This document shows, in pieces, positions 1 through 64,000 of a stretch of 64,000 nt of DNA (the first letter of the stretch is position 1; each line of letters begins with the position of its first letter). A program made the translations under genes and the position numbers. Source of the DNA: Azoarcus sp. (GTDB lineage: Bacteria > Pseudomonadota > Gammaproteobacteria > Burkholderiales > Rhodocyclaceae); assembly GCA_030604735.1 (NCBI GenBank), contig JAUVVG010000004.1, forward strand, positions 1 through 64,000. Reading direction: 5' to 3'. The notes under the pieces are model-generated. The model had not been told where the DNA came from and searched no databases. It saw only the letters and a program-made list of their open reading frames with translations.

Positions 1-1178
1 GCTGCCTTGCGACCGGTTTCCTTAGCGATCTCCGGGGTCCAGTCCTTGCCCTGCCAGTCGACCAGGTGCGACGGGGCTTCCTTGGTCATGCCTTCCCACC
101 ACACGTCGCCGTCGTCGGTGAGCGCGACGTTGGTGAAGATGATGTTTTCCTTGAGCGTGGCCATCGCGTTGAAGTTGGTCTTCTCGCTGGTGCCGGGGGC
201 GACGCCGAAGTAGCCGAACTCGGGGTTGATGGCGCGGAACTTGCCGTCCGGGCCGGGCTTGATCCACGCGATGTCGTCGCCGACGGTAGTGATCTTCCAG
301 CCGTCGAAGCTCTTGGGCGGGATCAGCATGGCGAAGTTGGTCTTGCCGCAGGCCGACGGGAAGGCGGCCGCGACATAGGACTTCTCGCCTTCCGGTGACT
401 CGACGCCGAGGATGAGCATGTGCTCGGCCAGCCAGCCTTCGTCACGCGCCATGGTCGAGGCGATGCGCAGCGCGAAGCACTTCTTGCCGAGCAGCGCATT
501 GCCGCCATAACCGGAGCCGTAGGACCAGATCTCGCGGGTTTCGGGGTAATGGACGATGTACTTGGTGTCCGGGTTGCACGGCCAGCGGCTGTCCTTCTCG
601 CCTTGGGCGATCGGAGCGCCGACCGAGTGCACGCAAGGGACGAACTCGCCGTCGCTGCCCAGCACTTCGAGTGCGCCGCGGCCCATGCGGGTCATCGTGC
701 GCATGTTGGTGACCACGTAGGGGCTGTCGGAGATCTCGACCCCGATATGGGCGATCGGGCTGCCGAGCGGGCCCATCGAGAACGGGATCACGTACATGGT
801 GCGACCGTGCATCGCACCCTTGAACAGGCCGTTCAGGGTATCGCGCATTACCGCCGGGTCTTCCCAGTTGTTGGTCGGGCCGGCGTCATCCTTGTTCTGC
901 GAGCAAATGAAGGTGCGGTCTTCGACCCGGGCGACGTCGGAGGGGTCGGACCAGGCGAGGTAGGAATTCTTGCGCTTTTCCGGGTTGAGCTTGATCAGCA
1001 TGCCCGATTCGACCATCTCGGCGCACAGCCGGTCGTATTCTTCCTGGGAGCCGTCGCACCACACGACGCGCTCGGGCTCTGTCAGGGCTGCGATCTCGGC
1101 AACCCACTGTTTCAGTTTCTCGTGGCGAACGTACTCGGGTGCTGCGGCCAGAACGGCCTCGGAAACGCGTTGGTTCAT
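1..1178 (-). CDS. pckG: Phosphoenolpyruvate carboxykinase (GTP), 3' part cut by window edge
   Basis: Cytosolic enzyme converting oxaloacetate and GTP to PEP, GDP and CO2, the entry to gluconeogenesis; in some bacteria it also runs anaplerotically. About 392 N-terminal codons are present (family about 600), and the rest lies left of base 1. The start is the ATG at 1178-1176, giving [17 protein letters not shown]. The P-loop reads FPSACGKTN, the form typical of GTP-type rather than ATP-type PEPCK. The upstream blocks [13 protein letters not shown] and NMRTMTRMG are also characteristic of the GTP family. It is transcribed away from maeB across a 420-bp gap, so the two C3/C4-node enzymes may share control. 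The family call is very secure; only the missing C-terminus limits it. Confidence 0.95.
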
Positions 1179-1598
1179 TATGACGAACTCTCCAGGTTGC
1201 AAAAGCGAAACCGGCAACAGTGGGGCGGGTAGGGTGACCTGGACCACTGCGACAGGGGCTTCGGTGGCCCCGACTGTGGCGACTTGCGGAAACTACTAGG
1301 GTTAACAGCAGTCGTCGAAAGCCTAATATTATGCCATGACGTAACACCGGCCGAAAACCCGCTTGGCGGAATTGCTGTAAAGGCTTATAAGGCTTATTCT
1401 GCGATTCGAATTGTAATGTCACGATGTGAAACTAAGGCCTGTGTGTCATGTCGATCACCGGGCTGTGTAACCGACGAGCGGGATGGTTGCGTGCATGACC
1501 GGACGGGCTCAGTGTGCGCTCAGGATGCACCGGGCTGTAGAGGGCCTGTAATGAAAGGGCAGGGCTGTTTGCTCTTGAACCGATAAGAGGAAGAGACA
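1179..1598. promoter_or_regulatory. 420-bp divergent control region between pckG and maeB
   Basis: No gene is supported here. The middle (about 1280-1425) is clearly more AT-rich than its surroundings and should hold promoters for both divergent genes. A short tandem repeat of AAGGCTTAT lies at about 1380-1396. A weak plus-strand sigma-70-like pair is TTGCTG (1372-1377) and TATTCT (1395-1400), 17 bp apart. On the minus strand CATAAT at about 1331-1336 could be a -10 for pckG. The ribosome site AGAGGAAGAG just before base 1599 clearly serves maeB. Promoter positions are guesses by eye. Confidence 0.45.
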
Positions 1599-3890
1599 AT
1601 GGATGAACTGATTCGCGCTGCGGCGCTCGACTATCACCGCTATCCGCGTCCCGGCAAGATCGCGGTGACGCCGACCAAGGTATTGACCAACCAGCGCGAT
1701 CTGTCACTCGCCTACTCGCCCGGTGTCGCGGCCGCCTGCGATGCGATCGTCGAGGACCCGGGCGAGGCCGCCAACCTGACCGCGCGCTCCAACCTGATCG
1801 GCGTGGTCACCAACGGCACCGCGGTGCTCGGGCTGGGCAACATCGGCCCGCTGGCGGCCAAGCCGGTGATGGAAGGCAAGGGCGTGCTGTTCAAGAAGTT
1901 CGCCGGCATCGACGTGTTCGACCTCGAGATCGACGAGCCGGATGCGGACAAGTTCATCGACATGATCGCGGCGCTGGAGCCGACCTTCGGCGGGATCAAC
2001 CTCGAGGATATCAAGGCGCCGGAGTGCTTCTACATCGAGAGCAAGCTGCGCGAGCGGATGAAGATCCCGGTCTTCCATGACGACCAGCACGGCACTGCGA
2101 TCGTGGTCGGGGCGGCGGTGCTGAATGGCCTGCACCTGCAGGGCAAGGCGCTCGACAAGGTCAAGGTGGTGACCTCGGGCGCCGGGGCGGCCGCGTTGGC
2201 CTGCCTGGGCTTGCTGGTCAAGCTCGGGGTGCCGGTCGAGAATATCTGGGTGACCGACATCGAGGGCGTGGTGTTCGAGGGGCGCACCTCGCTGATGGAC
2301 CCGATCAAGGCCCGTTACGCGAAGCGGACCGACGCACGCAAGCTGACCGAGGTGATCGAGGGGGCGGATGTCTTCCTGGGTTTGTCGGCGGGCGGGGTGC
2401 TCAAGAGCGACATGGTCGCGAAGATGGCGGCCAATCCGCTGATTCTGGCGCTGGCCAACCCGACTCCGGAGATTCTGCCGGACGAGGTCAAGAAGGTACG
2501 CGACGACGCGATCATCGCGACCGGGCGGTCGGATTATCCGAACCAGGTGAACAACGTGTTGTGCTTTCCGTTCATCTTCCGCGGGGCGCTCGATGTCGGG
2601 GCGACCACGATCACCGACGAGATGCAGCTCGCCGCGGTCAAGGCGATCGCGGAGCTCGCCCGCGCCGAGCAGAGCGACATCGTCGCGTCTGCCTACGGCG
2701 AGAAGGTGTCGGGTTTCGGGCCGGATTACATCATCCCGCGGCCGTTCGACCCGCGCCTGATCGTCAAGATCGCGCCGGCGGTGGCCGAGGCGGGCATGAC
2801 GTCGGGTGTGGCGACCCGTCCGATCGAGGACTGGGACGCCTACCGGACGCAATTGAACAACTTCGTGTGGCAGTCCGGCCTGATCATGAAGCCGGTGTTC
2901 GCCGCCGCGCGCAAGGCCCCCAAGCGCATCATCTTCGCCGAGGGCGAATCCGAGAAGGTGTTGCGTGCGGTCCAGACCGTGGTGGACGAAGGGCTGGCGC
3001 GACCGATCCTGATCGGCCGACCGGAGGTGATCGAACACAATATCGAACGCTTTGGCTTGCGAATGCAGCCGGAGCAGGACTTCGAGCTGGTCAATCCGGA
3101 TTCCGATCCGCGCTTCAAGGAGTTGTGGAGCCACTACCATGAGCTGATGGAGCGCCGTGGGGTGTCGGTGGAGTATGCCAAGAAGGAGGTGCGGCGCCGG
3201 ACCACGCTGATCGGGTCGCTGATGCTGAAGTTCGGTTACGGCGATGGCCTGATCTGCGGCACCTATGGCATGCACGCGCTGCACCGCGAGTTCGTCGAGA
3301 CGGTGATCGGGCGCCGCGCGGGGGTGAAGACCCTGTATACCCTCAACGTGTTGAACCTGCCCGGCCGTACCCTGTTTCTCGCCGATACCTATGTGAACTA
3401 CGATCCCACCGCCGAGCAGATCGTCGAGATGACCGTGCTCGCGGCCACCGAGTTGCAGCGTTTCGGGGTGGAACCGCGGATCGCGTTGCTGTCGCATTCG
3501 TCCTTCGGCGCGGCGGAGTCGCCAACCGCGGACAAGATGCGCCGCGCGCTGCAGATGCTGCATGCCCAGCATCCGGAGCTGCAGGTCGAGGGTGAGATGC
3601 ATGGCGATGCGGCGCTCGATGCCGAGCTGCGCACCCAGATATTCCCCAATGCGCGGATGCGTGAAGATGCCAACCTGTTGATCTTCCCGACCCTGGACGC
3701 GGCCAACATCGCGTTCAACCTGCTGAAGATGGCGGCCGGCGAGGGCATGACCATCGGCCCTATCCTGCTTGGCGCGGCCAAGCCGGTGCATATACTGACC
3801 CCGTCGGCGACGGTGCGCCGGATCATCAACATGACCGCGCTCGCCAGCGTCGAGGCCACCCAGGAGTCCGAGGCGGAAGCGGCCGGCTGA
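1599..3890 (+). CDS. maeB: NADP-dependent malic enzyme with C-terminal phosphotransacetylase-like domain
   Basis: Oxidatively decarboxylates malate to pyruvate with reduction of NADP, feeding pyruvate and NADPH to biosynthesis. The 763-residue length matches the large MaeB class (E. coli 759). The malic enzyme half (about 1-430) shows YSPGVAAAC, the [18 protein letters not shown] block, DDQHGTAIV and the dinucleotide fold [14 protein letters not shown]. From about residue 430 a phosphotransacetylase-like domain follows ([24 protein letters not shown]); in this family it is regulatory, binding acetyl-CoA, and has no known Pta activity. The ATG at 1599 has a strong AGAGGAAGAG ribosome site. Divergent from pckG, it covers the opposite direction of the C4-to-C3 exchange. 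Confidence 0.96.
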
Positions 3891-3957
3891 GGATTGCCGG
3901 TGCGGCGGGCCAGCTTGGGGTTATGATTCGGGCATCCTGTTCGAGGGCGCCGATGAA

Positions 3958-5088
3958 ATGGAAGGAGACAAGGCAGCACTGATCCTGACCGGTGGCGGCG
4001 CGCGCGCCGCCTATCAGGTCGGGGTGTTGCAGGCGATCCGGGAGCTCTGGGGTGAGCGGCCCGGTCACCCTTTTCCGATTCTGTGCGGCACCTCGGCGGG
4101 CGGCATCAATGCGGTGGCGCTGGCGGTGTTCTCGTCCGACTTCAACGCGGCGGTGCGCAAGCTGGCCTGGATCTGGCGACACTTTCATGTCGACCAGGTC
4201 TATCGCGCCGATGCGTTGGCGCTGCTGGCGACCGGGGCGCGTTGGGGGGCGGCGTTTTCGATGGGCTGGCTGGTGCGGCAGACACCGCGCTCGCTGCTGG
4301 ACAATTCGCCACTGCGCCAATTGCTGACCCGCGTGCTGGATTTCGAGGCGATCGAGGGGGGTATTGCGGCCGGTCGGCTGCATGCGGTGTCGGTGGCGGC
4401 GTCGGGATACTCGTCCGGCGAGAGCCTGACCTTCTTCCAGGCCGCCGCAGGGGTCCAGCCGTGGCACCGCGCCCAGCGCATCGGGGTGCGGACACGCTTG
4501 CAGGTCGAGCATCTGCTCGCCACCAGCGCGATTCCGTTCGTCTTTCCGGCAGTCCGGATCAACCGGGAGTACTTCGGTGACGGCTCGATGCGTCAGCTCG
4601 CGCCGGTCAGTCCGGCCATCCACCTCGGGGCAGAGCGGGTGCTGGTGATCGGTTCGGGCCGCCTGGCCGAGGAGGGGCGCCAGCGCACCGAAGCCTATCC
4701 CTCACCGGCGCAGATCGCCGGTCACGCGATGTCCAGCATCTTTCTGGACAGCCTGGCGGTGGACCTGGAGCGGATGGACCGTATCAACCAGACTCTGGCT
4801 GCCTTCACCCCGGAACAGCGGGCCGCGGCCGGGCTTTCACTGCGACCGATAGAGACCCTGGTGATCTCGCCCTCGCAGCGTCTGGACGCGATCGCCGGCC
4901 ACCATCGCGAAGAATTGCCGCGGGCCTTGCGCGCGGTGTTGCGGGGTGTCGGCGCAATGCGTCGCGAGGGCTCGACCCTGTTGTCCTACCTGTTGTTCGA
5001 GCCCGGCTTCACCCGCTCGCTGATGGCGCTTGGTTATCGCGACGCGATGGCCAAGCGGGACGAAGTGTCGGCCTTTCTGCGCCTTTGA
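3958..5088 (+). CDS. Patatin-like phospholipase
   Basis: Predicted lipid acyl hydrolase with a Ser-Asp dyad. The oxyanion glycine motif GGGARAAYQ is at residues 12-20, the nucleophile elbow GTSAGG puts Ser at 46, and the acid is Asp208 in DGS, so all three patatin motifs are intact. The length of 376 residues is usual for bacterial patatins. I see no signal peptide or membrane anchor, so it probably acts in the cytoplasm or at the inner membrane face. It starts 67 bp after maeB in the same direction, possibly by read-through. The in-frame ATG is 3958; another ATG at 3953 is out of frame. The physiological substrate cannot be read from sequence. Confidence 0.9.
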   Translation: MEGDKAALILTGGGARAAYQVGVLQAIRELWGERPGHPFPILCGTSAGGINAVALAVFSSDFNAAVRKLAWIWRHFHVDQVYRADALALLATGARWGAAFSMGWLVRQTPRSLLDNSPLRQLLTRVLDFEAIEGGIAAGRLHAVSVAASGYSSGESLTFFQAAAGVQPWHRAQRIGVRTRLQVEHLLATSAIPFVFPAVRINREYFGDGSMRQLAPVSPAIHLGAERVLVIGSGRLAEEGRQRTEAYPSPAQIAGHAMSSIFLDSLAVDLERMDRINQTLAAFTPEQRAAAGLSLRPIETLVISPSQRLDAIAGHHREELPRALRAVLRGVGAMRREGSTLLSYLLFEPGFTRSLMALGYRDAMAKRDEVSAFLRL

Positions 5089-5386
5089 GCGGATCTGCCC
5101 GGTGCGACCCTCGCCGATCAAGTGCGATGCGGTGCTCGAACGGTGACGGTAATCGACGGGAGAAAACAAGGACGGATGTGCTCGATGTCGGACACGACGG
5201 ACAGAACATGGGTAGAATCGAAACTCGGTGTCGAAATCCGGCGCCCGCCTCGTTTCCTCGCAGATCGGACTGTTCTCGAAGAAAGTTGAGAAATTACTTT
5301 AAAAAGACTTGATATCTGTTTATTTTCGTTAAGAATGTAAACAGGTGTTACGAACTTTCTCTGAAACACGTCTTGCGGGTCCGATC
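5089..5386 (+). promoter_or_regulatory. AT-rich leader upstream of the PbpG-type gene
   Basis: This stretch of just under 300 bp holds no supported gene. Bases 5281-5345 are strikingly AT-rich for this genome (runs such as TTACTTTAAAAAGACTTGAT) and probably carry the promoter. TTGATA at 5309-5314 is a plausible -35, but no convincing -10 follows at standard spacing. Confidence 0.35.
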
Positions 5387-6325
5387 ATGAAGTCACACCT
5401 CTGTGTCTCCTGCCTCCTTGGGTTGATCCTTGCGCATTCCGCATTCGCTGAAACACGCGTCAGGACAGAATTGGCGAGCGCCTCCCGAATGCAGCAATCC
5501 ACCTTTGCACCGGGGGGGCAGACCCAGATACCGATCGAGTTCGATCGACACGGCAAGCCCATGCTGGGCTCGGCCTCTTTCGTGATCGCAAGCCAGAACA
5601 CCGGTGAGATCATTTCGGAGCGGGCCGCGGACAAGGTGGTCCCGATCGCGTCGATCACCAAGCTGATGACGGCGATGGTCATCATCGACGCGCGACAGAA
5701 TCTCTCCGAAGTGCTGACCGTGACCGCCGACGACATCGACCGGCTCAAGGGCACGGGCTCGCGGATGCCGGTCGGGGCTCGACTGACCCGCGAGGAGATG
5801 TTGCACCTGGCCCTGATGTCGTCCGAGAACCGGGCCGCTTCGGCGCTGGCCCGCCACTATCCGGGCGGTCGCGCCGCGTTCATCGAAGCGATGAACGTCA
5901 AGGCGCGCATGCTGGGCATGTGGAATACCCGCTTCACCGACAGCACCGGGCTCGACCCGCGCAATGTGGCCAGTGCCCACGACCTGATCAAGCTCGTCTC
6001 GGCTGCCTCCACTTACCCGTTGATCCGCCAGTTCTCGACGGCGGACGAACGCAATGTACGCGTCGGTCAGGGGAGTCTTCGTTATGGCAATTCGAATGCG
6101 CTGGTGCGTGATCCGGAGTGGAAGGTCAGCCTGTCCAAGACCGGATTCATTCGCGAGGCCGGTCGCTGCCTGGTGATGCAGACCTGGATCCGCGGCGAGC
6201 CGGTGATCATGGTGCTGCTCAACTCCGAAGGCCGCTATACCCGCACCGCGGACGCCAAGCGGGTCAAGCAGTGGCTGGAAACCTCCGGGGTGCAGCGGGT
6301 CGCGTCGGCGGCGCGTCCAGGCTGA
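5387..6325 (+). CDS. pbpG: D-alanyl-D-alanine endopeptidase (PBP7 family serine hydrolase)
   Basis: Periplasmic murein endopeptidase that cuts D-Ala-meso-DAP cross-links during wall remodelling. I start it at ATG 5387, giving a clear signal peptide (MKSHLCVSCLLGLILAHSAFA) with likely cleavage after AFA. A GTG at 5345 would add 14 residues and spoil this. The low-molecular-weight PBP triad is complete: SITK (Ser89, Lys92), SEN (146-148) and KTG (251-253). At 312 residues without a C-terminal anchor or second domain it is closer to PbpG than to DacA-type carboxypeptidases. It is convergent with the IclR gene, with only 12 bp between their stops. Confidence 0.87.
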   Translation: MKSHLCVSCLLGLILAHSAFAETRVRTELASASRMQQSTFAPGGQTQIPIEFDRHGKPMLGSASFVIASQNTGEIISERAADKVVPIASITKLMTAMVIIDARQNLSEVLTVTADDIDRLKGTGSRMPVGARLTREEMLHLALMSSENRAASALARHYPGGRAAFIEAMNVKARMLGMWNTRFTDSTGLDPRNVASAHDLIKLVSAASTYPLIRQFSTADERNVRVGQGSLRYGNSNALVRDPEWKVSLSKTGFIREAGRCLVMQTWIRGEPVIMVLLNSEGRYTRTADAKRVKQWLETSGVQRVASAARPG

Positions 6326-6337
6326 TTCGCGCGTCGC

Positions 6338-7129
6338 TCAGCGACCGGTGCGCTTGACGTAGCCCAGGGTACGGGAGATCTCCGCCGCGGTGCTGCGTAC
6401 CAGCGGCGCCCAGTCGGGGTTGAATCGATCCGATGGGGTGGACAGGGACAGTCCGGCGATGAGTTCGCCACTGTCGTCGCGAATCCCGGCTGCAATGCAG
6501 CGCACTCCGTTTTCCACCTCGTCCAGATCAAATGCCACCTCGTGGCGGCGCACCTTGTCGAGTTCCTTCTCGAGCGCGACGGGGTCGGTGATCGAAGCCG
6601 GCGTCGAGCCGGGCAGGCCGGTGCGTTTGGCGTAGTCGCGGACTTTTTCGATGCCGTCCTCGACCAGGAACAACTTTCCCGAGGCCGTGGTGTGCAGCGG
6701 TGCGCGGGCTCCGACGATATGGACGACCCGTACCGCCGAGCGGCCGCTCGAGGTGCGGTCTACATAGACGATCTCGTCCCGATCCCGGATACCGAGGTTC
6801 ACGCTTTCGCCGGTTTCGGCATGGAGCTTGAGCATGAAGGGCATCGCGGTTTCACGCAGCGAGATTCTCGACTTGACCAGACTGCCCAGTTCCAGCAGGC
6901 GGATGCCGAGCCGGTAGGTGCCGCCGTCGCCGCGTTCGACGAAGCCGCTTTGCGCCATTGCGCCGAGAATCCGGTGCGCGGTGGACGGGTGCAGTCCGCT
7001 TTCCGCGGCGACCTGTTTGAGCGGCGCCGGATCGGGGTGATGCGCCAGCACGTCGAGCAGCTTCATCATGCGCTCGACGACCTGGATCGGGTTCTTGGTC
7101 TCGGGAGGTGTCTTGGTTGTGATAGTCAC
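6338..7129 (-). CDS. IclR-family transcriptional regulator, probable lut regulator
   Basis: A 263-residue regulator with an N-terminal winged helix (about 15-75, with SGLHPSTAHRILGAM as the recognition region) and a C-terminal IclR effector domain (HTTASGKLFLVE and GVRCIAAGIRDDSGELIAGLSL). The start codon appears to be GTG at 7129. It is divergent from lutABC, so it probably controls lactate use, with lactate or a related acid as effector; this comes from position only. Lut operons in other bacteria are more often paired with GntR-type regulators such as LutR or LldR. Confidence 0.9.
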   Translation of the reverse strand: MTITTKTPPETKNPIQVVERMMKLLDVLAHHPDPAPLKQVAAESGLHPSTAHRILGAMAQSGFVERGDGGTYRLGIRLLELGSLVKSRISLRETAMPFMLKLHAETGESVNLGIRDRDEIVYVDRTSSGRSAVRVVHIVGARAPLHTTASGKLFLVEDGIEKVRDYAKRTGLPGSTPASITDPVALEKELDKVRRHEVAFDLDEVENGVRCIAAGIRDDSGELIAGLSLSTPSDRFNPDWAPLVRSTAAEISRTLGYVKRTGR

Positions 7130-7179
7130 TTTGGTACAGTGGTCAAACTTGGATGTGCGGAGTCTACCCTCACGGGTTG

Positions 7180-7196
7180 ATTTCGCCTAGTGAAAT
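7180..7196. promoter_or_regulatory. Inverted repeat, candidate IclR-type operator before lutA
   Basis: ATTTC and GAAAT face each other across 7 bases, 35 bases before the lutA start and between the two divergent genes. IclR-family proteins commonly bind short A/T-flanked palindromes of this size, so it is a reasonable operator for the neighbouring regulator. There is no direct evidence. Confidence 0.3.
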
Positions 7197-7230
7197 AACA
7201 TTGCAGTGGATCAGCGGCGAGGTCGGGAAG

Positions 7231-7959
7231 ATGCGGGTGGGTTTGTTCGTGACTTGTCTGGTCGATTTGCTCAGGCCCGGCATCGGTTTTGGTGCGCTGC
7301 GCCTGCTGGAGGCAGCCGGGTGCGACGTGGTGGTGCCGGGTGGCCAGACCTGCTGCGGTCAGCCGGCTTTCAATGCCGGCGATACCGCGTCGGCGAGGGC
7401 GCTGGCGACCCGGGTGATCGACCAGTTCGAAGGGCTGGATTACCTGGTGGCGCCTTCGGGTTCATGCGCAGGCATGATCAAGGTCCACTTTCCCGAGTTG
7501 TTCGGCGAGGACGAGCGCATGCGCGTGCGCGCGCTGGCGCTGGCTGATCGGACCTTCGAGCTGACCGACTTTCTGGTGAAGTTCGGTGGCGAGCTGCAGC
7601 CGCCCGGCGATTTCCGGGGGACGGTGACCTATCACGATAGTTGCTCCGGTTTGCGGGAATTGGGCATCAAGCGCCAGCCCAGGCAGTTGCTCGGTCGCAT
7701 GGCCGGCGTCGACCTGGTCGAGATGGCGGGGTGCGAGGAGTGCTGCGGGTTCGGCGGGATGTTCTCGGTGAAGTACCCGGATGTTTCGGCCGCGATCACC
7801 GATCGCAAGTGCGGGCAGGTGAGCGTGACCGGGGCGGATGCGGTGGTGCTGGGCGATCTCGGCTGCATGCTGGCGATCGAGGGGCGTTTGCGCCGTCTCG
7901 GCGACGAGCGCACCCGGGTGCTGCATGTGGCCGAAGTGCTGGCGGGCGAGGATTGTTGA
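7231..7959 (+). CDS. lutA: L-lactate oxidation complex subunit LutA (CCG-domain Fe-S protein)
   Basis: Subunit of the LutABC iron-sulfur complex that oxidises L-lactate to pyruvate without a flavin LldD enzyme. It is 242 residues with two cysteine-rich CCG domains (TCCGQPAFN near 40 and CEECCGFGGMFS near 165), which bind Fe-S or are redox active. Family members begin M-R-V-G-L-F at the ATG at 7231, preceded by GAGGTCGG; the same frame is open upstream to 7153, but that stretch looks like promoter. The stop lies one base before the lutB GTG. It is the first gene of the lutABC operon. Confidence 0.93.
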   Translation: MRVGLFVTCLVDLLRPGIGFGALRLLEAAGCDVVVPGGQTCCGQPAFNAGDTASARALATRVIDQFEGLDYLVAPSGSCAGMIKVHFPELFGEDERMRVRALALADRTFELTDFLVKFGGELQPPGDFRGTVTYHDSCSGLRELGIKRQPRQLLGRMAGVDLVEMAGCEECCGFGGMFSVKYPDVSAAITDRKCGQVSVTGADAVVLGDLGCMLAIEGRLRRLGDERTRVLHVAEVLAGEDC

Positions 7960-7960
7960 G

Positions 7961-9382
7961 GTGCGCTCGCAGGCGATGTACTTCAAGGTCCGCGCCGGCG
8001 ACAAGCTGGCCGACCGACTGTTGCAACAGAATCTGGCCAAGGCGCGGAGCAAGTTCGTGGATGCCCGGGCAGCGGCGGTGGCCGCTTATGACGGTGACTT
8101 CGAGGCCTTGCGCAGCGCCGGCCAGGGCATTCGCGACCGCGTGCTGGAGAACCTGGATCTGTGGCTGGAGACCTTCGAGGAGCGCGCCCGGGCGCGTGGG
8201 GCCGAGGTCCTGTACGCCCGCGACGGCGAGGAGATCTGCCGGCTGGTGACCGGAATCGCGCAGCGGCATGGTGTGACCAAGGCGGTCAAGTCCAAGTCGA
8301 TGCTGTCCGAGGAGGCCGGCCTGAACGCCGCGCTGACCGCGGTCGGCGTGCAGCCTGTGGAAACCGACCTGGGCGAGTACATACAGCAGATCGACGACAA
8401 TGAGCCCCCCTCGCACATTCTGGCGCCCGCCTTTCACAAGTCGCGCGAACAGGTGGCCGACCTCTTCGCCCGGGCTCACGGCAAGCCGCGCAAGACCGAC
8501 ATTCCGGAGATGACCCGCGAGGCACGGGAGGTGTTGCGCGAGCATTTTCTCAGCGCCGGGATGGGGATCTCCGGTGGCAACTTCCTGATCGCCGAAACCG
8601 GCTCGGTGGCGCTGGTCACCAACGAAGGCAATGGCCGGATGGTGACCACGCTGCCGGATGTGCATGTGGTGATCACCGGCATCGAGAAAATCGTGCCGCG
8701 CCTGGAGGACCTGGCGACATTGATGCGACTGTTGCCTCGCTCCGGCACCGGTCAGGACATCTCGAACTATGTGTCGGTGCTGACCGGGGTGAAGGGCGAG
8801 GGCGACCGGGACGGGCCGTCGCATCTGTACGTGATCCTGGTGGACAATGGCCGGGCCTCGCTGGTCGGCTCCGAGTTTCAGGACATGTTGCGCTGTATTC
8901 GATGCGGCGCTTGCATGAACCATTGCCCGGTGTATCAGACCGTGGGCGGTCATGCCTACGGCTGGGTCTATCCCGGTCCGATGGGCGCGGTGTTGACGCC
9001 CTTGTTCACCGGCCTGGGCAATGCACTCGATTTGCCCCATGCGGCGACCTTGTGCAACCAGTGCGGTGTGGTCTGTCCGGTGCGGATACCGCTGCCGGAG
9101 TTGTTGCGCCGCTTGCGCCAGCGACAGGTCGAGGCCGGCTTGCGCCCGCGAGGCGAACGCATCGGCATGCGCGCGTGGGCCTGGCTCGCCCGCCGGCCGC
9201 GGCTCTACCGGCTCGCGACCCGCTTGGTTGTGCGCTATCTGAACTGGCTGGCCGAGGGCGCCGACCGCATCCGGGTCATGGGTGTGGCGCCCGAGTGGAC
9301 CGCCGAGCGGGATTTCCCCGCGCCGCAGGGGCGGACCTTTCACGAGTTGTATGCGCAGCGCAGGCGGACGGGCGAAGAGTAG
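7961..9382 (+). CDS. lutB: L-lactate oxidation complex subunit LutB (ferredoxin-like Fe-S protein)
   Basis: Large iron-sulfur subunit of LutABC, 473 residues. The N-terminal two thirds is the LUD domain (GNFLIAETGSVALVTNEGNG). Near residue 310 lies the first 4Fe-4S motif CIRCGACMNHCPVYQ and near 362 the second, CNQCGVVCPVRIP; their cysteines should carry electrons from lactate toward the quinone pool. GTG 7961 has GAGG nine bases upstream and follows the lutA stop directly, so it is preferred; ATG 7976 is an alternative five codons later. Translational coupling to lutA is likely. Confidence 0.93.
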   Translation: MRSQAMYFKVRAGDKLADRLLQQNLAKARSKFVDARAAAVAAYDGDFEALRSAGQGIRDRVLENLDLWLETFEERARARGAEVLYARDGEEICRLVTGIAQRHGVTKAVKSKSMLSEEAGLNAALTAVGVQPVETDLGEYIQQIDDNEPPSHILAPAFHKSREQVADLFARAHGKPRKTDIPEMTREAREVLREHFLSAGMGISGGNFLIAETGSVALVTNEGNGRMVTTLPDVHVVITGIEKIVPRLEDLATLMRLLPRSGTGQDISNYVSVLTGVKGEGDRDGPSHLYVILVDNGRASLVGSEFQDMLRCIRCGACMNHCPVYQTVGGHAYGWVYPGPMGAVLTPLFTGLGNALDLPHAATLCNQCGVVCPVRIPLPELLRRLRQRQVEAGLRPRGERIGMRAWAWLARRPRLYRLATRLVVRYLNWLAEGADRIRVMGVAPEWTAERDFPAPQGRTFHELYAQRRRTGEE

Positions 9383-9531
9383 CGGCTTCGAGCGTGCCTG
9401 ATGACGTAGCCGGGGGGCTGTACCCGGTGGTTGGGAACCGAAGGCGCAGGGATGACGGGGGTGAAGCGGTGAAGGATCGCAGCAATGTGGCGGGGGCCGG
9501 GCCGGAGGGTGGTCTGGCCGGGCGCGGGACG

Positions 9532-10260
9532 ATGGAGGCGGGCACCGTGGCGGATGACGTTCTGCGGGACGGTCGGTTGCAGGGCGGGGCGTCCGGCGGG
9601 TGGGCCGGGTCGGCGCGCGAGCAGATTCTGGAGCGGGTCCGGGGTGCGCTGGGGCGGACTTCGGAGAGTCGCGCGCGGGCCTTGGCCGACATCGCGGCGG
9701 CCCTGGTCGACCGCGGTCATGGCCCGCGTCCGCCGGCCGCTGCCGATCTGGTCGAGCGCTTCAAGCGCGAGTCGGCCCGGATGTCGAGCACGCTGGACAC
9801 GGTGACGAGTCTGCAGGCGGTGCCGGAGGCCGTGTCGCGCTATCTGGCGGCGCAGGGCTTGCCGCGCAGCGGGGTGGTTTGGCCAAGTCTCGCAGGGCTG
9901 GACTGGGCGCGGGCCGGGCTGACCCTGGAAGCGCGCGAGGCACGCGAGGGCGATCTGGTCGGTGTGACCGGCTGCTTTTGCGCAATGGCCGAGACCGGCA
10001 CGGTGATGACTTGTTCCGCGCCCGAGTCGCCCGCGACCGCCAGCCTGCTGCCCGAAACCCATGTGGTGGTAGTGCCCGCCACGCGGATCGTGCAGGGCAT
10101 GGAGGAGGCGTGGCAACTCGCCCGTGAGGAATACGGCATGGCACTGCCGCGGGCGGTCAATTTCATCTCGGGGCCGTCACGGACCGGCGATATCGAGATG
10201 AACATCGTATTGGGGGCGCACGGGCCGTATCGAGTGCATATCGTGATGGTCCGGGAGTGA
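9532..10260 (+). CDS. lutC: L-lactate oxidation complex subunit LutC (LUD domain)
   Basis: Third LutABC subunit. The C-terminal 150 residues are a typical LUD domain (GVTGCFCAMAETGTVM, LLPETHVVVV, NFISGPSRTGDIE). The helix REQILERVRGALG near residue 25 is where LutC proteins normally begin. The exact start is uncertain: ATG 9532 gives 242 residues, GTG 9469 would add 21 glycine/arginine-rich residues, and GTG 9547 would remove five. A 149-bp gap from lutB is longer than usual inside this operon and is GC-rich without visible signals. Confidence 0.88.
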   Translation: MEAGTVADDVLRDGRLQGGASGGWAGSAREQILERVRGALGRTSESRARALADIAAALVDRGHGPRPPAAADLVERFKRESARMSSTLDTVTSLQAVPEAVSRYLAAQGLPRSGVVWPSLAGLDWARAGLTLEAREAREGDLVGVTGCFCAMAETGTVMTCSAPESPATASLLPETHVVVVPATRIVQGMEEAWQLAREEYGMALPRAVNFISGPSRTGDIEMNIVLGAHGPYRVHIVMVRE

Positions 10261-10582
10261 GCCGCTTGTCGCCATGCGAACATGTAGACGACGAGGTCGG
10301 CGAAGGTGTTCGCGCAGATATCGGCGAAGATGCCGATTCCGCCCTGTCAGGGCGGGGTGTGATCGACCGCTGGCCGCGAACGCGTAGACCACGCGTAATT
10401 TTACGGATAGGTTCCGTCGGGCGGTTTCGCTAGAATTGGGTTATTTTAGCGATGTCTTATGGTTCGGCTGCAATTGTGGTCGTCACCGGACGGGATGTGT
10501 GGATAGCCGCCCTGGCTCGCGCCGGGGTTTTTTTCGTTGGGGATGATGTGGTCCGTCCCCCGTCAATCCGGAATGGAACGCC
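10261..10582 (+). promoter_or_regulatory. 322-bp gap between lutC and the first mrp operon
   Basis: No gene. It contains a 7-bp-arm GC hairpin (CCGCCCT/AGGGCGG, 10339-10355) without a T-run that may end lut transcripts. An AT-richer stretch at 10390-10450 has a -10-like TAGAAT at 10431-10436, and an intrinsic terminator lies at 10510-10534. The same core CGCTAGAATTG recurs upstream of argA at about 56117. Only 48 GC-rich bases separate the terminator from mrpA, so the mrp promoter probably lies before the terminator. Confidence 0.45.
10510..10534 (+). terminator. Intrinsic terminator in the leader of the first mrpA gene
   Basis: Seven-pair stem CCCTGGC/GCCGGGG (one T-G pair) with loop TCGC, followed at once by seven T residues. 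It reads on the plus strand and ends 48 bases before the mrpA ATG. It is either the end of a long lut transcript or a conditional attenuator of mrp. Confidence 0.7.
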
Positions 10583-13462
10583 ATGAGTCTGGCTTTTATC
10601 GTACTGCTGCCCTTTCTGGGGGCGGTTCTGCCGGCCCTGATGATTCGGGCCGGCCGCAATGCCTGTGCGATCGCGACCGGGGCGGTGACGCTGCTGGCGC
10701 TGGCGCTGCTGCTCGGCCATGCGCCGGCGGTCATGAAGGGCGAAGTGCTGTGGTACGGCTTCGACTGGGTGCCTTCGCTTGGGTTGAACATCCACTTCTT
10801 CCTGGATGGATTGGGCTTTCTGTTCGCGTCGCTGATCCTCGGCATCGGCCTGCTGATCATCGTCTATGCCCGGTTCTACCTCGCCAAGGAAGATCCGATG
10901 GGCAATTTCTACACCTATCTGCTGCTCTTCCAGGGCGCGATGGTGGGGATCGTCCTGTCGGACAACATCCTGCTGTTGCTGATTTTCTGGGAGCTGACCA
11001 GCCTGTCGTCGTTCCTGCTGATCGGGTTCTGGGGGCACCTGCCCGAGGGGCGCCAGGGTGCGCGGATGGCGCTGGCGGTGACCGGTGGCGGGGGGCTGAG
11101 CCTGATCGCCGGCATGCTGATCCTGGGCAACATTGCCGGTTCCTACGACCTGACCGAGATACTCGCCAGGACCGACGTGATCCAGGCCTCGCCCCTGTAT
11201 CTGCCTGCGCTGGTGTTGATCCTGGGTGGCTGTTTCGCCAAGAGCGCGCAGTTTCCGTTCCAGTTCTGGCTGCCGCATGCGATGGCGGCGCCGACCCCGG
11301 TGTCGGCCTACCTGCACTCGGCGACCATGGTCAAGGCTGGCCTGTTCCTGATGGCGCGGTTGTGGCCGGTGCTGGCCGGCACCGACGCGTGGTTCTACCT
11401 GGTGGCGACGACCGGGCTGGTGACCATGGTGGTCGGTGCCGGCATCGCCTTGTTCAAGGACGACCTGAAGGGGTTGCTGGCCTTCTCGACGGTGAGCCAC
11501 CTCGGGCTGGTCACCATGCTGCTCGGCCTCGGGTCGCCGATGGCGGCGGTGGCGGCGGTCTTCCACGTGATCAACCACGCGACCTTCAAGGCCGCGCTGT
11601 TCATGAACGCCGGCATCATCGACCACGAGGCCGGCACCCGCGACATCAAGCGCCTGGGCGGCCTGCTGTTCCTGATGCCGGTCACCGCGACGATGGCGAT
11701 GGTCGCGGCCGCCTCGATGGCCGGCATTCCCCCGCTGAACGGTTTCCTGTCCAAGGAGATGATGCTGGAGGAGGCGGGGCACACGGTCTGGTTCGGCCAG
11801 GGCTGGGTGTTCCCGGTGGTGGCGACGGTCGCGGCGATTTTCTCGGTCGCCTATTCCTTCCGCTACATCGTGCATGTGTTCTTCGGACCGAAGCGCGACG
11901 ATTACCCGGGCGCCCCGCATGATCCGCCGGCCGGATTATGGTTGCCGCCGGCGCTGCTGGTCGGGCTGGTGGTTGCGATCGGACTGTTCCCGGAGACCCT
12001 GGTCGGTCCGCTGGTGAGGGTGGTCGCGACCGCGGTCATAGGCGGGCCCCCGCCCGAGTTCCATTTGTCGCTGTGGCATGGCTTCACCCCGGCCTTGTTC
12101 ATGTCGGTGGCGGCGGTCGTGATCGGTCTGCTCGCGCTGGCGGGTTATCGCCGGGTGCGCGCGGTGTGGGCGGCCGGGCCGCATCCGGACGCCAAGGCGA
12201 TGTTCGACTGCCTGCTGGCATCCGTGGTCGCGGCCAGCCAGTGGATCACCCACGGCCTGCACAACGGCTCGCTGCAACGCTATCTCGCGATGATGCTCGG
12301 TGCGGCGGTGGTGCTGGGCGCCGGGGCCTTCTTCGGCGGTCCGCATCTGCCCGGTACCCGGGCGTTGCAGCCGGTGCCGCTGGCGGTGTGGGTGGTATGG
12401 CTGTTGCTGCTCGCGGCCTGCCTCGGCACCGTGATGCTGCACCGGCACCGCCTGCTCGCGGTGCTGGTGGTTGGGGTGGCCGGCCTGGTCGTGTCGGTCG
12501 GATTCATCTATCTGTCCGCGCCGGACCTGGCGATGACCCAGATCTCGGTCGAGGTCGGCACGGTGATCCTGATTCTGCTCGCGCTGTACTTTCTGCCCAA
12601 GCACACCCCGGTCGAGAGCCGCGACCCGCGTCGCTGGCGCGACGCCGTGCTTGCGTCCTTGGTCGGGCTGGGCGTCGGCGGGCTGAGCTGGGCGATGATG
12701 ACCCGCGACTTCGAGACCTTGTCCGGCTTTTACCTCGAGCAGTCGGTACCGGGCGGGGGCGGGACCAACGTGGTCAACGTGATCCTGGTCGATTTCCGAG
12801 GCTTCGATACCTTTGGCGAAATCATCGTGCTGGGGGTCGCGGCGCTGGCGATCTTCGCGTTGCTCGATGGCGCGGTGCGCGGCGACGCCGGTCGTCGCCT
12901 GAGTGCATGGCGACCGGAGTTCGCGCTGACCGCCGACCGCCACCCGATGATGATGGTGATCGCGACCCGGGTGATGTTGCCGCTGGCGCTGATCGTCGGC
13001 GCCTACATCTTCCTGCGCGGGCACAACATGCCGGGCGGGGGTTTCATCGCCGGTCTGGTGGTGTCGATCGCGCTGATCATGCAGTACATGGCGAGCGGCT
13101 TCGGCTGGGCGGCGCAGCGGATGCGGATCGACTATCACGCGTTCATCGGAGCCGGCGTGCTGATCGCCGCGGCGACCGGCATCTTCTCGATGTCGCTCGG
13201 TTATCCCTTCCTGACCAGCGCCTTCGACCATGTGCATCTGCCCATCGTCGGCGAGTTCGAGATCGCCAGCGCGATGAGCTTCGACACCGGCGTGTTCCTG
13301 GCCGTGGTCGGCGCGGTGATGCTGGCGCTGGCGAACTTGTCGCGCCTCGGACGGCGTGCCGGGCAGGCGCCGGTCAGCGAAAGCCCGATGGATATCGACC
13401 CTTCGACCGGTCGGCGCCGCAGCCGCGATCGCAATCGCGATCGCGTGATCAAGGGGAGTTGA
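10583..13462 (+). CDS. mrpA: Mrp antiporter subunit A fused to subunit B (operon 1)
   Basis: Largest membrane subunit of a seven-function Na+(K+)/H+ antiporter related to complex I NuoL. At 959 residues it is a fused MrpAB (PhaA-like). Residues about 1-790 are MrpA, with NuoL-type conserved Glu137 (FWELTSLSSF) and Lys220 (FAKSAQFPFQFWLP) and the PTPVSAYLHSATMVKAG block. The last 160 residues are MrpB (LRGHNMPGGGFIAGLVVS). The junction block NVVNVILVDFRGFDTFGE is intact, and a basic, Arg-rich tail ends the protein. The ATG at 10583 has a modest GGAA ribosome site. The mrpC start follows the stop by one base. Confidence 0.94.
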   Translation: MSLAFIVLLPFLGAVLPALMIRAGRNACAIATGAVTLLALALLLGHAPAVMKGEVLWYGFDWVPSLGLNIHFFLDGLGFLFASLILGIGLLIIVYARFYLAKEDPMGNFYTYLLLFQGAMVGIVLSDNILLLLIFWELTSLSSFLLIGFWGHLPEGRQGARMALAVTGGGGLSLIAGMLILGNIAGSYDLTEILARTDVIQASPLYLPALVLILGGCFAKSAQFPFQFWLPHAMAAPTPVSAYLHSATMVKAGLFLMARLWPVLAGTDAWFYLVATTGLVTMVVGAGIALFKDDLKGLLAFSTVSHLGLVTMLLGLGSPMAAVAAVFHVINHATFKAALFMNAGIIDHEAGTRDIKRLGGLLFLMPVTATMAMVAAASMAGIPPLNGFLSKEMMLEEAGHTVWFGQGWVFPVVATVAAIFSVAYSFRYIVHVFFGPKRDDYPGAPHDPPAGLWLPPALLVGLVVAIGLFPETLVGPLVRVVATAVIGGPPPEFHLSLWHGFTPALFMSVAAVVIGLLALAGYRRVRAVWAAGPHPDAKAMFDCLLASVVAASQWITHGLHNGSLQRYLAMMLGAAVVLGAGAFFGGPHLPGTRALQPVPLAVWVVWLLLLAACLGTVMLHRHRLLAVLVVGVAGLVVSVGFIYLSAPDLAMTQISVEVGTVILILLALYFLPKHTPVESRDPRRWRDAVLASLVGLGVGGLSWAMMTRDFETLSGFYLEQSVPGGGGTNVVNVILVDFRGFDTFGEIIVLGVAALAIFALLDGAVRGDAGRRLSAWRPEFALTADRHPMMMVIATRVMLPLALIVGAYIFLRGHNMPGGGFIAGLVVSIALIMQYMASGFGWAAQRMRIDYHAFIGAGVLIAAATGIFSMSLGYPFLTSAFDHVHLPIVGEFEIASAMSFDTGVFLAVVGAVMLALANLSRLGRRAGQAPVSESPMDIDPSTGRRRSRDRNRDRVIKGS

Positions 13463-13463
13463 G

Positions 13464-13886
13464 ATGGAGTTCATCGTGGCGAGCGCGATCGGCGTGATGA
13501 TGGCAGCAGGCGTCTACCTGGTGTTGCGGGCGCGGACCTTTCCGGTGGTGCTGGGCTTGTCGCTGATGACCTATGCGGTCAATGTGTTCCTGTTCGCGAC
13601 CGGGCGCTTGGCGGTCAATCTGCCCCCGGTTATCAGCGCGGAGGCGACCGGCTATACCGACCCCCTGCCGCAGGCCCTGGTGCTGACCGCGATCGTGATC
13701 TCGTTCGGGATGACCGCGGTGATCGTGGTCATGGCCTTGCGCAGTTATCTGGAGAGCGGGACCGACCATGTCGATCTCGACCATGCGACCCATGCCGGCG
13801 ATGTCGCCAGCTCCGACAACCCCGCTCGCGCCACGGCCACAGGCACCGACCGCGAGCGGGCCACCGGCGGGGGTAACCGATCATGA
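13464..13886 (+). CDS. mrpC: Mrp antiporter subunit C (operon 1)
   Basis: NuoK-like subunit with three membrane helices in the first 100 residues and the conserved block DPLPQALVLTAIVISFG. At 140 residues it has a short hydrophilic tail rich in Asp, Thr and Arg after about residue 100, longer than in Bacillus MrpC. The ATG lies one base after the mrpA stop, and its own stop overlaps the mrpD start as ATGA. Both indicate strict translational coupling. Confidence 0.92.
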   Translation: MEFIVASAIGVMMAAGVYLVLRARTFPVVLGLSLMTYAVNVFLFATGRLAVNLPPVISAEATGYTDPLPQALVLTAIVISFGMTAVIVVMALRSYLESGTDHVDLDHATHAGDVASSDNPARATATGTDRERATGGGNRS

Positions 13887-15403
13887 ATCATTGGCTGATC
13901 CTGCCCATTCTCGTGCCGGCGCTGATCGCGCCCTTGATCGCGCTGGCGATGCGCTACGACATCGTGCTGGCGCGCGTGTTCTCGGTGGCGTCCTCGGTGC
14001 TGCTGCTGGTCCTGTCGGTGATCTTGCTCGTGCTGGCGGGCGATGGCGACATCCTCACCTATTCGCTAGGCAACTGGGCGGCACCGTTCGGCATCGTGCT
14101 GGTGCTGGACCGCCTGTCGGCGATGCTGCTGGTGCTGACCGCGGTGCTCGGTTTGCTCGTGCTGCTCTACTCGCTCAACGGCTGGGACAAGCGCGGACGG
14201 CATTTCCATCCGATCTTCCAGTTTCAGCTGATGGGGATCAACGGCGCCTTCCTGACCGGAGATTTCTTCAACCTGTTCGTGTTCTTCGAGGTCTTGCTGA
14301 TCGCCTCTTATGGTTTGATGGTGCATGGCGGCGGGGCCGAGCGGGTCAAGGCCGGGGTGCAGTACGTGATCGTGAACCTGGTCGGGTCGTCGGTGTTCCT
14401 GATCGCGGTCGGTTTGATCTACAGCGTGACCGGCACCTTGAACATGGCCGACCTGGCCTCGCGGGTGGCCGAGGTTCCCCCGGCCGACCAGGCCTTGCTG
14501 CGCACCGGGGCGCTGCTGTTGTTGCTGGTGTTCGCGATCAAGGCGGCGCTGGTGCCGGTGCAGTTCTGGCTGCCCGGCACCTACGCCAATGCGGCGGCGC
14601 CGGTGGCGGCCTTGTTCGCGATCATGACCAAGGTCGGGGCCTACTCGATCATCCGGATGTACACGCTGGCCTTCGGCGACAAGGCCGGCGACCTCGCCTG
14701 GCTGGCCGCGCCCTGGCTGTTGCCGGCGGCCTTGGTGACGCTGGTGCTGGGCATGCTGGGCGTACTCGCGTCGCGGGCGCTGGCGCAGATGGTCAGCTTC
14801 GCGGTGATCGGGTCCATGGGTACGCTGCTGGTGGCGGTGTCCTTGTTCACGCCGGGCGCGATGTCGGCGGCGCTGTTCTATTTGCTGCACTCGACGCTGG
14901 CCGCGGCGGCGCTGTTCCTGATCGTCGGCCTGATCGCCGAGCGTCGGGCCGATCGGGTGGATGCCATCGTGGTCGCGCCGCGTTTCGCCCAGATGGGCCT
15001 GCTCGCCAGCCTGTTCTTTCTCGGCGCGATCGCGATCACCGGCATGCCGCCCCTGTCCGGCTTCGTCGGCAAGCTGTTGATCCTGGATAACGCACGCCAC
15101 AGCATCGCCGCGGTGTGGGTCTGGAGTGCGATCCTGATCACCTCGCTGATCGCGATCGTCGGCTTCGCTCGGGCCGGCAGCACGGTATTCTGGAAAAGCG
15201 GATCGGTGGAAGGCATGCTGCGGGTCAGACGCCTGATGCCCTCGGCGCTGCCACTGGTCGCGGTGGGCTTTCTGATGGCGGGCACGGTGATGCTGACAGT
15301 GTTCGCCGGGCCGCTGACCCAATACATGGACGAGACCGCGATGCAGATCTTCACCCCGTCGCTGTACATCGAGGCCGTGCTAGGCCCGGGCTGGAGGGAA
15401 TGA
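13883..15403 (+). CDS. mrpD: Mrp antiporter subunit D (operon 1)
   Basis: Second NuoL/M/N-like proton channel subunit, 506 residues and about 14 membrane helices. The functionally essential glutamate is Glu136 in FFEVLLIASYG (Glu137 in Bacillus MrpD). The lysine helix FAIKAALVPVQFWLPGTYA and the later ITGMPPLSGFVGKLLI are present. The start overlaps the mrpC stop (ATGA), and the stop overlaps the mrpE start in the same way. Confidence 0.94.
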   Translation: MNHWLILPILVPALIAPLIALAMRYDIVLARVFSVASSVLLLVLSVILLVLAGDGDILTYSLGNWAAPFGIVLVLDRLSAMLLVLTAVLGLLVLLYSLNGWDKRGRHFHPIFQFQLMGINGAFLTGDFFNLFVFFEVLLIASYGLMVHGGGAERVKAGVQYVIVNLVGSSVFLIAVGLIYSVTGTLNMADLASRVAEVPPADQALLRTGALLLLLVFAIKAALVPVQFWLPGTYANAAAPVAALFAIMTKVGAYSIIRMYTLAFGDKAGDLAWLAAPWLLPAALVTLVLGMLGVLASRALAQMVSFAVIGSMGTLLVAVSLFTPGAMSAALFYLLHSTLAAAALFLIVGLIAERRADRVDAIVVAPRFAQMGLLASLFFLGAIAITGMPPLSGFVGKLLILDNARHSIAAVWVWSAILITSLIAIVGFARAGSTVFWKSGSVEGMLRVRRLMPSALPLVAVGFLMAGTVMLTVFAGPLTQYMDETAMQIFTPSLYIEAVLGPGWRE

Positions 15404-15930
15404 CGGTGGCCGGAAAACGAATCAAGGACGAGCGCAGCTTCATGCAGCGCTGGCTGCCGCACCCGCTGCTGTCGGTGGTGCTGGTGCTGGTATGGATGCT
15501 GCTGCTCAACAGCTTCACCATGGGGGGGTTGGTGATGGGGATGCTGCTCGGCATCGTGATCCCCATCATCACCAGCAGCTTCTGGCCGGAGCGCCCGCCG
15601 ATCCGTGCCTATGGCCGGGCCTTCGCCTTCATGGTGCTGGTTGCCCGCGACGTGGTGGTCGCGAACATCCATGTCGCGCGACTGATCCTGTTCAAACCGG
15701 CCGATCAGTTGCGCACCCGCTGGGTGACCGTGCCGCTGGAGCTGACCTCGCCCGAAGCGATCACGGTGCTGGCCGGCACGATCACGATGACGCCGGGCAC
15801 GGTCAGTAGCGACCTCTCCGCCGATGGGCGCAGTCTGCTGGTGCATTGCCTGGACGCGCCGGACGCCGAGGAGGCGGTGTTGGAGATGAAGACGCGCTAC
15901 GAGACGCGACTGAAGAGGATATTCCCGTGA
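15400..15930 (+). CDS. mrpE: Mrp antiporter subunit E (operon 1)
   Basis: Small subunit needed for assembly and stability of the complex, 176 residues. It has two or three N-terminal helices, the motif RDVVVANIHVARL, and the conserved threonine-proline motif TITMTPGTVSSDL near residue 130. The ATG at 15400 overlaps the mrpD stop. A longer open frame from 15115 is only a shadow over mrpD. After it the operon has an unusual 130-bp gap before mrpF. Confidence 0.91.
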   Translation: MTVAGKRIKDERSFMQRWLPHPLLSVVLVLVWMLLLNSFTMGGLVMGMLLGIVIPIITSSFWPERPPIRAYGRAFAFMVLVARDVVVANIHVARLILFKPADQLRTRWVTVPLELTSPEAITVLAGTITMTPGTVSSDLSADGRSLLVHCLDAPDAEEAVLEMKTRYETRLKRIFP

Positions 15931-16060
15931 GTCGTCGTTCGACCCCGGTTTGGGGAGGAGTCGGCCGGGCAGGTGGCCGCTTGGCGCTGCGGTCAGGAGC
16001 ACGTGCAGGAGCAGGCGATCTTTCGTTGACGGGCGCGCGGAGCGAATCGAGGTGTTGCAG

Positions 16061-16330
16061 ATGATTGAATACGCACTTGTCTTTGGGTTTTTTGCGGTGT
16101 CTTTGGCGCTGCTGCTGAACCTGTGGCGGCTGGTGGCCGGCCCGACCCTGATGGATCGGGTGCTCGCGGTCGATACCATGGTGATCAACGTGATCGCCCT
16201 GGTCATCCTTTTCGGGATTCAATACACCACCACCACCTATTTCGAGGCCGCGCTGCTGTTGGCGATGTTCGGCTTCATCTCCACGGTCGCCTACTGCCGC
16301 TTCGTGATGCGCGGCGACATCATCGAGTGA
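16061..16330 (+). CDS. mrpF: Mrp antiporter subunit F (operon 1)
   Basis: Three-helix subunit of 89 residues. It has the conserved aspartate in GPTLMDRVLAVD (equivalent to Bacillus Asp32, needed for ion movement). ATG 16061 is chosen because GAGGTG precedes it and the hydrophobic first helix starts there; the upstream in-frame extension to 15950 is Arg/Gly-rich and non-conserved. Ten bases separate its stop from mrpG. Confidence 0.9.
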   Translation: MIEYALVFGFFAVSLALLLNLWRLVAGPTLMDRVLAVDTMVINVIALVILFGIQYTTTTYFEAALLLAMFGFISTVAYCRFVMRGDIIE

Positions 16331-16340
16331 GGGGAGGGTC

Positions 16341-16748
16341 ATGAACTTTCTGTTCGAGTTCGTCATTTCATCGCTGATCGTGCTCGGTGGCATCTTCGTT
16401 CTGGTCGGGTCGATCGGCCTGATCAAGTTGCCCGACCTGATGACCCGGCTGCATGCGCCGACCAAGGCGACCACGCTCGGTCTGGGTGGCGCGCTGGGGG
16501 CGTCGATGCTTTACTTCCTGTGGGGGGAGGGCACCCTGTCGATTCACGAGGTGCTGATCAGCGTGTTCCTGTTCCTGACCGCGCCGGTGACCGCCCACTT
16601 CATCGCCAAGGCGCACTTGCACCTGAACCGCGATACCATCCGTCAGGAATTGTCGCCGACCGGCCGAGACCATGGCTGGAGCACCTTCGACACCGTGCCC
16701 AAGGAGGCTGCCGAAGCCGGCAAGGCGATCGATCAGCCGCGAGGCTGA
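16341..16748 (+). CDS. mrpG: Mrp antiporter subunit G (operon 1)
   Basis: Three-helix MrpG of 135 residues with the signature [22 protein letters not shown] and a C-terminal cytoplasmic tail ([15 protein letters not shown] onward) that may face partners. It is the last gene of the first operon. The pseudouridine synthase starts only 35 bp later in the same direction, so it may be co-transcribed. Confidence 0.91.
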
Positions 16749-16783
16749 AACCCGAACACGCGGGAAACCGCACTGGAATTGTC

Positions 16784-18337
16784 ATGACCGATAAACGCCG
16801 GGAACTCGACGAGACGTCGAACCCCAATCCGGATTCCGCGCAGGACGGCGCGCAGCCGGGTACGCCCGAGCAGCGTCGCAAGCTGGGCGTCCGCAAGACC
16901 GACGCCGACGCCGACGCGCCGGCCGGTGCTGCCCGTCGCGGGCTGCGCACCCGCTTCAAGCCGGAAGGCCTCAAGCCGGTCAAGCGACCGCCCAAGCGCA
17001 CAAGCCGTGATGCGGCGCCCGAAGCGGGCGCGGAGGCGCGTCGCAGCAGCGATTCGAGCCGGCGCAGCCCTCGTCCGGTGGAGCGTGACGGTGAATCGGC
17101 ACGTCGTGGTCGAGAGGGCGGTGCTCGCAGCAGCGAGGCCGACCCTCGCAAAGGCGAGTCGGATCCTCGCCGCGGCGAAAGAGCGTCTTCCAGTAGCGAC
17201 CGGGATCGTCGTGGTGTAGATCCGACGCGTCGCGGTGGTAACAAGGACGACCGTGGTGGCCTGCCGGGCCGCGACGGCGCGGCAAGGCGTGGCGGTGTCG
17301 AGCCGGCGCGTCGTGAGGGTGATAGGGACGGCCGCGGGGGGGCGTCGGGTCGCGATGGCGAATCGATGCGCCGTAGCCGGGACGCGGCACCTCGTGCGGA
17401 TGAGGCGAGAAATCGCAGTGGAGAACGGGGCCGTCGTGATGCCGGTCCCGGTCCCGGCCCCGCTTTCAGCCCAGGACCGCGCCTTGACAGGTCTGATCGC
17501 GGCGATTCGGCCGGCCATGCCCGCAAACCGTCTCCGCCGCGGCAGGCGCCGCTGAAGCGAGACGTCAAGCCGCGGGCGGCAGAGCGCTTGGTCGCCGACG
17601 ACGCATCGCAGGAGGGTGTGCGCTTGTCCAAGGTCATGGCCGAGCGTGGCCTGTGCTCGCGTCGTGAGGCGGATGCGATCATCGAACGGGGTTGGGTATT
17701 CGTCGATGGCCGCCGTGTCAGCGAGCTGGGCGTACGGATCGACCCGGCTGCGGTGATCGAGCTCGCCCCCGAGGCCGAGGAGCGTCAGGCGCGGCAGGTC
17801 ACCATGCTGCTGCACAAGCCGGTCGGCTATGTATCCGGCCAGCCGGAGCCCGGTTATGAGCCGGCGGTCGCGCTGATCGGGCCGGATAACCAGTTCGATG
17901 TCGATACGGCTCAGCGTTTTCACCATTCACAACTGAGGGGACTGGCGCCGGCTGGTCGACTGGACATCGACTCCACCGGCTTGTTGGTGCTGACCCAGAA
18001 TGGCCGGATCGCGCGCCAGTTGATCGGCGAGGATTCCAAGATCGACAAGGAGTATCTGGTCCGGGTCGAGGGCGAACTCGACGACCAAGGCCTGGCCTTG
18101 CTCAATCATGGCCTGGAACTGGACGGACGCAAGCTTCGCCCGGCCACGGTCGAGTGGGTCAATGACGATCAGTTACGCTTCGTGTTGCGCGAGGGGCGCA
18201 AGCGTCAGATCAGGCGGATGTGCGAACTGGTCGGGCTGAGGGTGATCGGCCTGAAGCGGGTCAGGATCGGCCGGGTCAAGCTGGGCGACCTGCCCTTGGG
18301 GCAGTGGCGCTTTCTGCGGGCGGACGAACGCTTCTGA
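16784..18337 (+). CDS. rRNA pseudouridine synthase (RluB/RluF-like) with long low-complexity N-terminal tail
   Basis: Isomerises a uridine in 23S rRNA to pseudouridine. The protein has 517 residues. An S4 RNA-binding domain starts near 279 ([19 protein letters not shown]), followed by the RsuA/RluB/E/F catalytic domain with the Asp in [14 protein letters not shown] and the [12 protein letters not shown] block. Residues 1-275 are disordered and dominated by Arg, Ser, Asp and Gly in repeats such as [17 protein letters not shown]. Charged tails occur in this family, but this one is as long as the enzyme. It starts at ATG 16784, 35 bp after mrpG. The pairing motif looks more RluF-like than RluB-like, so I leave the symbol open. 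Confidence 0.88.
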
Positions 18338-18494
18338 CGTCCGTCTCCGCAGTCTCGGCGAAGTAGCCTTCCAGCGGGCAGAGTCGGCCGGCCGGGCAGT
18401 CGTGCTCGCGGGCACATTCCTGTTGGGTTTCATCGAGCAAGACCATTTCGTGGACCGCATCGCAGCGTCCGATCGGGGAATCGAAGAAGCTCAT
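18276..18494 (-). CDS. Small four-cysteine protein of unknown function
   Basis: A 72-residue product starting [20 protein letters not shown], with Cys at 11, 27, 33 and 39 arranged C-x15-C-x5-C-x5-C, a possible zinc or Fe-S ligand set. Support for a real gene is the perfect AAGGAG ribosome site seven bases before ATG 18494 and a compact, non-repetitive N-terminal half. The Pro/Ala/Arg-rich last 20 residues overlap the 3' end of the pseudouridine synthase on the opposite strand by 62 bp, so they are under another constraint. I recall similar short cysteine proteins in Chromatiales but cannot name a family. Confidence 0.68.
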
Positions 18495-18941
18495 GTTGTT
18501 CTCCTTCCAGGGTGTGGAATGCCTTGTTTCAGTGTAGGCGAGGCGGTCCGGTTTGCTGATTTCGCTCATGGTTTGTTGACCCATCTCAAGGAAAATCGCG
18601 GCGGCCATTCAGGTTTTCCCTATTGAACCCGGAGCGCAGGATGGGGCAGACTACATCGCCCCGCCCTGGCGCGTGTCTCGGATCGGCCCCCCGAGGGCGT
18701 CGCAACGGACCGCTTGGATGTTGATGGGCGGGACGGGTACAGGGCCAAGCTGAGCGCTGCACCAACGCGCTTGGAGTGGTGGAGAACAGGATTGAAGCAT
18801 CCGCTGGGGAACCGGCGGAGTGGTCATCGGGTCGGATGAGTCGCCGACGGATGAGCCTGACTGTCGATGGGCCTGGCCGGCATTCACATTGGGAGGGTTA
18901 CTGATGCGGGTTTCGGATTCGGATCGCTCGCGGAGTGTCAC
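18495..18941. other. 447-bp intergenic region before the second mrp operon
   Basis: No open frame here looks like a gene. The left 120 bases must carry the promoter of the four-cysteine gene, and the right part should carry the promoter of the second mrp operon. I could find no good -35/-10 pair, hairpin with T-run or long repeat. GGAGTG at 18932-18937 is the mrpA2 ribosome site. Confidence 0.4.
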
Positions 18942-21665
<2,724 letters not shown>

Positions 21666-21845
21666 CGATGGAGATGGATTCGATGGCATTGACCCCGGGG
21701 TCAGCGCTAGGGCTTGCTGCCCTTGCTTTGGTCGATACTGGATCGTGGTTGAGTCGTTCGACTACCGAGAGCCGGGCGGAGCATGCCGGTCGTGTGGCTG
21801 CGGTGGGTCGTCCGCTTGAGCGGTCGCGACGGGGGGAGGGCTGAC

Positions 21846-22289
21846 ATGGAGTGGCTCGCAGCCTTGACCGCAGGAGGACTGGCCGGAATCGGCATGTGGT
21901 TGTTGCTGGACCGCAACCTGATCCGGGTCGTGCTCGGCGTCGCCATCCTAGGCAATGCGATCAACCTCGGGGTGCTGACCTCGGGGCGCTTTTCCGGCAC
22001 TGACGCGGCCTTCGTCACCGCCACCACGGTGCCGGCCGATCCGGCTAATCCGCTGCCGCAGGCCCTGGTGCTGACTGCGATCGTGATCGGATTCGGCCTG
22101 TTCGCGTTCGCGCTGGCGGTGTTGAAGAGCGTGCGTGAAAGCCACGGTATCACGACCACGGACCGGGTGACCGAGGTCACCGAGGAGCCGGCCCCGGACG
22201 CCGAGGAGGTCGGGCTGCAGGTGCACCAGGATGACGCCGACGTCCACCACAACGAGGGTCAGCCGGAAGGCTTGGAGGTGCGCCGATGA
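21846..22289 (+). CDS. mrpC: Mrp antiporter subunit C (operon 2)
   Basis: NuoK-like subunit of 147 residues. Three helices are followed by a distinctive acidic and His-containing tail (EVTEEPAPDAEE, then QVHQDDADVHHNEG), not found in copy 1. ATG 21846 has GGAGGG upstream; an in-frame ATG at 21783 would add 21 Arg-rich residues and is unlikely. A 180-bp gap separates it from mrpA2, where copy 1 has one base. The stop overlaps mrpD2 (ATGA). Confidence 0.91.
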   Translation: MEWLAALTAGGLAGIGMWLLLDRNLIRVVLGVAILGNAINLGVLTSGRFSGTDAAFVTATTVPADPANPLPQALVLTAIVIGFGLFAFALAVLKSVRESHGITTTDRVTEVTEEPAPDAEEVGLQVHQDDADVHHNEGQPEGLEVRR

Positions 22290-23779
22290 ACACGCTGGTC
22301 GTTGCGCCAGTCGTCGTTCCGCTGCTGACCATGCTGGTTGGGGTGATGTTGCGGCCCCACCATCAGCATGTGAAGGTCGTCAGCGTGATCGGCGCCATCG
22401 TGCTGGTACTGGTCGGCATTCGTCTGGTGGTCCTCGCCGATGCCGGCGTGGTGCTCAGCGCACAGCTCGGCGGATGGCAGGCCCCTTATGGCATCACCCT
22501 CGTGATCGACCGCCTGTCCGCCGCGATGGTGGCGATTACCGGCGTGATCGGGCTTGCGACCGTGCTCTACGGCTTGGTGCGGGAGGGCAATCCCGACGTG
22601 CTGCGCAATTTCCATGTCTTCGTGCATGGTTTGCTCGCCGGGGTGTGTGGCGCCTTCATCACCGGCGACATCTTCAACCTGTATGTCTGGTTCGAAGTGT
22701 TGCTGATCGGCTCGTTCGCGCTGATCGCGCTGGGCGGCGGCAAGCGCCGGCTGGCCGGAACCATGACCTATCTGGTGTTGAACCTGCTCGCGACGCTGGT
22801 GTTCCTGCTCTCGGCCGGCTTGATCTACAGCGCGACCGGGACGCTCAACATGGGTGAACTGGGGCTGATCTTCCGCAGCGGCGAGGTCCCGCCGGCCGCG
22901 ACGCTGGCGGTGGTGATGATGCTGGTGTCGTTCGCGATCAAGGCTGCGCTGTTCCCGGTGTTCGGCTGGTTGCCGGCCTCGTATCACGTGGCCTGGACGC
23001 CGGTTTCGGCCCTGTTTGCCGGCCTGCTGACCAAGGTCGGGGTCTACGCGATGATCCGGATCGTGACGCTGGTGTGGCCGGAGTATGGCGCGGCCCACGA
23101 GGTGTTGCTGTGGGTGGCCTGCGCGACCATGCTGGTCGGCGTGCTCGGTGCGGCGGCTCAGAACGAGGTCCGCCGGATCCTGTCGTTCCATATCGTCAGC
23201 CAGGTCGGCTATATGATTCTCGGGCTGGCGTTGGCGAGTCCGCTGGCGATCGCCGGGGCGGTGTTCTATTTGATCCACCATATCGTGGTGAAGGCCAATC
23301 TGTTCTTCATCGGCGGTATCGCGGCGCGGCTGACCGGCTCCGAGCGGTTGGCCGGGATGGGCGGGCTGTATGCCAAGACTCCCTGGCTCGCGATCCTGTT
23401 TGCGATTCCGGCGTTGTCGCTGGCGGGCATTCCGCCCTTGTCGGGTTTCTGGGCCAAGTTCGTGCTGGTCAAGGCCAGCCTCGCCGACGGATTCTGGTGG
23501 GCGGCCGGGGTCGCGCTGCTGACCGGGATCTTCACCTTGTTGTCGATGAGCAAGATCTGGAACGAGACTTTCCTCAAGGCTCACCCGCAGGGCGAGGCCG
23601 CGATCCGGACCGATGTCGAAGTGCGCTGGGGCTGGTGGGCCGTATCAGGGCTGGCCGCATTGACGGTGCTGATCGGTCTGGGCGCCGGGCCTGTAATGGC
23701 TTATGCGGTAGCCGCCGCGGAGCAGCTCGCGCAGCCGGTGAGCTATTTCGAGGCCATCACGCATCCGGGAGGGCGATGA
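22286..23779 (+). CDS. mrpD: Mrp antiporter subunit D (operon 2)
   Basis: Polytopic NuoL/M/N-like subunit of 497 residues. Essential Glu137 is in WFEVLLIGSFA, the lysine helix reads FAIKAALFPVFGWLPASYH, and ALSLAGIPPLSGFWAKFVL is the conserved late block. The start overlaps the mrpC2 stop by four bases, and one base separates the stop from mrpE2. Confidence 0.94.
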   Translation: MNTLVVAPVVVPLLTMLVGVMLRPHHQHVKVVSVIGAIVLVLVGIRLVVLADAGVVLSAQLGGWQAPYGITLVIDRLSAAMVAITGVIGLATVLYGLVREGNPDVLRNFHVFVHGLLAGVCGAFITGDIFNLYVWFEVLLIGSFALIALGGGKRRLAGTMTYLVLNLLATLVFLLSAGLIYSATGTLNMGELGLIFRSGEVPPAATLAVVMMLVSFAIKAALFPVFGWLPASYHVAWTPVSALFAGLLTKVGVYAMIRIVTLVWPEYGAAHEVLLWVACATMLVGVLGAAAQNEVRRILSFHIVSQVGYMILGLALASPLAIAGAVFYLIHHIVVKANLFFIGGIAARLTGSERLAGMGGLYAKTPWLAILFAIPALSLAGIPPLSGFWAKFVLVKASLADGFWWAAGVALLTGIFTLLSMSKIWNETFLKAHPQGEAAIRTDVEVRWGWWAVSGLAALTVLIGLGAGPVMAYAVAAAEQLAQPVSYFEAITHPGGR

Positions 23780-23780
23780 G

Positions 23781-24284
23781 ATGCTGGGTTTGCACATTCT
23801 GATCGCCGTGGGGATCGCCGCCTTCGCCAACGCGCTCGACCCGCTGGGCATCGTCGGTGCCTTCATATTGGTGTATCTGGTGCTGCGCCTCGGGGGGCGT
23901 TTCATTCAGATGGGCCATTATCTGACCCGGCTCGAACTCGGGGTCCGCTTCGTCGCCTGGTTCGCGCTCGAGGTCGTCAGGGCGAGTATCGATGTCGCCA
24001 AGCTGGTCGTCTCCAAGCGGGTGTCGCCGTCGCCGGCGGTGATCAAGATGCGCCTTGAAGATGGACGTGAGGATGTGGCCACGCTGATCGGGCTGTTGCT
24101 GACCTTGACGCCCGGCACCATGGCGCTCGACTACGATCCGGAGACCTCTGAAATGTATATCCACGCGCTCGACGCGCGTTCGGCCGAAAAGGTCGAGGGT
24201 GGCATTCGCGAACTGGAGCACCGTTTGCTGGAGTGGATGAATCCGGAGCGAGGCGGCAGGGCGGTGGGAGAAGAACAGGTATGA
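23781..24284 (+). CDS. mrpE: Mrp antiporter subunit E (operon 2)
   Basis: Assembly subunit of 167 residues with N-terminal helices (HILIAVGIAAFANALDPLGI), the RLELGVRFVAWFALEVVRASIDVAKL amphipathic region and the TP motif LTLTPGTMALDYD. It is equivalent to mrpE of operon 1 but less hydrophobic at the start. The reading frame closes 61 bp before mrpF2. Confidence 0.88.
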   Translation: MLGLHILIAVGIAAFANALDPLGIVGAFILVYLVLRLGGRFIQMGHYLTRLELGVRFVAWFALEVVRASIDVAKLVVSKRVSPSPAVIKMRLEDGREDVATLIGLLLTLTPGTMALDYDPETSEMYIHALDARSAEKVEGGIRELEHRLLEWMNPERGGRAVGEEQV

Positions 24285-24345
24285 CGGAGGCGGTGATGAT
24301 GAACCTCGCTGGCGAGCGCGACCGTCTGGTGGCGGGGGCCGCGCG

Positions 24346-24681
24346 ATGACGATGACGATGGAGATGGTGGGGGCGTTCTGGGTGGTGCCGCTGGTTGCTT
24401 TGATGCTTGCGATCAGTGCGATCATCATCCTGGTGCGCTTGCTCAGGGGGCCGACGGGGCCGGATCGGGTCGTCGCGATCGATGCGCTGACCCTGCTCGG
24501 CGTCGCGGCGGTGGCGCTGGGCGCGATGATCAGCGGTCAGATCGTGTTTCTCGACGTGGCGGTGGTGTTGTCGCTGGTGGCCTTTCTGGGCACGGTGGCG
24601 TTCGCGCCGCTGTTTCGCAGGACCGAGCTGAACCGGCGCGAACGTGCCGGGCTGGATGCCGAAGAGGAGGAGCGCTCGTGA
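24346..24681 (+). CDS. mrpF: Mrp antiporter subunit F (operon 2)
   Basis: Three-helix subunit of 111 residues with the conserved GPTGPDRVVAIDAL block (ion-relevant Asp). It is longer than copy 1 by a C-terminal charged tail (RRTELNRRERAGLDAEEEERS). It starts at ATG 24346 in a run of Met-Thr repeats, and any of the first three ATGs could serve. The stop overlaps the GTG of mrpG2 (GTGA). Confidence 0.88.
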   Translation: MTMTMEMVGAFWVVPLVALMLAISAIIILVRLLRGPTGPDRVVAIDALTLLGVAAVALGAMISGQIVFLDVAVVLSLVAFLGTVAFAPLFRRTELNRRERAGLDAEEEERS

Positions 24682-25052
24682 GTGGTTCTTTATGGCCGTG
24701 GCTGGCCACGGTACTGGTGCTGGCCGGAGGCGTGTTCTGCCTGCTCGGCGCGATTGGAGTGCTGCGCTTGCCCGATTGCTACAGCCGCATGCACGCGGCC
24801 AGCAAGGCCGGTGCGCTCGGGGCGGTGCTGGTGCTGGCCGGTGTCGCCGCGGCCAGTTCCGGTGCGGCGGCGATGGAGGCCTTGTTCGCGATGATGGCGG
24901 TGCTGGTGACCGCACCGCTGGCCGCCCATGCGATCAGCCGTGCGGCCTATCATGCCGACATCAAGCCGGTAGTGGGCGAGCTTGGCAACGTGATCGAGGA
25001 CGAGCAGGGCGGGCAATCGCCGGCCACTGCCGAGCCGACGCCAGAGCGTTAA
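24678..25052 (+). CDS. mrpG: Mrp antiporter subunit G (operon 2)
   Basis: MrpG of 124 residues with signature LGAIGVLRLPDCYSRMHAASKAGALG and three helices. It starts at GTG 24678, overlapping the mrpF2 stop. It is the last gene of the second operon and convergent with glnS. No clear terminator is visible in the 147 bp between them. Confidence 0.9.
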   Translation: MSGSLWPWLATVLVLAGGVFCLLGAIGVLRLPDCYSRMHAASKAGALGAVLVLAGVAAASSGAAAMEALFAMMAVLVTAPLAAHAISRAAYHADIKPVVGELGNVIEDEQGGQSPATAEPTPER

Positions 25053-25199
25053 GCACCGCGAACTGAACTGGAGTTGGTCAGCGCGCCGCGGTGCGCTTCC
25101 TCTCCGACTGAGAAAAGGACGTTCAGAAGGGCGCGCCCCGTAGCCTCCTGCGTCGCGCAGACCGTGGGTGCGCCGACCTGAAGTCCGACTGCTTCGAAT

Positions 25200-26930
25200 T
25201 CAGCCCTTCTCGCGAACCCAGGAGTCCTTTAGCGTCACTGTCCGGTTGAACACCGGCGCGCCCTGTGCCGAGTCGACCCGGTCGGCGACAAAGTAGCCGT
25301 GACGTTCGAACTGGAAGCGTTCCTCCGGCTTGGTGTACTTCAGGGCAGGCTCCAGCCAGCCACGAATCGTCCGGTACGAGTCCGGGTTCAGGTCGTCGAG
25401 GAAGCTGCGTTCATGGCCTTCCGGGTCGCCTTCGCGTCGTGCGCCGGGGTAAGGATGGGCGAACAGCCTGTCGTAGAGTCGGATCTCGGCTCCGCAGCCG
25501 TGTGCCACCGACACCCAGTGGAGGTTGCCCTTGACCTTGTAGTTGTCCGCGCCCGGGGTGCCGCTCTTGGAGTCCGGCATGTATTCGGCCAGCACTGCGG
25601 TGACCTTGCCGTCGGCGTCCTTTTCGCAACCGGTGCATTTGACCACGTAGCCGTAGCGCAGACGGACCATGTTGTCCGGGAACAGTCGGCGGAAACCCTT
25701 GATCGGGGTCTCCATGAAGTCTTCCCGCTCTATCCACAACTCGCGGCCGAACGGCATTTCGCGTTTGCCCATCTCCGGCTTGAGCGGGTGGTTAGGCGCC
25801 TCGCAGGCTTCGCTGTGGCCTTCGGGATAGTTGGTGATGATCAGCTTGAGTGGATCGAGGACCGCGACCCGGCGTTCGGCCGAATCGTTGAGGTGCTCGC
25901 GCATGCATTCCTCGAGCACGCTCATGTCTATCCAGGCGTCGGACTTGGACACCCCGATACGCTCGGCGAACAGGCGGAAGCCCTCGGCGGTGAAGCCCCG
26001 GCGGCGTGCGCCGACCAAAGTCGGCAGACGCGGGTCGTCCCAGCCGGCGACATGGCCCTCGTCGACCAGCTGGATCAGCTTGCGCTTGGACAGCACCACG
26101 TAGGTCAGGTTGAGGCGGGCAAACTCGATCTGCTGCGGCAGCGGCCGGACGAAAATCCCGATGTCGGCGAGCGCGGCGAGCAGCCAGTCGTAGAACGGGC
26201 GCTGATCCTCGAACTCGAGGGTGCAGATCGAGTGGGTGATGTTCTCGATCGCATCCTCGATCGGGTGGGCGAAGGTGTACAGCGGATACACGCACCAGCG
26301 GTCGCCGGTGCGGTGATGCGCGACCCGGCGAATCCGGTAGATCACCGGGTCGCGCAGGTTGATGTTGGGGCTCGCCATGTCGATCTTCGCGCGCAGCACA
26401 TGACTGCCTTCGATGAATTCGCCATCGCGCATGCGCCGGAACAGGTCGAGGTTTTCCTCGATGCCGCGCGTGCGGTAGGGGCTGTTACGGCCAGGCTCGG
26501 TCAGCGTGCCGCGATAGGCCCGGATGTCGTCGGCCGATAGCGAGTCGACATAGGCCTTGTCGGCCTGGATCAGCCCGACCGCGCACTGGTACATGGTCTC
26601 GAAGTAGTCGGAGGCGAAGTACAGGTGCTTGCCCCAGTCGAAACCTAGCCAGCTGACCGCCTCGATGATGGCGTCCACATACTCCTGCTCTTCCTTCTCG
26701 GGGTTGGTGTCGTCGAAGCGCAGATGACACTCGCCACCGTAGGTCTGGGCCAGCCCGAAATTGAGGCAGATCGACTTGGCGTGGCCATAGTGGAGGTAGC
26801 CGTTGGGCTCCGGCGGAAAGCGGGTCTCGACCCGGCCGTCCCATTTTCCAGTCCGATTGTCTTCGTCGATGATGTTGCGGATGAAATTGCTGGGAACGGC
26901 GGGGAGCTCGGATTTCGGGTGTTCGGACAC
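25200..26930 (-). CDS. glnS: Glutaminyl-tRNA synthetase
   Basis: Class I aminoacyl-tRNA synthetase charging tRNA-Gln. It has 576 residues (E. coli 554). The ATP-binding HIGH-type motif is in PEPNGYLHYGHAKS and the KMSKS-type motif in VVLSKRKLIQLV; the C-terminal anticodon-binding beta barrels include GNLHWVSVAHG. The start is GTG at 26930. Having GlnS means that this organism charges glutamine directly, as most Gamma- and Betaproteobacteria do. Confidence 0.96.
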   Translation of the reverse strand: MSEHPKSELPAVPSNFIRNIIDEDNRTGKWDGRVETRFPPEPNGYLHYGHAKSICLNFGLAQTYGGECHLRFDDTNPEKEEQEYVDAIIEAVSWLGFDWGKHLYFASDYFETMYQCAVGLIQADKAYVDSLSADDIRAYRGTLTEPGRNSPYRTRGIEENLDLFRRMRDGEFIEGSHVLRAKIDMASPNINLRDPVIYRIRRVAHHRTGDRWCVYPLYTFAHPIEDAIENITHSICTLEFEDQRPFYDWLLAALADIGIFVRPLPQQIEFARLNLTYVVLSKRKLIQLVDEGHVAGWDDPRLPTLVGARRRGFTAEGFRLFAERIGVSKSDAWIDMSVLEECMREHLNDSAERRVAVLDPLKLIITNYPEGHSEACEAPNHPLKPEMGKREMPFGRELWIEREDFMETPIKGFRRLFPDNMVRLRYGYVVKCTGCEKDADGKVTAVLAEYMPDSKSGTPGADNYKVKGNLHWVSVAHGCGAEIRLYDRLFAHPYPGARREGDPEGHERSFLDDLNPDSYRTIRGWLEPALKYTKPEERFQFERHGYFVADRVDSAQGAPVFNRTVTLKDSWVREKG

Positions 26931-27105
26931 GGGAGAGCCTCGGTCAGTGAAGCGATACGAATGAAGTGAGTGCGGATTTTAACCCGTGGGCCAGTGTTTG
27001 CAGGGATGGAAGCGTGGTTTGCGCACATCCGACGGATGGGCTCCGCTAAACTCGCAGGGTCGTGGTTGGTTCGGATTGACCGAACTGTCTGATCGGGGAG
27101 TGTGA

Positions 27106-27504
27106 ATGGGAACGCCTGTGACCTGGTATGCCTTTGTCGCGGTCGGTATCGGGGCCGCCCTGGGTGCCTGGTTGCGCTGGGGTTTGGGCCTGTTGCTCAA
27201 TCCGGTATTCGTCTGGGTGCCGCTGGGAACGCTGGTCGCCAACCTCGGTGGGGGCTTCACCATGGGTTGGGTACTCGGGCTGATCCAGGCCGTGCCGGAC
27301 ATGCCGCCTGCGGTCAAACTGTTGCTGACGACCGGCTTGTTGGGCGGTTTGACTACGTTCTCGACCTTCTCGGCGGAAGGGCTGCACTTGTTGCAGCGCG
27401 GCGAGTGGGGCTGGCTGGTGGCACACACGCTCGCCCATGTGCTGGGCTCGCTGTTCATGGCCTGGCTGGGGTATGCCGTGTTCTCGGCCTGGCGTGGTGC
27501 TTGA
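27106..27504 (+). CDS. crcB: Fluoride ion exporter CrcB (Fluc channel)
   Basis: Small dimeric membrane channel that lets fluoride leave the cell. It has 132 residues and four helices. Family motifs are present: GIGAALGAWLRWGL, GTLVANLGGGF (channel Asn) and TTGLLGGLTTFSTFS (Phe-box and central sodium-binding region). It stands alone, divergent from glnS. The 175-bp upstream region does not contain a convincing fluoride riboswitch. Confidence 0.93.
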   Translation: MGTPVTWYAFVAVGIGAALGAWLRWGLGLLLNPVFVWVPLGTLVANLGGGFTMGWVLGLIQAVPDMPPAVKLLLTTGLLGGLTTFSTFSAEGLHLLQRGEWGWLVAHTLAHVLGSLFMAWLGYAVFSAWRGA

Positions 27505-27664
27505 GCGGATTATCCAAGTCGCACTCAGCGCCTGCGGCTGAGGGAGACAGGCTTTCATCCGGTAAGAAGGGGCACGGGTAGGCCGTGGCGTGAACGCGTT
27601 TCGTCACTTCACCGACGCGGGTAGGGCGCGCGCATCCCGATATGGACACTCCCGGGCCTCGCCA

Positions 27665-28939
27665 TTACCGCGCAAGCCAGTCGACCACGCCATCGCCCGC
27701 GGCGTGGCCGGTGGCGAAGCAGCCGGTCAGAAGATAGCCTCCGGTCGGCGCTTCCCAGTCCAGCATTTCACCGCAGCAGAAGAGGCCAGGCCATCGCTTC
27801 ACCATCATGCGGTGATCGAGTTCGTCGAGTGCGACGCCGCCCGCGGTGCTGATCGCTTCGTCGATCGGGCGGGGGCGGGCGAGTCGCAGCGGGAGGGACT
27901 TGATCTTGGCGGCGAGGGTGCGCATGTCATTCATCTCCTCTGGCGGCACGAACTCTCGCAGCAGGCCCGCCTTGACGCCGCTGATGCCGGCCTTGCTGTG
28001 GAGGTGGTTCGACAGCGAGCGGCGCCCGCGTGGCTGCGACAGGGCTTCGGTCAGCGCCGCCAGCGGCCGCCCCGGGAAGAGGTCGAGCCTGATCTCAAGC
28101 GGGCTACCGGCAGCCTCGATCGCATCACGGATCGGGGCGGCGAGGGCGTAGATCAGGCTGCCTTCCAGTCCAGCGACGGTGACCAGGCATTCGCCGACAC
28201 GCTCATGCCGGTCCCCATCGGCATCTTTGATGCGGATTGCGATGTTCTTGAGCGCCTGTCCTGCAAAGCGGTTGGCGAAGTAGTCGCCCCAGCCGATGCC
28301 ATCGCCGCTTGGACTGCAGATGTCGAAGCCGCAGTTGGCTGGACGCAGTGGCGCCAGCGCGATGCCGCGATCGGCCAGCCACGGCATCCAGGCGCCGTCC
28401 GAACCCAGGCGCGACCAGCTGCCACCGCCAAGTGCGAGGACGACGGCGTCGGCCGACCGGGTGAGTGCGCCCGAGGGGCTGACAAGACGCAGGTCGGTAG
28501 TGGCCTTGCCATGCGGGGAGACCCAGCCTGTCCAGCGGTGGCGAGGGTGGATCCGCACCTGCGCTGCACGCAGACGCTGCAACCAGGCGCGCAACAGCGG
28601 CGCCGCCTTCATCTCGACCGGAAAGACCCGGCCGGAACTGCCGACGAAGGTGTCTATGCCGAGCTCGCCTGCCCATTGGCGTAGCGCCTCGGCGCCGAAC
28701 CGGTCGAGCAGTCCGCTCATCCATGCTGCGGCCTCGCCATAGCGGGCCACGAACTTCGGCGCGGGCTCGGAGTGGGTCAGGTTGAGCCCGCCTATGCCGG
28801 CCAGCAGAAACTTGCGCCCGACCGAGGGCATCGCATCGAACAGCTCGACCCGGTGACCGGCCAGGGCGATCCGTTCGGCGGCCATCAAGCCGGCCGGTCC
28901 GCCGCCGACCACGATGACATTTCGTGGGTTTGGTGTCAT
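27665..28939 (-). CDS. NAD(P)/FAD-dependent oxidoreductase, BaiN/HI0933 (TIGR03862-like) family
   Basis: Predicted FAD enzyme of 424 residues. The N-terminal Rossmann motif is VIVVGGGPAGLMAAERIA, with SVGRKFLLAGIGGLNLTHSE, GGGSWSRLGSDGAW and the C-terminal GGYLLTGCFATGHAAGDG typical of the HI0933 group sometimes annotated as aminoacetone oxidase. The true substrate of these proteins is not settled. ATG 28939 overlaps the stop of the upstream glycosylase gene by four bases, so the two are translationally coupled. Confidence 0.88.
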   Translation of the reverse strand: MTPNPRNVIVVGGGPAGLMAAERIALAGHRVELFDAMPSVGRKFLLAGIGGLNLTHSEPAPKFVARYGEAAAWMSGLLDRFGAEALRQWAGELGIDTFVGSSGRVFPVEMKAAPLLRAWLQRLRAAQVRIHPRHRWTGWVSPHGKATTDLRLVSPSGALTRSADAVVLALGGGSWSRLGSDGAWMPWLADRGIALAPLRPANCGFDICSPSGDGIGWGDYFANRFAGQALKNIAIRIKDADGDRHERVGECLVTVAGLEGSLIYALAAPIRDAIEAAGSPLEIRLDLFPGRPLAALTEALSQPRGRRSLSNHLHSKAGISGVKAGLLREFVPPEEMNDMRTLAAKIKSLPLRLARPRPIDEAISTAGGVALDELDHRMMVKRWPGLFCCGEMLDWEAPTGGYLLTGCFATGHAAGDGVVDWLAR

Positions 28940-29430
28940 CGCAAGAGCTCCCGCCACGCGTCGCGTTTGCGGGCGAAGGACTGGGCGGCGTTGGCCGGGC
29001 TGGTCGAGGGCAGGCGATGCAGGCTGAGTCCCGGGTGGGCAGCCAGGGAGGGCAGGATTTGTCGTTTGAAGATCCGCTCGGCCGTGCCGCCATTGAACAG
29101 GATGCGCGTGATGCCCGGGTGCTTGCCGAGGAAGCCTTCGACGTCGTTGGTCTGCATGGAGTGAGCCTCGATCTCGCTGTCCAGGCTGCCGTTGCGCCGG
29201 CAGGCCCCGAGGACGTCCCACAAGGCGTAGCCATGCCGGATCAGTTGCTCGACCCGGCTCTCGTAGGGCAGGCCGGGGTCGAATCCGAGCGAGGCGGCGA
29301 CGACGGGCCAGAAGGCGTTGCGCGGGTGCGCATAGTATCGCCCGGCCTCCAGCGATGCAGCGCCGGGCATGCTACCGAGTATCAGGGTATGCGGGTGCGT
29401 TCCGACGACAGGCGGAAAACCTTGCAGCAT
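28936..29430 (-). CDS. DNA-deoxyinosine/uracil glycosylase, UDG family 6 (HDG)
   Basis: Base excision repair enzyme that removes hypoxanthine (deaminated adenine) from DNA. It has 164 residues. The signature GSMPGAASLEAGRYYAHPRNAFW spans residues 19-41, with the family-6 catalytic Asn in HPRNAFW, and the second active-site motif is RLPSTSPANA near 140. It is the upstream partner of a two-gene unit with the flavoprotein. G/T-mismatch-type Mug is less likely because the first motif is HDG-specific. Confidence 0.85.
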   Translation of the reverse strand: MLQGFPPVVGTHPHTLILGSMPGAASLEAGRYYAHPRNAFWPVVAASLGFDPGLPYESRVEQLIRHGYALWDVLGACRRNGSLDSEIEAHSMQTNDVEGFLGKHPGITRILFNGGTAERIFKRQILPSLAAHPGLSLHRLPSTSPANAAQSFARKRDAWRELLR

Positions 29431-29891
29431 CTGAGGGCCGATCTGGTGGGAGAGATCGACATTTTGCCCAAGTTGCGCCCGGTTGAGGAAAACGGTGCGG
29501 GCGACGGGTGCCGGAGGCGTGGCGCCGGTTAGGGTGGGGGGCTGTGCGAGTGATCAAACGGACGAGCGCTCGGCAGGACGAGCGGTGGCCACGACGAGTA
29601 CGAGCAGGACGGGTGCTGACGGAATGCGCACTGACAGGACTGGCGGTGGCAGGACGAGCGGGAGTCGTCAGGAACAGGGCGACCGGTGGATCAGGCGGAT
29701 GGACGGCCGACGGTGCCCATGCAGTGCTTTCTGCGCGTTGGGCGGAATCGACCGACGACCTTGCTGTCAAAGTGTGCATCCCGGATTGCGGTCCGGGACT
29801 GCTCGGAGGCTTGTGCGCCGGTCGCGCAATGAGTTGGGTTCCGGCGTACGAGGCGTCCCGTACATCAATCCGAAACGTTCGGAGGTGAATG
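29431..29891. other. 461-bp intergenic region with short direct repeats
   Basis: No credible gene. The core contains two copies of GGCAGGACGAGCGG (29572-29585 and 29648-29661) and further partial copies of GGACGAGCG, giving a loosely repetitive 100-bp patch. The right end supplies GGAGGT (29881-29886) for the Yip1-like gene. Promoters for both divergent genes should lie here but are not obvious. Confidence 0.4.
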
Positions 29892-30488
29892 ATGAATACG
29901 CATGATTTGCCCAAGATGTTCTATTCGTACAAGGAAGGCTGGCAGGATCTGATCCAGATTCATCCGACCGTCTCGAGGCTCTGCCTGACCTATGTGGTCC
30001 CGATGTCGCTGATCCCGCCGGCGATGTTCCTGTATGCGATGATGGTGGCGCCGGGCAGCGTCTTTCCGGCGTTGGTGCCGCAGATGACCGCTTTCGAAGC
30101 GGTGGCTGTGGCGGCGGTGTTCTTCCTCGCCGAGTTGGCGATGGTGTTCCTGATGGCCTCGGTAATCCAGCAGATGGGAGACGTGGTCGAGGTCAAACCG
30201 ACTTATGAGGACGCGTTCCTGCTGGCCGCGATCGCCCCCACGCCGCTGTGGCTGTCGGCCTTGGCGCTGTTCATTCCGTCGATATGGGTCAATGGCGTGG
30301 TGGTGGCGGCCGCATGGGTCGGGTCGGCAGCGCTGATTTTCCATGGCTCGGCCCCGCTGTTCCGTCTCGAGGATCGCAGTCAGATCCGATTGATGGGATC
30401 CTTCGTCCTGATGGCCGGCGTGATCGCCTGGGCGGCACTGATGGTCGTGCTCGCCTTGCTGCTCAGCATCATCATCGGCTTGCGCTGA
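29892..30488 (+). CDS. Yip1-like integral membrane protein
   Basis: A protein of 198 residues with five or so membrane helices and little soluble sequence. The layout (short amphipathic start KMFYSYKEGWQDLIQIHPTV, then helices, with PTYEDAFLLAAIAPTPLW) matches the Yip1/DUF1282 family, common in proteobacteria and of unknown function. Two ATGs stand in tandem; 29892 has the better six-base spacing from GGAGGT, while 29889 would add one Met. It is monocistronic and convergent with the membrane hydrolase gene. Confidence 0.75.
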   Translation: MNTHDLPKMFYSYKEGWQDLIQIHPTVSRLCLTYVVPMSLIPPAMFLYAMMVAPGSVFPALVPQMTAFEAVAVAAVFFLAELAMVFLMASVIQQMGDVVEVKPTYEDAFLLAAIAPTPLWLSALALFIPSIWVNGVVVAAAWVGSAALIFHGSAPLFRLEDRSQIRLMGSFVLMAGVIAWAALMVVLALLLSIIIGLR

Positions 30489-30505
30489 TAGCCCATTGAC
30501 GTGAA

Positions 30506-30521
30506 AGTCGCCGTGGCGACT
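30506..30521. terminator. Short inverted repeat between convergent genes, possible terminator
   Basis: AGTCGCC and GGCGACT face each other with two bases between, 18 bases after the Yip1-like stop. The following CTTCCCTTTCCC is pyrimidine-rich but not a T-run, so termination is only possible, not shown. Confidence 0.3.
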
Positions 30522-30615
30522 CGCGACCTTCCCTTTCCCGAGTACGGGAGGGGGTTTGGGATGAGAGGCAGTCATGGCGGCTTTCGCCGTTCGCGGTGGA
30601 TGCAGTTCCTGATCG

Positions 30616-31659
30616 TCAGTCTATCCAGAATCGACCGCGCTCTCTGAGCATCTGCCACGTGCCGTCGGCGTCGCGACAGGCACCGAATCTGAACGAGGGA
30701 TCTAGCCCGGGGAAAACAAAGCGCAGGTCCGCGAACCAGGCACAGTCCCGACCGTCCTCCGTCCGCGTGGTCCGGTCCAGCACCGGATAGCGCGCGAAGC
30801 GGCGGAAGGGTGCGAACTCGTGTCGGGACCAGGCCTCGCGGGTGAAGGGTTGGTCTTCCGGTCGCTCGCCGTAACGGGACAGCAGTTTCCAGTCCAGAGC
30901 GTCAGGCGCCGTGTAGGCCGCACTCATTTTCGGCAGCAGGATGCGGTTTGGCCGACCATGCAATCTGACCCTGGCGACCCGATACTGATCGCCATCGACG
31001 ATGATCAGCTTCCAGTTGAAGGGTGACAGGGGTTGCGGCAGGACGTGAGCCTGCGCCCTGTCCAGGTCGTGGCGGCTGGCGTGCTCCGCGGCGATGGCCA
31101 ACGCCTGCACACTCGACTGGGCGAGGAGGCCGATGTAGGCCATGGTGATCGCCAGGGCGGTGGCGGCGATGATCCGCCCACGGGGGCGGGTGAGCGACAG
31201 GAACAACCCGGCCGCGAGGACCAGCGTGATCCACGGATCGATCACGAAGGCCAGCGGGATCATGAGGCGATGATCCGAGAGCGGGGCGAACAGCATCAGC
31301 CCGTAGGCGGTGATCAGATCGCCCAGAAGGTGGATGGCCAGGCCCAGCAGGGACGGAATCAGAAAGTCGCGCCATCGATACTGTCGCTGTGACAGGCGTG
31401 AAAGCGTGGCCGCGAACAGATGGGCGAGCAGCACCGCCCAAAGTGGCAGCATGATCAGCGAGTGGGTCACGCCCTGGTGCCAGTTGAGATAGTTGAGCGT
31501 ACCGGCCAGACGCAGGATGACGTCGAGGTCGGGGAACATGGCGGCGGTCGCGCCGGCCGCGACCTGCAGTCGGATCGACGGCCCGGTCCGGTTCGCGGCA
31601 GGGTGGGCGACTGCCCGTGCGAGTACGGCGCCACTGAGGGCGTGGGTGAGCGGATCCAT
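30616..31659 (-). CDS. Membrane-bound metal-dependent hydrolase, YbcI/DUF457 family
   Basis: A 347-residue protein. The N-terminal half has several helices and the family metal motifs DPLTHALSGA, HQGVTHSL and HLLGD (His/Asp ligands), as in LexA-regulated YdjM-like proteins. The C-terminal 150 residues are soluble and rich in aromatic and charged residues (RYGERPEDQPFTREAW). The substrate is unknown; membrane lipids or carrier lipids are often suggested for the family. It starts at ATG 31659, 20 bp after the TetR/COQ9-like gene, so it is probably the second gene of that unit. Confidence 0.82.
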   Translation of the reverse strand: MDPLTHALSGAVLARAVAHPAANRTGPSIRLQVAAGATAAMFPDLDVILRLAGTLNYLNWHQGVTHSLIMLPLWAVLLAHLFAATLSRLSQRQYRWRDFLIPSLLGLAIHLLGDLITAYGLMLFAPLSDHRLMIPLAFVIDPWITLVLAAGLFLSLTRPRGRIIAATALAITMAYIGLLAQSSVQALAIAAEHASRHDLDRAQAHVLPQPLSPFNWKLIIVDGDQYRVARVRLHGRPNRILLPKMSAAYTAPDALDWKLLSRYGERPEDQPFTREAWSRHEFAPFRRFARYPVLDRTTRTEDGRDCAWFADLRFVFPGLDPSFRFGACRDADGTWQMLRERGRFWID

Positions 31660-31679
31660 CCCGCAGGGGCCGGCCGGGT

Positions 31680-32339
31680 TCAGTTTCCGGCCAGCCCGGC
31701 GTCCCCACGCTGGTCGTCGTCGGCGCAAGGTGCGATGGGCGCCTCGGCCTGGCCGGACCGACGGAAGAACAGGCGGTCGAGCTTTTCGGCGCGGGCGAGC
31801 TGGCGGTCGAGAAAACGCCGGGTTGCCGCGGACTCGGCCGATGCGTCGCGCATCCAGTAGGCGAAGGTGGCGAGGTAAAGCGAGGTGAGCGCGGTTTCCT
31901 CCAGTGCCCGCCGGACGAAGGTGGCGTCCCGCCCCGCGGCTTCCCTTATCCACTGGACGGTGCGGCTGATTCGCATCACGGCCGGAAACTGGATGTGGAC
32001 ATGCCCCGGCTCCATCTTGGCCATGATCATCTGGCGGGTGACCTCGCGGTGGGGGGCAAGGGCATCGAGCCAGCTCATGATGAGTCGGTGCAGCCTATGC
32101 CGCGGCGCAGTCGTGGCGAAGTCGGGGGCGGTCGACGCGTGCAGCATCGCTGCGTCGGCGCGGTCGAACCAGGCCTCGACCAGGTCTTCCTTTTCACGGA
32201 AGTGGTGACGGATGTCGTCGAGCGTGATGTCCAGTTCTCGAGCCACATCGAAGAGTCGCACCGCTTCCCAGTGGTGGCGCTCACCGAGCGCAATGGCGGT
32301 GTCGACGATGCGCTCGCGCAGAGGGGGCTGGTCGGTCAT
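31680..32339 (-). CDS. TetR-family regulator with COQ9-like C-terminal half
   Basis: A 219-residue protein. Residues 8-60 form a TetR-type helix-turn-helix (RERIVDTAIALGERH, then LDITLDDIRHHFREKEDLVEAWF). The C-terminal part, TFAYWMRDASAESAATRRFL, resembles the lipid-binding COQ9 fold, which is itself TetR-derived. It could therefore be a DNA-binding regulator or a lipid-handling protein. It is the first gene of a pair with a membrane hydrolase, which suggests a membrane-lipid context (inference). Confidence 0.78.
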   Translation of the reverse strand: MTDQPPLRERIVDTAIALGERHHWEAVRLFDVARELDITLDDIRHHFREKEDLVEAWFDRADAAMLHASTAPDFATTAPRHRLHRLIMSWLDALAPHREVTRQMIMAKMEPGHVHIQFPAVMRISRTVQWIREAAGRDATFVRRALEETALTSLYLATFAYWMRDASAESAATRRFLDRQLARAEKLDRLFFRRSGQAEAPIAPCADDDQRGDAGLAGN

Positions 32340-32777
32340 GTCGGTCTCCTGCGTGGGGCTTACCGTTGCAGTATAGGTGGCAGCGGGGGAGTATTTGCCA
32401 ACTCGAGGGTCGGCGGCGAGTTCGCGATGGTGAGATGCGCGTCGGGGCTGGTTCCGGGGCTGGGGTTTGAACCCTCGGCGACTCAGCCCGAGCGCATGCC
32501 GCTGTTGGTGCGCGTAGCGGCCGCGATCCCTGCTGTTTGAGGCCGATAGGCCGAGTTCAGGGATCGCAGCGAAGCGCGCCTTACAGCGGCAGCGCGAGTG
32601 GCTGTCGGAGCCGAGGGTTCAAACCCCAGCCCCGGGCCATCCGGCCGTGTGCGGTGTCGGTCTTGGCGGTGGCGGGCTGGGCTGGGTGAGGGGTTCTGGC
32701 ATAATCCTGGCTTTGCCGCCGGCGGGCGGGCCAGTTTTCCTCGTCCGGATCGTGCCCGGACTCGACCGTAACCGACC
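32340..32777. other. 438-bp divergent region containing a large palindrome
   Basis: It lies between the TetR/COQ9-like gene and hrpA. Its centre is the 182-bp inverted repeat described separately (32454-32635). The left part should hold the TetR-like promoter and the last 140 bases the hrpA promoter; a CATAAT (-10-like) lies at 32700-32705. Short open frames across the palindrome are by-products of the repeat. Confidence 0.5.
32454..32635. repeat. 182-bp imperfect palindrome (long hairpin element)
   Basis: Left arm 32454-32532 and right arm 32558-32635 are inverted copies. The outermost 26 bases (32454-32479 and 32610-32635) are perfectly complementary and include GGGTTTGAACCCTCGGC. The inner TGCCGCTGT/ACAGCGGCA (32497-32505/32583-32591) and GCGATCCCTG/CAGGGATCGC (32523-32532/32558-32567) also pair. 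The 25-base loop contains its own hairpin GGCC-GATA-GGCC. It could fold into a hairpin of about 60-70 pairs as RNA or cruciform DNA. No flanking target duplication is seen. Confidence 0.85.
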
Positions 32778-35700
32778 TTGACCCACGCTGATTCATCTTT
32801 CCGGCCCCGTTCCGGGCAGACCGACCCTTTCTTCGACGATTGCCTGACGGCCGATCGGCCCCGCCTGCGCGCGTTTCGGCGCAAGCTCGGGCAGGCCAGC
32901 CAGGACCGCCGGGTACAGTTGCAGTCCGAGTTCGATGCGCTCCTCGCGCGCTCGCGTGCAGCACTCGACGCGCGTCGGGCGGCGTTGCCCAGACCCGACT
33001 TCCCGCCGGAGCTCCCGGTCTCGGAACGCCGCGTCGAGATCGCCGACGCGATTCGCGACCATCAGGTCGTCATCGTCTGCGGTGAGACCGGTTCGGGCAA
33101 GACCACCCAGTTGCCGAAGATCTGTCTCGAACTCGGCCGTGGTGTGGCCGGCCTGATCGGACATACCCAGCCACGCCGGATCGCGGCGCGTGCCACCGCA
33201 GAGCGGATTGCGCAGGAGCTCGACAGCGAACTGGGTCGCACGGTCGGCTTCAAGATCCGCTTCACCGACCGGATCAGCGAATCCAGCTATGTGAAGCTGA
33301 TGACCGATGGCATCCTGCTGGCCGAGACCCAGTCCGATCCGCTGCTGTCGGCCTACGATACCTTGATCATCGACGAGGCGCATGAGCGCAGCCTCAACAT
33401 CGACTTTCTGTTGGGTTACCTCCGCACCCTGTTGCCGAAACGGCCTGACCTCAAGGTGATCGTGACCTCGGCCACACTCGATGCCGAACGCTTCGCCCGC
33501 CACTTCGCTCAGGGCGGCAGGCTGGCGCCGGTGATCGAAGTCTCCGGGCGACTGTATCCGATCGAGCTGCGCTATCGGCCGATCGAGCCCACCGAACCGA
33601 GACAGGACTCGCTTGGCCGGACCGCCAGATCTGCAGCGGGGCGGCGCGAGCGCGAGCGGGATCTGTACGACGCCATCGTGGATGCAGTCGATGAGGCACA
33701 GGCCTGCGGGCCGGGTGGCGTGCTGGTCTTCCTGCCTGGCGAGCGGGAGATCCGCGAGGCGGCCGAAGCCCTGCGCAAGGCGCATCATGCCGCAGGACTG
33801 GAGATCCTGCCCTTGTTCGCGCGCCAGTCGGCCAGGGAGCAGGCGAGGGTGTTCGCCTCGGGCGGGGGCCGCCGGGTGGTGCTGGCGACCAACGTCGCAG
33901 AGACCTCGTTGACCGTGCCGGGCATCCGCTATGTCGTCGATACCGGTCTTGCCCGGGTCAAGCGCTATTCCCACCGCAACAAGGTCGAGCAACTGCAGAT
34001 CGAGAAGGTCTCGCAGGCCGCAGCGAAGCAGCGCGCCGGGCGTTGTGGCCGGGTCATGGACGGGGTCTGCTTCCGGTTGTACGACGAGGAAGATCTGGCT
34101 GCGCGCGATCCGCACACCGACCCGGAGATCCTGCGCTCGTCATTGGCGGGGGTGATCCTGCGGATGAAGTCGCTGCGCCTGGGCGCGGTCGACGATTTTC
34201 CGTTCATCGATGCGCCCGCGCCGCGCATGATCGCCGACGGCTACCAGTTGCTGATCGAACTCGGCGCGGTGGCCGATGACGACTCGCGTGATCTCACCCC
34301 GGTCGGTCGTGAACTCGCCCGCCTGCCGCTGGACCCCAAGGTCGGACGGATGTTGCTGGCGGCTCGCGAGCAGGGCTGCCTGGCCGAGATGCTGGTAATT
34401 GCTTCGGCCTTGTCGGTGCAGGATCCGCGCGAGCGGCCGCAGGAGTCCAGCGGCGCCGCCGACCAGGCGCATGCCCGCTTTCGCGGCGGGGAACAGGACC
34501 AGCGTTCCGAGTTCCTGTGGTTCCGCAATCTGTGGATGGCCTGGCAGGACGTGATTCGACACCAGTCCGGCAGCAAGCAGAAGGCCTGGTGCCGCGAGCA
34601 TTTCCTGTCCTACATGCGGATGCGCGAATGGCGGGATGTCCACGCCCAGTTGCATGTCCTGTGCGCCGAGCACGGCTGGAAGGAAAATCAGTTGCCGGCA
34701 GGCTACGACTCGATCCACAAGGCTTTGCTGACCGGCCTGCTGGGCCATATCGGCTTGCGGGCCGAGGACGGCGGTACTGGCAAGGGAGGCGCGGCATCGG
34801 CCGGGCGGGGTGGTCAGTCCGACGGTTTTCATGGGGCGCGCGGCATCCGCTTCTGGCCTCATCCGGGATCGAGCCTGGCGCGCAAGGCGGGCAAGTGGAT
34901 CGTCTGTGCCGAGTTGATGGACACTTCGCGCTTGTTCGGGCGCTGCATCGCCCGGATCGAACCCGAGTGGCTGGAGGAGGTCGGGGGACATCTGCTCAGG
35001 CGTCACGTATTCGAGCCGCACTGGTCGAAGTCGGTCGGGGCGGTGCAGGCCTGGGAACGCGGCACCTTGCACGGGCTGGTGCTCTACGCACGGCGACCAG
35101 TCGCGTACCGCGAAATCGACCCGGCCCTGTGCCGCGAACTGTTCATCCGGGAAGGGCTGGTCCAGGGTGAGGTCGCCGAAGGCGCGCTGCGCGGGATGGG
35201 CTTTCTCCGGCATAACCTCAAGCTCGTGGGCGAGATCGAGCGCCTCGAACACAAGTCGCGCCGACCGGACGTGCTGGTGGATGAAACGCTGATCGAGGCC
35301 TTCTACGACAGTCTGATCCCGGAGGAGGTCGTCGATTTGGCGAGTTTCGAGGCCTGGCGAAAGCCTGCCGAGAAGGCTTCGCCACGTTGCCTTTACCTGA
35401 GCCGCGAGCAATTGATGCGGCACGAGGCCGAGGGCATCACCACCGAGCGCTTTCCATCGGCGCTGGATGTGTTCGGCCAGAAGCTGAAACTGACCTATCT
35501 GCATCAGCCCGGCGAGGCTGACGACGGCGTGACGCTGAGCGTGCCGCTGGCGATGCTGAATCAGGTCCCGGCCGACCGGTGCGAGTGGCTGGTGCCGGGT
35601 TTGCTCGAGGAAAAGGTCGCGGCTTTGCTCAAGACAGTGCCGCAGCGACATCGCCATCGTCTGCAGCCGCTGGCCGAAAGTGCGGCCGCCTTTGTCGCAG

Positions 35701-36917
35701 CGGTGGAAGCCGGGGAGGCCGATGCCACCGCGCCGCTGCTACGCGAACTCCAGCGTTTCGTCGAGGAGCGGGTGTCGCTCAAGCTGCCGGTCGAATCGTT
35801 CCGGCCGGAGAATCTGAGGCCGCACTGTTTCATGAACTTCCGGGTCATCGACGAACACGGCCGGGTGTTGGCCCAGTCCCGAGACCTCGCCGACCTGCGC
35901 GCCCGGCTGGGACGCCAGGTGACCGAACGTTTCCGCATGGCGAGGGTGGAGTCGCTCGAGGGCGCACAGGCGGGCGGCACGGTCGCTTCCAAGGGACGCG
36001 CGAAAGAGGCGTCGAAGGAGGCTTCGCAGGGCTCGACGGTTGCTGGCGAGGCGCCGCCCGGCACGCTCTCCGGTTTGACCGCCTGGACCTTCGGCGAATT
36101 GCCGGAACTGCTCGAACTGAAAGTGGGTGGACGCGACGTGATCGGCTTTCCGGCCTTGCATGACGATGGCGACAGCGTTTCGATCCGCCCCTACGACACG
36201 CCCGAGGAGGCTGCCCGGATCCACCGCGCCGGGCTGGCGCGGCTGTTCGCGCTGAGCTTGAAGGATCAGGTGCGGGCGGTGGAACGCTTGCCGGGCATGC
36301 GTGAGCTGGCGCTGGTTTTCATGCCTTTCGGCACCGAGGCGGAGCTGAAGTCGCAGCTCGTCCAGGCCACGCTGCAACGGGTTTGCCTGCTCGATCCGCT
36401 GCCGGTGAGCGCCGACAGTTTCACGCAGCGCTGTGCAGAGGCCAAGCCGCGGGTGAGTCTGGTGGCGCAGGAGTTCATGCGACTGGCCAAGTCGCTGATC
36501 GCCGAACATGCGTCGGTACAGAAGAGGCTGGTCACGTTGAAGGCTTTCCCCGAGGTGGCGTCGGACATCCAGGCTCAAGTGCAGGCGCTGATGCCTGAGA
36601 ATTTCCTGATCGCCTTTCCGTGGGAGCGTCTGATGCATTTTCCCCGTTATCTGCAAGCGGTCGGGGTTCGATTGGACAAGTTGCGCGAGAATCCCGCGCG
36701 CGATGCCCAGTCCATGCGCGAATGGCGAGGGCTGGCGCAGGACTGGGAGCGTGCGCTGCTGGCCAAGCGCAAGGCGGGCGTCGAGGATCCGTCGCTGGAG
36801 GAGTTTCGCTGGCTGCTGGAAGAGCTCCGGGTCGGCCTGTTTGCCCAAGCGCTCAAGACGCCGATGCCGGTCAGTGTGAAGCGACTGCAGAAAATTTGGG
36901 AGGCGAGGCCTAGATAG
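32778..36917 (+). CDS. hrpA: ATP-dependent RNA helicase HrpA (DEAH box)
   Basis: Large DEAH-box helicase of 1379 residues (E. coli HrpA 1300) acting in RNA processing and mRNA turnover and in rescue of stalled ribosomes. Motif I GETGSGKTTQLPK is near residue 100, DEAH is in LIIDEAHERSLN, and motif VI is QRAGRCGR. These are followed by the HA2/OB region and the long DUF3418 C-terminal domain. The only suitable start is TTG 32778, giving MTHADSSFRPRSGQTD; the next in-frame ATG is inside the helicase core. A Gly/Ser-rich insert around residues 660-680 and a Lys/Ala/Ser insert near 1070 are likely linkers. Confidence 0.95.
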   Translation: MTHADSSFRPRSGQTDPFFDDCLTADRPRLRAFRRKLGQASQDRRVQLQSEFDALLARSRAALDARRAALPRPDFPPELPVSERRVEIADAIRDHQVVIVCGETGSGKTTQLPKICLELGRGVAGLIGHTQPRRIAARATAERIAQELDSELGRTVGFKIRFTDRISESSYVKLMTDGILLAETQSDPLLSAYDTLIIDEAHERSLNIDFLLGYLRTLLPKRPDLKVIVTSATLDAERFARHFAQGGRLAPVIEVSGRLYPIELRYRPIEPTEPRQDSLGRTARSAAGRRERERDLYDAIVDAVDEAQACGPGGVLVFLPGEREIREAAEALRKAHHAAGLEILPLFARQSAREQARVFASGGGRRVVLATNVAETSLTVPGIRYVVDTGLARVKRYSHRNKVEQLQIEKVSQAAAKQRAGRCGRVMDGVCFRLYDEEDLAARDPHTDPEILRSSLAGVILRMKSLRLGAVDDFPFIDAPAPRMIADGYQLLIELGAVADDDSRDLTPVGRELARLPLDPKVGRMLLAAREQGCLAEMLVIASALSVQDPRERPQESSGAADQAHARFRGGEQDQRSEFLWFRNLWMAWQDVIRHQSGSKQKAWCREHFLSYMRMREWRDVHAQLHVLCAEHGWKENQLPAGYDSIHKALLTGLLGHIGLRAEDGGTGKGGAASAGRGGQSDGFHGARGIRFWPHPGSSLARKAGKWIVCAELMDTSRLFGRCIARIEPEWLEEVGGHLLRRHVFEPHWSKSVGAVQAWERGTLHGLVLYARRPVAYREIDPALCRELFIREGLVQGEVAEGALRGMGFLRHNLKLVGEIERLEHKSRRPDVLVDETLIEAFYDSLIPEEVVDLASFEAWRKPAEKASPRCLYLSREQLMRHEAEGITTERFPSALDVFGQKLKLTYLHQPGEADDGVTLSVPLAMLNQVPADRCEWLVPGLLEEKVAALLKTVPQRHRHRLQPLAESAAAFVAAVEAGEADATAPLLRELQRFVEERVSLKLPVESFRPENLRPHCFMNFRVIDEHGRVLAQSRDLADLRARLGRQVTERFRMARVESLEGAQAGGTVASKGRAKEASKEASQGSTVAGEAPPGTLSGLTAWTFGELPELLELKVGGRDVIGFPALHDDGDSVSIRPYDTPEEAARIHRAGLARLFALSLKDQVRAVERLPGMRELALVFMPFGTEAELKSQLVQATLQRVCLLDPLPVSADSFTQRCAEAKPRVSLVAQEFMRLAKSLIAEHASVQKRLVTLKAFPEVASDIQAQVQALMPENFLIAFPWERLMHFPRYLQAVGVRLDKLRENPARDAQSMREWRGLAQDWERALLAKRKAGVEDPSLEEFRWLLEELRVGLFAQALKTPMPVSVKRLQKIWEARPR

Positions 36918-37322
36918 GCATGGATACTTTCGCCAGATTGTCGTGGGACTGGCATGCTTCGATGCATGCGCAAAACCGAACTTCGTAACGATTCGCCGGG
37001 CAGCCTGTTCGATGACCTGCCGGCCGGGCAAGAGCAACAGGTGATGGCGGTGAAGCAGGCGCACACGGCTGCGCGCCAGCAAGGCCTGCCACGGCTGCTG
37101 CAGCCCAACGGAGGGCAGATCGAACCGTGAGCCTCGGATCTGGATCTGGATCGCTGCTGGGTGAGGATTACCGGGTTCGGCCGGTGTATGGGGCTATGTC
37201 GAGCGGCAGGACCTGAGCCGGTTGATCGAATCGATCAAGGCCTGCGGTAGCAACGCTGGGCGTTCGGCGATCGACCCGCGGCTTGCGGCGATCAAATGCT
37301 TCTCGGGCTCTGATCCCCTGCG
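36918..37322. other. 405-bp gap between hrpA and fumC holding a transposase remnant
   Basis: The space between the convergent hrpA and fumC genes is filled almost entirely by the decayed IS1182-type transposase (36966-37292). No terminator hairpin is obvious for either flanking gene. Confidence 0.5.
36966..37292 (+). pseudogene. N-terminal remnant of an IS1182-family transposase
   Basis: The first frame runs 36966-37130 (54 residues, MRKTELRNDSPGSLFDDLP to LLQPNGGQIEP) and ends in an in-frame stop. The protein then continues only by changing frame: GEDYRVRPV in a second frame (about 37165-37190) and YVERQDLSRLIESIKACG followed by GRSAIDPR (37195-37280) in a third. Strung together these match the conserved N-terminus of IS1182-like transposases as I remember it (phrases such as LLxPNRxQIEL, WGYVERQDLS, GRxAIDPR). 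The region after IDPR, the catalytic DDE domain and the terminal repeats are missing, so the element is dead. Confidence 0.75.
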
Positions 37323-38735
37323 TCAGCCCATCTGCCTGTCGTCGCCCGGTCGGGTCATCGCCATCGGATCGACCCAGCGGTCGAAATCGACTTCGCTCAC
37401 CAGCCCGAGCGCCAATGCGGCCGCTTTCAGCGTCGTGCCCTCATGGTGGGCCTTCTTGGCGATTTTGGCGGCGTTGTCGTAGCCGATATGCCGGTTCAGC
37501 GCGGTGACCAGCATCAGGTTGCGAGCGAGGTTCTCCTCGATTCGGGGCAGGTTCGGTTCGATACCGCTTGCGCAGTGAAGGTCGAATGAGCGGGCGGCGT
37601 CTCCCAGCAAGCGGATGCTCTCGAGGACCGCGTCGGCCATGACCGGCTTGTACACGTTCAACTGGAAGTTGCCCTGGCTGCCGGCGAAAGCGACGCTGGC
37701 ATCATTGCCGAAGACCCGGGTGCAGACCATGGTCAGGGCCTCGGCCTGGGTCGGGTTGACCTTACCCGGCATGATCGAACTGCCAGGCTCGTTCTCCGGG
37801 ATCAGAAGCTCGGCAATGCCGGTGCGCGGACCACTGGCAAGCCAGCGCACATCGTTGGCGATCTTGAACAAGGCCCCGGCCAGGGTGCGCAATGCACTGC
37901 TGAAGTTGACCAGGGGATCATGGGCGGCCAAAGCCGAGAAACGATTACGGGCGCTGCGAAAAGGCTGATCCGTCTCTTCCGCGATGTAATGGGCACAGCG
38001 CGTGCCGAACTGCGGATGGGCATTCAGTCCCGTTCCGACCGCGGTGCCGCCTATCGCGAGTTCATGGAGGCCGGCCTGTGCGGATTCGATGACATCGAGT
38101 GTGAAATCGATTTGCGCGACCCAGCTGCCGATCTCCTGCCCAAGCGTGATCGGGGTCGCGTCCATCAGGTGAGTGCGGCCGCTCTTGACGACATCCGCAA
38201 AATCGTCCGCTTTTGTGGCTAGCGTATCGCGTAGCTGCAGCAGCGGCGGGAGCAACTCGTGGTGCAGGGCGGAGATCACCGCGACATGCATTGCGGTCGG
38301 AAAGGTGTCGTTCGAGGATTGACCACGATTCACGTCATCGTTCGGATGGATCGGCGCCTTGCTGCCGAGCGGCGCGCCGGCCAGCTCGTTGGCCCGATTG
38401 GCGATGACCTCGTTTGCGTTCATGTTCGACTGGGTGCCGCTACCAGTTTGAAACACGACCAACGGAAAATGATCATCCAGGTCGCCGGCGATGACTTCCT
38501 GTGCCGCTTTGGCGATCAGATCGGCCTTCTCGCGTGGCAATTCCCCCAGTTCGGCATTTGCGATCGCCGCGGCCTTCTTCAGCACCCCCATGGCATGGAC
38601 GATCGCCGGTCGCATCCGGAACCGATCGGTGCCGATGGCAAAGTTCTGGAGTGAGCGCTGGGTTTGGGCGCCCCAGTAACGATCTGCGGGAACGTCGATC
38701 GCCCCCATGGAGTCTGATTCGGTGCGTAGCTTCAT
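37323..38735 (-). CDS. fumC: Class II fumarate hydratase
   Basis: Oxygen-stable, iron-free fumarase of the TCA cycle (fumarate plus water to malate). It has 470 residues. The aspartase/fumarase signature [15 protein letters not shown] is intact, with [34 protein letters not shown] and [17 protein letters not shown]. The start is ATG 38735. It is divergent from an orphan membrane protein gene and convergent with the transposase remnant. Confidence 0.96.
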
Positions 38736-38789
38736 GCTGTTGATTGTAGGCCAGCGGTTTCCGGCCTGCCGGGCTTACTGCGGCGCGCG

Positions 38790-38817
38790 TTGCAAAGTCC
38801 TGGTCGGCGTCTATCAA
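38790..38817 (+). promoter_or_regulatory. Candidate sigma-70 promoter for the orphan membrane protein
   Basis: TTGCAA (38790-38795) and TATCAA (38812-38817) stand 16 bp apart in the fumC/membrane-protein divergent region, which would start RNA about 30 bases before the ATG at 38854. The match to consensus is moderate (4 of 6 each). Confidence 0.3.
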
Positions 38818-38853
38818 TATTCGGACAAGTTTGTTTCGGAGTAACATACCGCG

Positions 38854-39687
38854 ATGATCCAACAGCAGATTCCTGACCTTCCGGGCAGCCACGCATTGCG
38901 TCGACCTTCGGATTTCGCTTTTCGGTGCCGCGAGGCGCTTCGTTTTGTCGCCGCGATGGCATCAAGTCGCGATGGCAGGCGCATCATTGTCGCGCATGTC
39001 GTCAATGCGACTTTGCTTGCCGGCATGTTGGTGATCGCGTTGGTGCTTGCCTTGTTCGGTTTGTTCGAGGGCTTGACCCTGAGACGACGCACGCTGGTGC
39101 TGAGTTTCAGTGCGCTGGTCGTCGGGTCTGCGCTGCTGCCCTTGCTGACTATGCCTTTCTTCTCGTTCAAGGACGTTTTCGATCGCTGTATCCACAAACT
39201 GACGCGTCGTCGACTCTTCGTCAGCCTGAGCAAACACGTGTTCTATCGTCCGACCCGGGACGGGGGCTTGTCATTGCATCTGGCCAAGGCCCACGCTCTG
39301 CTCGCCGAGAAATATCAGCTGGTCAGCGCAGAGCCTGTGGGCCGAATCGGCAACACCAGCCGTCTTCTCGGGATGTCGCTCGCGCGTTCGATTCGTGACG
39401 CGGTCAGGCGCTCGCGGCGCCTGGTCTTGCGCGGCTGGCTCAGGCCCGAGCAGCGGATCACCGGGGCGACCTACGGTTATCTGTTCGGTACCGCGGGCAG
39501 CAAACTGCGCCTGAAGCGTTGCCAGCCGCCATGGTGGTCGCGCATATTCAGCTCCGTGTTCTACCGCTATGGCGCGCTGCACGCGGTATTCATGTACTTC
39601 ATCATTCATGACAAGCTCCCAGCGTCGTTCGACCCGGTGTATTTCATCGCTCAGGTCGGCGATCTGGTTGGCGACAAGGTCGCCTGA
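38854..39687 (+). CDS. Orphan membrane protein of unknown function
   Basis: A 277-residue protein that I do not recognise. Two strong helices lie at about 48-72 and 80-102, after a basic N-terminus (LRRPSDFAFRCREALRF). A third short hydrophobic stretch is near 245-255 (YGALHAVFMYFIIHD). The soluble 110-235 segment is basic (RRSRRLVLRGWLRPEQR) and includes TRDGGLSLHLAKAHALL. Base usage is like its neighbours. The ATG at 38854 has a weak, distant GGAG. Its partners are unknown: fumC is divergent, and the diguanylate cyclase begins 228 bp downstream. Confidence 0.72.
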   Translation: MIQQQIPDLPGSHALRRPSDFAFRCREALRFVAAMASSRDGRRIIVAHVVNATLLAGMLVIALVLALFGLFEGLTLRRRTLVLSFSALVVGSALLPLLTMPFFSFKDVFDRCIHKLTRRRLFVSLSKHVFYRPTRDGGLSLHLAKAHALLAEKYQLVSAEPVGRIGNTSRLLGMSLARSIRDAVRRSRRLVLRGWLRPEQRITGATYGYLFGTAGSKLRLKRCQPPWWSRIFSSVFYRYGALHAVFMYFIIHDKLPASFDPVYFIAQVGDLVGDKVA

Positions 39688-39864
39688 GCGGGAATCGGAC
39701 CCATTGCCACGTGTGGGCGAACGCCATTCCTCCGGGGCGAACTCCAGACTGGTATCGGTGCGGGATGATCCGGCCCGTTCGTCCCCTTTCGAGGTGAGAC
39801 GAATATGATCCAGGTCAAACTTTTCCGATAAAGACCACGACAACATCAAGGTCGAAGCCCATAA

Positions 39865-39880
39865 TGGACAACTTTGTCCA
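39865..39880. promoter_or_regulatory. Perfect palindrome in the leader of the haem-type diguanylate cyclase
   Basis: TGGACAA and TTGTCCA face each other across CT, 35 bases before the ATG at 39916. The sequence and place fit a small operator, or a hairpin near the ribosome site. No regulator is encoded next to it. Confidence 0.35.
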
Positions 39881-39915
39881 ATGGAGCGCAGGGCTACCGA
39901 AGAGCGCCCGCGCCG

Positions 39916-41787
39916 ATGAGCATGAGCCTGAATCGCAAGCTGGTATTACTGTTCGCGGGACTGATGGCCGGGGTGCTGGCCATGGTCGTACTGGTGATCC
40001 TGTTCGCTTTTCGAAGTTACTCGGTGGCGTCCTCGACCGCCCATGTCAAGACGGCCGCCGAAATGGTCAGGGTGCATCTGACCGAATCGATGATACAGGG
40101 CACGATCCATGATCGTGCGCAGTTCCTGAAGCGGCTCGAAGAGGTCGATGGGCTGCTCAGCGCGCGGGTGATCCGCTCCCATCATGTCAATGATCAATAC
40201 GGCGGCAGCGGGCTGGACGAGATGCCGGCCGACAATCTGGATCGCATGGTGCTGGCTGACGGACGCGAGCGCTTCGTGGTGAATGACGAATGGGGTGCGG
40301 CCGTTTTTCGCGGGACCATTCCGTTTCCGGCCACCAGCAGTGGGTCGCCAAACTGCATGCAGTGCCATCAGGTACCCGAAGGTACGGTGCTGGGCGCGGT
40401 CACGTTGGAGGTGTCGATCAGCGAACTCAAGAATCAGGCCTTGATCACGGTCGCGACGATCGCGTTGGTGTTGGCCGCCTTCTCGGTGCTCGCGATTCTT
40501 GCGCTGAAACGGCTGATCCGTCCGGTCGGGGAAACCGCGCATGCGGTCGAGGTGGCCGTCACCCGAGCGATGGCCGGTGATTTCAAGGGTCGCCTGGAAA
40601 GCAGGACCAACGACGACATCGGCAAGATCGCGCTGCAGATGAACAGTCTGATGGACTTTCTCGATGGTGGGCTGTCCCGTATCAACCAGCGCGCTGCGCA
40701 ATTGACCCAGCGCCAGCCTCGCCAGGACGAGAACCAGCTCGAGGTCACCATCGATCTGGTCAATGGTTTGGCCGATGCGGCAAGCTTCAAGCAGGCCATC
40801 GAGGAAGACGAGCACAAGGCCGAGATCTACGACCGTTTCGGGCGCATCCTGTCCGAACGTCTGGGCTTGAGCCACTACTCGATTTATGAAACCGACGGAC
40901 AGAAGCAGCTGATCCCCATCATGGTCGACGGCGTCCCGCAGGGGGCGTGCAAATGGTGCGATGAGCAGATTCTCGCCCGCAACGACTTGTGTCGCGCGAA
41001 GCGGACCGGGCATGCGGTGGATGGGCTGACCCACCCCGGGATCTGCTACGCGTTCCAGCCGCCCTCGGGGGAGACCGCGGGCTACCGGCATTACTGCCTG
41101 CCTGTGATGCAGCAAGGTGGGGTCGGCAGCATCATCCAGTTGGTGACCGATGCCGAAGACGCGGCCCGGCTGGAAGAGCAGATTCCCTATGTGCGGGTGT
41201 TCGCTCGGGAAATGGCGCCGGTGCTGGAGGCCAAGCGATTGACGGAAACCCTGCGCGAGTCGGCCTTGCGCGACCCGATGACCGGTCTGAACAACCGCCG
41301 TTATCTCGAGGAGTATGTCGATACGCTGATTTCGGCGGCGCGGCGTCGCAAGTCATCGATGGCCTTGCTCTTGCTCGACCTGGATTACTTCAAGGTGGTC
41401 AATGACACCTACGGGCATGATGCCGGTGATACGGTGCTGAAGTCGCTCGCGACGACGCTCAGGAATTCGGTTCGGGCCTCCGACATGGTGATCCGTTTCG
41501 GCGGCGAGGAGTTTCTGATCGTGCTGCAGGATACCGAGGCCGGGGGTGCCGCCCAGGTATCCGAAAACATCCGCGCTGCGGTCGAGGCCTTGAAGATCAA
41601 CATAGGCAGCGAAATCCTGCAGAAGACGATCTCGATCGGATTCGCGATGTTCCCTGAAGACAGCGAGACCTTCTGGCAGATCGTGAAATTCGCAGATGTC
41701 GCGCTCTACCGGGCCAAGCATGATGGCCGCAACCGGGTAGTGCGTTTCAACCGAGAGATGTGGGAAGAAGGCAACACGAACTACTGA
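39916..41787 (+). CDS. Diguanylate cyclase with periplasmic haem c motif and cysteine-rich GAF-like domain
   Basis: Makes cyclic di-GMP from two GTP. It has 623 residues from ATG 39916 (a TTG at 39874 is less likely). TM1 is about 6-28. The periplasmic sensor at 30-174 contains CMQCH (Cys147, Cys150, His151), a canonical c-type haem attachment site. TM2 is 175-197, followed by a HAMP region. A GAF-like domain (about 290-440) carries Cys345, Cys348, Cys359 and Cys377. The GGDEF domain has an active GGEEF at 529-533 and a product-inhibition I-site RASD (520-523). I infer redox, oxygen or NO sensing by the haem, with a metal or Fe-S site in the inner domain. Confidence 0.88.
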   Translation: MSMSLNRKLVLLFAGLMAGVLAMVVLVILFAFRSYSVASSTAHVKTAAEMVRVHLTESMIQGTIHDRAQFLKRLEEVDGLLSARVIRSHHVNDQYGGSGLDEMPADNLDRMVLADGRERFVVNDEWGAAVFRGTIPFPATSSGSPNCMQCHQVPEGTVLGAVTLEVSISELKNQALITVATIALVLAAFSVLAILALKRLIRPVGETAHAVEVAVTRAMAGDFKGRLESRTNDDIGKIALQMNSLMDFLDGGLSRINQRAAQLTQRQPRQDENQLEVTIDLVNGLADAASFKQAIEEDEHKAEIYDRFGRILSERLGLSHYSIYETDGQKQLIPIMVDGVPQGACKWCDEQILARNDLCRAKRTGHAVDGLTHPGICYAFQPPSGETAGYRHYCLPVMQQGGVGSIIQLVTDAEDAARLEEQIPYVRVFAREMAPVLEAKRLTETLRESALRDPMTGLNNRRYLEEYVDTLISAARRRKSSMALLLLDLDYFKVVNDTYGHDAGDTVLKSLATTLRNSVRASDMVIRFGGEEFLIVLQDTEAGGAAQVSENIRAAVEALKINIGSEILQKTISIGFAMFPEDSETFWQIVKFADVALYRAKHDGRNRVVRFNREMWEEGNTNY

Positions 41788-41815
41788 TGCAAGGCGTCCG
41801 CGCCGGCGACGCGAC

Positions 41816-41848
41816 GCCTGCCAGGCGCACCCTCGGCGCCTGGCAGGC
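41816..41848. repeat. 13-bp perfect hairpin between convergent genes
   Basis: GCCTGCCAGGCGC and GCGCCTGGCAGGC pair perfectly around a 7-base loop, between the diguanylate cyclase stop and the GGCT-like stop. A run of seven A follows on the plus strand. A terminator for either gene would need the T-run on the other side, so this is not a classical one, though so strong a stem may still block or protect transcripts. Confidence 0.7.
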
Positions 41849-41857
41849 ACAAAAAAA

Positions 41858-42310
41858 TCAGGGTTCGCCCGATCTGTTTGGCGTGGTCGACGGCAAGCGT
41901 TGGAATCCGACATAGCGGCCGACGAAGCGCGCCTTGCCGTGTTCAAGAAACCGGGCGAAATCCCATTCCCCCGGTCGCAGCAGGTGCTGGTAGGCGTCGC
42001 CGAACACGTAGGTTTCGGCATCGATCTGCTCGCCGCCCGGTAGCGACACGCCCACTGGCCGGCGGTCGTACTGAATGCCTTCGAAATCGTCCAGCCGGGC
42101 GATCTCCACCGCGCCGAGATCCCGATACAGAATGCCTTGTACCCGGGCGTTCGGATTCGGCCGAATGCCCGGGTAGTCCTGATCAGCGACCGGGTGCCGG
42201 ACGTAGCCCATCAGTGCGGCCGGCTCGCCGCGCATCCGACGGCCGCATACCGAGGACATGATGTCCTCGCACATCAACGAGCCGTAGGTGAAGCAGTGAC
42301 GCAGAGGCAT
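41858..42310 (-). CDS. Gamma-glutamylcyclotransferase-fold (AIG2/GGCT-like) protein
   Basis: A 150-residue protein. The nucleotide- or substrate-loop motif HCFTYGSLMCEDI near the N-terminus and the catalytic-type acidic run RLDDFEGIQYDRRPV are characteristic of the GGCT/AIG2 fold, whose members cleave gamma-glutamyl amines or peptides. The precise substrate is unknown. ATG 42310 starts 14 bp after the fba stop, so it is probably co-transcribed with fba; an in-frame extension upstream lies inside fba and is not conserved-looking. Confidence 0.82.
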   Translation of the reverse strand: MPLRHCFTYGSLMCEDIMSSVCGRRMRGEPAALMGYVRHPVADQDYPGIRPNPNARVQGILYRDLGAVEIARLDDFEGIQYDRRPVGVSLPGGEQIDAETYVFGDAYQHLLRPGEWDFARFLEHGKARFVGRYVGFQRLPSTTPNRSGEP

Positions 42311-42324
42311 GGCCTGGCCGCGGA

Positions 42325-43389
42325 TCAGCGCACCACCTGGGTGAGTTCCCCTGCCTGGTAGCGTGCGGCGATGCGCTCGAGCGGGACCGGCTTGATCCGG
42401 CTGGCCTGACCGGCGCAGCCAAAGGCTTCGAAGCGGGCCTTGCACACGAACTTGGCGGCCTCGCGGGCCGGCTTGTTGAACTCGCGTGGATCGAACTTGG
42501 AGGGGTTCTCGTAGAGGAACTTCCGCACCGCGCCGGTCATCGCGAGCCGGATGTCGGTATCGATGTTGATCTTGCGCACCCCGAACTTGATCGCGGTCTG
42601 GATCTCCTCGACCGGCACGCCGTAGGTTTCCTTCATGTCGCCGCCGTACTGGCGGATGATTTCGAGGAGTTCCTGCGGGACCGAGCTCGACCCGTGCATC
42701 ACGAGATGGGTGTTGGGGATGCGCTTGTGGATTGCCTTCACCCGCTCGATCGCGAGGATGTCGCCGGTCGGCTTGCGGGTGAATTTGTAGGCGCCGTGGC
42801 TGGTGCCGATCGCGATCGCGAGCGCGTCGCAGTCGGTCTGCTTGACGAAGTCGGCAGCCTGGTCAGGGTCGGTCAACAGCATCGAGTGGTCCAGCGTACC
42901 CTCGGCGCCGATCCCGTCCTCTTCGCCGGCCTGGCCGGTTTCGAGCGAGCCCAGGCAACCGAGCTCGGCTTCGACCGTGACACCGATCGCATGCGAGAAC
43001 TTGACCACCTCGCGGGTGACCGCGACGTTGTAGTCGTAGTCGGACGGGGTCTTGCCATCTTCGAGCAGCGAGCCGTCCATCATTACGCTGGTGAACCCGG
43101 AGCGGATCGCCGCCATGCAGATCGCTGGGGACTGCCCATGGTCCTGATGCATCACGACCGGGATGTGTGGGTAGGCTTCGACCGCCGCATCGATCAAGTG
43201 GCGCAGAAAGGCCTCCCCGGCGTACTTGCGCGCGCCAGCCGAGGCTTGCATGATCACCGGGCTGTCGGTTTCCGAAGCCGCTTCCATGATGGCCTGCACT
43301 TGTTCCAGGTTATTGACGTTGAAGGCCGGCAGACCGTAGCCGTGCTCGGCGGCATGGTCCAGCAACTGTCGCATTGAAACGAGGGGCAT
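42325..43389 (-). CDS. fba: Fructose-bisphosphate aldolase class II, Calvin-cycle subtype
   Basis: Zinc-dependent aldolase joining dihydroxyacetone phosphate with glyceraldehyde 3-phosphate (or erythrose 4-phosphate in the Calvin cycle). It has 354 residues. Zinc and catalytic motifs are [19 protein letters not shown] and [10 protein letters not shown], with [12 protein letters not shown] binding phosphate. The sequence is of the CbbA type found with phosphoribulokinase rather than the E. coli FbaA type. It is separated from the pyk group by the CsgG-like gene, so its expression is probably independent, from a promoter in the 229-bp upstream gap. Confidence 0.95.
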
Positions 43390-43546
43390 CGTGGTTCTCC
43401 GTTGTCGCGTCGCGTGGGGCGGCGCTGAGGGTGAAAACTGTATTTTACCTTTGTGGACGGAATGTGGCGCGAGACGAGTGCAGCGCGTGTCGTGTCCAGA
43501 CCCGAAGCGCGCTTCCCGTTCCTCGGGCGCGGGGCTGCCGAAAACG

Positions 43547-43579
43547 GAAACGGCACCCGCGCGTTGCGGATGCCGTTTC
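43547..43579 (-). terminator. Second of two tandem terminator hairpins after the CsgG-like gene
   Basis: GAAACGGCA and TGCCGTTTC pair (with four more pairs inside after one mismatch). On the minus strand the stem is followed by CGTTTT, a short T-run. It lies 40 bases beyond the stop codon of the CsgG-like gene and before fba. Confidence 0.6.
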
Positions 43580-43589
43580 CCGATCGCTG

Positions 43590-43612
43590 GCGTGACCCGG
43601 CTCGGGTCACGC
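43590..43612 (-). terminator. First tandem hairpin after the CsgG-like gene
   Basis: Nine-pair perfect stem GCGTGACCC/GGGTCACGC with loop GGCTC, only six bases past the stop codon. It has no T-run of its own and probably works together with the next hairpin. Confidence 0.5.
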
Positions 43613-43618
43613 GCCGGA

Positions 43619-44632
43619 TCAGCGTTGCAACTCGGCCTGGGTCGTCGCGTCGAGCCGACCGGTCACCGGAATGCCACGCTCGGCCTGGAACTCACGCAGC
43701 GCATTGGCGGTGCGCGGGCCCATTGCGCCGTCGGCTGGACCGGCGTCGTAGCCCATGTCGTTCAAGGCTTGCTGTGCCTGGCGCAAGCTGACCCGCGCCC
43801 CGGAGTAGCCGCCTTGCTGGGTCGCCCCATCGACCCCGAGGCGCCCGCCCGTACCGAGGCCTCGGTCGCCCATGGTCTGGGCCTGGTAGTTGCGCAGCGC
43901 GACGACCAGCTGGTTGTAGGCGTTCATGAACGCGCCGGCGATGACCTTGCCCTGCGGGGTGTTGGTGTAGCCACCCACGCCGGCACCGGCACCGCCGCCG
44001 GCGAGAAAGCCACCCAGGTTCATGTCGGTATTCTTGGCGCTGCCCTCGGCCACGCCGACCTGCACGCCGGAGCGGTTATCGACCAGCGTCAGCAAGGTGG
44101 CGGCCTCGTTGGTACGGATCGAGCCGACGATCGCACCGAGCACGCCGCCGCCGATCGCTCCGGCGGCCGCACCGAGTCCGCCGGTACCGCGTTCACTGAA
44201 CAGCACCTCCGGTGCCATTGCGTAATCCGCGCTGACCATCTGGCCGCGACCGAAGTTGCTGCCGGCACGTAGTTCGCCGCTCTGGGCCAGTGCGCGTTCC
44301 TGCTGCATCATCGCCATGCCGCGACCGCGATCGACCACGATGAAGCAGTTCGACTGCTGGATCAGGAGACGCAACACCGGTACGGTCGAAGTCAGCCGAT
44401 ACTGATTGGTCAGGATCCGGTACCAGTCGGAACCCTGGTCCTCGATCACGGCGATGGTGCCGAAGGGACGTTCGCAACGTTCGAGTTCGCCACTGGCATT
44501 GGCGCTCGATGCGCCGCCAGCTGCACCGGTTGCGAGAGTGCTGGCACCCCCGGTGCGGACCGGTTGGGCGACGCAGGCGGACAAGCTGACCGCCACGCAG
44601 GCAAGCGCAAGGTATTTGAGTTTGCTGTTCAT
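43619..44632 (-). CDS. CsgG-like outer-membrane lipoprotein with C-terminal peptidoglycan-binding domain
   Basis: A 337-residue protein with a lipoprotein signal peptide ending LSAC (lipidated Cys at about 20). Residues 45-250 form a CsgG/HfaB-type domain ([31 protein letters not shown]), with a glycine-rich segment ([13 protein letters not shown]) that in CsgG proteins lies near the membrane-inserting region. Residues 280-337 are a PG_binding_1 repeat ([38 protein letters not shown]). This suggests a wall-attached secretion pore or surface-fibre factor, but no curli genes are nearby. ATG 44632 is fixed by the signal peptide. It has its own promoter and tandem terminators. Confidence 0.87.
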
Positions 44633-44956
44633 CTTGAGGAGTTCCGATCGGAAAATCGTTTGACTGGGATGTGGCGCGGGAGCGGTGCCGCACCCCTTCG
44701 AAATGAAGGGCCGCCGACCGATGCACGACCTTCCCGAACTATAGGACAAGTGGGTGTCTGTTTCAAATCGTAAATTACAAGACTTTCAAAGGACAGTCTT
44801 TGTGGTGAGCCGCGACGCTCTCTCAAGCGGACGGGAGAGATTTCGCGGGAGAGAGGGGCGGTTCTCGTGGCGGCACTTATCAATCGGGTAACCGATCCCA
44901 TGACCGCCAGCGGCGAATGTCCTGCGTGTCCTGCGTGCCGGGGTCACTGGAGGCGG
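44633..44956 (-). other. 324-bp gap between pyk and the CsgG-like gene
   Basis: Contains the CsgG-gene promoter (44738-44766) and its leader of about 100 nt. The right half (44780-44956) shows no gene; it has a short tandem copy of TCCTGCGTG near 44922-44939. No classical terminator was found for the tkt-gap-pgk-pyk transcript. Confidence 0.4.
44738..44766 (-). promoter_or_regulatory. Strong sigma-70-type promoter for the CsgG-like gene
   Basis: On the minus strand TTGAAA (-35, 5 of 6 to consensus), 17 bases, then TATAGT (-10, 5 of 6). Transcription would start near 44731, leaving a leader of about 100 nt before ATG 44632. It is the best promoter match I found in the window. Confidence 0.7.
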
Positions 44957-46411
44957 TCAAACCAGTGTGGTCACCTGGGTTGGCGGAGGGTGTTCCCCGA
45001 CCTTGACGATCTTCAGCGTGTTGGTGCCACCGGTCGAGCCGATGGGTTCGCCTATGGTCAACACGATCAGGTCGCCGCGCTCGACGACCCCCTGGTCGAG
45101 CAGGACTTGTTCCGCCTCCCACAGCATCAGGTCGCGATCCTGATGGGTCTGCGACATCAGCAAGGGGTAGACCTCGCGAAACAGCGTCATCTGGTTGCGC
45201 GACCCGGTTTCCGGGGTCAGCGCATAAATCGGCACGCCGCCGTTGAGCCGGCTCATCCAGAGCGCGGTCGAGCCGGTCTGGGTCAGCGATGCGATCGCCT
45301 TGACCTTGAGGTGGTAGGCGGTCCAGATCGCGGCCATCGCGATCGACTGGTCGATCTGGGTGAACACCCTGTTCAGCACGTCGCGGTCCAGCGTCACCTC
45401 GGCCGATTTCTCGGCCTCCAGGCACACCCGGCTCATCGCCTCGACCACTTCGACCGGGAAATTGCCGGAGGCGGTCTCGGCCGACAACATCACCGCGTCG
45501 GTGCCGTCGAGCACCGCATTGGCGACATCGGAGACCTCGGCGCGGGTCGGGACCGGGCTCTTGATCATCGATTCCATCATCTGGGTGGCGGTGATGGTGA
45601 GCTTGTTGCGTTCGCGTGCGGCGCGGATCATCTTCTTCTGCAGTGCCGGGACCGCCGCATCACCGACCTCCACCGCGAGGTCGCCGCGGGCGACCATGAT
45701 GCCGTCCGACGCCTCGAGGATTTCGGCGAGGTTATCCACCGCCTCGGTACGTTCGATCTTGGCGATCAGCAAGGCTTTGCCGCCTGCCGCCCGCATCAGT
45801 TGCCGCGCCATGTACATGTCGGCCGCGGTCTTGGGGAAGGAAACCGCCAGAAAGTCGGCGCCGATCGCCGCCGCGGTGCGGATGTCGTCCATGTCCTTGG
45901 CGGTCAATGCCGGCGCCGACAGACCTCCACCCTGACGGTTGATCCCCTTGTTGTTCGATAATTCGCCGCCGGTCCTCACCCGGGTGTGGATCTCGCTGCC
46001 GAATATCCGCTCGACGTCGAGCTTGATCAGACCATCGTCCAGTAGCAGCACATCGCCGGGCCGCACGTCCCGGGGCAAGTCCTTGTAGTCCAGTCCGACC
46101 CGGGTCGCATCGCCTTCCTGGCAATTCGCATCGAGGATGAAGCTCGCATCACGGGTCAGCGTGACCTTGCCCTCCTTGAATCGTCCGACCCTTATCTTGG
46201 GGCCTTGCAGGTCTGCCAGAATGCCGACCGGGCGACGCGCCCGCATCGAGGCGTCACGGATCGCTTCGGCGCGCTTGACATGGTCTTCGGCCTTGCCGTG
46301 CGAGAAGTTCATCCGCACGACATCGATGCCCGCATGAACCATGCGCTCCAGCACATGCGGGTCGGTGGAAGCGGGGCCGAGCGTGGCGACGATCTTGGTA
46401 TGGCGGGGCAT
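44957..46411 (-). CDS. pyk: Pyruvate kinase
   Basis: Final glycolytic step, PEP and ADP to pyruvate and ATP. It has 484 residues. The N-terminal MPRHTKIVATLGPAS, the FSHGKAEDH loop, LADLQGPKIRVG, the active-site lysine in LIAKIERTEAVDN and the MVARGDLAVEVG block are present. The C-terminal effector domain is complete (SLTQTGSTALWMSRLNGGVP). GGAGA six bases before ATG 46411 is the ribosome site. It is the last gene of tkt-gap-pgk-pyk, 20 bp after pgk. Confidence 0.96.
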   Translation of the reverse strand: MPRHTKIVATLGPASTDPHVLERMVHAGIDVVRMNFSHGKAEDHVKRAEAIRDASMRARRPVGILADLQGPKIRVGRFKEGKVTLTRDASFILDANCQEGDATRVGLDYKDLPRDVRPGDVLLLDDGLIKLDVERIFGSEIHTRVRTGGELSNNKGINRQGGGLSAPALTAKDMDDIRTAAAIGADFLAVSFPKTAADMYMARQLMRAAGGKALLIAKIERTEAVDNLAEILEASDGIMVARGDLAVEVGDAAVPALQKKMIRAARERNKLTITATQMMESMIKSPVPTRAEVSDVANAVLDGTDAVMLSAETASGNFPVEVVEAMSRVCLEAEKSAEVTLDRDVLNRVFTQIDQSIAMAAIWTAYHLKVKAIASLTQTGSTALWMSRLNGGVPIYALTPETGSRNQMTLFREVYPLLMSQTHQDRDLMLWEAEQVLLDQGVVERGDLIVLTIGEPIGSTGGTNTLKIVKVGEHPPPTQVTTLV

Positions 46412-46431
46412 CGCATGTCTCCGTTCTATGG

Positions 46432-47616
46432 TCAGCGCTCGTAGCGTGCCTCGAGTGCCGCGATTGCAGGCAGCGTCTTGCCTTCGAGAAACTCGAGGAA
46501 GGCGCCGCCACCGGTCGAAATGTAGACGACATCCTGGGCGATGTTGAACTTCGCGATCGCCGCCAGGGTGTCGCCGCCACCGGCGATGGTGAAGGCCTCC
46601 GAGTGGGCGATGGCCGAGGCCATCATCTTGGTACCGCCGGCGAACTGGTCGTGCTCGAACACCCCGACCGGGCCATTCCACACGATGGTGCCGGCATGCG
46701 CGATGATGTCGGCCAGACGTGCCGAGGACTTGGGGCCCACATCGAGGATGCGGTCGTGCGGGCCGACTTCGTCCACCGGGATTCGGTTGGCGCGGGCCAG
46801 GGCCGAGACCTCGTCGGCGACCACCACGTCGACCGGCAGCGGCACCTCGGCGCCGCGCGCCCTCATCATGTCCATGATCGCCTGGGCTTCCTTGACCAGT
46901 TCCGGTTCGGCCAGCGACTCGCCGATGCGTTTGCCAGACGCGAGCAGGAAGGTATTGGCGATGCCGCCACCGACGATCAGTTGGTCTACCTTCTCGGCCA
47001 GCGTTTTCAGGATGGTCAGCTTGGTCGAGACCTTGGCGCCGCCGACGATCGCGACCAGCGGGCGGGCCGGATTCTCGGTGGCCTTGGACAAGGCGTCGAT
47101 CTCGGCGCCCATCAACATGCCGGCGCAGGCGACTGGCGCAAACCGCGCCATGCCGTGAGTGGTCGCTTCGGCGCGGTGGGCAGTGCCGAAGGCATCGTTG
47201 ACGTAGACATCGCACAGTGCGGCCATCTTGCGTGCGAGTTCCTCGTTGTCCTTCTTCTCACCCTTGTTGCAGCGGCAGTTCTCGAGCAAGACGACCTGAC
47301 CGGGTTCGACCGTGAAGCCGCCGTCCACCCAGTCGGTGATCAGCCTGACGGGCTTGTGGAGCAGCTGGCCTAGCCGCACTGCGACCGGCATCAAGGTGTC
47401 TTCGGCGCGGACTTCGCCCTCGGTCGGCCGGCCGAGGTGAGAGGTGACCATGACCGCCGCACCGTTCTTCAGGCAGTACTCGATCGACGGGATCGAGGCG
47501 CGGATACGGGTATCCTCGACGATATTGCCGGCTTCGTCCTGCGGCACGTTGAGGTCGGCGCGGATGAAGACCTTCTTGCCGCGCACGTCGAGTTCGGTGA
47601 GTTTTTTGACTTGCAT
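46432..47616 (-). CDS. pgk: Phosphoglycerate kinase
   Basis: Reversible phosphate transfer between 1,3-bisphosphoglycerate and ADP; in CO2 fixation it runs toward bisphosphoglycerate. It has 394 residues, the family length. The N-domain has [23 protein letters not shown] and the EELARKMA region; the C-domain has [21 protein letters not shown] and [25 protein letters not shown] before ATG 47616 gives a usable ribosome site. It lies between gap and pyk in the operon. Confidence 0.97.
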
Positions 47617-47675
47617 CGGAGGCTCGGATGTAAAAATGCCCTGCAGGGCAGGGCACGGATTGATTCGAAAGTGTT

Positions 47676-48692
47676 TTATTTGGCTTCGGCGAGTACGCGG
47701 GCGGCGTCGAGCATGCGGCAGGAGTAGCCCCACTCGTTGTCGTACCAGGCCAGCACCTTGACCAGGTTGCCTTCCATGACCCGGGTCTGGGTCGCGTCGA
47801 ACACCGACGAGTGGCTGTCGTGGTTGAAGTCGCTGGAGACCAGCGGGTCTTCGTTGACCGCGAGCACGCCCTTGAGGGCGCCGTTGGCGGCTTCCTTCAT
47901 CAGTGCGTTGATCTCTTCCTTGGAGGTGTCGCGGCTGGCGGTGAAGGTGAGATCGACCAGCGACACGTTCATGGTCGGCACCCGCAACGCGAAACCGTCG
48001 AACTTGCCCTTGAGCGCCGGCAGCACCAGCCCGACCGCCTTGGCCGCACCGGTCTTGGTCGGGATGATGTTCTGCGCGCCGGCGCGGGCGCGGCGCAAGT
48101 CCTTGTGACGCACGTCCACCAGCACCTGGTCGTTGGTGTAGGCGTGGATGGTGGTCATCAGGCCTTTCTCGATGCCGATGTTGTCCTGCAGCACCTTGGC
48201 GACCGGCGCAAGGCAGTTGGTGGTGCACGAGGCGTTCGAGACCACGGTCATCGCCGCGGTGACGACCTCGTGGTTCACGCCATAGACGATGGTCGCGTCG
48301 ACATCATCGCCACCCGGGGCCGAGATCAGGATCTTCTTCGCACCCTGGTCGAGGTGCACTTGGGCCTTGGCCTTGCTGGTGAAGGCGCCGGTGCATTCCA
48401 GCAGCACGTCTACGCCGAGTTCGCCCCAATTGATGTCGAGCGGGTTCTTGGTCGAGAAGAACGGGATGCGGTCGCCATCGACGATCATCGCGGTGTCGCC
48501 GTCGGTCTCGACCGAAAAGCGGAAACGACCATGGGTCGTGTCGTACCTGGTCAGGTGGGCGTTGGTCGTGATGTCGCCGGAGGCGTTGATCGCGACGACC
48601 TCGAACTGGTCGCGCAGACCGAGTTCGTAGATGGCCCGCAGCGTGCAGCGACCGATGCGGCCGTAACCATTGATCGCGACTTTGATGGTCAT
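47676..48692 (-). CDS. gap: Glyceraldehyde-3-phosphate dehydrogenase, type I, probably able to use NADP
   Basis: Interconverts glyceraldehyde 3-phosphate and 1,3-bisphosphoglycerate. It has 338 residues with the Rossmann NGYGRIGR and catalytic Cys in [15 protein letters not shown]. The usual NAD-selecting Asp after the second strand (AIND in most glycolytic enzymes) is Ala37 here (AINASGD). The second determinant, Leu-Pro before HKDLRRARA, is Val194-Arg195 (DVRHKD). Loss of both resembles the NADP-accepting photosynthetic GapA/B pattern and fits a Calvin-cycle role. The start is ATG 48692 with GGGAGAG upstream. Confidence 0.95.
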
Positions 48693-48764
48693 TGAGGACT
48701 CTCCCGTGAAGAACAGAAATCGGTGGGCCCGCACCTGGATCGGTCCGGACCGTCAGGCTGAAAC

Positions 48765-50780
48765 TTAAAGGCGCTCGGCGACCGCCCTGACCACCGCGTC
48801 GGCGGTGATGCCGAAGTATTCGTAGAGCTCGCCGGCCGGGGCGGATTCGCCGAAACGGTCGAGCCCGACCACGCCGCCCTCCAGCCCGACATACTTGCGC
48901 CAGCCATCGGTCACGCCGGCCTCGACCGCGACCCGGGGCAGACCGGCGGGCAGCACCTCGGCCTGCCAGCGCTTGTCCTGACGGTCGAATACATTGGTCG
49001 AGGGCATGGACACCACCCGCACCGCGATGCCGCGCGCGGCAAGCGTCTTCTGCGCACTCATCGCCAGCGCGACTTCCGAACCGGTCGCGATGATCACCGC
49101 CTGCGCCGGCTTGCCCTGCGCTTCGGACAGGATGTAGCCGCCACGACGGATCGCGGCGATCTGCTCGGTGGATCTCGCCTGAAAGGGCAGGTTCTGGCGC
49201 GAGAACAGCAGCGCGCTCGGGCCAGTGTCGCGTTCGATCGCGCAGGCCCCGGCCGTGGCCGATTCGACCGTGTCGCAAGGGCGCCACACATCCATGTTCG
49301 GGATCAGGCGCAGGCTGGCGGCATGCTCGACTGGCTGGTGGGTCGGGCCGTCCTCACCCAGGCCGATCGAGTCGTGGGTGAACACGAAGATCTGGCGCTG
49401 CTTCATCAGCGCAGCCATGCGCAGCGCGTTGCGCGCATAGTCGCTGAACATCAGGAAGGTTGCGGTGTAGGGGATCAGCCCGCCGTGAAGCGCGATGCCA
49501 TTGGCGATCGCAGCCATGCCGAACTCACGCACACCGTAGTAGAGGTAGTTGCCACCACTGTCCCGGCTGACGCCCTTGGAACCGGACCACAGGGTCAGGT
49601 TGGAGCCGGCCAGGTCGGCCGACCCGCCGATCAGTTCCGGCAGCTTGGGGGCGAAAGCCTCGATGCTGTTCTGGCTGGCCTTGCGGCTGGCGATGGTCTC
49701 GGCCTTGTCGTTGAACTGCGCGATCACGCTGGCTGCGTGTGCCGCCCAGTCGGCCGGTAGTTCACCGCTCATGCGCCGGCGCAATTCGGCTGCGAGTGCC
49801 GGATGGGCCGCGGCATAGGCGTCGAAGCGGGCATTCCAGGCGGCCTCGGCGGCGGCGCCGGTCTTACGCGCATCCCACGCGGCGTAGAGCTCGGCCGGCA
49901 CCTCGAAGGGGGGATGGTTCCAGCCGATGTGGGCGCGGGTCGCGGCGATCTCGGCGTCGCCGAGCGGCGCGCCGTGCACGTCGTGGCTGCCTTGCTTGTT
50001 AGGCGCGCCGGCCCCGATCACGGTCTTGCAGCAGATCAGGGTCGGTTGGCCGGTGTTGGCGAGCGCCGCCTGGATGGCGGCTTCGAGCGCGACCGGATCG
50101 TGACCTTGAACATTCGGCAGAACCGGCCAGCCGTAGGCCTCGAAACGCTTGGGCGTGTCGTCGGTGAACCAGCCCTCGACATGGCCGTCGATCGAGATTG
50201 CGTTGTCGTCGTAGAAGGCGATCAGCTTGCCCAGGCCGAGCGTGCCGGCCAGCGAGCAGGCCTCATGCGAGATGCCCTCCATCAGGCAGCCGTCGCCGAG
50301 GAAGACCCAGGTGCGGTGATCGACCACGGCGTGGCCGGGGCGGTTGAACTCGGCCGCCAGCACCTTCTCGGCGATGGCCATGCCGACCGCGTTGGTGATG
50401 CCCTGGCCGAGCGGACCGGTGGTGGTCTCGACGCCCGGCGCATAGCCATGCTCCGGGTGGCCCGGGGTACGGCTGTGCAACTGGCGGAAGCGCTTCAGTT
50501 CCTCGATTGGCAGGTCATAGCCGGTGAGGTGTAGCAGCGCATACAACAGCATCGAGCCATGGCCGTTGGACAGCACGAAACGGTCGCGATCGGCCCAGTT
50601 CGGGTTGGCCGGATTGTGCTTGAGGTGATGGCGCCACAGGACTTCGGCGATCTCGGCCATGCCCATCGGCGCGCCCGGGTGGCCGGACTTGGCCTGCTGG
50701 ACCGCGTCCATGGCCAATGCACGAATCGCGCCCGTGATCGGATTGAAGGTAGGCGGGGTGACGCTACGGGTGTCTGACAT
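48765..50780 (-). CDS. tkt: Transketolase
   Basis: Thiamine-diphosphate enzyme that moves two-carbon ketol units between sugar phosphates in the Calvin and pentose phosphate pathways. It has 671 residues. Substrate and cofactor motifs are [46 protein letters not shown] and the ThDP motif [13 protein letters not shown] through NAISIDG; the pyrimidine-domain [17 protein letters not shown] is present. The start is ATG 50780. It is the first gene of tkt-gap-pgk-pyk, an order found in several autotrophic proteobacteria. Prk is 228 bp upstream. Confidence 0.97.
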
Positions 50781-51008
50781 GGCAATCGGTCGGCTACTGC
50801 GCTGGGAAAACCGCGATTATCGCCGAAAAGCCCGCGTGACGGTAGGGCGGCTACCGGCCGGTGTTGGTCAGGAGAGGCCGAATGCAGGCGGCTGCGATGA
50901 CGGCGACGACGGGCGACGGTAGCTCGGAGAAGGCAAGAGGGGACGGTAGGCGTGTGGGGCGCGGACGCCGCGCGGGGTTGCGGGCCACCCCTGTCCGACG
51001 GGTTTGCG

Positions 51009-51884
51009 TCAGACCAGCTTGCGTCGCTTCTCCATCAGCTTCCAGATCAGCGGGGTCAGGATCAACTGCATCGCGAGGTCGAGCTTTCCGCCCGGGATCA
51101 CGATCGAGTTGGCGCGAGACATGAACGCGTCGTGGATCATGTTCAGCAGATACGGGAAGTCGATCCCGCGCGGGTCGCGGAAGCGGATCACGACCATCGA
51201 TTCGGCCAGGCTGGGGACGTCGCGTGCGATGAAAGGATTGGAGGTGTCGACCACCGGCACCCGCTGGAAGTTGATATGAGTGCGTGAGAACTGCGGCACG
51301 ATGTAATGCACATAGTCGTGCATCCGGCGCAGGATGGTGTCCTGGACCGCCTCCATCGAATAGCCGCGCACCCGGGTGTCACGATGCAGTTTCTGTATCC
51401 ATTCGAGATTGATCGTCGGGGCGACGCCGATCAGCAGGTCGACATGCTTGGCGATATCGACCTGCTCGGTCAGCATGCCGCCATGCAAGCCCTCGTAGAA
51501 CAGGCAGTCGGTGCCGACCGGCAGGTCTTCCCAGTCGGTGAAGGTGCCCATAGGCAGGCTCCACCGGACCGATTGCTCCTCGTTGTGGATGTAGAAACGC
51601 TTGCGGCCGACCGCGGATTCACCATAGCCACGAAACAAGGCCTCCAGTTCCTCGAGCAGGTTGGCCTCCGGGCCGAAATGGCTGATCCCGCGCTCTCCGC
51701 GCGCCTCGGCCTCGTCTATCAATTGCTTCATCTCGACCCGCGTATAGCGATGGAAGCTGTCGCCTTCGACGATCGCGGCATTGACATTCTCGCGATGGAA
51801 GATCGCCTCGAAAGTGTGCTTGACCGTGGTGGTGCCGGCGCCGGAGGAACCGGTGACGGCGATGATCGGATGCTTGGCGGACAT
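51009..51884 (-). CDS. prk: Phosphoribulokinase
   Basis: Makes ribulose 1,5-bisphosphate, the RuBisCO substrate, from ribulose 5-phosphate and ATP; its presence marks the Calvin cycle. It has 291 residues, the proteobacterial octameric class (about 290). The P-loop is GSSGAGTTTVK, with EGDSFHRYTR, DCLFYEGLHGG and RGYSMEAVQDTILRRM. ATG 51884 has CCGGAG upstream. It is preceded by a small gene 20 bp away and probably transcribed with the IMPase and thioredoxin-like genes. The RuBisCO genes must lie outside this window. Confidence 0.96.
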   Translation of the reverse strand: MSAKHPIIAVTGSSGAGTTTVKHTFEAIFHRENVNAAIVEGDSFHRYTRVEMKQLIDEAEARGERGISHFGPEANLLEELEALFRGYGESAVGRKRFYIHNEEQSVRWSLPMGTFTDWEDLPVGTDCLFYEGLHGGMLTEQVDIAKHVDLLIGVAPTINLEWIQKLHRDTRVRGYSMEAVQDTILRRMHDYVHYIVPQFSRTHINFQRVPVVDTSNPFIARDVPSLAESMVVIRFRDPRGIDFPYLLNMIHDAFMSRANSIVIPGGKLDLAMQLILTPLIWKLMEKRRKLV

Positions 51885-51904
51885 GGTCGGGACTCCGGAG
51901 TGAC

Positions 51905-52177
51905 TCAGTCGGTTGCGCGTCCGGCGTGCCGCTCCGCGAATACCCGCTTGGCCGCGACGACCAGGACGTGCACCTCTTCCATCGACAATTGCGGATAGTT
52001 TTCGCGCAAGGAGCGGTAGGCGAGGTGGTCCAGCGAACGATTGCCCCACGAGTTGGCCGGATCGAAGAAGGGCTGGATCACCTCTATCGCCTCTTCGAAG
52101 ATCGCGCGTACCTCGTGGTACTTGCGGCGATCCTTGCCGGGGGGCGAGGCCGAGTCAGTCGCACCGTATGCAGTCAT
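51905..52177 (-). CDS. Small soluble protein of unknown function next to prk
   Basis: A protein of 90 residues from ATG 52177 (99 from GTG 52204); neither start has a clear ribosome site. The sequence is helical and charged (KYHEVRAIFEEAIEVIQPFFD, SLRENYPQLSMEEVHVLVVAAKRVF), without signal peptide or membrane segment. I do not recognise a family. The 20-bp spacing to prk and shared strand suggest co-expression and perhaps a role with Prk, but this is only positional. Confidence 0.68.
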   Translation of the reverse strand: MTAYGATDSASPPGKDRRKYHEVRAIFEEAIEVIQPFFDPANSWGNRSLDHLAYRSLRENYPQLSMEEVHVLVVAAKRVFAERHAGRATD

Positions 52178-52243
52178 GGTCGTCAGCGATGGCGACGCGG
52201 CCACCTGTCGGGTTGGAAGGTCGGATGGTAGTTGAAAAAAGGT

Positions 52244-53053
52244 TCAGGAGTGCCCGGAGACCCAGTTGCGCCACTCGGCGAACAAGCTGGGGCTGGCCGC
52301 GGCGATCACGCCGCGCTTGACCGCAGGCCCCGCCATCAGCGAGCCGCCGTCCAGCGCCACGGCCTCGCCCCCGGCTTCGGTCAGGATCAGGTGACCGGCC
52401 GCATAGTCCCACAGCATCTGCCCCCCATGCAGATAAATGTCCAGGCGGCCGGCTGCGACGAAACACCACTCGAGCGCGCTGGAGCCGAAATTGCGCTGCG
52501 AGTAATACGGCGGTCGTACCGCCAGCTCGTCACCAAGATGATGACTGATCCGCTTGAAGTCGATCCCGGCGACCGCGTCGCCGATCCGTTCGGCGGCCGA
52601 GCGCAATGGGAGTTCTGCACCGTTGAGGAAGGCGCCGGCGCCCTTGGCAGCGTAGAAGGACTCGTCGGTGACCGGGTTGTAGACCACCCCGAAGCGTGGC
52701 TCATGATCGACCAGGTAGGCAATCGACACGGCGAAAAAAGGGATGCCGTTGGCGAAGTTGGTGGTGCCGTCGATCGGGTCTATGCACCACAAACCCTTGC
52801 GGTTCTCGGACCACAGTCGTGCCTGTTCCTCGCGACTCATCTCCTCGCCGAGCACGTCGCCCGGCATCAGCTTGGGCAGTTCCTCGCTGAAGCGGCGTTG
52901 CGATTCCAGATCGGCCTCGGTGAAGAGCGAACCATCCGGCTTGCGATTGCGGGCGGTCTTGAGATAGCGCGGCAGGATCACCTCGCGCGCGATGTCCCTG
53001 ACCAGAGACTCCAGCGCACGGGCGCGGGACAGGCGGTGGGCAGCGGTGGGCAT
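52244..53053 (-). CDS. Inositol monophosphatase-family phosphatase
   Basis: Magnesium-dependent sugar, inositol or 3'-nucleotide phosphatase; the family also includes fructose-1,6-bisphosphatase-like enzymes, which would suit its place beside prk. It has 269 residues. Metal motifs are DVLGEEMSRE (Glu), CIDPIDGTTNFANG and the C-terminal MLWDYAAGHLILTEAGG. ATG 53053 has GGGAGG five bases upstream and overlaps the stop of the thioredoxin-like gene by one base (TGATG). A GTG at 53068 would add five residues. Confidence 0.88.
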   Translation of the reverse strand: MPTAAHRLSRARALESLVRDIAREVILPRYLKTARNRKPDGSLFTEADLESQRRFSEELPKLMPGDVLGEEMSREEQARLWSENRKGLWCIDPIDGTTNFANGIPFFAVSIAYLVDHEPRFGVVYNPVTDESFYAAKGAGAFLNGAELPLRSAAERIGDAVAGIDFKRISHHLGDELAVRPPYYSQRNFGSSALEWCFVAAGRLDIYLHGGQMLWDYAAGHLILTEAGGEAVALDGGSLMAGPAVKRGVIAAASPSLFAEWRNWVSGHS

Positions 53054-53610
53054 CAGGCCTCCCGCCACTTGATCGAGCAGCCGATGCTCGCGACCTGTTC
53101 TGCAGGCCCATGCCCACTGCGCGCGACCTGCTTCATCGCTTCGAACAAGTCGCGACGAGCGTCAGGCGCGGCCGGACTGCGGCCGGACGCATCCAGGCGC
53201 CCCCGGTATTGCAGTTCCAAGGCCGCGTTAAAGCCGAAGAAGTCCGGGGTGCACACCGCGCCATAGGCCTTGGCGACCGCCTGGGTCTCGTCCAGGACAT
53301 AGGGAAACGGAAAAGCCAGCCGTTTTGCCACTTCGACCATGTTGTCCCACGCGTCTTCCGGATAGATCGCCGGGTCGTTGGCCATGATCGCGATGCTTCT
53401 TACCCCGAGGCCTGCCAGTTCGCGCGTGTCCCGGATGATGCGATCGAGCACCGCCTTCACATAGGGACAGTGGTTGCAGATGAACATCACCAGCAATCCG
53501 TTTTCGCCTTTGGCCGAGGCGAGGCTGTAGCGTTTTCCGTCTACGCCGGGCAAGTCGAAATCGGGTGCTCGCCAGCCGAAATTACAGATTGGGGTGGTTG
53601 TTGCCGCCAT
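53053..53610 (-). CDS. Thioredoxin-like (AhpC/TlpA-fold) family protein
   Basis: A 185-residue soluble thioredoxin-fold protein with redox motif CNHC in MFICNHCPYVKAVLDR and the peroxiredoxin-like opening APDFDLPGVDGKRYSL. Such CNHCPY proteins are widespread and are usually annotated only as thioredoxin family. No signal peptide is visible, so it should be cytoplasmic. ATG 53610 starts it. It is the first gene of a likely group with the IMPase, the small protein and prk; redox control of the Calvin cycle would be an attractive but unproven link. Confidence 0.87.
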   Translation of the reverse strand: MAATTTPICNFGWRAPDFDLPGVDGKRYSLASAKGENGLLVMFICNHCPYVKAVLDRIIRDTRELAGLGVRSIAIMANDPAIYPEDAWDNMVEVAKRLAFPFPYVLDETQAVAKAYGAVCTPDFFGFNAALELQYRGRLDASGRSPAAPDARRDLFEAMKQVARSGHGPAEQVASIGCSIKWREA

Positions 53611-53638
53611 CGCATCGCTCCGCGCAAGGTCTCCATCC

Positions 53639-53647
53639 CTATAATAG
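53639..53647. promoter_or_regulatory. Shared -10-like palindrome between the thioredoxin-like gene and rsmE
   Basis: CTATAATAG reads as TATAAT on the plus strand (53640-53645) and TATTAT on the minus strand, so it can serve as a -10 box in either direction. On the minus strand it would give a 24-nt leader to ATG 53610. Neither side has a good -35. Confidence 0.35.
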
Positions 53648-53778
53648 CCCGGTTGATTTACGAATGGCCACGCACAGCCGGTTTGTTCGGCACGGTTTGT
53701 CCGACGCTGAGAGCGGGCTCTGCAGCGAGTCGATGCCCAACAGTTTGCCATGCCCTCTATGCCTCCCTTGTCACGATC

Positions 53779-54504
53779 ATGACCGCGCGCTTCCATCATC
53801 CTGATCCCCTGCCGGGGCGAGGGGATTGCCTATTGCCCGAGGCGCTGGCGCACCATGCGACGCGGGTCTTGCGACTCGGCGAGGGCGATGCCATCGTGTT
53901 GTTCGACGGGCGGGGTGGCGAGGTGCGCGCATCGTTGCGGCAGTCGGGCAAGAGCTGGTATGCCCGGCTCGAGGTCCGCGACGAGGTGGAGCGCGAGTCC
54001 CCGTTGCGGCTGGTTCTGGTCCAGGGGCTGGCCAGTGGCGACAAAATGGACTGGATCATCCAGAAGGCAGTGGAGTTGGGCGCTGCAGCGATCGTGCCTT
54101 TGCGTGCCGACCGTTCGGTACTGAGGCTCGCGCCGGAGCGGGCGGTCAAACGGGCGCAGCACTGGCAGCAAGTCGTGGTCTCCGCGTGCGAACAGTGTGG
54201 CCGCAATCGCGTCCCGGAGTTGAGGCCCCTGACCGGCCTGGCCGAATACCTCGGACAGCCTGCCGATGCGGTGACCCGCTTCGTGATGGCGCCGGAGGTG
54301 GGCCAGAGGCTGGATCCGGCCTTCCGCCCCCGCGGTGAAGTGCATGTGCTGGTTGGTCCGGAAGGCGGATGGTCCGACCCGGAGCTGCAGCTGTGTCTGG
54401 CGCGGGGATGTCTTCCGATGTCCTTGGGGCCCCGGATCCTTCGCACCGAGACCGCCGGGCTTGCGACGCTGGCGGCGATGCAGGCCTTGTGGGGGGATTT
54501 CTGA
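53779..54504 (+). CDS. rsmE: 16S rRNA (uracil-1498-N3)-methyltransferase
   Basis: SPOUT-class methyltransferase modifying U1498 of 16S rRNA in the decoding region. It has 241 residues. The SAM-binding knot motifs are VLVGPEGGWSDPE and SLGPRILRTETAGLATL near the C-terminus, and KMDWIIQKAVELG is another conserved block. ATG 53779 is inside a longer open frame and is the first start that keeps the PUA-like N-terminal domain. The PPK2 gene follows after 32 bp on the same strand. Confidence 0.94.
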   Translation: MTARFHHPDPLPGRGDCLLPEALAHHATRVLRLGEGDAIVLFDGRGGEVRASLRQSGKSWYARLEVRDEVERESPLRLVLVQGLASGDKMDWIIQKAVELGAAAIVPLRADRSVLRLAPERAVKRAQHWQQVVVSACEQCGRNRVPELRPLTGLAEYLGQPADAVTRFVMAPEVGQRLDPAFRPRGEVHVLVGPEGGWSDPELQLCLARGCLPMSLGPRILRTETAGLATLAAMQALWGDF

Positions 54505-54536
54505 GCCGATGTCCGATTCACCAGAGAGGAGTCAAG

Positions 54537-56024
54537 ATGTTCGAATCAGCCGAGATAGGCCACAAGACCTCCAAGTCGGACTATGACGAGGCCGTGCCGG
54601 CCCTGCGTGCGGAGCTGCTCGATGCCCAGTTCGAGTTGCTCGAGCGCAAGGGGTTTTCGGTCGTCGTCCTGATCAACGGAATCGACGGCGCGGGCAAGGG
54701 GGAAACGGTCAATCTGCTCAATGAGTGGATGGATCCGCGTCATATCGAAGCCTGGGCGTTCGATGCTCCGACCGCCGAGGAGTCGGAACGTCCCCACATG
54801 TGGCGGTTCTGGCGGGCGCTGCCCCCGAAGGGCAAGATCGGGGTGTTGTTCGGAAACTGGTACACCACGCCGATCAACGAGCGGGTGGCCAAGCAGATCA
54901 AGGAGTCCGAGCTCGATCAACATCTCGACGAGGTCAATCGGTTCGAAAGCATGCTGGTGCGCGAGAACGTCCTGCTGATCAAATTCTGGTTCCATCTATC
55001 GAAGAAGGGGCAGAAGAAGCGCCTCGAGTCGCTGGAGAACGATCCCAAGACCCGTTGGCGGGTCACCGACGCCGACTGGCATTTCTACACACTCTATGAC
55101 CGCTATCGCGAGGTGGCCGAGCATGCGCTGCGGCGTACCAGTACCGGTGAGGCGCCGTGGCTGATCGTGGATGGCAGCGATCCTCGTTTCAGGGCGCTGT
55201 TCGTCGGGCGTACCTTGCTCGGCGCGCTGCGCAAGCGTCTGGAGCTGACCGGACAGAACTGGGTACAGCGCCAGACCGCGCCGCCGTTGCCGCCTGCACT
55301 GGATCAGCGCAATTTTCTGAATACGCTAGAACTCGACCAACCGCTCGGCAAGAGTGATTACAACGAGTTGCTCGAGGCACTGCAGGGCCGGCTGGCCTTG
55401 CTGACCCGCGACCCGGCCTTCACGACCCGCTCGCTGATACTGGTTTTCGAGGGCTCTGACGCTGCTGGCAAGGGCGGGGCAATCCGGCGTATGACTGCGG
55501 CGATGGACGTGCGTCGCTACCGGGTCATCCCGATCGGCGCGCCGACCGACGAGGAACTCGCGAAGCCCTATCTGTGGCGTTTCTGGCGGCAGTTGCCGCG
55601 CTGGGGCAAGGTCGTGATCTTCGATCGATCCTGGTATGGCCGGGTCCTGGTCGAGCGTGTGGAAGGCTTTTGTTCAGAGGCCGACTGGATGCGGGCCTAC
55701 GCCGAGATCAACGATTTCGAGGACGAGCTGGTCGATGCCGGCGCGGTCGTGGTCAAGTTCTGGCTGGCGATCAGCAAGGACGAGCAACTGGCGCGTTTCC
55801 AGGCGCGTGAGCAGGAGCCCCACAAGCGCTTCAAGATCACCGATGAGGACTGGCGCAACCGTGAGAAATGGGACGACTACGAGCGCGCGGTGTGCGACAT
55901 GATAGACCGCACCAGTACCGAGATTTCACCTTGGACCGTAGTCGAAGCGAACAATAAGTATTACTCTAGAATCAAGGTGTTGCGTACCGTGTGCGAGCGC
56001 CTTGAAGCGGCCTTCGGGCGCTGA
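54537..56024 (+). CDS. Polyphosphate:AMP phosphotransferase (two-domain PPK2, class II)
   Basis: Phosphorylates AMP to ADP with polyphosphate as donor, recycling AMP under energy stress. It has 495 residues made of two tandem PPK2 domains. The first has P-loop GIDGAGKGE near 52, the second GSDAAGKGG near 310; lid-type motifs WRFWRALPPKG and WRFWRQLPRWGK mirror each other. In characterised class II enzymes only the C-terminal domain is active. AGGAG precedes ATG 54537. It pairs with rsmE, and with phoU further on it hints at active polyphosphate metabolism. Confidence 0.93.
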   Translation: MFESAEIGHKTSKSDYDEAVPALRAELLDAQFELLERKGFSVVVLINGIDGAGKGETVNLLNEWMDPRHIEAWAFDAPTAEESERPHMWRFWRALPPKGKIGVLFGNWYTTPINERVAKQIKESELDQHLDEVNRFESMLVRENVLLIKFWFHLSKKGQKKRLESLENDPKTRWRVTDADWHFYTLYDRYREVAEHALRRTSTGEAPWLIVDGSDPRFRALFVGRTLLGALRKRLELTGQNWVQRQTAPPLPPALDQRNFLNTLELDQPLGKSDYNELLEALQGRLALLTRDPAFTTRSLILVFEGSDAAGKGGAIRRMTAAMDVRRYRVIPIGAPTDEELAKPYLWRFWRQLPRWGKVVIFDRSWYGRVLVERVEGFCSEADWMRAYAEINDFEDELVDAGAVVVKFWLAISKDEQLARFQAREQEPHKRFKITDEDWRNREKWDDYERAVCDMIDRTSTEISPWTVVEANNKYYSRIKVLRTVCERLEAAFGR

Positions 56025-56116
56025 CCCGGCCGGTGATGGCGAGGGCGGTGGGGTGGGCCGGTGGTCTGCGGCTCGAAGCCGACTGTCGTCGTCGCCCGCG
56101 AAGCGTTGCGCTATTC

Positions 56117-56127
56117 CGCTAGAATTG
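56117..56127 (+). promoter_or_regulatory. Candidate -10 element for argA
   Basis: CGCTAGAATTG (TAGAAT at 56120-56125) lies 53 bases before argA and repeats exactly the core found before the first mrp operon at about 10428. No -35 consensus is present at proper spacing. Confidence 0.3.
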
Positions 56128-56178
56128 AATCATTACGACTAGAAACCAACAGGCGGTGCCAGGCGCCGCGATAATGAC

Positions 56179-57519
56179 ATGTCAGCAGTCCAGAGTCAGT
56201 CAGAAGCGGATTCCACCGCCCAGTTCGTCGCCTGGGTGCGCGGCGCCGCGCCGTATGTCCACGCTTTTCGTGGCAAGACCTTCGTGATCGCCTTCGGTGG
56301 CGAGGTGGCCGGCGGCGATCGTGCCCAGAAGCTGGCCTATGACTGCAACCTGCTGGCAGCACTCGGCATCAGGCTGGTCCTGGTGCATGGCGCAAGGCCG
56401 CAGATCGAGGACGAGATGGCCCGTCGCGGCCTCGAACCGCGCTATCACCATGGTCTCAGGGTCACCGATGCGGCCGCGCTCGAATGCGTCAAGGCTGCGA
56501 TGGCCGTGACCCGGCTGGAGGTCGAGGCCTTGCTGTCGCAGGGTTTGCCGAACACCCCGATGGCGGGGAGCTACATGCGGGTCACCGGTGGCAATTTCAT
56601 CACCGCACGACCAGTCGGGGTGGTCGAGGGCGTCGACTTCCAGTTCACCGGTGCCGTGCGCAAGATCATCGCCGACGAGATCAAGGCCGACCTGGATCAG
56701 CAAAATGTGGTGCTGATTTCTCCGCTGGGGGTGTCGCCGGCAGGCGAGATCTTCAACCTAAGCATGGAGGACGTCGCCGAGGCGGTCGCGGTGGCGCTGC
56801 GCGCCGAGAAGCTGATCTACCTGTGCGATGCGCCGGGTTTGCTGGACGAGACTGGTCACCTGATCGATTCGGTCACTGCCGATGAGGCGGAGCGCATGTT
56901 CGAAGCCAATCAGGGGCTGACCGAGGATCTTCACCTGTACCTGCCTTGCGCGGTGCGTGCGGTGCGCCGGGGCGTGGCGCGCGCCCACCTGATCGACCAT
57001 GACAAGGACGGCGGCTTGTTGCTGGAGTTCTTCACCCATGCGGGGGTCGGGACCGTCGTGTCGCGCGATCCGCTGTTCCGTTTCCGTGAAGCCTCGTTCG
57101 AGGATGTCGCGGCGCTGGTCGCGCTGATCACGCCGATGGAAATGGACGGCACGCTGGTACGGCGCGGTCGTGAGCTGCTCGAACAGGAGATCGAGCGTTT
57201 CACCCTGGTCGAGCATGACGGGGTGCTGGTCGGCTGCGCCGCACTGTATCCGTTCAGCGACGAACGCGCCGCTGAACTGGCCTGTCTCGCGGTCACGCCC
57301 GAATACAGGCGGGCGGGGCTGGGTGACCACTTGCTCAAGCGCATCGAGCAGCGCGCCCGCATGCAGCGGCTCGAGCGCTTGTTCGTGCTGACGACCCGCA
57401 CCGCGCACTGGTTCCGCGAGCGCGGGTTCAACGAAACCGGGCCCGAGGCGCTGCCCAGGCAGAAGCGGGAGTTGTACAACTTCCAGCGCCGCTCCAAGGT
57501 GTTCGTCAAGAACTTATGA
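56179..57519 (+). CDS. argA: N-acetylglutamate synthase
   Basis: First step of arginine synthesis, acetylating glutamate with acetyl-CoA. It has 446 residues, the classical ArgA layout. The amino-acid-kinase domain (about 25-290; IAFGGEVAGGDRAQK, RLVLVHGARPQIE) binds arginine for feedback control. The GNAT acetyltransferase domain (about 300-440) has LACLAVTPEYRRAGLGDHLL as acetyl-CoA loop. The stop overlaps the diguanylate cyclase start by four bases (ATGA). Confidence 0.96.
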   Translation: MSAVQSQSEADSTAQFVAWVRGAAPYVHAFRGKTFVIAFGGEVAGGDRAQKLAYDCNLLAALGIRLVLVHGARPQIEDEMARRGLEPRYHHGLRVTDAAALECVKAAMAVTRLEVEALLSQGLPNTPMAGSYMRVTGGNFITARPVGVVEGVDFQFTGAVRKIIADEIKADLDQQNVVLISPLGVSPAGEIFNLSMEDVAEAVAVALRAEKLIYLCDAPGLLDETGHLIDSVTADEAERMFEANQGLTEDLHLYLPCAVRAVRRGVARAHLIDHDKDGGLLLEFFTHAGVGTVVSRDPLFRFREASFEDVAALVALITPMEMDGTLVRRGRELLEQEIERFTLVEHDGVLVGCAALYPFSDERAAELACLAVTPEYRRAGLGDHLLKRIEQRARMQRLERLFVLTTRTAHWFRERGFNETGPEALPRQKRELYNFQRRSKVFVKNL

Positions 57520-59261
57520 GCGACGTGCCCCGCCCCTCGTCGCAACAACGGTCGCTTCGTCGGGAAACGGAGAGGCGACCGGATGACGGGATAGGGGTGT
57601 CGGTGCTGGTGGGCGTGCTGGTCGCATTGGCCTGTTTCGTGGCCGGGCTGCTGGCGTTTCGTTTTGGTGGTGGAGAGCTCTGGGCGCTCGCACTCGCCGC
57701 GGTCGCGCTGGTCGGGCTTCCGGCCACCGTGCTGACCGTTTTGCATGTGCGCAGTCGCGCCTGCCTCCGAACGCTCTACTCGGATGCCTTGTCGAGGCGG
57801 CTGGACGAACTCGATTCGGCAATGATTGTCCGCAACCCCATGGCCGAGCCGGCATCGGCCGAGATGCTCGAACGCATCGATGCAGCGGTACGCCAGGCCG
57901 AGTTGCTGAGGGAGATTGCAGACGGTGTGCACGGGGTCGAGGCGATGTTCGATCTCGATGGACGGCTGATCTGGATCAGCCCGTCGGTGCAATCCTTCAC
58001 CGGTCGCTCCCCTGCGGAATGCATGGAAGCACCCGATCCGTTGGCGCTGTTGGTGCATGACTCCGATCTCGGCTATTGCCGACGGGTGGTCAAGCGGGTG
58101 GTCGAGCAGGGTGATCTCGAGTCTTTCGAGATGCGGCTGAAGGACCGCGACGCTCAGGTGTGTTGGGTCGCATGCCGCTGGCGCCGCGTGATCCAGGTTG
58201 GTCGCGTGTTCGGTCTGCGGATGTCGGCCGAGAATGTGCAGGAACGCAAGGAAACCGAATACAAGTTGCTCGAGACAGTCGCCGAGCTGCGCCGATCGCA
58301 GGCGCTGCGGGAGCATTATCTGTCGCGCAGCAACGACGAGCGGATGCGTTTGACCGCTCTGCTGAACGTGATAAGACTCGGTATCCTGTTCATGGATCGC
58401 GACCACCGGGTGTTGTACTTCAATCGCGCGATGCTGGATATCTGGGGCTTCGCGCCCGATGAGAACCTGATCGGTCTTCGCGACGTGGTGTTGCAGAGTC
58501 GGGTCGCGCCGCTGCTCGAAGAGCCGGAGGTGTACTTCCGCAGTATCCAGAACGTCGTCGTGTCCGGGCGAGACGATACGTCGCGCGAGATCCGCTTCAA
58601 GGATGGCCGGGTCGTGACCGATGCTTCGGCCATCGTCGAAGGCGGACCGGACAACCGCGGCATCGGTCGGGTCTGGATCTACGAGGATGTCACCGAGCAG
58701 CGCCGAATCGGTGAGCGCCTGATCCAGCTCGCCGAGCGGGATCCCCTGACAGATTTGTTCAATCGCAGGCGTTTTCACGAGGAACTCGACCGCTTGCTGG
58801 CCGATGCCGAACGGCGCCAGTACGATGTCGGCCTGGTGATCTTCGACCTGGATGGGTTCAAGCCGATCAACGACGATTTCGGTCATCAGGCCGGTGACGA
58901 GGTGCTGGTGACGATGAGCCGCGAGGTCGGCAGCATCATCCGTCGCAACGAGACTTTTTTCAGATTGGGGGGAGACGAGTTCGCGGTGTTGGTGCCGGAT
59001 GCGGACGAATCCGGACTGCTGGAACTGGCAAAGCGTATCGTCGAGGGCGTGGCGGGTCTGCGTTTCCGTTTCGACGGCAGGGAAGCGCGCCTGACGGCAA
59101 GTCTGGGCATCGCGCGCTATCCACGCAACGCCCGCGATGCCGAGCGGCTGATCGCGGCGGCGGATCATGCCATGTACCAATCCAAGGCGCAGGGACGCAA
59201 TCGATGGACGATCGCGCCGAACGGTCAGGACGAATCCGATAGAATGTCGTCTGAAGACTGA
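57516..59261 (+). CDS. Membrane-anchored PAS-PAS-GGDEF diguanylate cyclase
   Basis: A 581-residue c-di-GMP synthase. Two N-terminal helices (about 30-48 and 50-75) are followed by two PAS domains (about 140-250, with [15 protein letters not shown], and 285-405, with [19 protein letters not shown]) and a GGDEF domain with intact GGDEF at 485-489. The usual inhibitory RxxD five residues before it is RRNE (476-479), so product inhibition may be weak. ATG 57516 overlaps the argA stop, an unexpected coupling of a biosynthetic enzyme with a signalling enzyme. The PAS ligands are unknown. Confidence 0.92.
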
Positions 59262-59292
59262 GGTGCAACCAACTGCAGAGAGGATTGATGAA

Positions 59293-59565
59293 ATGGCTCG
59301 TATGGTCAATTGCGTGAAACTGGGGCGTGAGGCGGAAGGACTGGATCTGCCGCCAGTGCCGGGGGCCCTCGGCAAGCGCATTTTCGAGAATGTATCCAAG
59401 GAAGCGTGGCAACAGTGGGTCAAGTACCAGACCATGCTGATCAACGAGAACCGCCTGAACCTGATGGATGCAAAAGCCCGCAAGTATCTGGCCGAGCAGA
59501 TGGAGAAGCATTTCTTCGGTGAGGGCGCCGATCAGGTCGGGGGTTACGTTCCCCCCTCGTCGTGA
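59293..59565 (+). CDS. yggX: Oxidative damage protection protein YggX (Fe(II) trafficking)
   Basis: Small protein of 90 residues that protects Fe-S clusters against oxidants. The family-typical start [18 protein letters not shown] with the key Cys7 and the helical block [19 protein letters not shown] are intact. The upstream in-frame extension lies over the cyclase and is not real. It begins 31 bp after the cyclase stop and is followed by an intrinsic terminator, closing an argA-cyclase-yggX unit. Confidence 0.96.
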
Positions 59566-59592
59566 CCGCTCGAGCCTCGGCCTGAAAAAAGC

Positions 59593-59623
59593 AAACCCGG
59601 CGCGCAGCCGGGTTTGTCTTTTG
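59593..59623 (+). terminator. Intrinsic terminator after yggX
   Basis: Perfect nine-pair stem AAACCCGGC/GCCGGGTTT with loop GCGCA, followed by GTCTTTTGT and preceded by a six-A run, so it could also act from the other side. It lies 28 bases beyond the yggX stop. Confidence 0.85.
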
Positions 59624-59855
59624 TGCGGAGGGTACTGGCTTGATCGCGCAAGACGCTTGCGCGCCCGGATGACAGCGCTGCGCCGGTTGCCCTCCGTCGC
59701 CCTGTGGGAGCGCCGCAAGGCGCGAAAGGGCGGCGGAAGCCTGCCTGCGTTCGGCCGATTTCGCGGCTCGCGCAGCCTCTACCGATTCGAGGGGTCGCGG
59801 ACGTTGTGCGCCACGCGTCTTGCCCTCGGGTTCGCCGCAATTCCGTAGCGAGTTC

Positions 59856-60569
59856 TCAGTCCTCGCGGACCTTGGCTTCCACCACTTCTATGCTTTCGTG
59901 GCGGACGTCGCGGCCCTTGACCATATAGACGATTTGTTCCGCGATGTTGGTCGCATGGTCACCAATGCGCTCGATCGACTTGGCGATGAACAGGATGTCC
60001 AGCGCGCGTGTGATCAGGCGCGGATCTTCCATCATGAAGGTCGCCAGTTGGCGCATGATGCCCTTGAAGATCGCGTCGACTTCCTTGTCCTGGCGAAGAA
60101 TGTCGGCCGAGGCGGTCGCGTCCTGCCTGACGAAGGCATCCAGGGCGCTACGCAGCATGGCCACGGCCATGTTCGCGACATAATTCAGTTCGACCTTGGG
60201 GACGAATTTGGATTCGGCTTCGATGATGTGCCGGGCCGCTTTCGCAATCTTCTTCGCTTCGTCGCCGACCCGTTCTAGATCGGTCACCATCTGCTTCACC
60301 GACATGATCAGGCGCAGGTCATTTGCGGCGGGTGCGTGTCGGGCAATCATCTGGACGCACTGCTCATCCACCGCGACCTCTTCACGATTAATGGCCTTGT
60401 CTGTCTTGATCACATCCTCGATCAGTTCGAGATCGTTGCTGGCCAATCCCTCCATGGCCCGGGTGACCTGCTCGCAGACGACTTCGCCCAGCATCACCAC
60501 CCGCTTTTGAAGGGTTTCGAGCTCGACATCGAACTGGGCGAAAGTGTGTTTCTTCATCATGATGGGCAT
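59856..60569 (-). CDS. phoU: Phosphate-signalling protein PhoU
   Basis: Cytoplasmic metal-binding protein that couples the Pst phosphate transporter to PhoR and restrains the Pho regulon and polyphosphate build-up. It has 237 residues of two three-helix repeats; metal/phosphate motifs include VGDEAKKIAKAAR and ERIGDHATNIAEQIVYMVKG. ATG 60569 has AAGGA upstream. No pst or phoBR genes are next to it. It follows rpiA by 88 bp on the same strand. Confidence 0.95.
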   Translation of the reverse strand: MPIMMKKHTFAQFDVELETLQKRVVMLGEVVCEQVTRAMEGLASNDLELIEDVIKTDKAINREEVAVDEQCVQMIARHAPAANDLRLIMSVKQMVTDLERVGDEAKKIAKAARHIIEAESKFVPKVELNYVANMAVAMLRSALDAFVRQDATASADILRQDKEVDAIFKGIMRQLATFMMEDPRLITRALDILFIAKSIERIGDHATNIAEQIVYMVKGRDVRHESIEVVEAKVRED

Positions 60570-60657
60570 TGGATCCTTGTCTGAGACCGCAGAAGGCTAA
60601 CAGCCGAGTGTGACGTTAATATTTCAGTCTTGACCAGTCGTTTCGGGAGGACTGCAC

Positions 60658-61329
60658 TCAAGCCGAATGCCTCGCGACATGGCGCTCGACGCCATTCGCC
60701 GTTGCGAGCAGCAACAGGTCGGCGCCGCGACGCGCGAACAAGCCATTGGTGACCACGCCCGGAATCTGGTTGATCGCGCTTTCCAGCTCGGTCGGTGCGG
60801 CGATCCGGAGGCCATGGACATCCAGAATCAGGTTGCCGTTGTCGGTGATGAAGTGTTCCCTGAGAACCGGATGACCGCCCAGCTGTTGCAGTTTCCGCTC
60901 GACCAGTGCCCGCGCCATCGGGAGCACCTCGACCGGGAGCGGGAAGTGGCCGAGCAGATTGACCTGTTTGCTTGCATCGCAGATGCAGATGAAGCGGGTG
61001 GCGACTTCGGCGACGATTTTCTCGCGGGTCAGGGCGCCACCGCCGCCCTTGATCATGTTGAAATCGCCATCGATCTCGTCGGCGCCGTCCACATAAATCG
61101 GCAGGTCGGTTACGTCGTTCAGATCGATGACCGGGATGCCGAGTGCAGCCAGCCTGGCCGAACTGGCCTCCGAGCTGGACACCGCACCCGCGACCCGGTC
61201 GCGAATACCCTCCAGTCCGGCAATGAAGTGATTGACCGTAGAACCGGTGCCGACGCCGACGATGGAACCTTCTTCCACATATTCCAGCGCAACCAGCGCA
61301 GCTGCTTTCTTCAAATCGTTCTGATTCAT
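60658..61329 (-). CDS. rpiA: Ribose-5-phosphate isomerase A
   Basis: Interconverts ribose 5-phosphate and ribulose 5-phosphate, supplying the phosphoribulokinase substrate. It has 223 residues. Motifs [22 protein letters not shown] and [15 protein letters not shown] (catalytic Lys/Glu/Asp) are complete. It starts at ATG 61329, 28 bp after moeA, so it is probably co-transcribed with it. Confidence 0.96.
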
Positions 61330-61357
61330 GAGTTTGGATAATGCCTTGTAAAAGTGA

Positions 61358-62611
61358 TCAGATCAGACCGTCGAACATCTGAACCAGGACCGGGTCGCCG
61401 ACGGCGACATCGCCGCAGTCTTCCGGCAACACGATGAAGCAGTTCGCATCCGACATCGATTTCAGGATGCCCGACCCTTGTGCGCCGCAGACTTCGACTT
61501 GCGCTAAACCGTCCACCTCGGTCATCCGCCCGCGCAGGAACTCCCTGCGACCGGGGCGCTTGCCTATCTTGCTGGCGCAGCGGACCGCGAACAACGCCGC
61601 CTGCGGAACCGGATCCACGCCGCCGAGCTTGAGCAGGGCGTCCTGGACGAACTGGTAGAAGGTCACCATCACCGCGACCGGATTGCCCGGCAGACCGAAC
61701 ATCCAGGTGTCACCGATCTGGCCGAAGGCCATCGGGCGACCCGGTTTGATATCGATCTTCCAGAAGTCGACCCGGCCCAGTCGATTGACCAGGGCCTTGA
61801 TGAAGTCGGCTTCCCCGACCGACACCCCGCCACTGGTCAGGATCACGTCGGCGCATTCCGCCGCGCTGCGGAACGCAGCTTCGAGTGCATCGGGCTCGTC
61901 GCGCACCACGCCCATGTCGATGATCTCGCAACCGAGTCGGGTCAGCGCACCATGAAGCGTGTAACGATTGCTGTCGTAGATCTGCCCCGGGGCGAGCGGC
62001 TTGCCGATCGACGCGATCTCGTCGCCGGAGGAAAAGAACGCGACACGGAGGCGACGACGGACCGTGACTTCGGCGATGCCGAGTGAGGCGATCAGGCCGA
62101 GTTCGGCCGGGCCGCAGCGCCTGCCGGCCGGGATCGCGACCCCGCCCAGCGCCAAGTCTTCGCCGGCCTTGCGCAGGTTCTGGCCGCGCTTCTGTCCGGC
62201 CGGGATGATGACCCGGCCGGCGTCGGCGCGAACGATCTCCTGCACCACGATCGCGTCCGCGCCCTGCGGTATGGTGGCCCCTGTCATGATGCGCACCGCC
62301 TGACCGACGCCGATGATGCCGGTGAAAGGTTTGCCGGCGAACGCCGTCCCGACCACACTCAGGCTGGTTTCGCCCTCTGGCGCCAGATCGTCGAAGCGCA
62401 GCGCATAACCGTCCAGGGCCGAGTTGTCATGGGCCGGGACATTGCAAGGCGCGATCACGTCTGCGGCGAGCACGCGCTCGAGCGCACCCCTGACGCTGAC
62501 ACACTCCCAGCCGGTGACTGGAGAAAGTCGAGACAGAATGGCCTCGCGCGCGGCAGCGACGCTCAGATTGGACGCGGGGGGATGATTCTTGGCAGCGGGT
62601 TGTTGATCCAT
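61358..62611 (-). CDS. moeA: Molybdopterin molybdenumtransferase
   Basis: Inserts molybdate into adenylated molybdopterin to form molybdenum cofactor. It has 417 residues from ATG 62611; ATG 62683 would add 24 non-conserved residues. Typical MoeA blocks are [47 protein letters not shown] and [13 protein letters not shown]. The start region is covered by a 286-bp divergent gap shared with the DUF455 gene. It implies molybdoenzymes elsewhere, such as nitrate, DMSO or sulfite enzymes. Confidence 0.95.
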
Positions 62612-62897
62612 TCGCGGTCCCGAAGTGGTTGAGGCGGAAACCCAGTCATTATCCTGGAAACCGCAGTTTGCATAAGGATTCATGCAACACGCCAAGCGGT
62701 CAACCGGGGTTTCCAGGATTATAGCCGCCGGCGCTGTGCCGTTATTCCCTTCGCGTCGGTGCGCAGTCGTCGGTTGGCGGTCATGGTTTATGATGCGGGG
62801 CGGTTGCGACGCCCCGGGCTGCGTTGACCGGTTCTTCTCCATTGTCAGGACTGCGAGGGTATGTGCTCGGCTTTGTTTGTTTCGGTCGTGAGGTGAC

Positions 62898-63719
62898 ATG
62901 ACGCTTTCCATCCACCAGCTTGCGCGCGATGCGCTGCTGATCGCCGATCCGCGGGCCAAGTCGGAGGCCGTGTCGGCTTTGCTGGCTGGTTGGGATGCCG
63001 GCGATTACATTTGCGTGGCGGGTGCCGATGATCCGCTGCCGCTGACCGAGCCGGGCCGGCCGGCCAGGCCGGTGCTGGTCGATCCGCAACAGGTGCCGAG
63101 ACGGCGCGTGACCACGGCGGAGGGACACGCCGCATTGCTGCATGCGATTGCCCACATCGAGTTCAATGCGATCAACCTCGCGCTCGATTGCGTGATGCGC
63201 TTCCGTTCGTTTCCCGTCCCGTTTCACGCGGGCTGGTTGAAGGTCGCAGCCGAGGAGGCCATGCACTTCGGTCTGGTCACGGAACGACTCCGGGCGATCG
63301 GATACGACTATGGCGATTTTCCGGCACACAACGGTTTGTGGGAAATGGCGTGCAAGACCGCAGCCGATCCGCTGGCCAGGATGGCGCTGGTGCCGCGGGT
63401 GCTGGAGGCGCGCGGGCTCGATGCCACTCCGCCGATCATGGACAAGTTGCGCAAGATCGGCGATGTCGAAAGCGTTGCCGTGCTGGAAATCATCTTGCGC
63501 GACGAGATCGGACATGTCGCGCTGGGTGATCACTGGTTCCGGCGGCTTTGCGCACGCCGTGGGCTGGAACCCGAGCAGACCTACCTGGACCTGATAGCGC
63601 GTTTCGATGCGCCCCATCCGCAGCCGCCGTTGCACGAGTCTGCCAGATTGGCGGCCGGCTTTTCATCCTCGGAACTCGCCTATTTCAATGCGGGGCGGCG
63701 GCATAAAAGTTCGGCCTGA
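62898..63719 (+). CDS. DUF455 ferritin-like protein
   Basis: A 273-residue helical protein of the DUF455 family. Possible di-iron ligands on paired helices are HIEFNAINLALD, EEAMHFGLV, PRVLEARGLDATPPI and RDEIGHVALGDHWF, the E(x)nH pattern of the ferritin-like fold. Function has not been established; some members are fused to rhodanese or hydroxylase-type domains. GGTGAC precedes ATG 62898. It is monocistronic, divergent from moeA. Confidence 0.9.
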   Translation: MTLSIHQLARDALLIADPRAKSEAVSALLAGWDAGDYICVAGADDPLPLTEPGRPARPVLVDPQQVPRRRVTTAEGHAALLHAIAHIEFNAINLALDCVMRFRSFPVPFHAGWLKVAAEEAMHFGLVTERLRAIGYDYGDFPAHNGLWEMACKTAADPLARMALVPRVLEARGLDATPPIMDKLRKIGDVESVAVLEIILRDEIGHVALGDHWFRRLCARRGLEPEQTYLDLIARFDAPHPQPPLHESARLAAGFSSSELAYFNAGRRHKSSA

Positions 63720-63877
63720 TCAGGCGGGAACAAAAGTCATCCGGTCCCGAGTGAGCGAGGACAAGACTGCGTAGCGGCAACACGACCGCGCCAGGAACAG
63801 CCTGCGTCTTGGCAAGTGTGGGCTTGGCGGGCAGGGCGCCGGGACAGAGAAGAACCCTTCGTCGCACGGCAGGATAC

Positions 63878-63905
63878 AAAAAAAGGTGGCCAAGGCCACC
63901 TTTTT
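63878..63905. terminator. Bidirectional intrinsic terminator
   Basis: Seven A, then stem GGTGGCC/GGCCACC with loop AA, then five T. The symmetric layout can end the cytochrome-type gene read from the right (its stop is at 63958) and also the DUF455 transcript from the left. Confidence 0.88.
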
Positions 63906-63957
63906 CGATCACGGCGCCCATCCCGGGTGCCGATGACGCCTTCGTGTTCCGCGCCGC

Positions 63958-64000
63958 TCAGCGCAGGCCGGCGGCGTAGTCCGAAACCGCTTTCATTTCA
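63958..64000 (-). CDS. C-terminal end of a probable class I c-type cytochrome
   Basis: Only 13 codons are inside the window, reading EMKAVSDYAAGLR and stop on the minus strand. This ending closely resembles the last helix of bacterial cytochrome c4/c5/c553-type proteins (MxAVxDYxxGL). The haem motif lies outside, so the call rests on this short match and on the terminator placed just after it. Confidence 0.5.
   Translation of the reverse strand, partial: EMKAVSDYAAGLR

Follow-up and report, generated by a model that had tools for sequence, protein, structure and literature searches.

A transmembrane diguanylate cyclase from Azoarcus with a predicted periplasmic haem-c sensor and a conserved tetra-cysteine site in a cytoplasmic GAF-like domain

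The window analysed here, a stretch of 64,000 nucleotides from Azoarcus sp. (contig JAUVVG010000004.1), encodes a transmembrane diguanylate cyclase of 623 residues (39916..41787, + strand) with a predicted haem-c Cache-type sensor on the periplasmic side and a GAF-like domain with a conserved tetra-cysteine site in the cytoplasm. We consider it probable, at roughly 0.6, that this protein is a cyclase gated by NO or redox state, in which the haem c would serve as the outer sensor and a metal centre in the GAF-like domain, either an Fe-S cluster or zinc, would provide a second input from the cytoplasm. The cyclase may in this way act as a single switch that integrates two signals, of redox or gas type. 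Enzymes of c-di-GMP metabolism exceed the known signals in number, and 48 GGDEF matches were found in this one Azoarcus genome. In 93 of the 97 clade cyclases the tetra-Cys GAF-like domain accompanies a haem-c-type sensor, a pairing that offers a testable case of two-compartment redox control.

The domain order can be followed along the open reading frame, all features being on the + strand. Hydrophobic stretches at residues about 9–31 (transmembrane helix 1, 39940..40008) and about 174–198 (transmembrane helix 2, 40435..40509) were located in hydropathy windows, with estimated ends, and flank a CMQCH motif (Cys147, Cys150 and His151; 40354..40368). Since the predicted membrane helices fall at these positions, the motif would lie in the loop between them, and both sequence and hydropathy confirm the frame and the location of the motif that had been given by an earlier, sequence-only reading of this DNA. 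Residues 32–173 (40009..40434) are predicted to form the periplasmic haem-c Cache-type sensor domain, which includes Met59 (40090..40092), and are followed beyond the second helix by a HAMP-like linker (residues about 199–250, 40510..40665), for which Pfam HAMP gave a weak match below the cut-off (E 0.15 at 214–247). The GAF-like cytoplasmic domain (residues about 283–440, 40762..41235) precedes the GGDEF domain (residues 450–607, 41263..41736), which is matched by PF00990 with an E value of 8.8e-50. Cysteines stand at 147, 150, 345, 348, 359, 377 and 394. Alternative starts are an ATG at 39922, where the closest homologue (L009) starts, and possibly a TTG at 39874. A full-length model had a pLDDT of 80.7 and a pTM of 0.47, with residues 143–149 below 50, and Foldseek ranks 2 and 3 for this model were taken by Dcsbis (PA2771, 4zmu), which is likewise a GAF-GGDEF diguanylate cyclase.

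The output domain has an intact I-site, RASD (residues 520–523, 41473..41484), and an intact active-site motif, GGEEF (residues 529–533, 41500..41514), in agreement with the sequence-only reading. Arg520 and Asp523 are present in all 97 sensor-bearing homologues, of which 95 have GGEEF and two GGEEI, and synthesis of c-di-GMP is predicted.

The first homologue set was obtained by a pattern-seeded scan of genome contigs with six patterns, two of which covered Cys motifs. Among the 80 loci kept, 17 relatives (L009–L025) match over almost the full length; these include proteins from Azoarcus, Aromatoleum, Thauera, Pseudothauera, Zoogloeaceae and Gallionella and, at about 31% identity, from Sulfurimonas and Sulfurospirillum. 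The remaining 63 match on the GGDEF part, some slightly beyond. Pfam HAMP matched 12 of the 18 members at E <= 10 (best 6.7e-5). As a pattern-seeded scan favours kept Cys motifs, whole genomes were searched with a profile of the whole protein. At the level of the order, 11 of 200 genomes gave 12 full-length matches between them, and at the level of the phylum 68 of 398 sampled genomes matched at E <= 1e-75, with at least 88 matches listed (three at most scored per genome), some of which cover the GAF-GGDEF part only. Of these 88, 80 were fetched, four were already in the set (the window, L117, L118 and G020, the last as L103) and four were left out: three that begin or stop at the edge of a contig or close to it (G378, G397 and G393) and G294:C14, a GAF-GGDEF match.

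The aligned set of 120 proteins consists of 97 with the sensor (18 being the window and the relatives from the pattern-seeded scan, and 79 having been found by searching genomes), 14 whose match begins only at residue 165 or later, and, kept apart from the clade counts, eight GAF-GGDEF proteins with three cysteines, here called Cys-trio proteins, and one HD-domain protein. The 97 were selected by the presence of CxxCH; as every clade row without CxxCH begins matching at residue 165 or later, the set contains no aligned sensor without the motif. Reading frames of the aligned proteins were picked by profile (in L104 and L106 the longest frame ran antisense). Alignment A1 holds 13 of the 18 homologues and A2, the four-Cys GAF profile, 10 of the 18; A4 holds eight Tll0287-like sequences from 12 loci (L122, L124, L126 and L130 left out) and A5 seven of the eight Cys-trio proteins (L108 left out).

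The outer domain is strongly conserved at the residues expected to hold a haem. All 97 homologues whose sensor is aligned have CxxCH, as the selection implies, and position 59 is Met in 91, Phe in three, Thr and Val in one each, and a gap in one. An AlphaFold2 prediction for residues 30–175, using 13 rows, gave a best model with a pLDDT of 84.6 and a pTM of 0.80 (69.8–74.9 pLDDT for the other four), in the order H-H-E-H-H-E-E-(CxxCH helix)-E-H, in which the last strand is preceded by a separate short helix that carries CxxCH. The best Foldseek match of this model in the PDB is the GSU0935 haem-c sensor (3b42_B, E 1e-6), with WalK and CitA-type domains ranking below it. Superposition on 3b42 gave a TM score of 0.48–0.53 and an rmsd of 13.9, this high value being perhaps due to 3b42 being a domain-swapped dimer, as described in PMC8396549. 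VIA-align placed WalK/YycG (5is1, Z 12.9) first, above Tll0287 (5b82, Z 10.0, rmsd 3.8, 122 aligned); the GSU0935 and GSU0582 entries were absent among the best 50 matches listed, an absence to which we give no weight. The predicted fold is Cache-like in general.

Sequence comparison agrees with the fold comparison around the motif. An hhalign comparison of the sensor with the eight Tll0287-like sequences gave a probability of 94.5% (E 7.4e-8), over only 63 columns around CxxCH, against 0.3% (E 0.21) for the GAF control in the same comparison. The Pfam family Tll0287-like (PF11845) had no match in the cyclase at E <= 10, so that its curated cut-off was not reached, and gave weak matches in four of the 18 members (best E 0.012). 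A profile search of the PDB by sequence returned neither GSU0935 nor Tll0287, whereas the fold comparison returned both. Kinship with cytochromes c3/c7 was rejected, as the PDB sequence matches to these proteins were confined to the surroundings of CxxCH (best E 0.044 and 0.0039), in keeping with motif similarity, and unrelated weak matches stood beside them. Conservation of CxxCH and of Met59, the predicted Cache fold and the best Foldseek match together give good support for the outer half being a haem-c Cache sensor of the kind described for GSU0935 and Tll0287 ("sCache_heme"), and the outer haem c site suggested by the sequence-only reading is well supported by the same evidence. The genome also encodes CcmE, which we count as support for haem c attachment.

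The Geobacter chemoreceptors GSU0935 and GSU0582 (3b42 and 3b47) likewise have a periplasmic Cache/PAS-like domain between two transmembrane helices with one CxxCH, and Met60 and His144 of GSU0935 occupy the same relative places as Met59 and His151 of the cyclase. They differ in having an MCP output instead of a cyclase, and a tetra-Cys site in a GAF domain is not mentioned in the passages of PMC8396549 that deal with them. In the oxidised crystal of GSU0935 one haem is ligated by His144 and water and the other by His144 and Met60; in the reduced form NO and CO replace Met60, and a redox-linked ligand switch has been proposed (PMC8396549). The sCache_heme domain (DUF3365/Tll0287-like, PF11845) was named in a 2026 preprint (Deshpande et al., PMC12889525), where its carriers are given as histidine kinases, MCPs and GGDEF/EAL c-di-GMP enzymes, and where the same Cache fold is described, the helix with CxxCH being inserted ahead of the last strand. 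The cyclase differs from these domains in the missing PF11845 match, in having a shorter loop between CxxCH and the strand than the Tll0287-like sequences that were read, and in its candidate distal ligand, which is Met as compared to Cys in Tll0287 (Cys/His). A single line in PMC8396549 concerns GSU2622, a Geobacter haem-c HAMP/GAF/HD-GYP protein, which by this description, rather than by sequence, is similar in that a single signalling protein of the c-di-GMP type brings together HAMP, GAF and a c-type haem motif, and different in its HD-GYP output.

These comparisons bear on the nature of the outer signal. That the periplasmic haem would sense only redox state, through its midpoint potential, and not NO is a serious alternative to which we give somewhat less than an even chance; a review describes GSU0582 and GSU0935 as spin-state sensors linked to redox, their midpoints being -156 and -251 mV (PMC8396549). 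However, according to the same review both Geobacter sensors bind NO, which displaces Met60, and a signalling-type sCache_heme binds NO with slow release, for which NO sensing has been proposed (PMC12889525). Moreover, the Azoarcus genome contains a candidate cd1-type (NirS-like) nitrite reductase, a naming suggested by PF02239 and a CxxCH near the N-terminus, which could plausibly be a source of NO. In the NO- or redox-gated cyclase that we favour, haem c would be attached covalently to CMQCH by the Ccm system, proposed because of the presence of CcmE, with His151 as the proximal and Met59 as the probable distal ligand, a role suggested by the published data on Met60 (PMC8396549). A change in haem redox state or binding of NO would then displace Met59, as proposed for GSU0935, the helices continuing through TM1 and TM2 would shift, and the signal would go on via the HAMP-like linker.

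The cytoplasmic site is conserved as well, though not with the ligands originally assigned to it. The sequence-only reading had proposed a zinc or Fe-S site formed by Cys345 (40948..40950), Cys348 (40957..40959), Cys359 (40990..40992) and Cys377 (41044..41046). These residues exist and a tetra-Cys site is supported, but Cys345, the first Cys of CKWC, is non-conserved (57 of 97), and Cys394 (41095..41097), which is present in all 97, as are Cys359 and Cys377, had been missed. The four originally named occur together in 56 of 97 homologues versus 93 of 97 for Cys348/359/377/394 (only Cys348 being lost, in four rows), and that ligand set was rejected; retention of both sites among homologues is therefore found for CxxCH and, at the inner site, for the revised set. 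In the 93 proteins the spacing is C-x10-C throughout, then x17 in 91 and x19 in two, and then x11 to x20. The four rows without Cys348 (L022–L025, from Sulfurimonas and Sulfurospirillum) each have at least four Cys within residues 338–400. Outside the region the 97 proteins have 172 Cys in 53,640 residues (0.32%), so that about 0.2 would be expected in residues 338–400, where all 97 have four or more; the clustering is beyond chance. All 14 relatives that lack the haem sensor also have Cys348, 359, 377 and 394, and three of them have Cys345. Eleven clade proteins match only from residue 274 on, and the N-termini of five of these appear by eye to form a Cache-2-like periplasmic domain other than the haem type, without CxxCH.

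Assignment of this region to the GAF domains depends on profile comparison, as Pfam gave no match over residues 283–440. With hhalign the region matches the A5 alignment of Cys-trio GAFs at a probability of 92% (E 5.9e-7), with Cys359, 377 and 394 in register, and an A5 profile search of the genome picks up the GAF-like stretch of the cyclase (E 3.0e-4); the three A5 members that were scanned each score above the cut-off against Pfam GAF families. An A2 search of the genome found only the cyclase and a match at 0.06, missing the one Cys-trio GAF-GGDEF protein of the same genome (L114). A weak A5 match (G000:C57, E 2.2e-7) was set aside as by eye a GAF-containing transporter-like frame. The Cys-trio proteins, for which we coin the name from the pattern C-W-A-L-R ... 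C-x-H ... C-x-P, share with the cyclase the aligned Cys359, 377 and 394 and the order of GAF followed by GGDEF. In the eight read, which are high-scoring profile matches and neither a random sample nor a census, CWALR-like, CxH and CxP motifs are seen, the three Cys are kept in 8/8, Cys348 is absent in 8/8, and there is no haem motif. Among seven PDB matches of the Cys-trio profile, no chain had all three core Cys aligned in the five alignments obtained; 3oov has a Cys at the first core place, and Dcsbis was not among the matches. On this sequence evidence a conserved tetra-Cys site composed of Cys348, 359, 377 and 394 is supported; its three-Cys core recurs in a second group of GAF-GGDEF proteins, and the module with all four Cys is also found where the haem sensor is absent.

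Zinc, an Fe-S cluster and a thiol switch cannot be told apart by sequence at this site, and we propose that the GAF-like domain binds a metal centre through the four Cys, either a redox-active Fe-S cluster or zinc, with a slight preference for Fe-S. By adding a cytoplasmic signal, this centre would gate the helix to the GGDEF domain and hence the pairing of two GGDEF domains; c-di-GMP would be produced by GGDEF dimers, with product inhibition through RASD. A less probable reading, although by no means a negligible one, is that the four Cys hold a purely structural zinc and that the periplasmic haem is the sole signal. Four conserved Cys with near-fixed spacing fit Zn(Cys)4, and other Cys are found nearby where Cys348 is lost (L022–L025), but the three-Cys version without Cys348 in all eight relatives, picked as high-scoring matches, is more in keeping with a metal or ligand site that is partly open than with a pure Zn(Cys)4 staple. 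Less likely still, in our view, is a switch in the GAF pocket that holds no metal and works through thiol/disulfide chemistry or reaction with a ligand, for which GAF cysteines of the free-methionine-sulfoxide-reductase type provide a model. The three-Cys core common to another GAF group lies in the second half of the domain, which we take to be the ligand pocket, in line with such a switch. The fourth Cys, however, is present in 107 of 111 four-Cys clade proteins (93/97 and 14/14), with other Cys nearby where it is lost, which indicates four-fold coordination.

Iron within the sensory domain of a signalling protein is known from other systems, and the cluster domain of AirS is itself a GAF domain. 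AirS carries a [2Fe-2S] cluster in a C-x7-C-x-C-x17-C motif and the GAF domain of NorR a mononuclear iron with Cys113 among its ligands, which senses NO (PMC4601167), while in the CSK/Hik2 kinases the Cys of a [3Fe-4S] cluster is a conserved Cys of the GAF domain (PMC6949291). Compared by description, these proteins differ from the cyclase in spacing or ligands, and none is a c-di-GMP enzyme. Searches of the open-licence literature, judged by title and start of abstract, brought up no c-di-GMP enzyme whose GAF domain is described as being of the Fe-S, zinc or tetra-Cys kind; the passages of PMC5513912 and PMC2628731 on CxxCH or GGDEF do not concern such a protein, and in the main text of a review of c-di-GMP signals "iron-sulfur" and "Fe-S" have zero occurrences, the nearest metal example being the zinc-binding CZB domain (PMC8846402). 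What is new in the finding is the tetra-Cys GAF, whose site is apparently undescribed, and its three-Cys relatives point to a possible broader group of GAF sensors that depend on a metal or on thiols. It is a less probable extension that haem c sensing NO or potential and a GAF Fe-S cluster sensing cytoplasmic O2, NO or redox state would form a coincidence gate, representing a large and so far undescribed class of GAF domains that bind metal through Cys within c-di-GMP enzymes.

The neighbours of the gene in the window encode fumarase C, an ORF without Pfam match, a gamma-glutamylcyclotransferase-like protein and a class II aldolase, among which no connection with NO or redox enzymes was apparent. 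Nor was a shared redox operon seen in ten homologous loci, which is a weak test as it used a by-eye reading of the longest frames, several of them antisense.

The outer sensor has a wider distribution than the clade. Its profile matches 33 of 200 genomes of the order at E <= 1e-8, and 30 sensor loci were read, consisting of 29 from the order search (about one per genome) and an MCP encoded in the same genome as the cyclase (L092). Both CxxCH and the Met are present in 30/30. It is highly improbable that CMQCH is a chance motif binding no haem, short as CxxCH is by itself, and this reading was rejected in view of its retention in 97/97 homologues and 30/30 sensor loci, its own helix in the predicted Cache fold and the presence of CcmE. 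By simple motifs, ten of the 30 loci encode MCPs, 19 have a GGDEF motif and one has no recognised output in the piece read. Judged by these outputs, a GGDEF protein of the haem-c type is an ordinary find, and the clade is one branch among them. Haem-c Cache domains on GGDEF/EAL proteins have also been reported (PMC12889525), and the sequence-only reading, which had called the pair of sites in one cyclase unusual, overstated the rarity of the haem part; both sites are normal within the clade, and its claim holds in so far as no described c-di-GMP enzyme with a four-Cys GAF domain was found in the literature covered. The 19 loci with a GGDEF motif include ten members of the cyclase clade under study, and it is these ten alone, among the 30 sensor loci, that are matched by the Cys-GAF profile.

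A GAF type with three of the four inner cysteines of the cyclase (Cys359, Cys377 and Cys394, without Cys348), characterized by the pattern CWALR ... CxH ... CxP, was found in GGDEF proteins from several genomes. The three cysteines are conserved in 8 of the 8 proteins read (L108-L114 and L116, picked as high-scoring profile matches), one of which is encoded in the same genome as the cyclase (L114, G000:C94:23000-26000). Many more partial matches of the whole-protein cyclase profile, searched in 200 genomes of the order, also cover this stretch. The Cys-trio GAF may represent a so far undescribed class of thiol- or metal-binding GAF domains.

In five of the 11 cyclase-clade proteins that match only from residue 274 onwards (L201, L204, L207, L208 and L211), the tetra-Cys GAF-GGDEF part is, judged by eye, attached to a different periplasmic domain that lacks CxxCH, and therefore the inner module seems to have been swapped between sensors. 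The homologues from Sulfurimonas and Sulfurospirillum (L022-L025) lack Cys348 and have other cysteines nearby, in the region aligned to residues 338-400, as if the tetra-Cys site had been rewired.

The haem-c Cache sensor is also found on other outputs, i.e. on an MCP of the same genome (L092, motif CIVCH, E 8.2e-32; G000:C87:41736-42161, minus strand) and, in another genome of the order, fused to an HD-GYP-like HD_5 domain (L115, G014:C54:106500-108500). The genome of the cyclase further encodes a separate Tll0287-like domain (PF11845, E 3.8e-21; G000:C44:4170-4655) in a 522-aa open frame.

Upstream of the cyclase, a 277-aa ORF (38854-39687, plus strand) gave no match in a Pfam scan at E 0.001. 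The window holds a second GGDEF protein (57516-59261, plus strand; 581 aa), with a GGDEF motif and a middle part that is PAS-like by eye.
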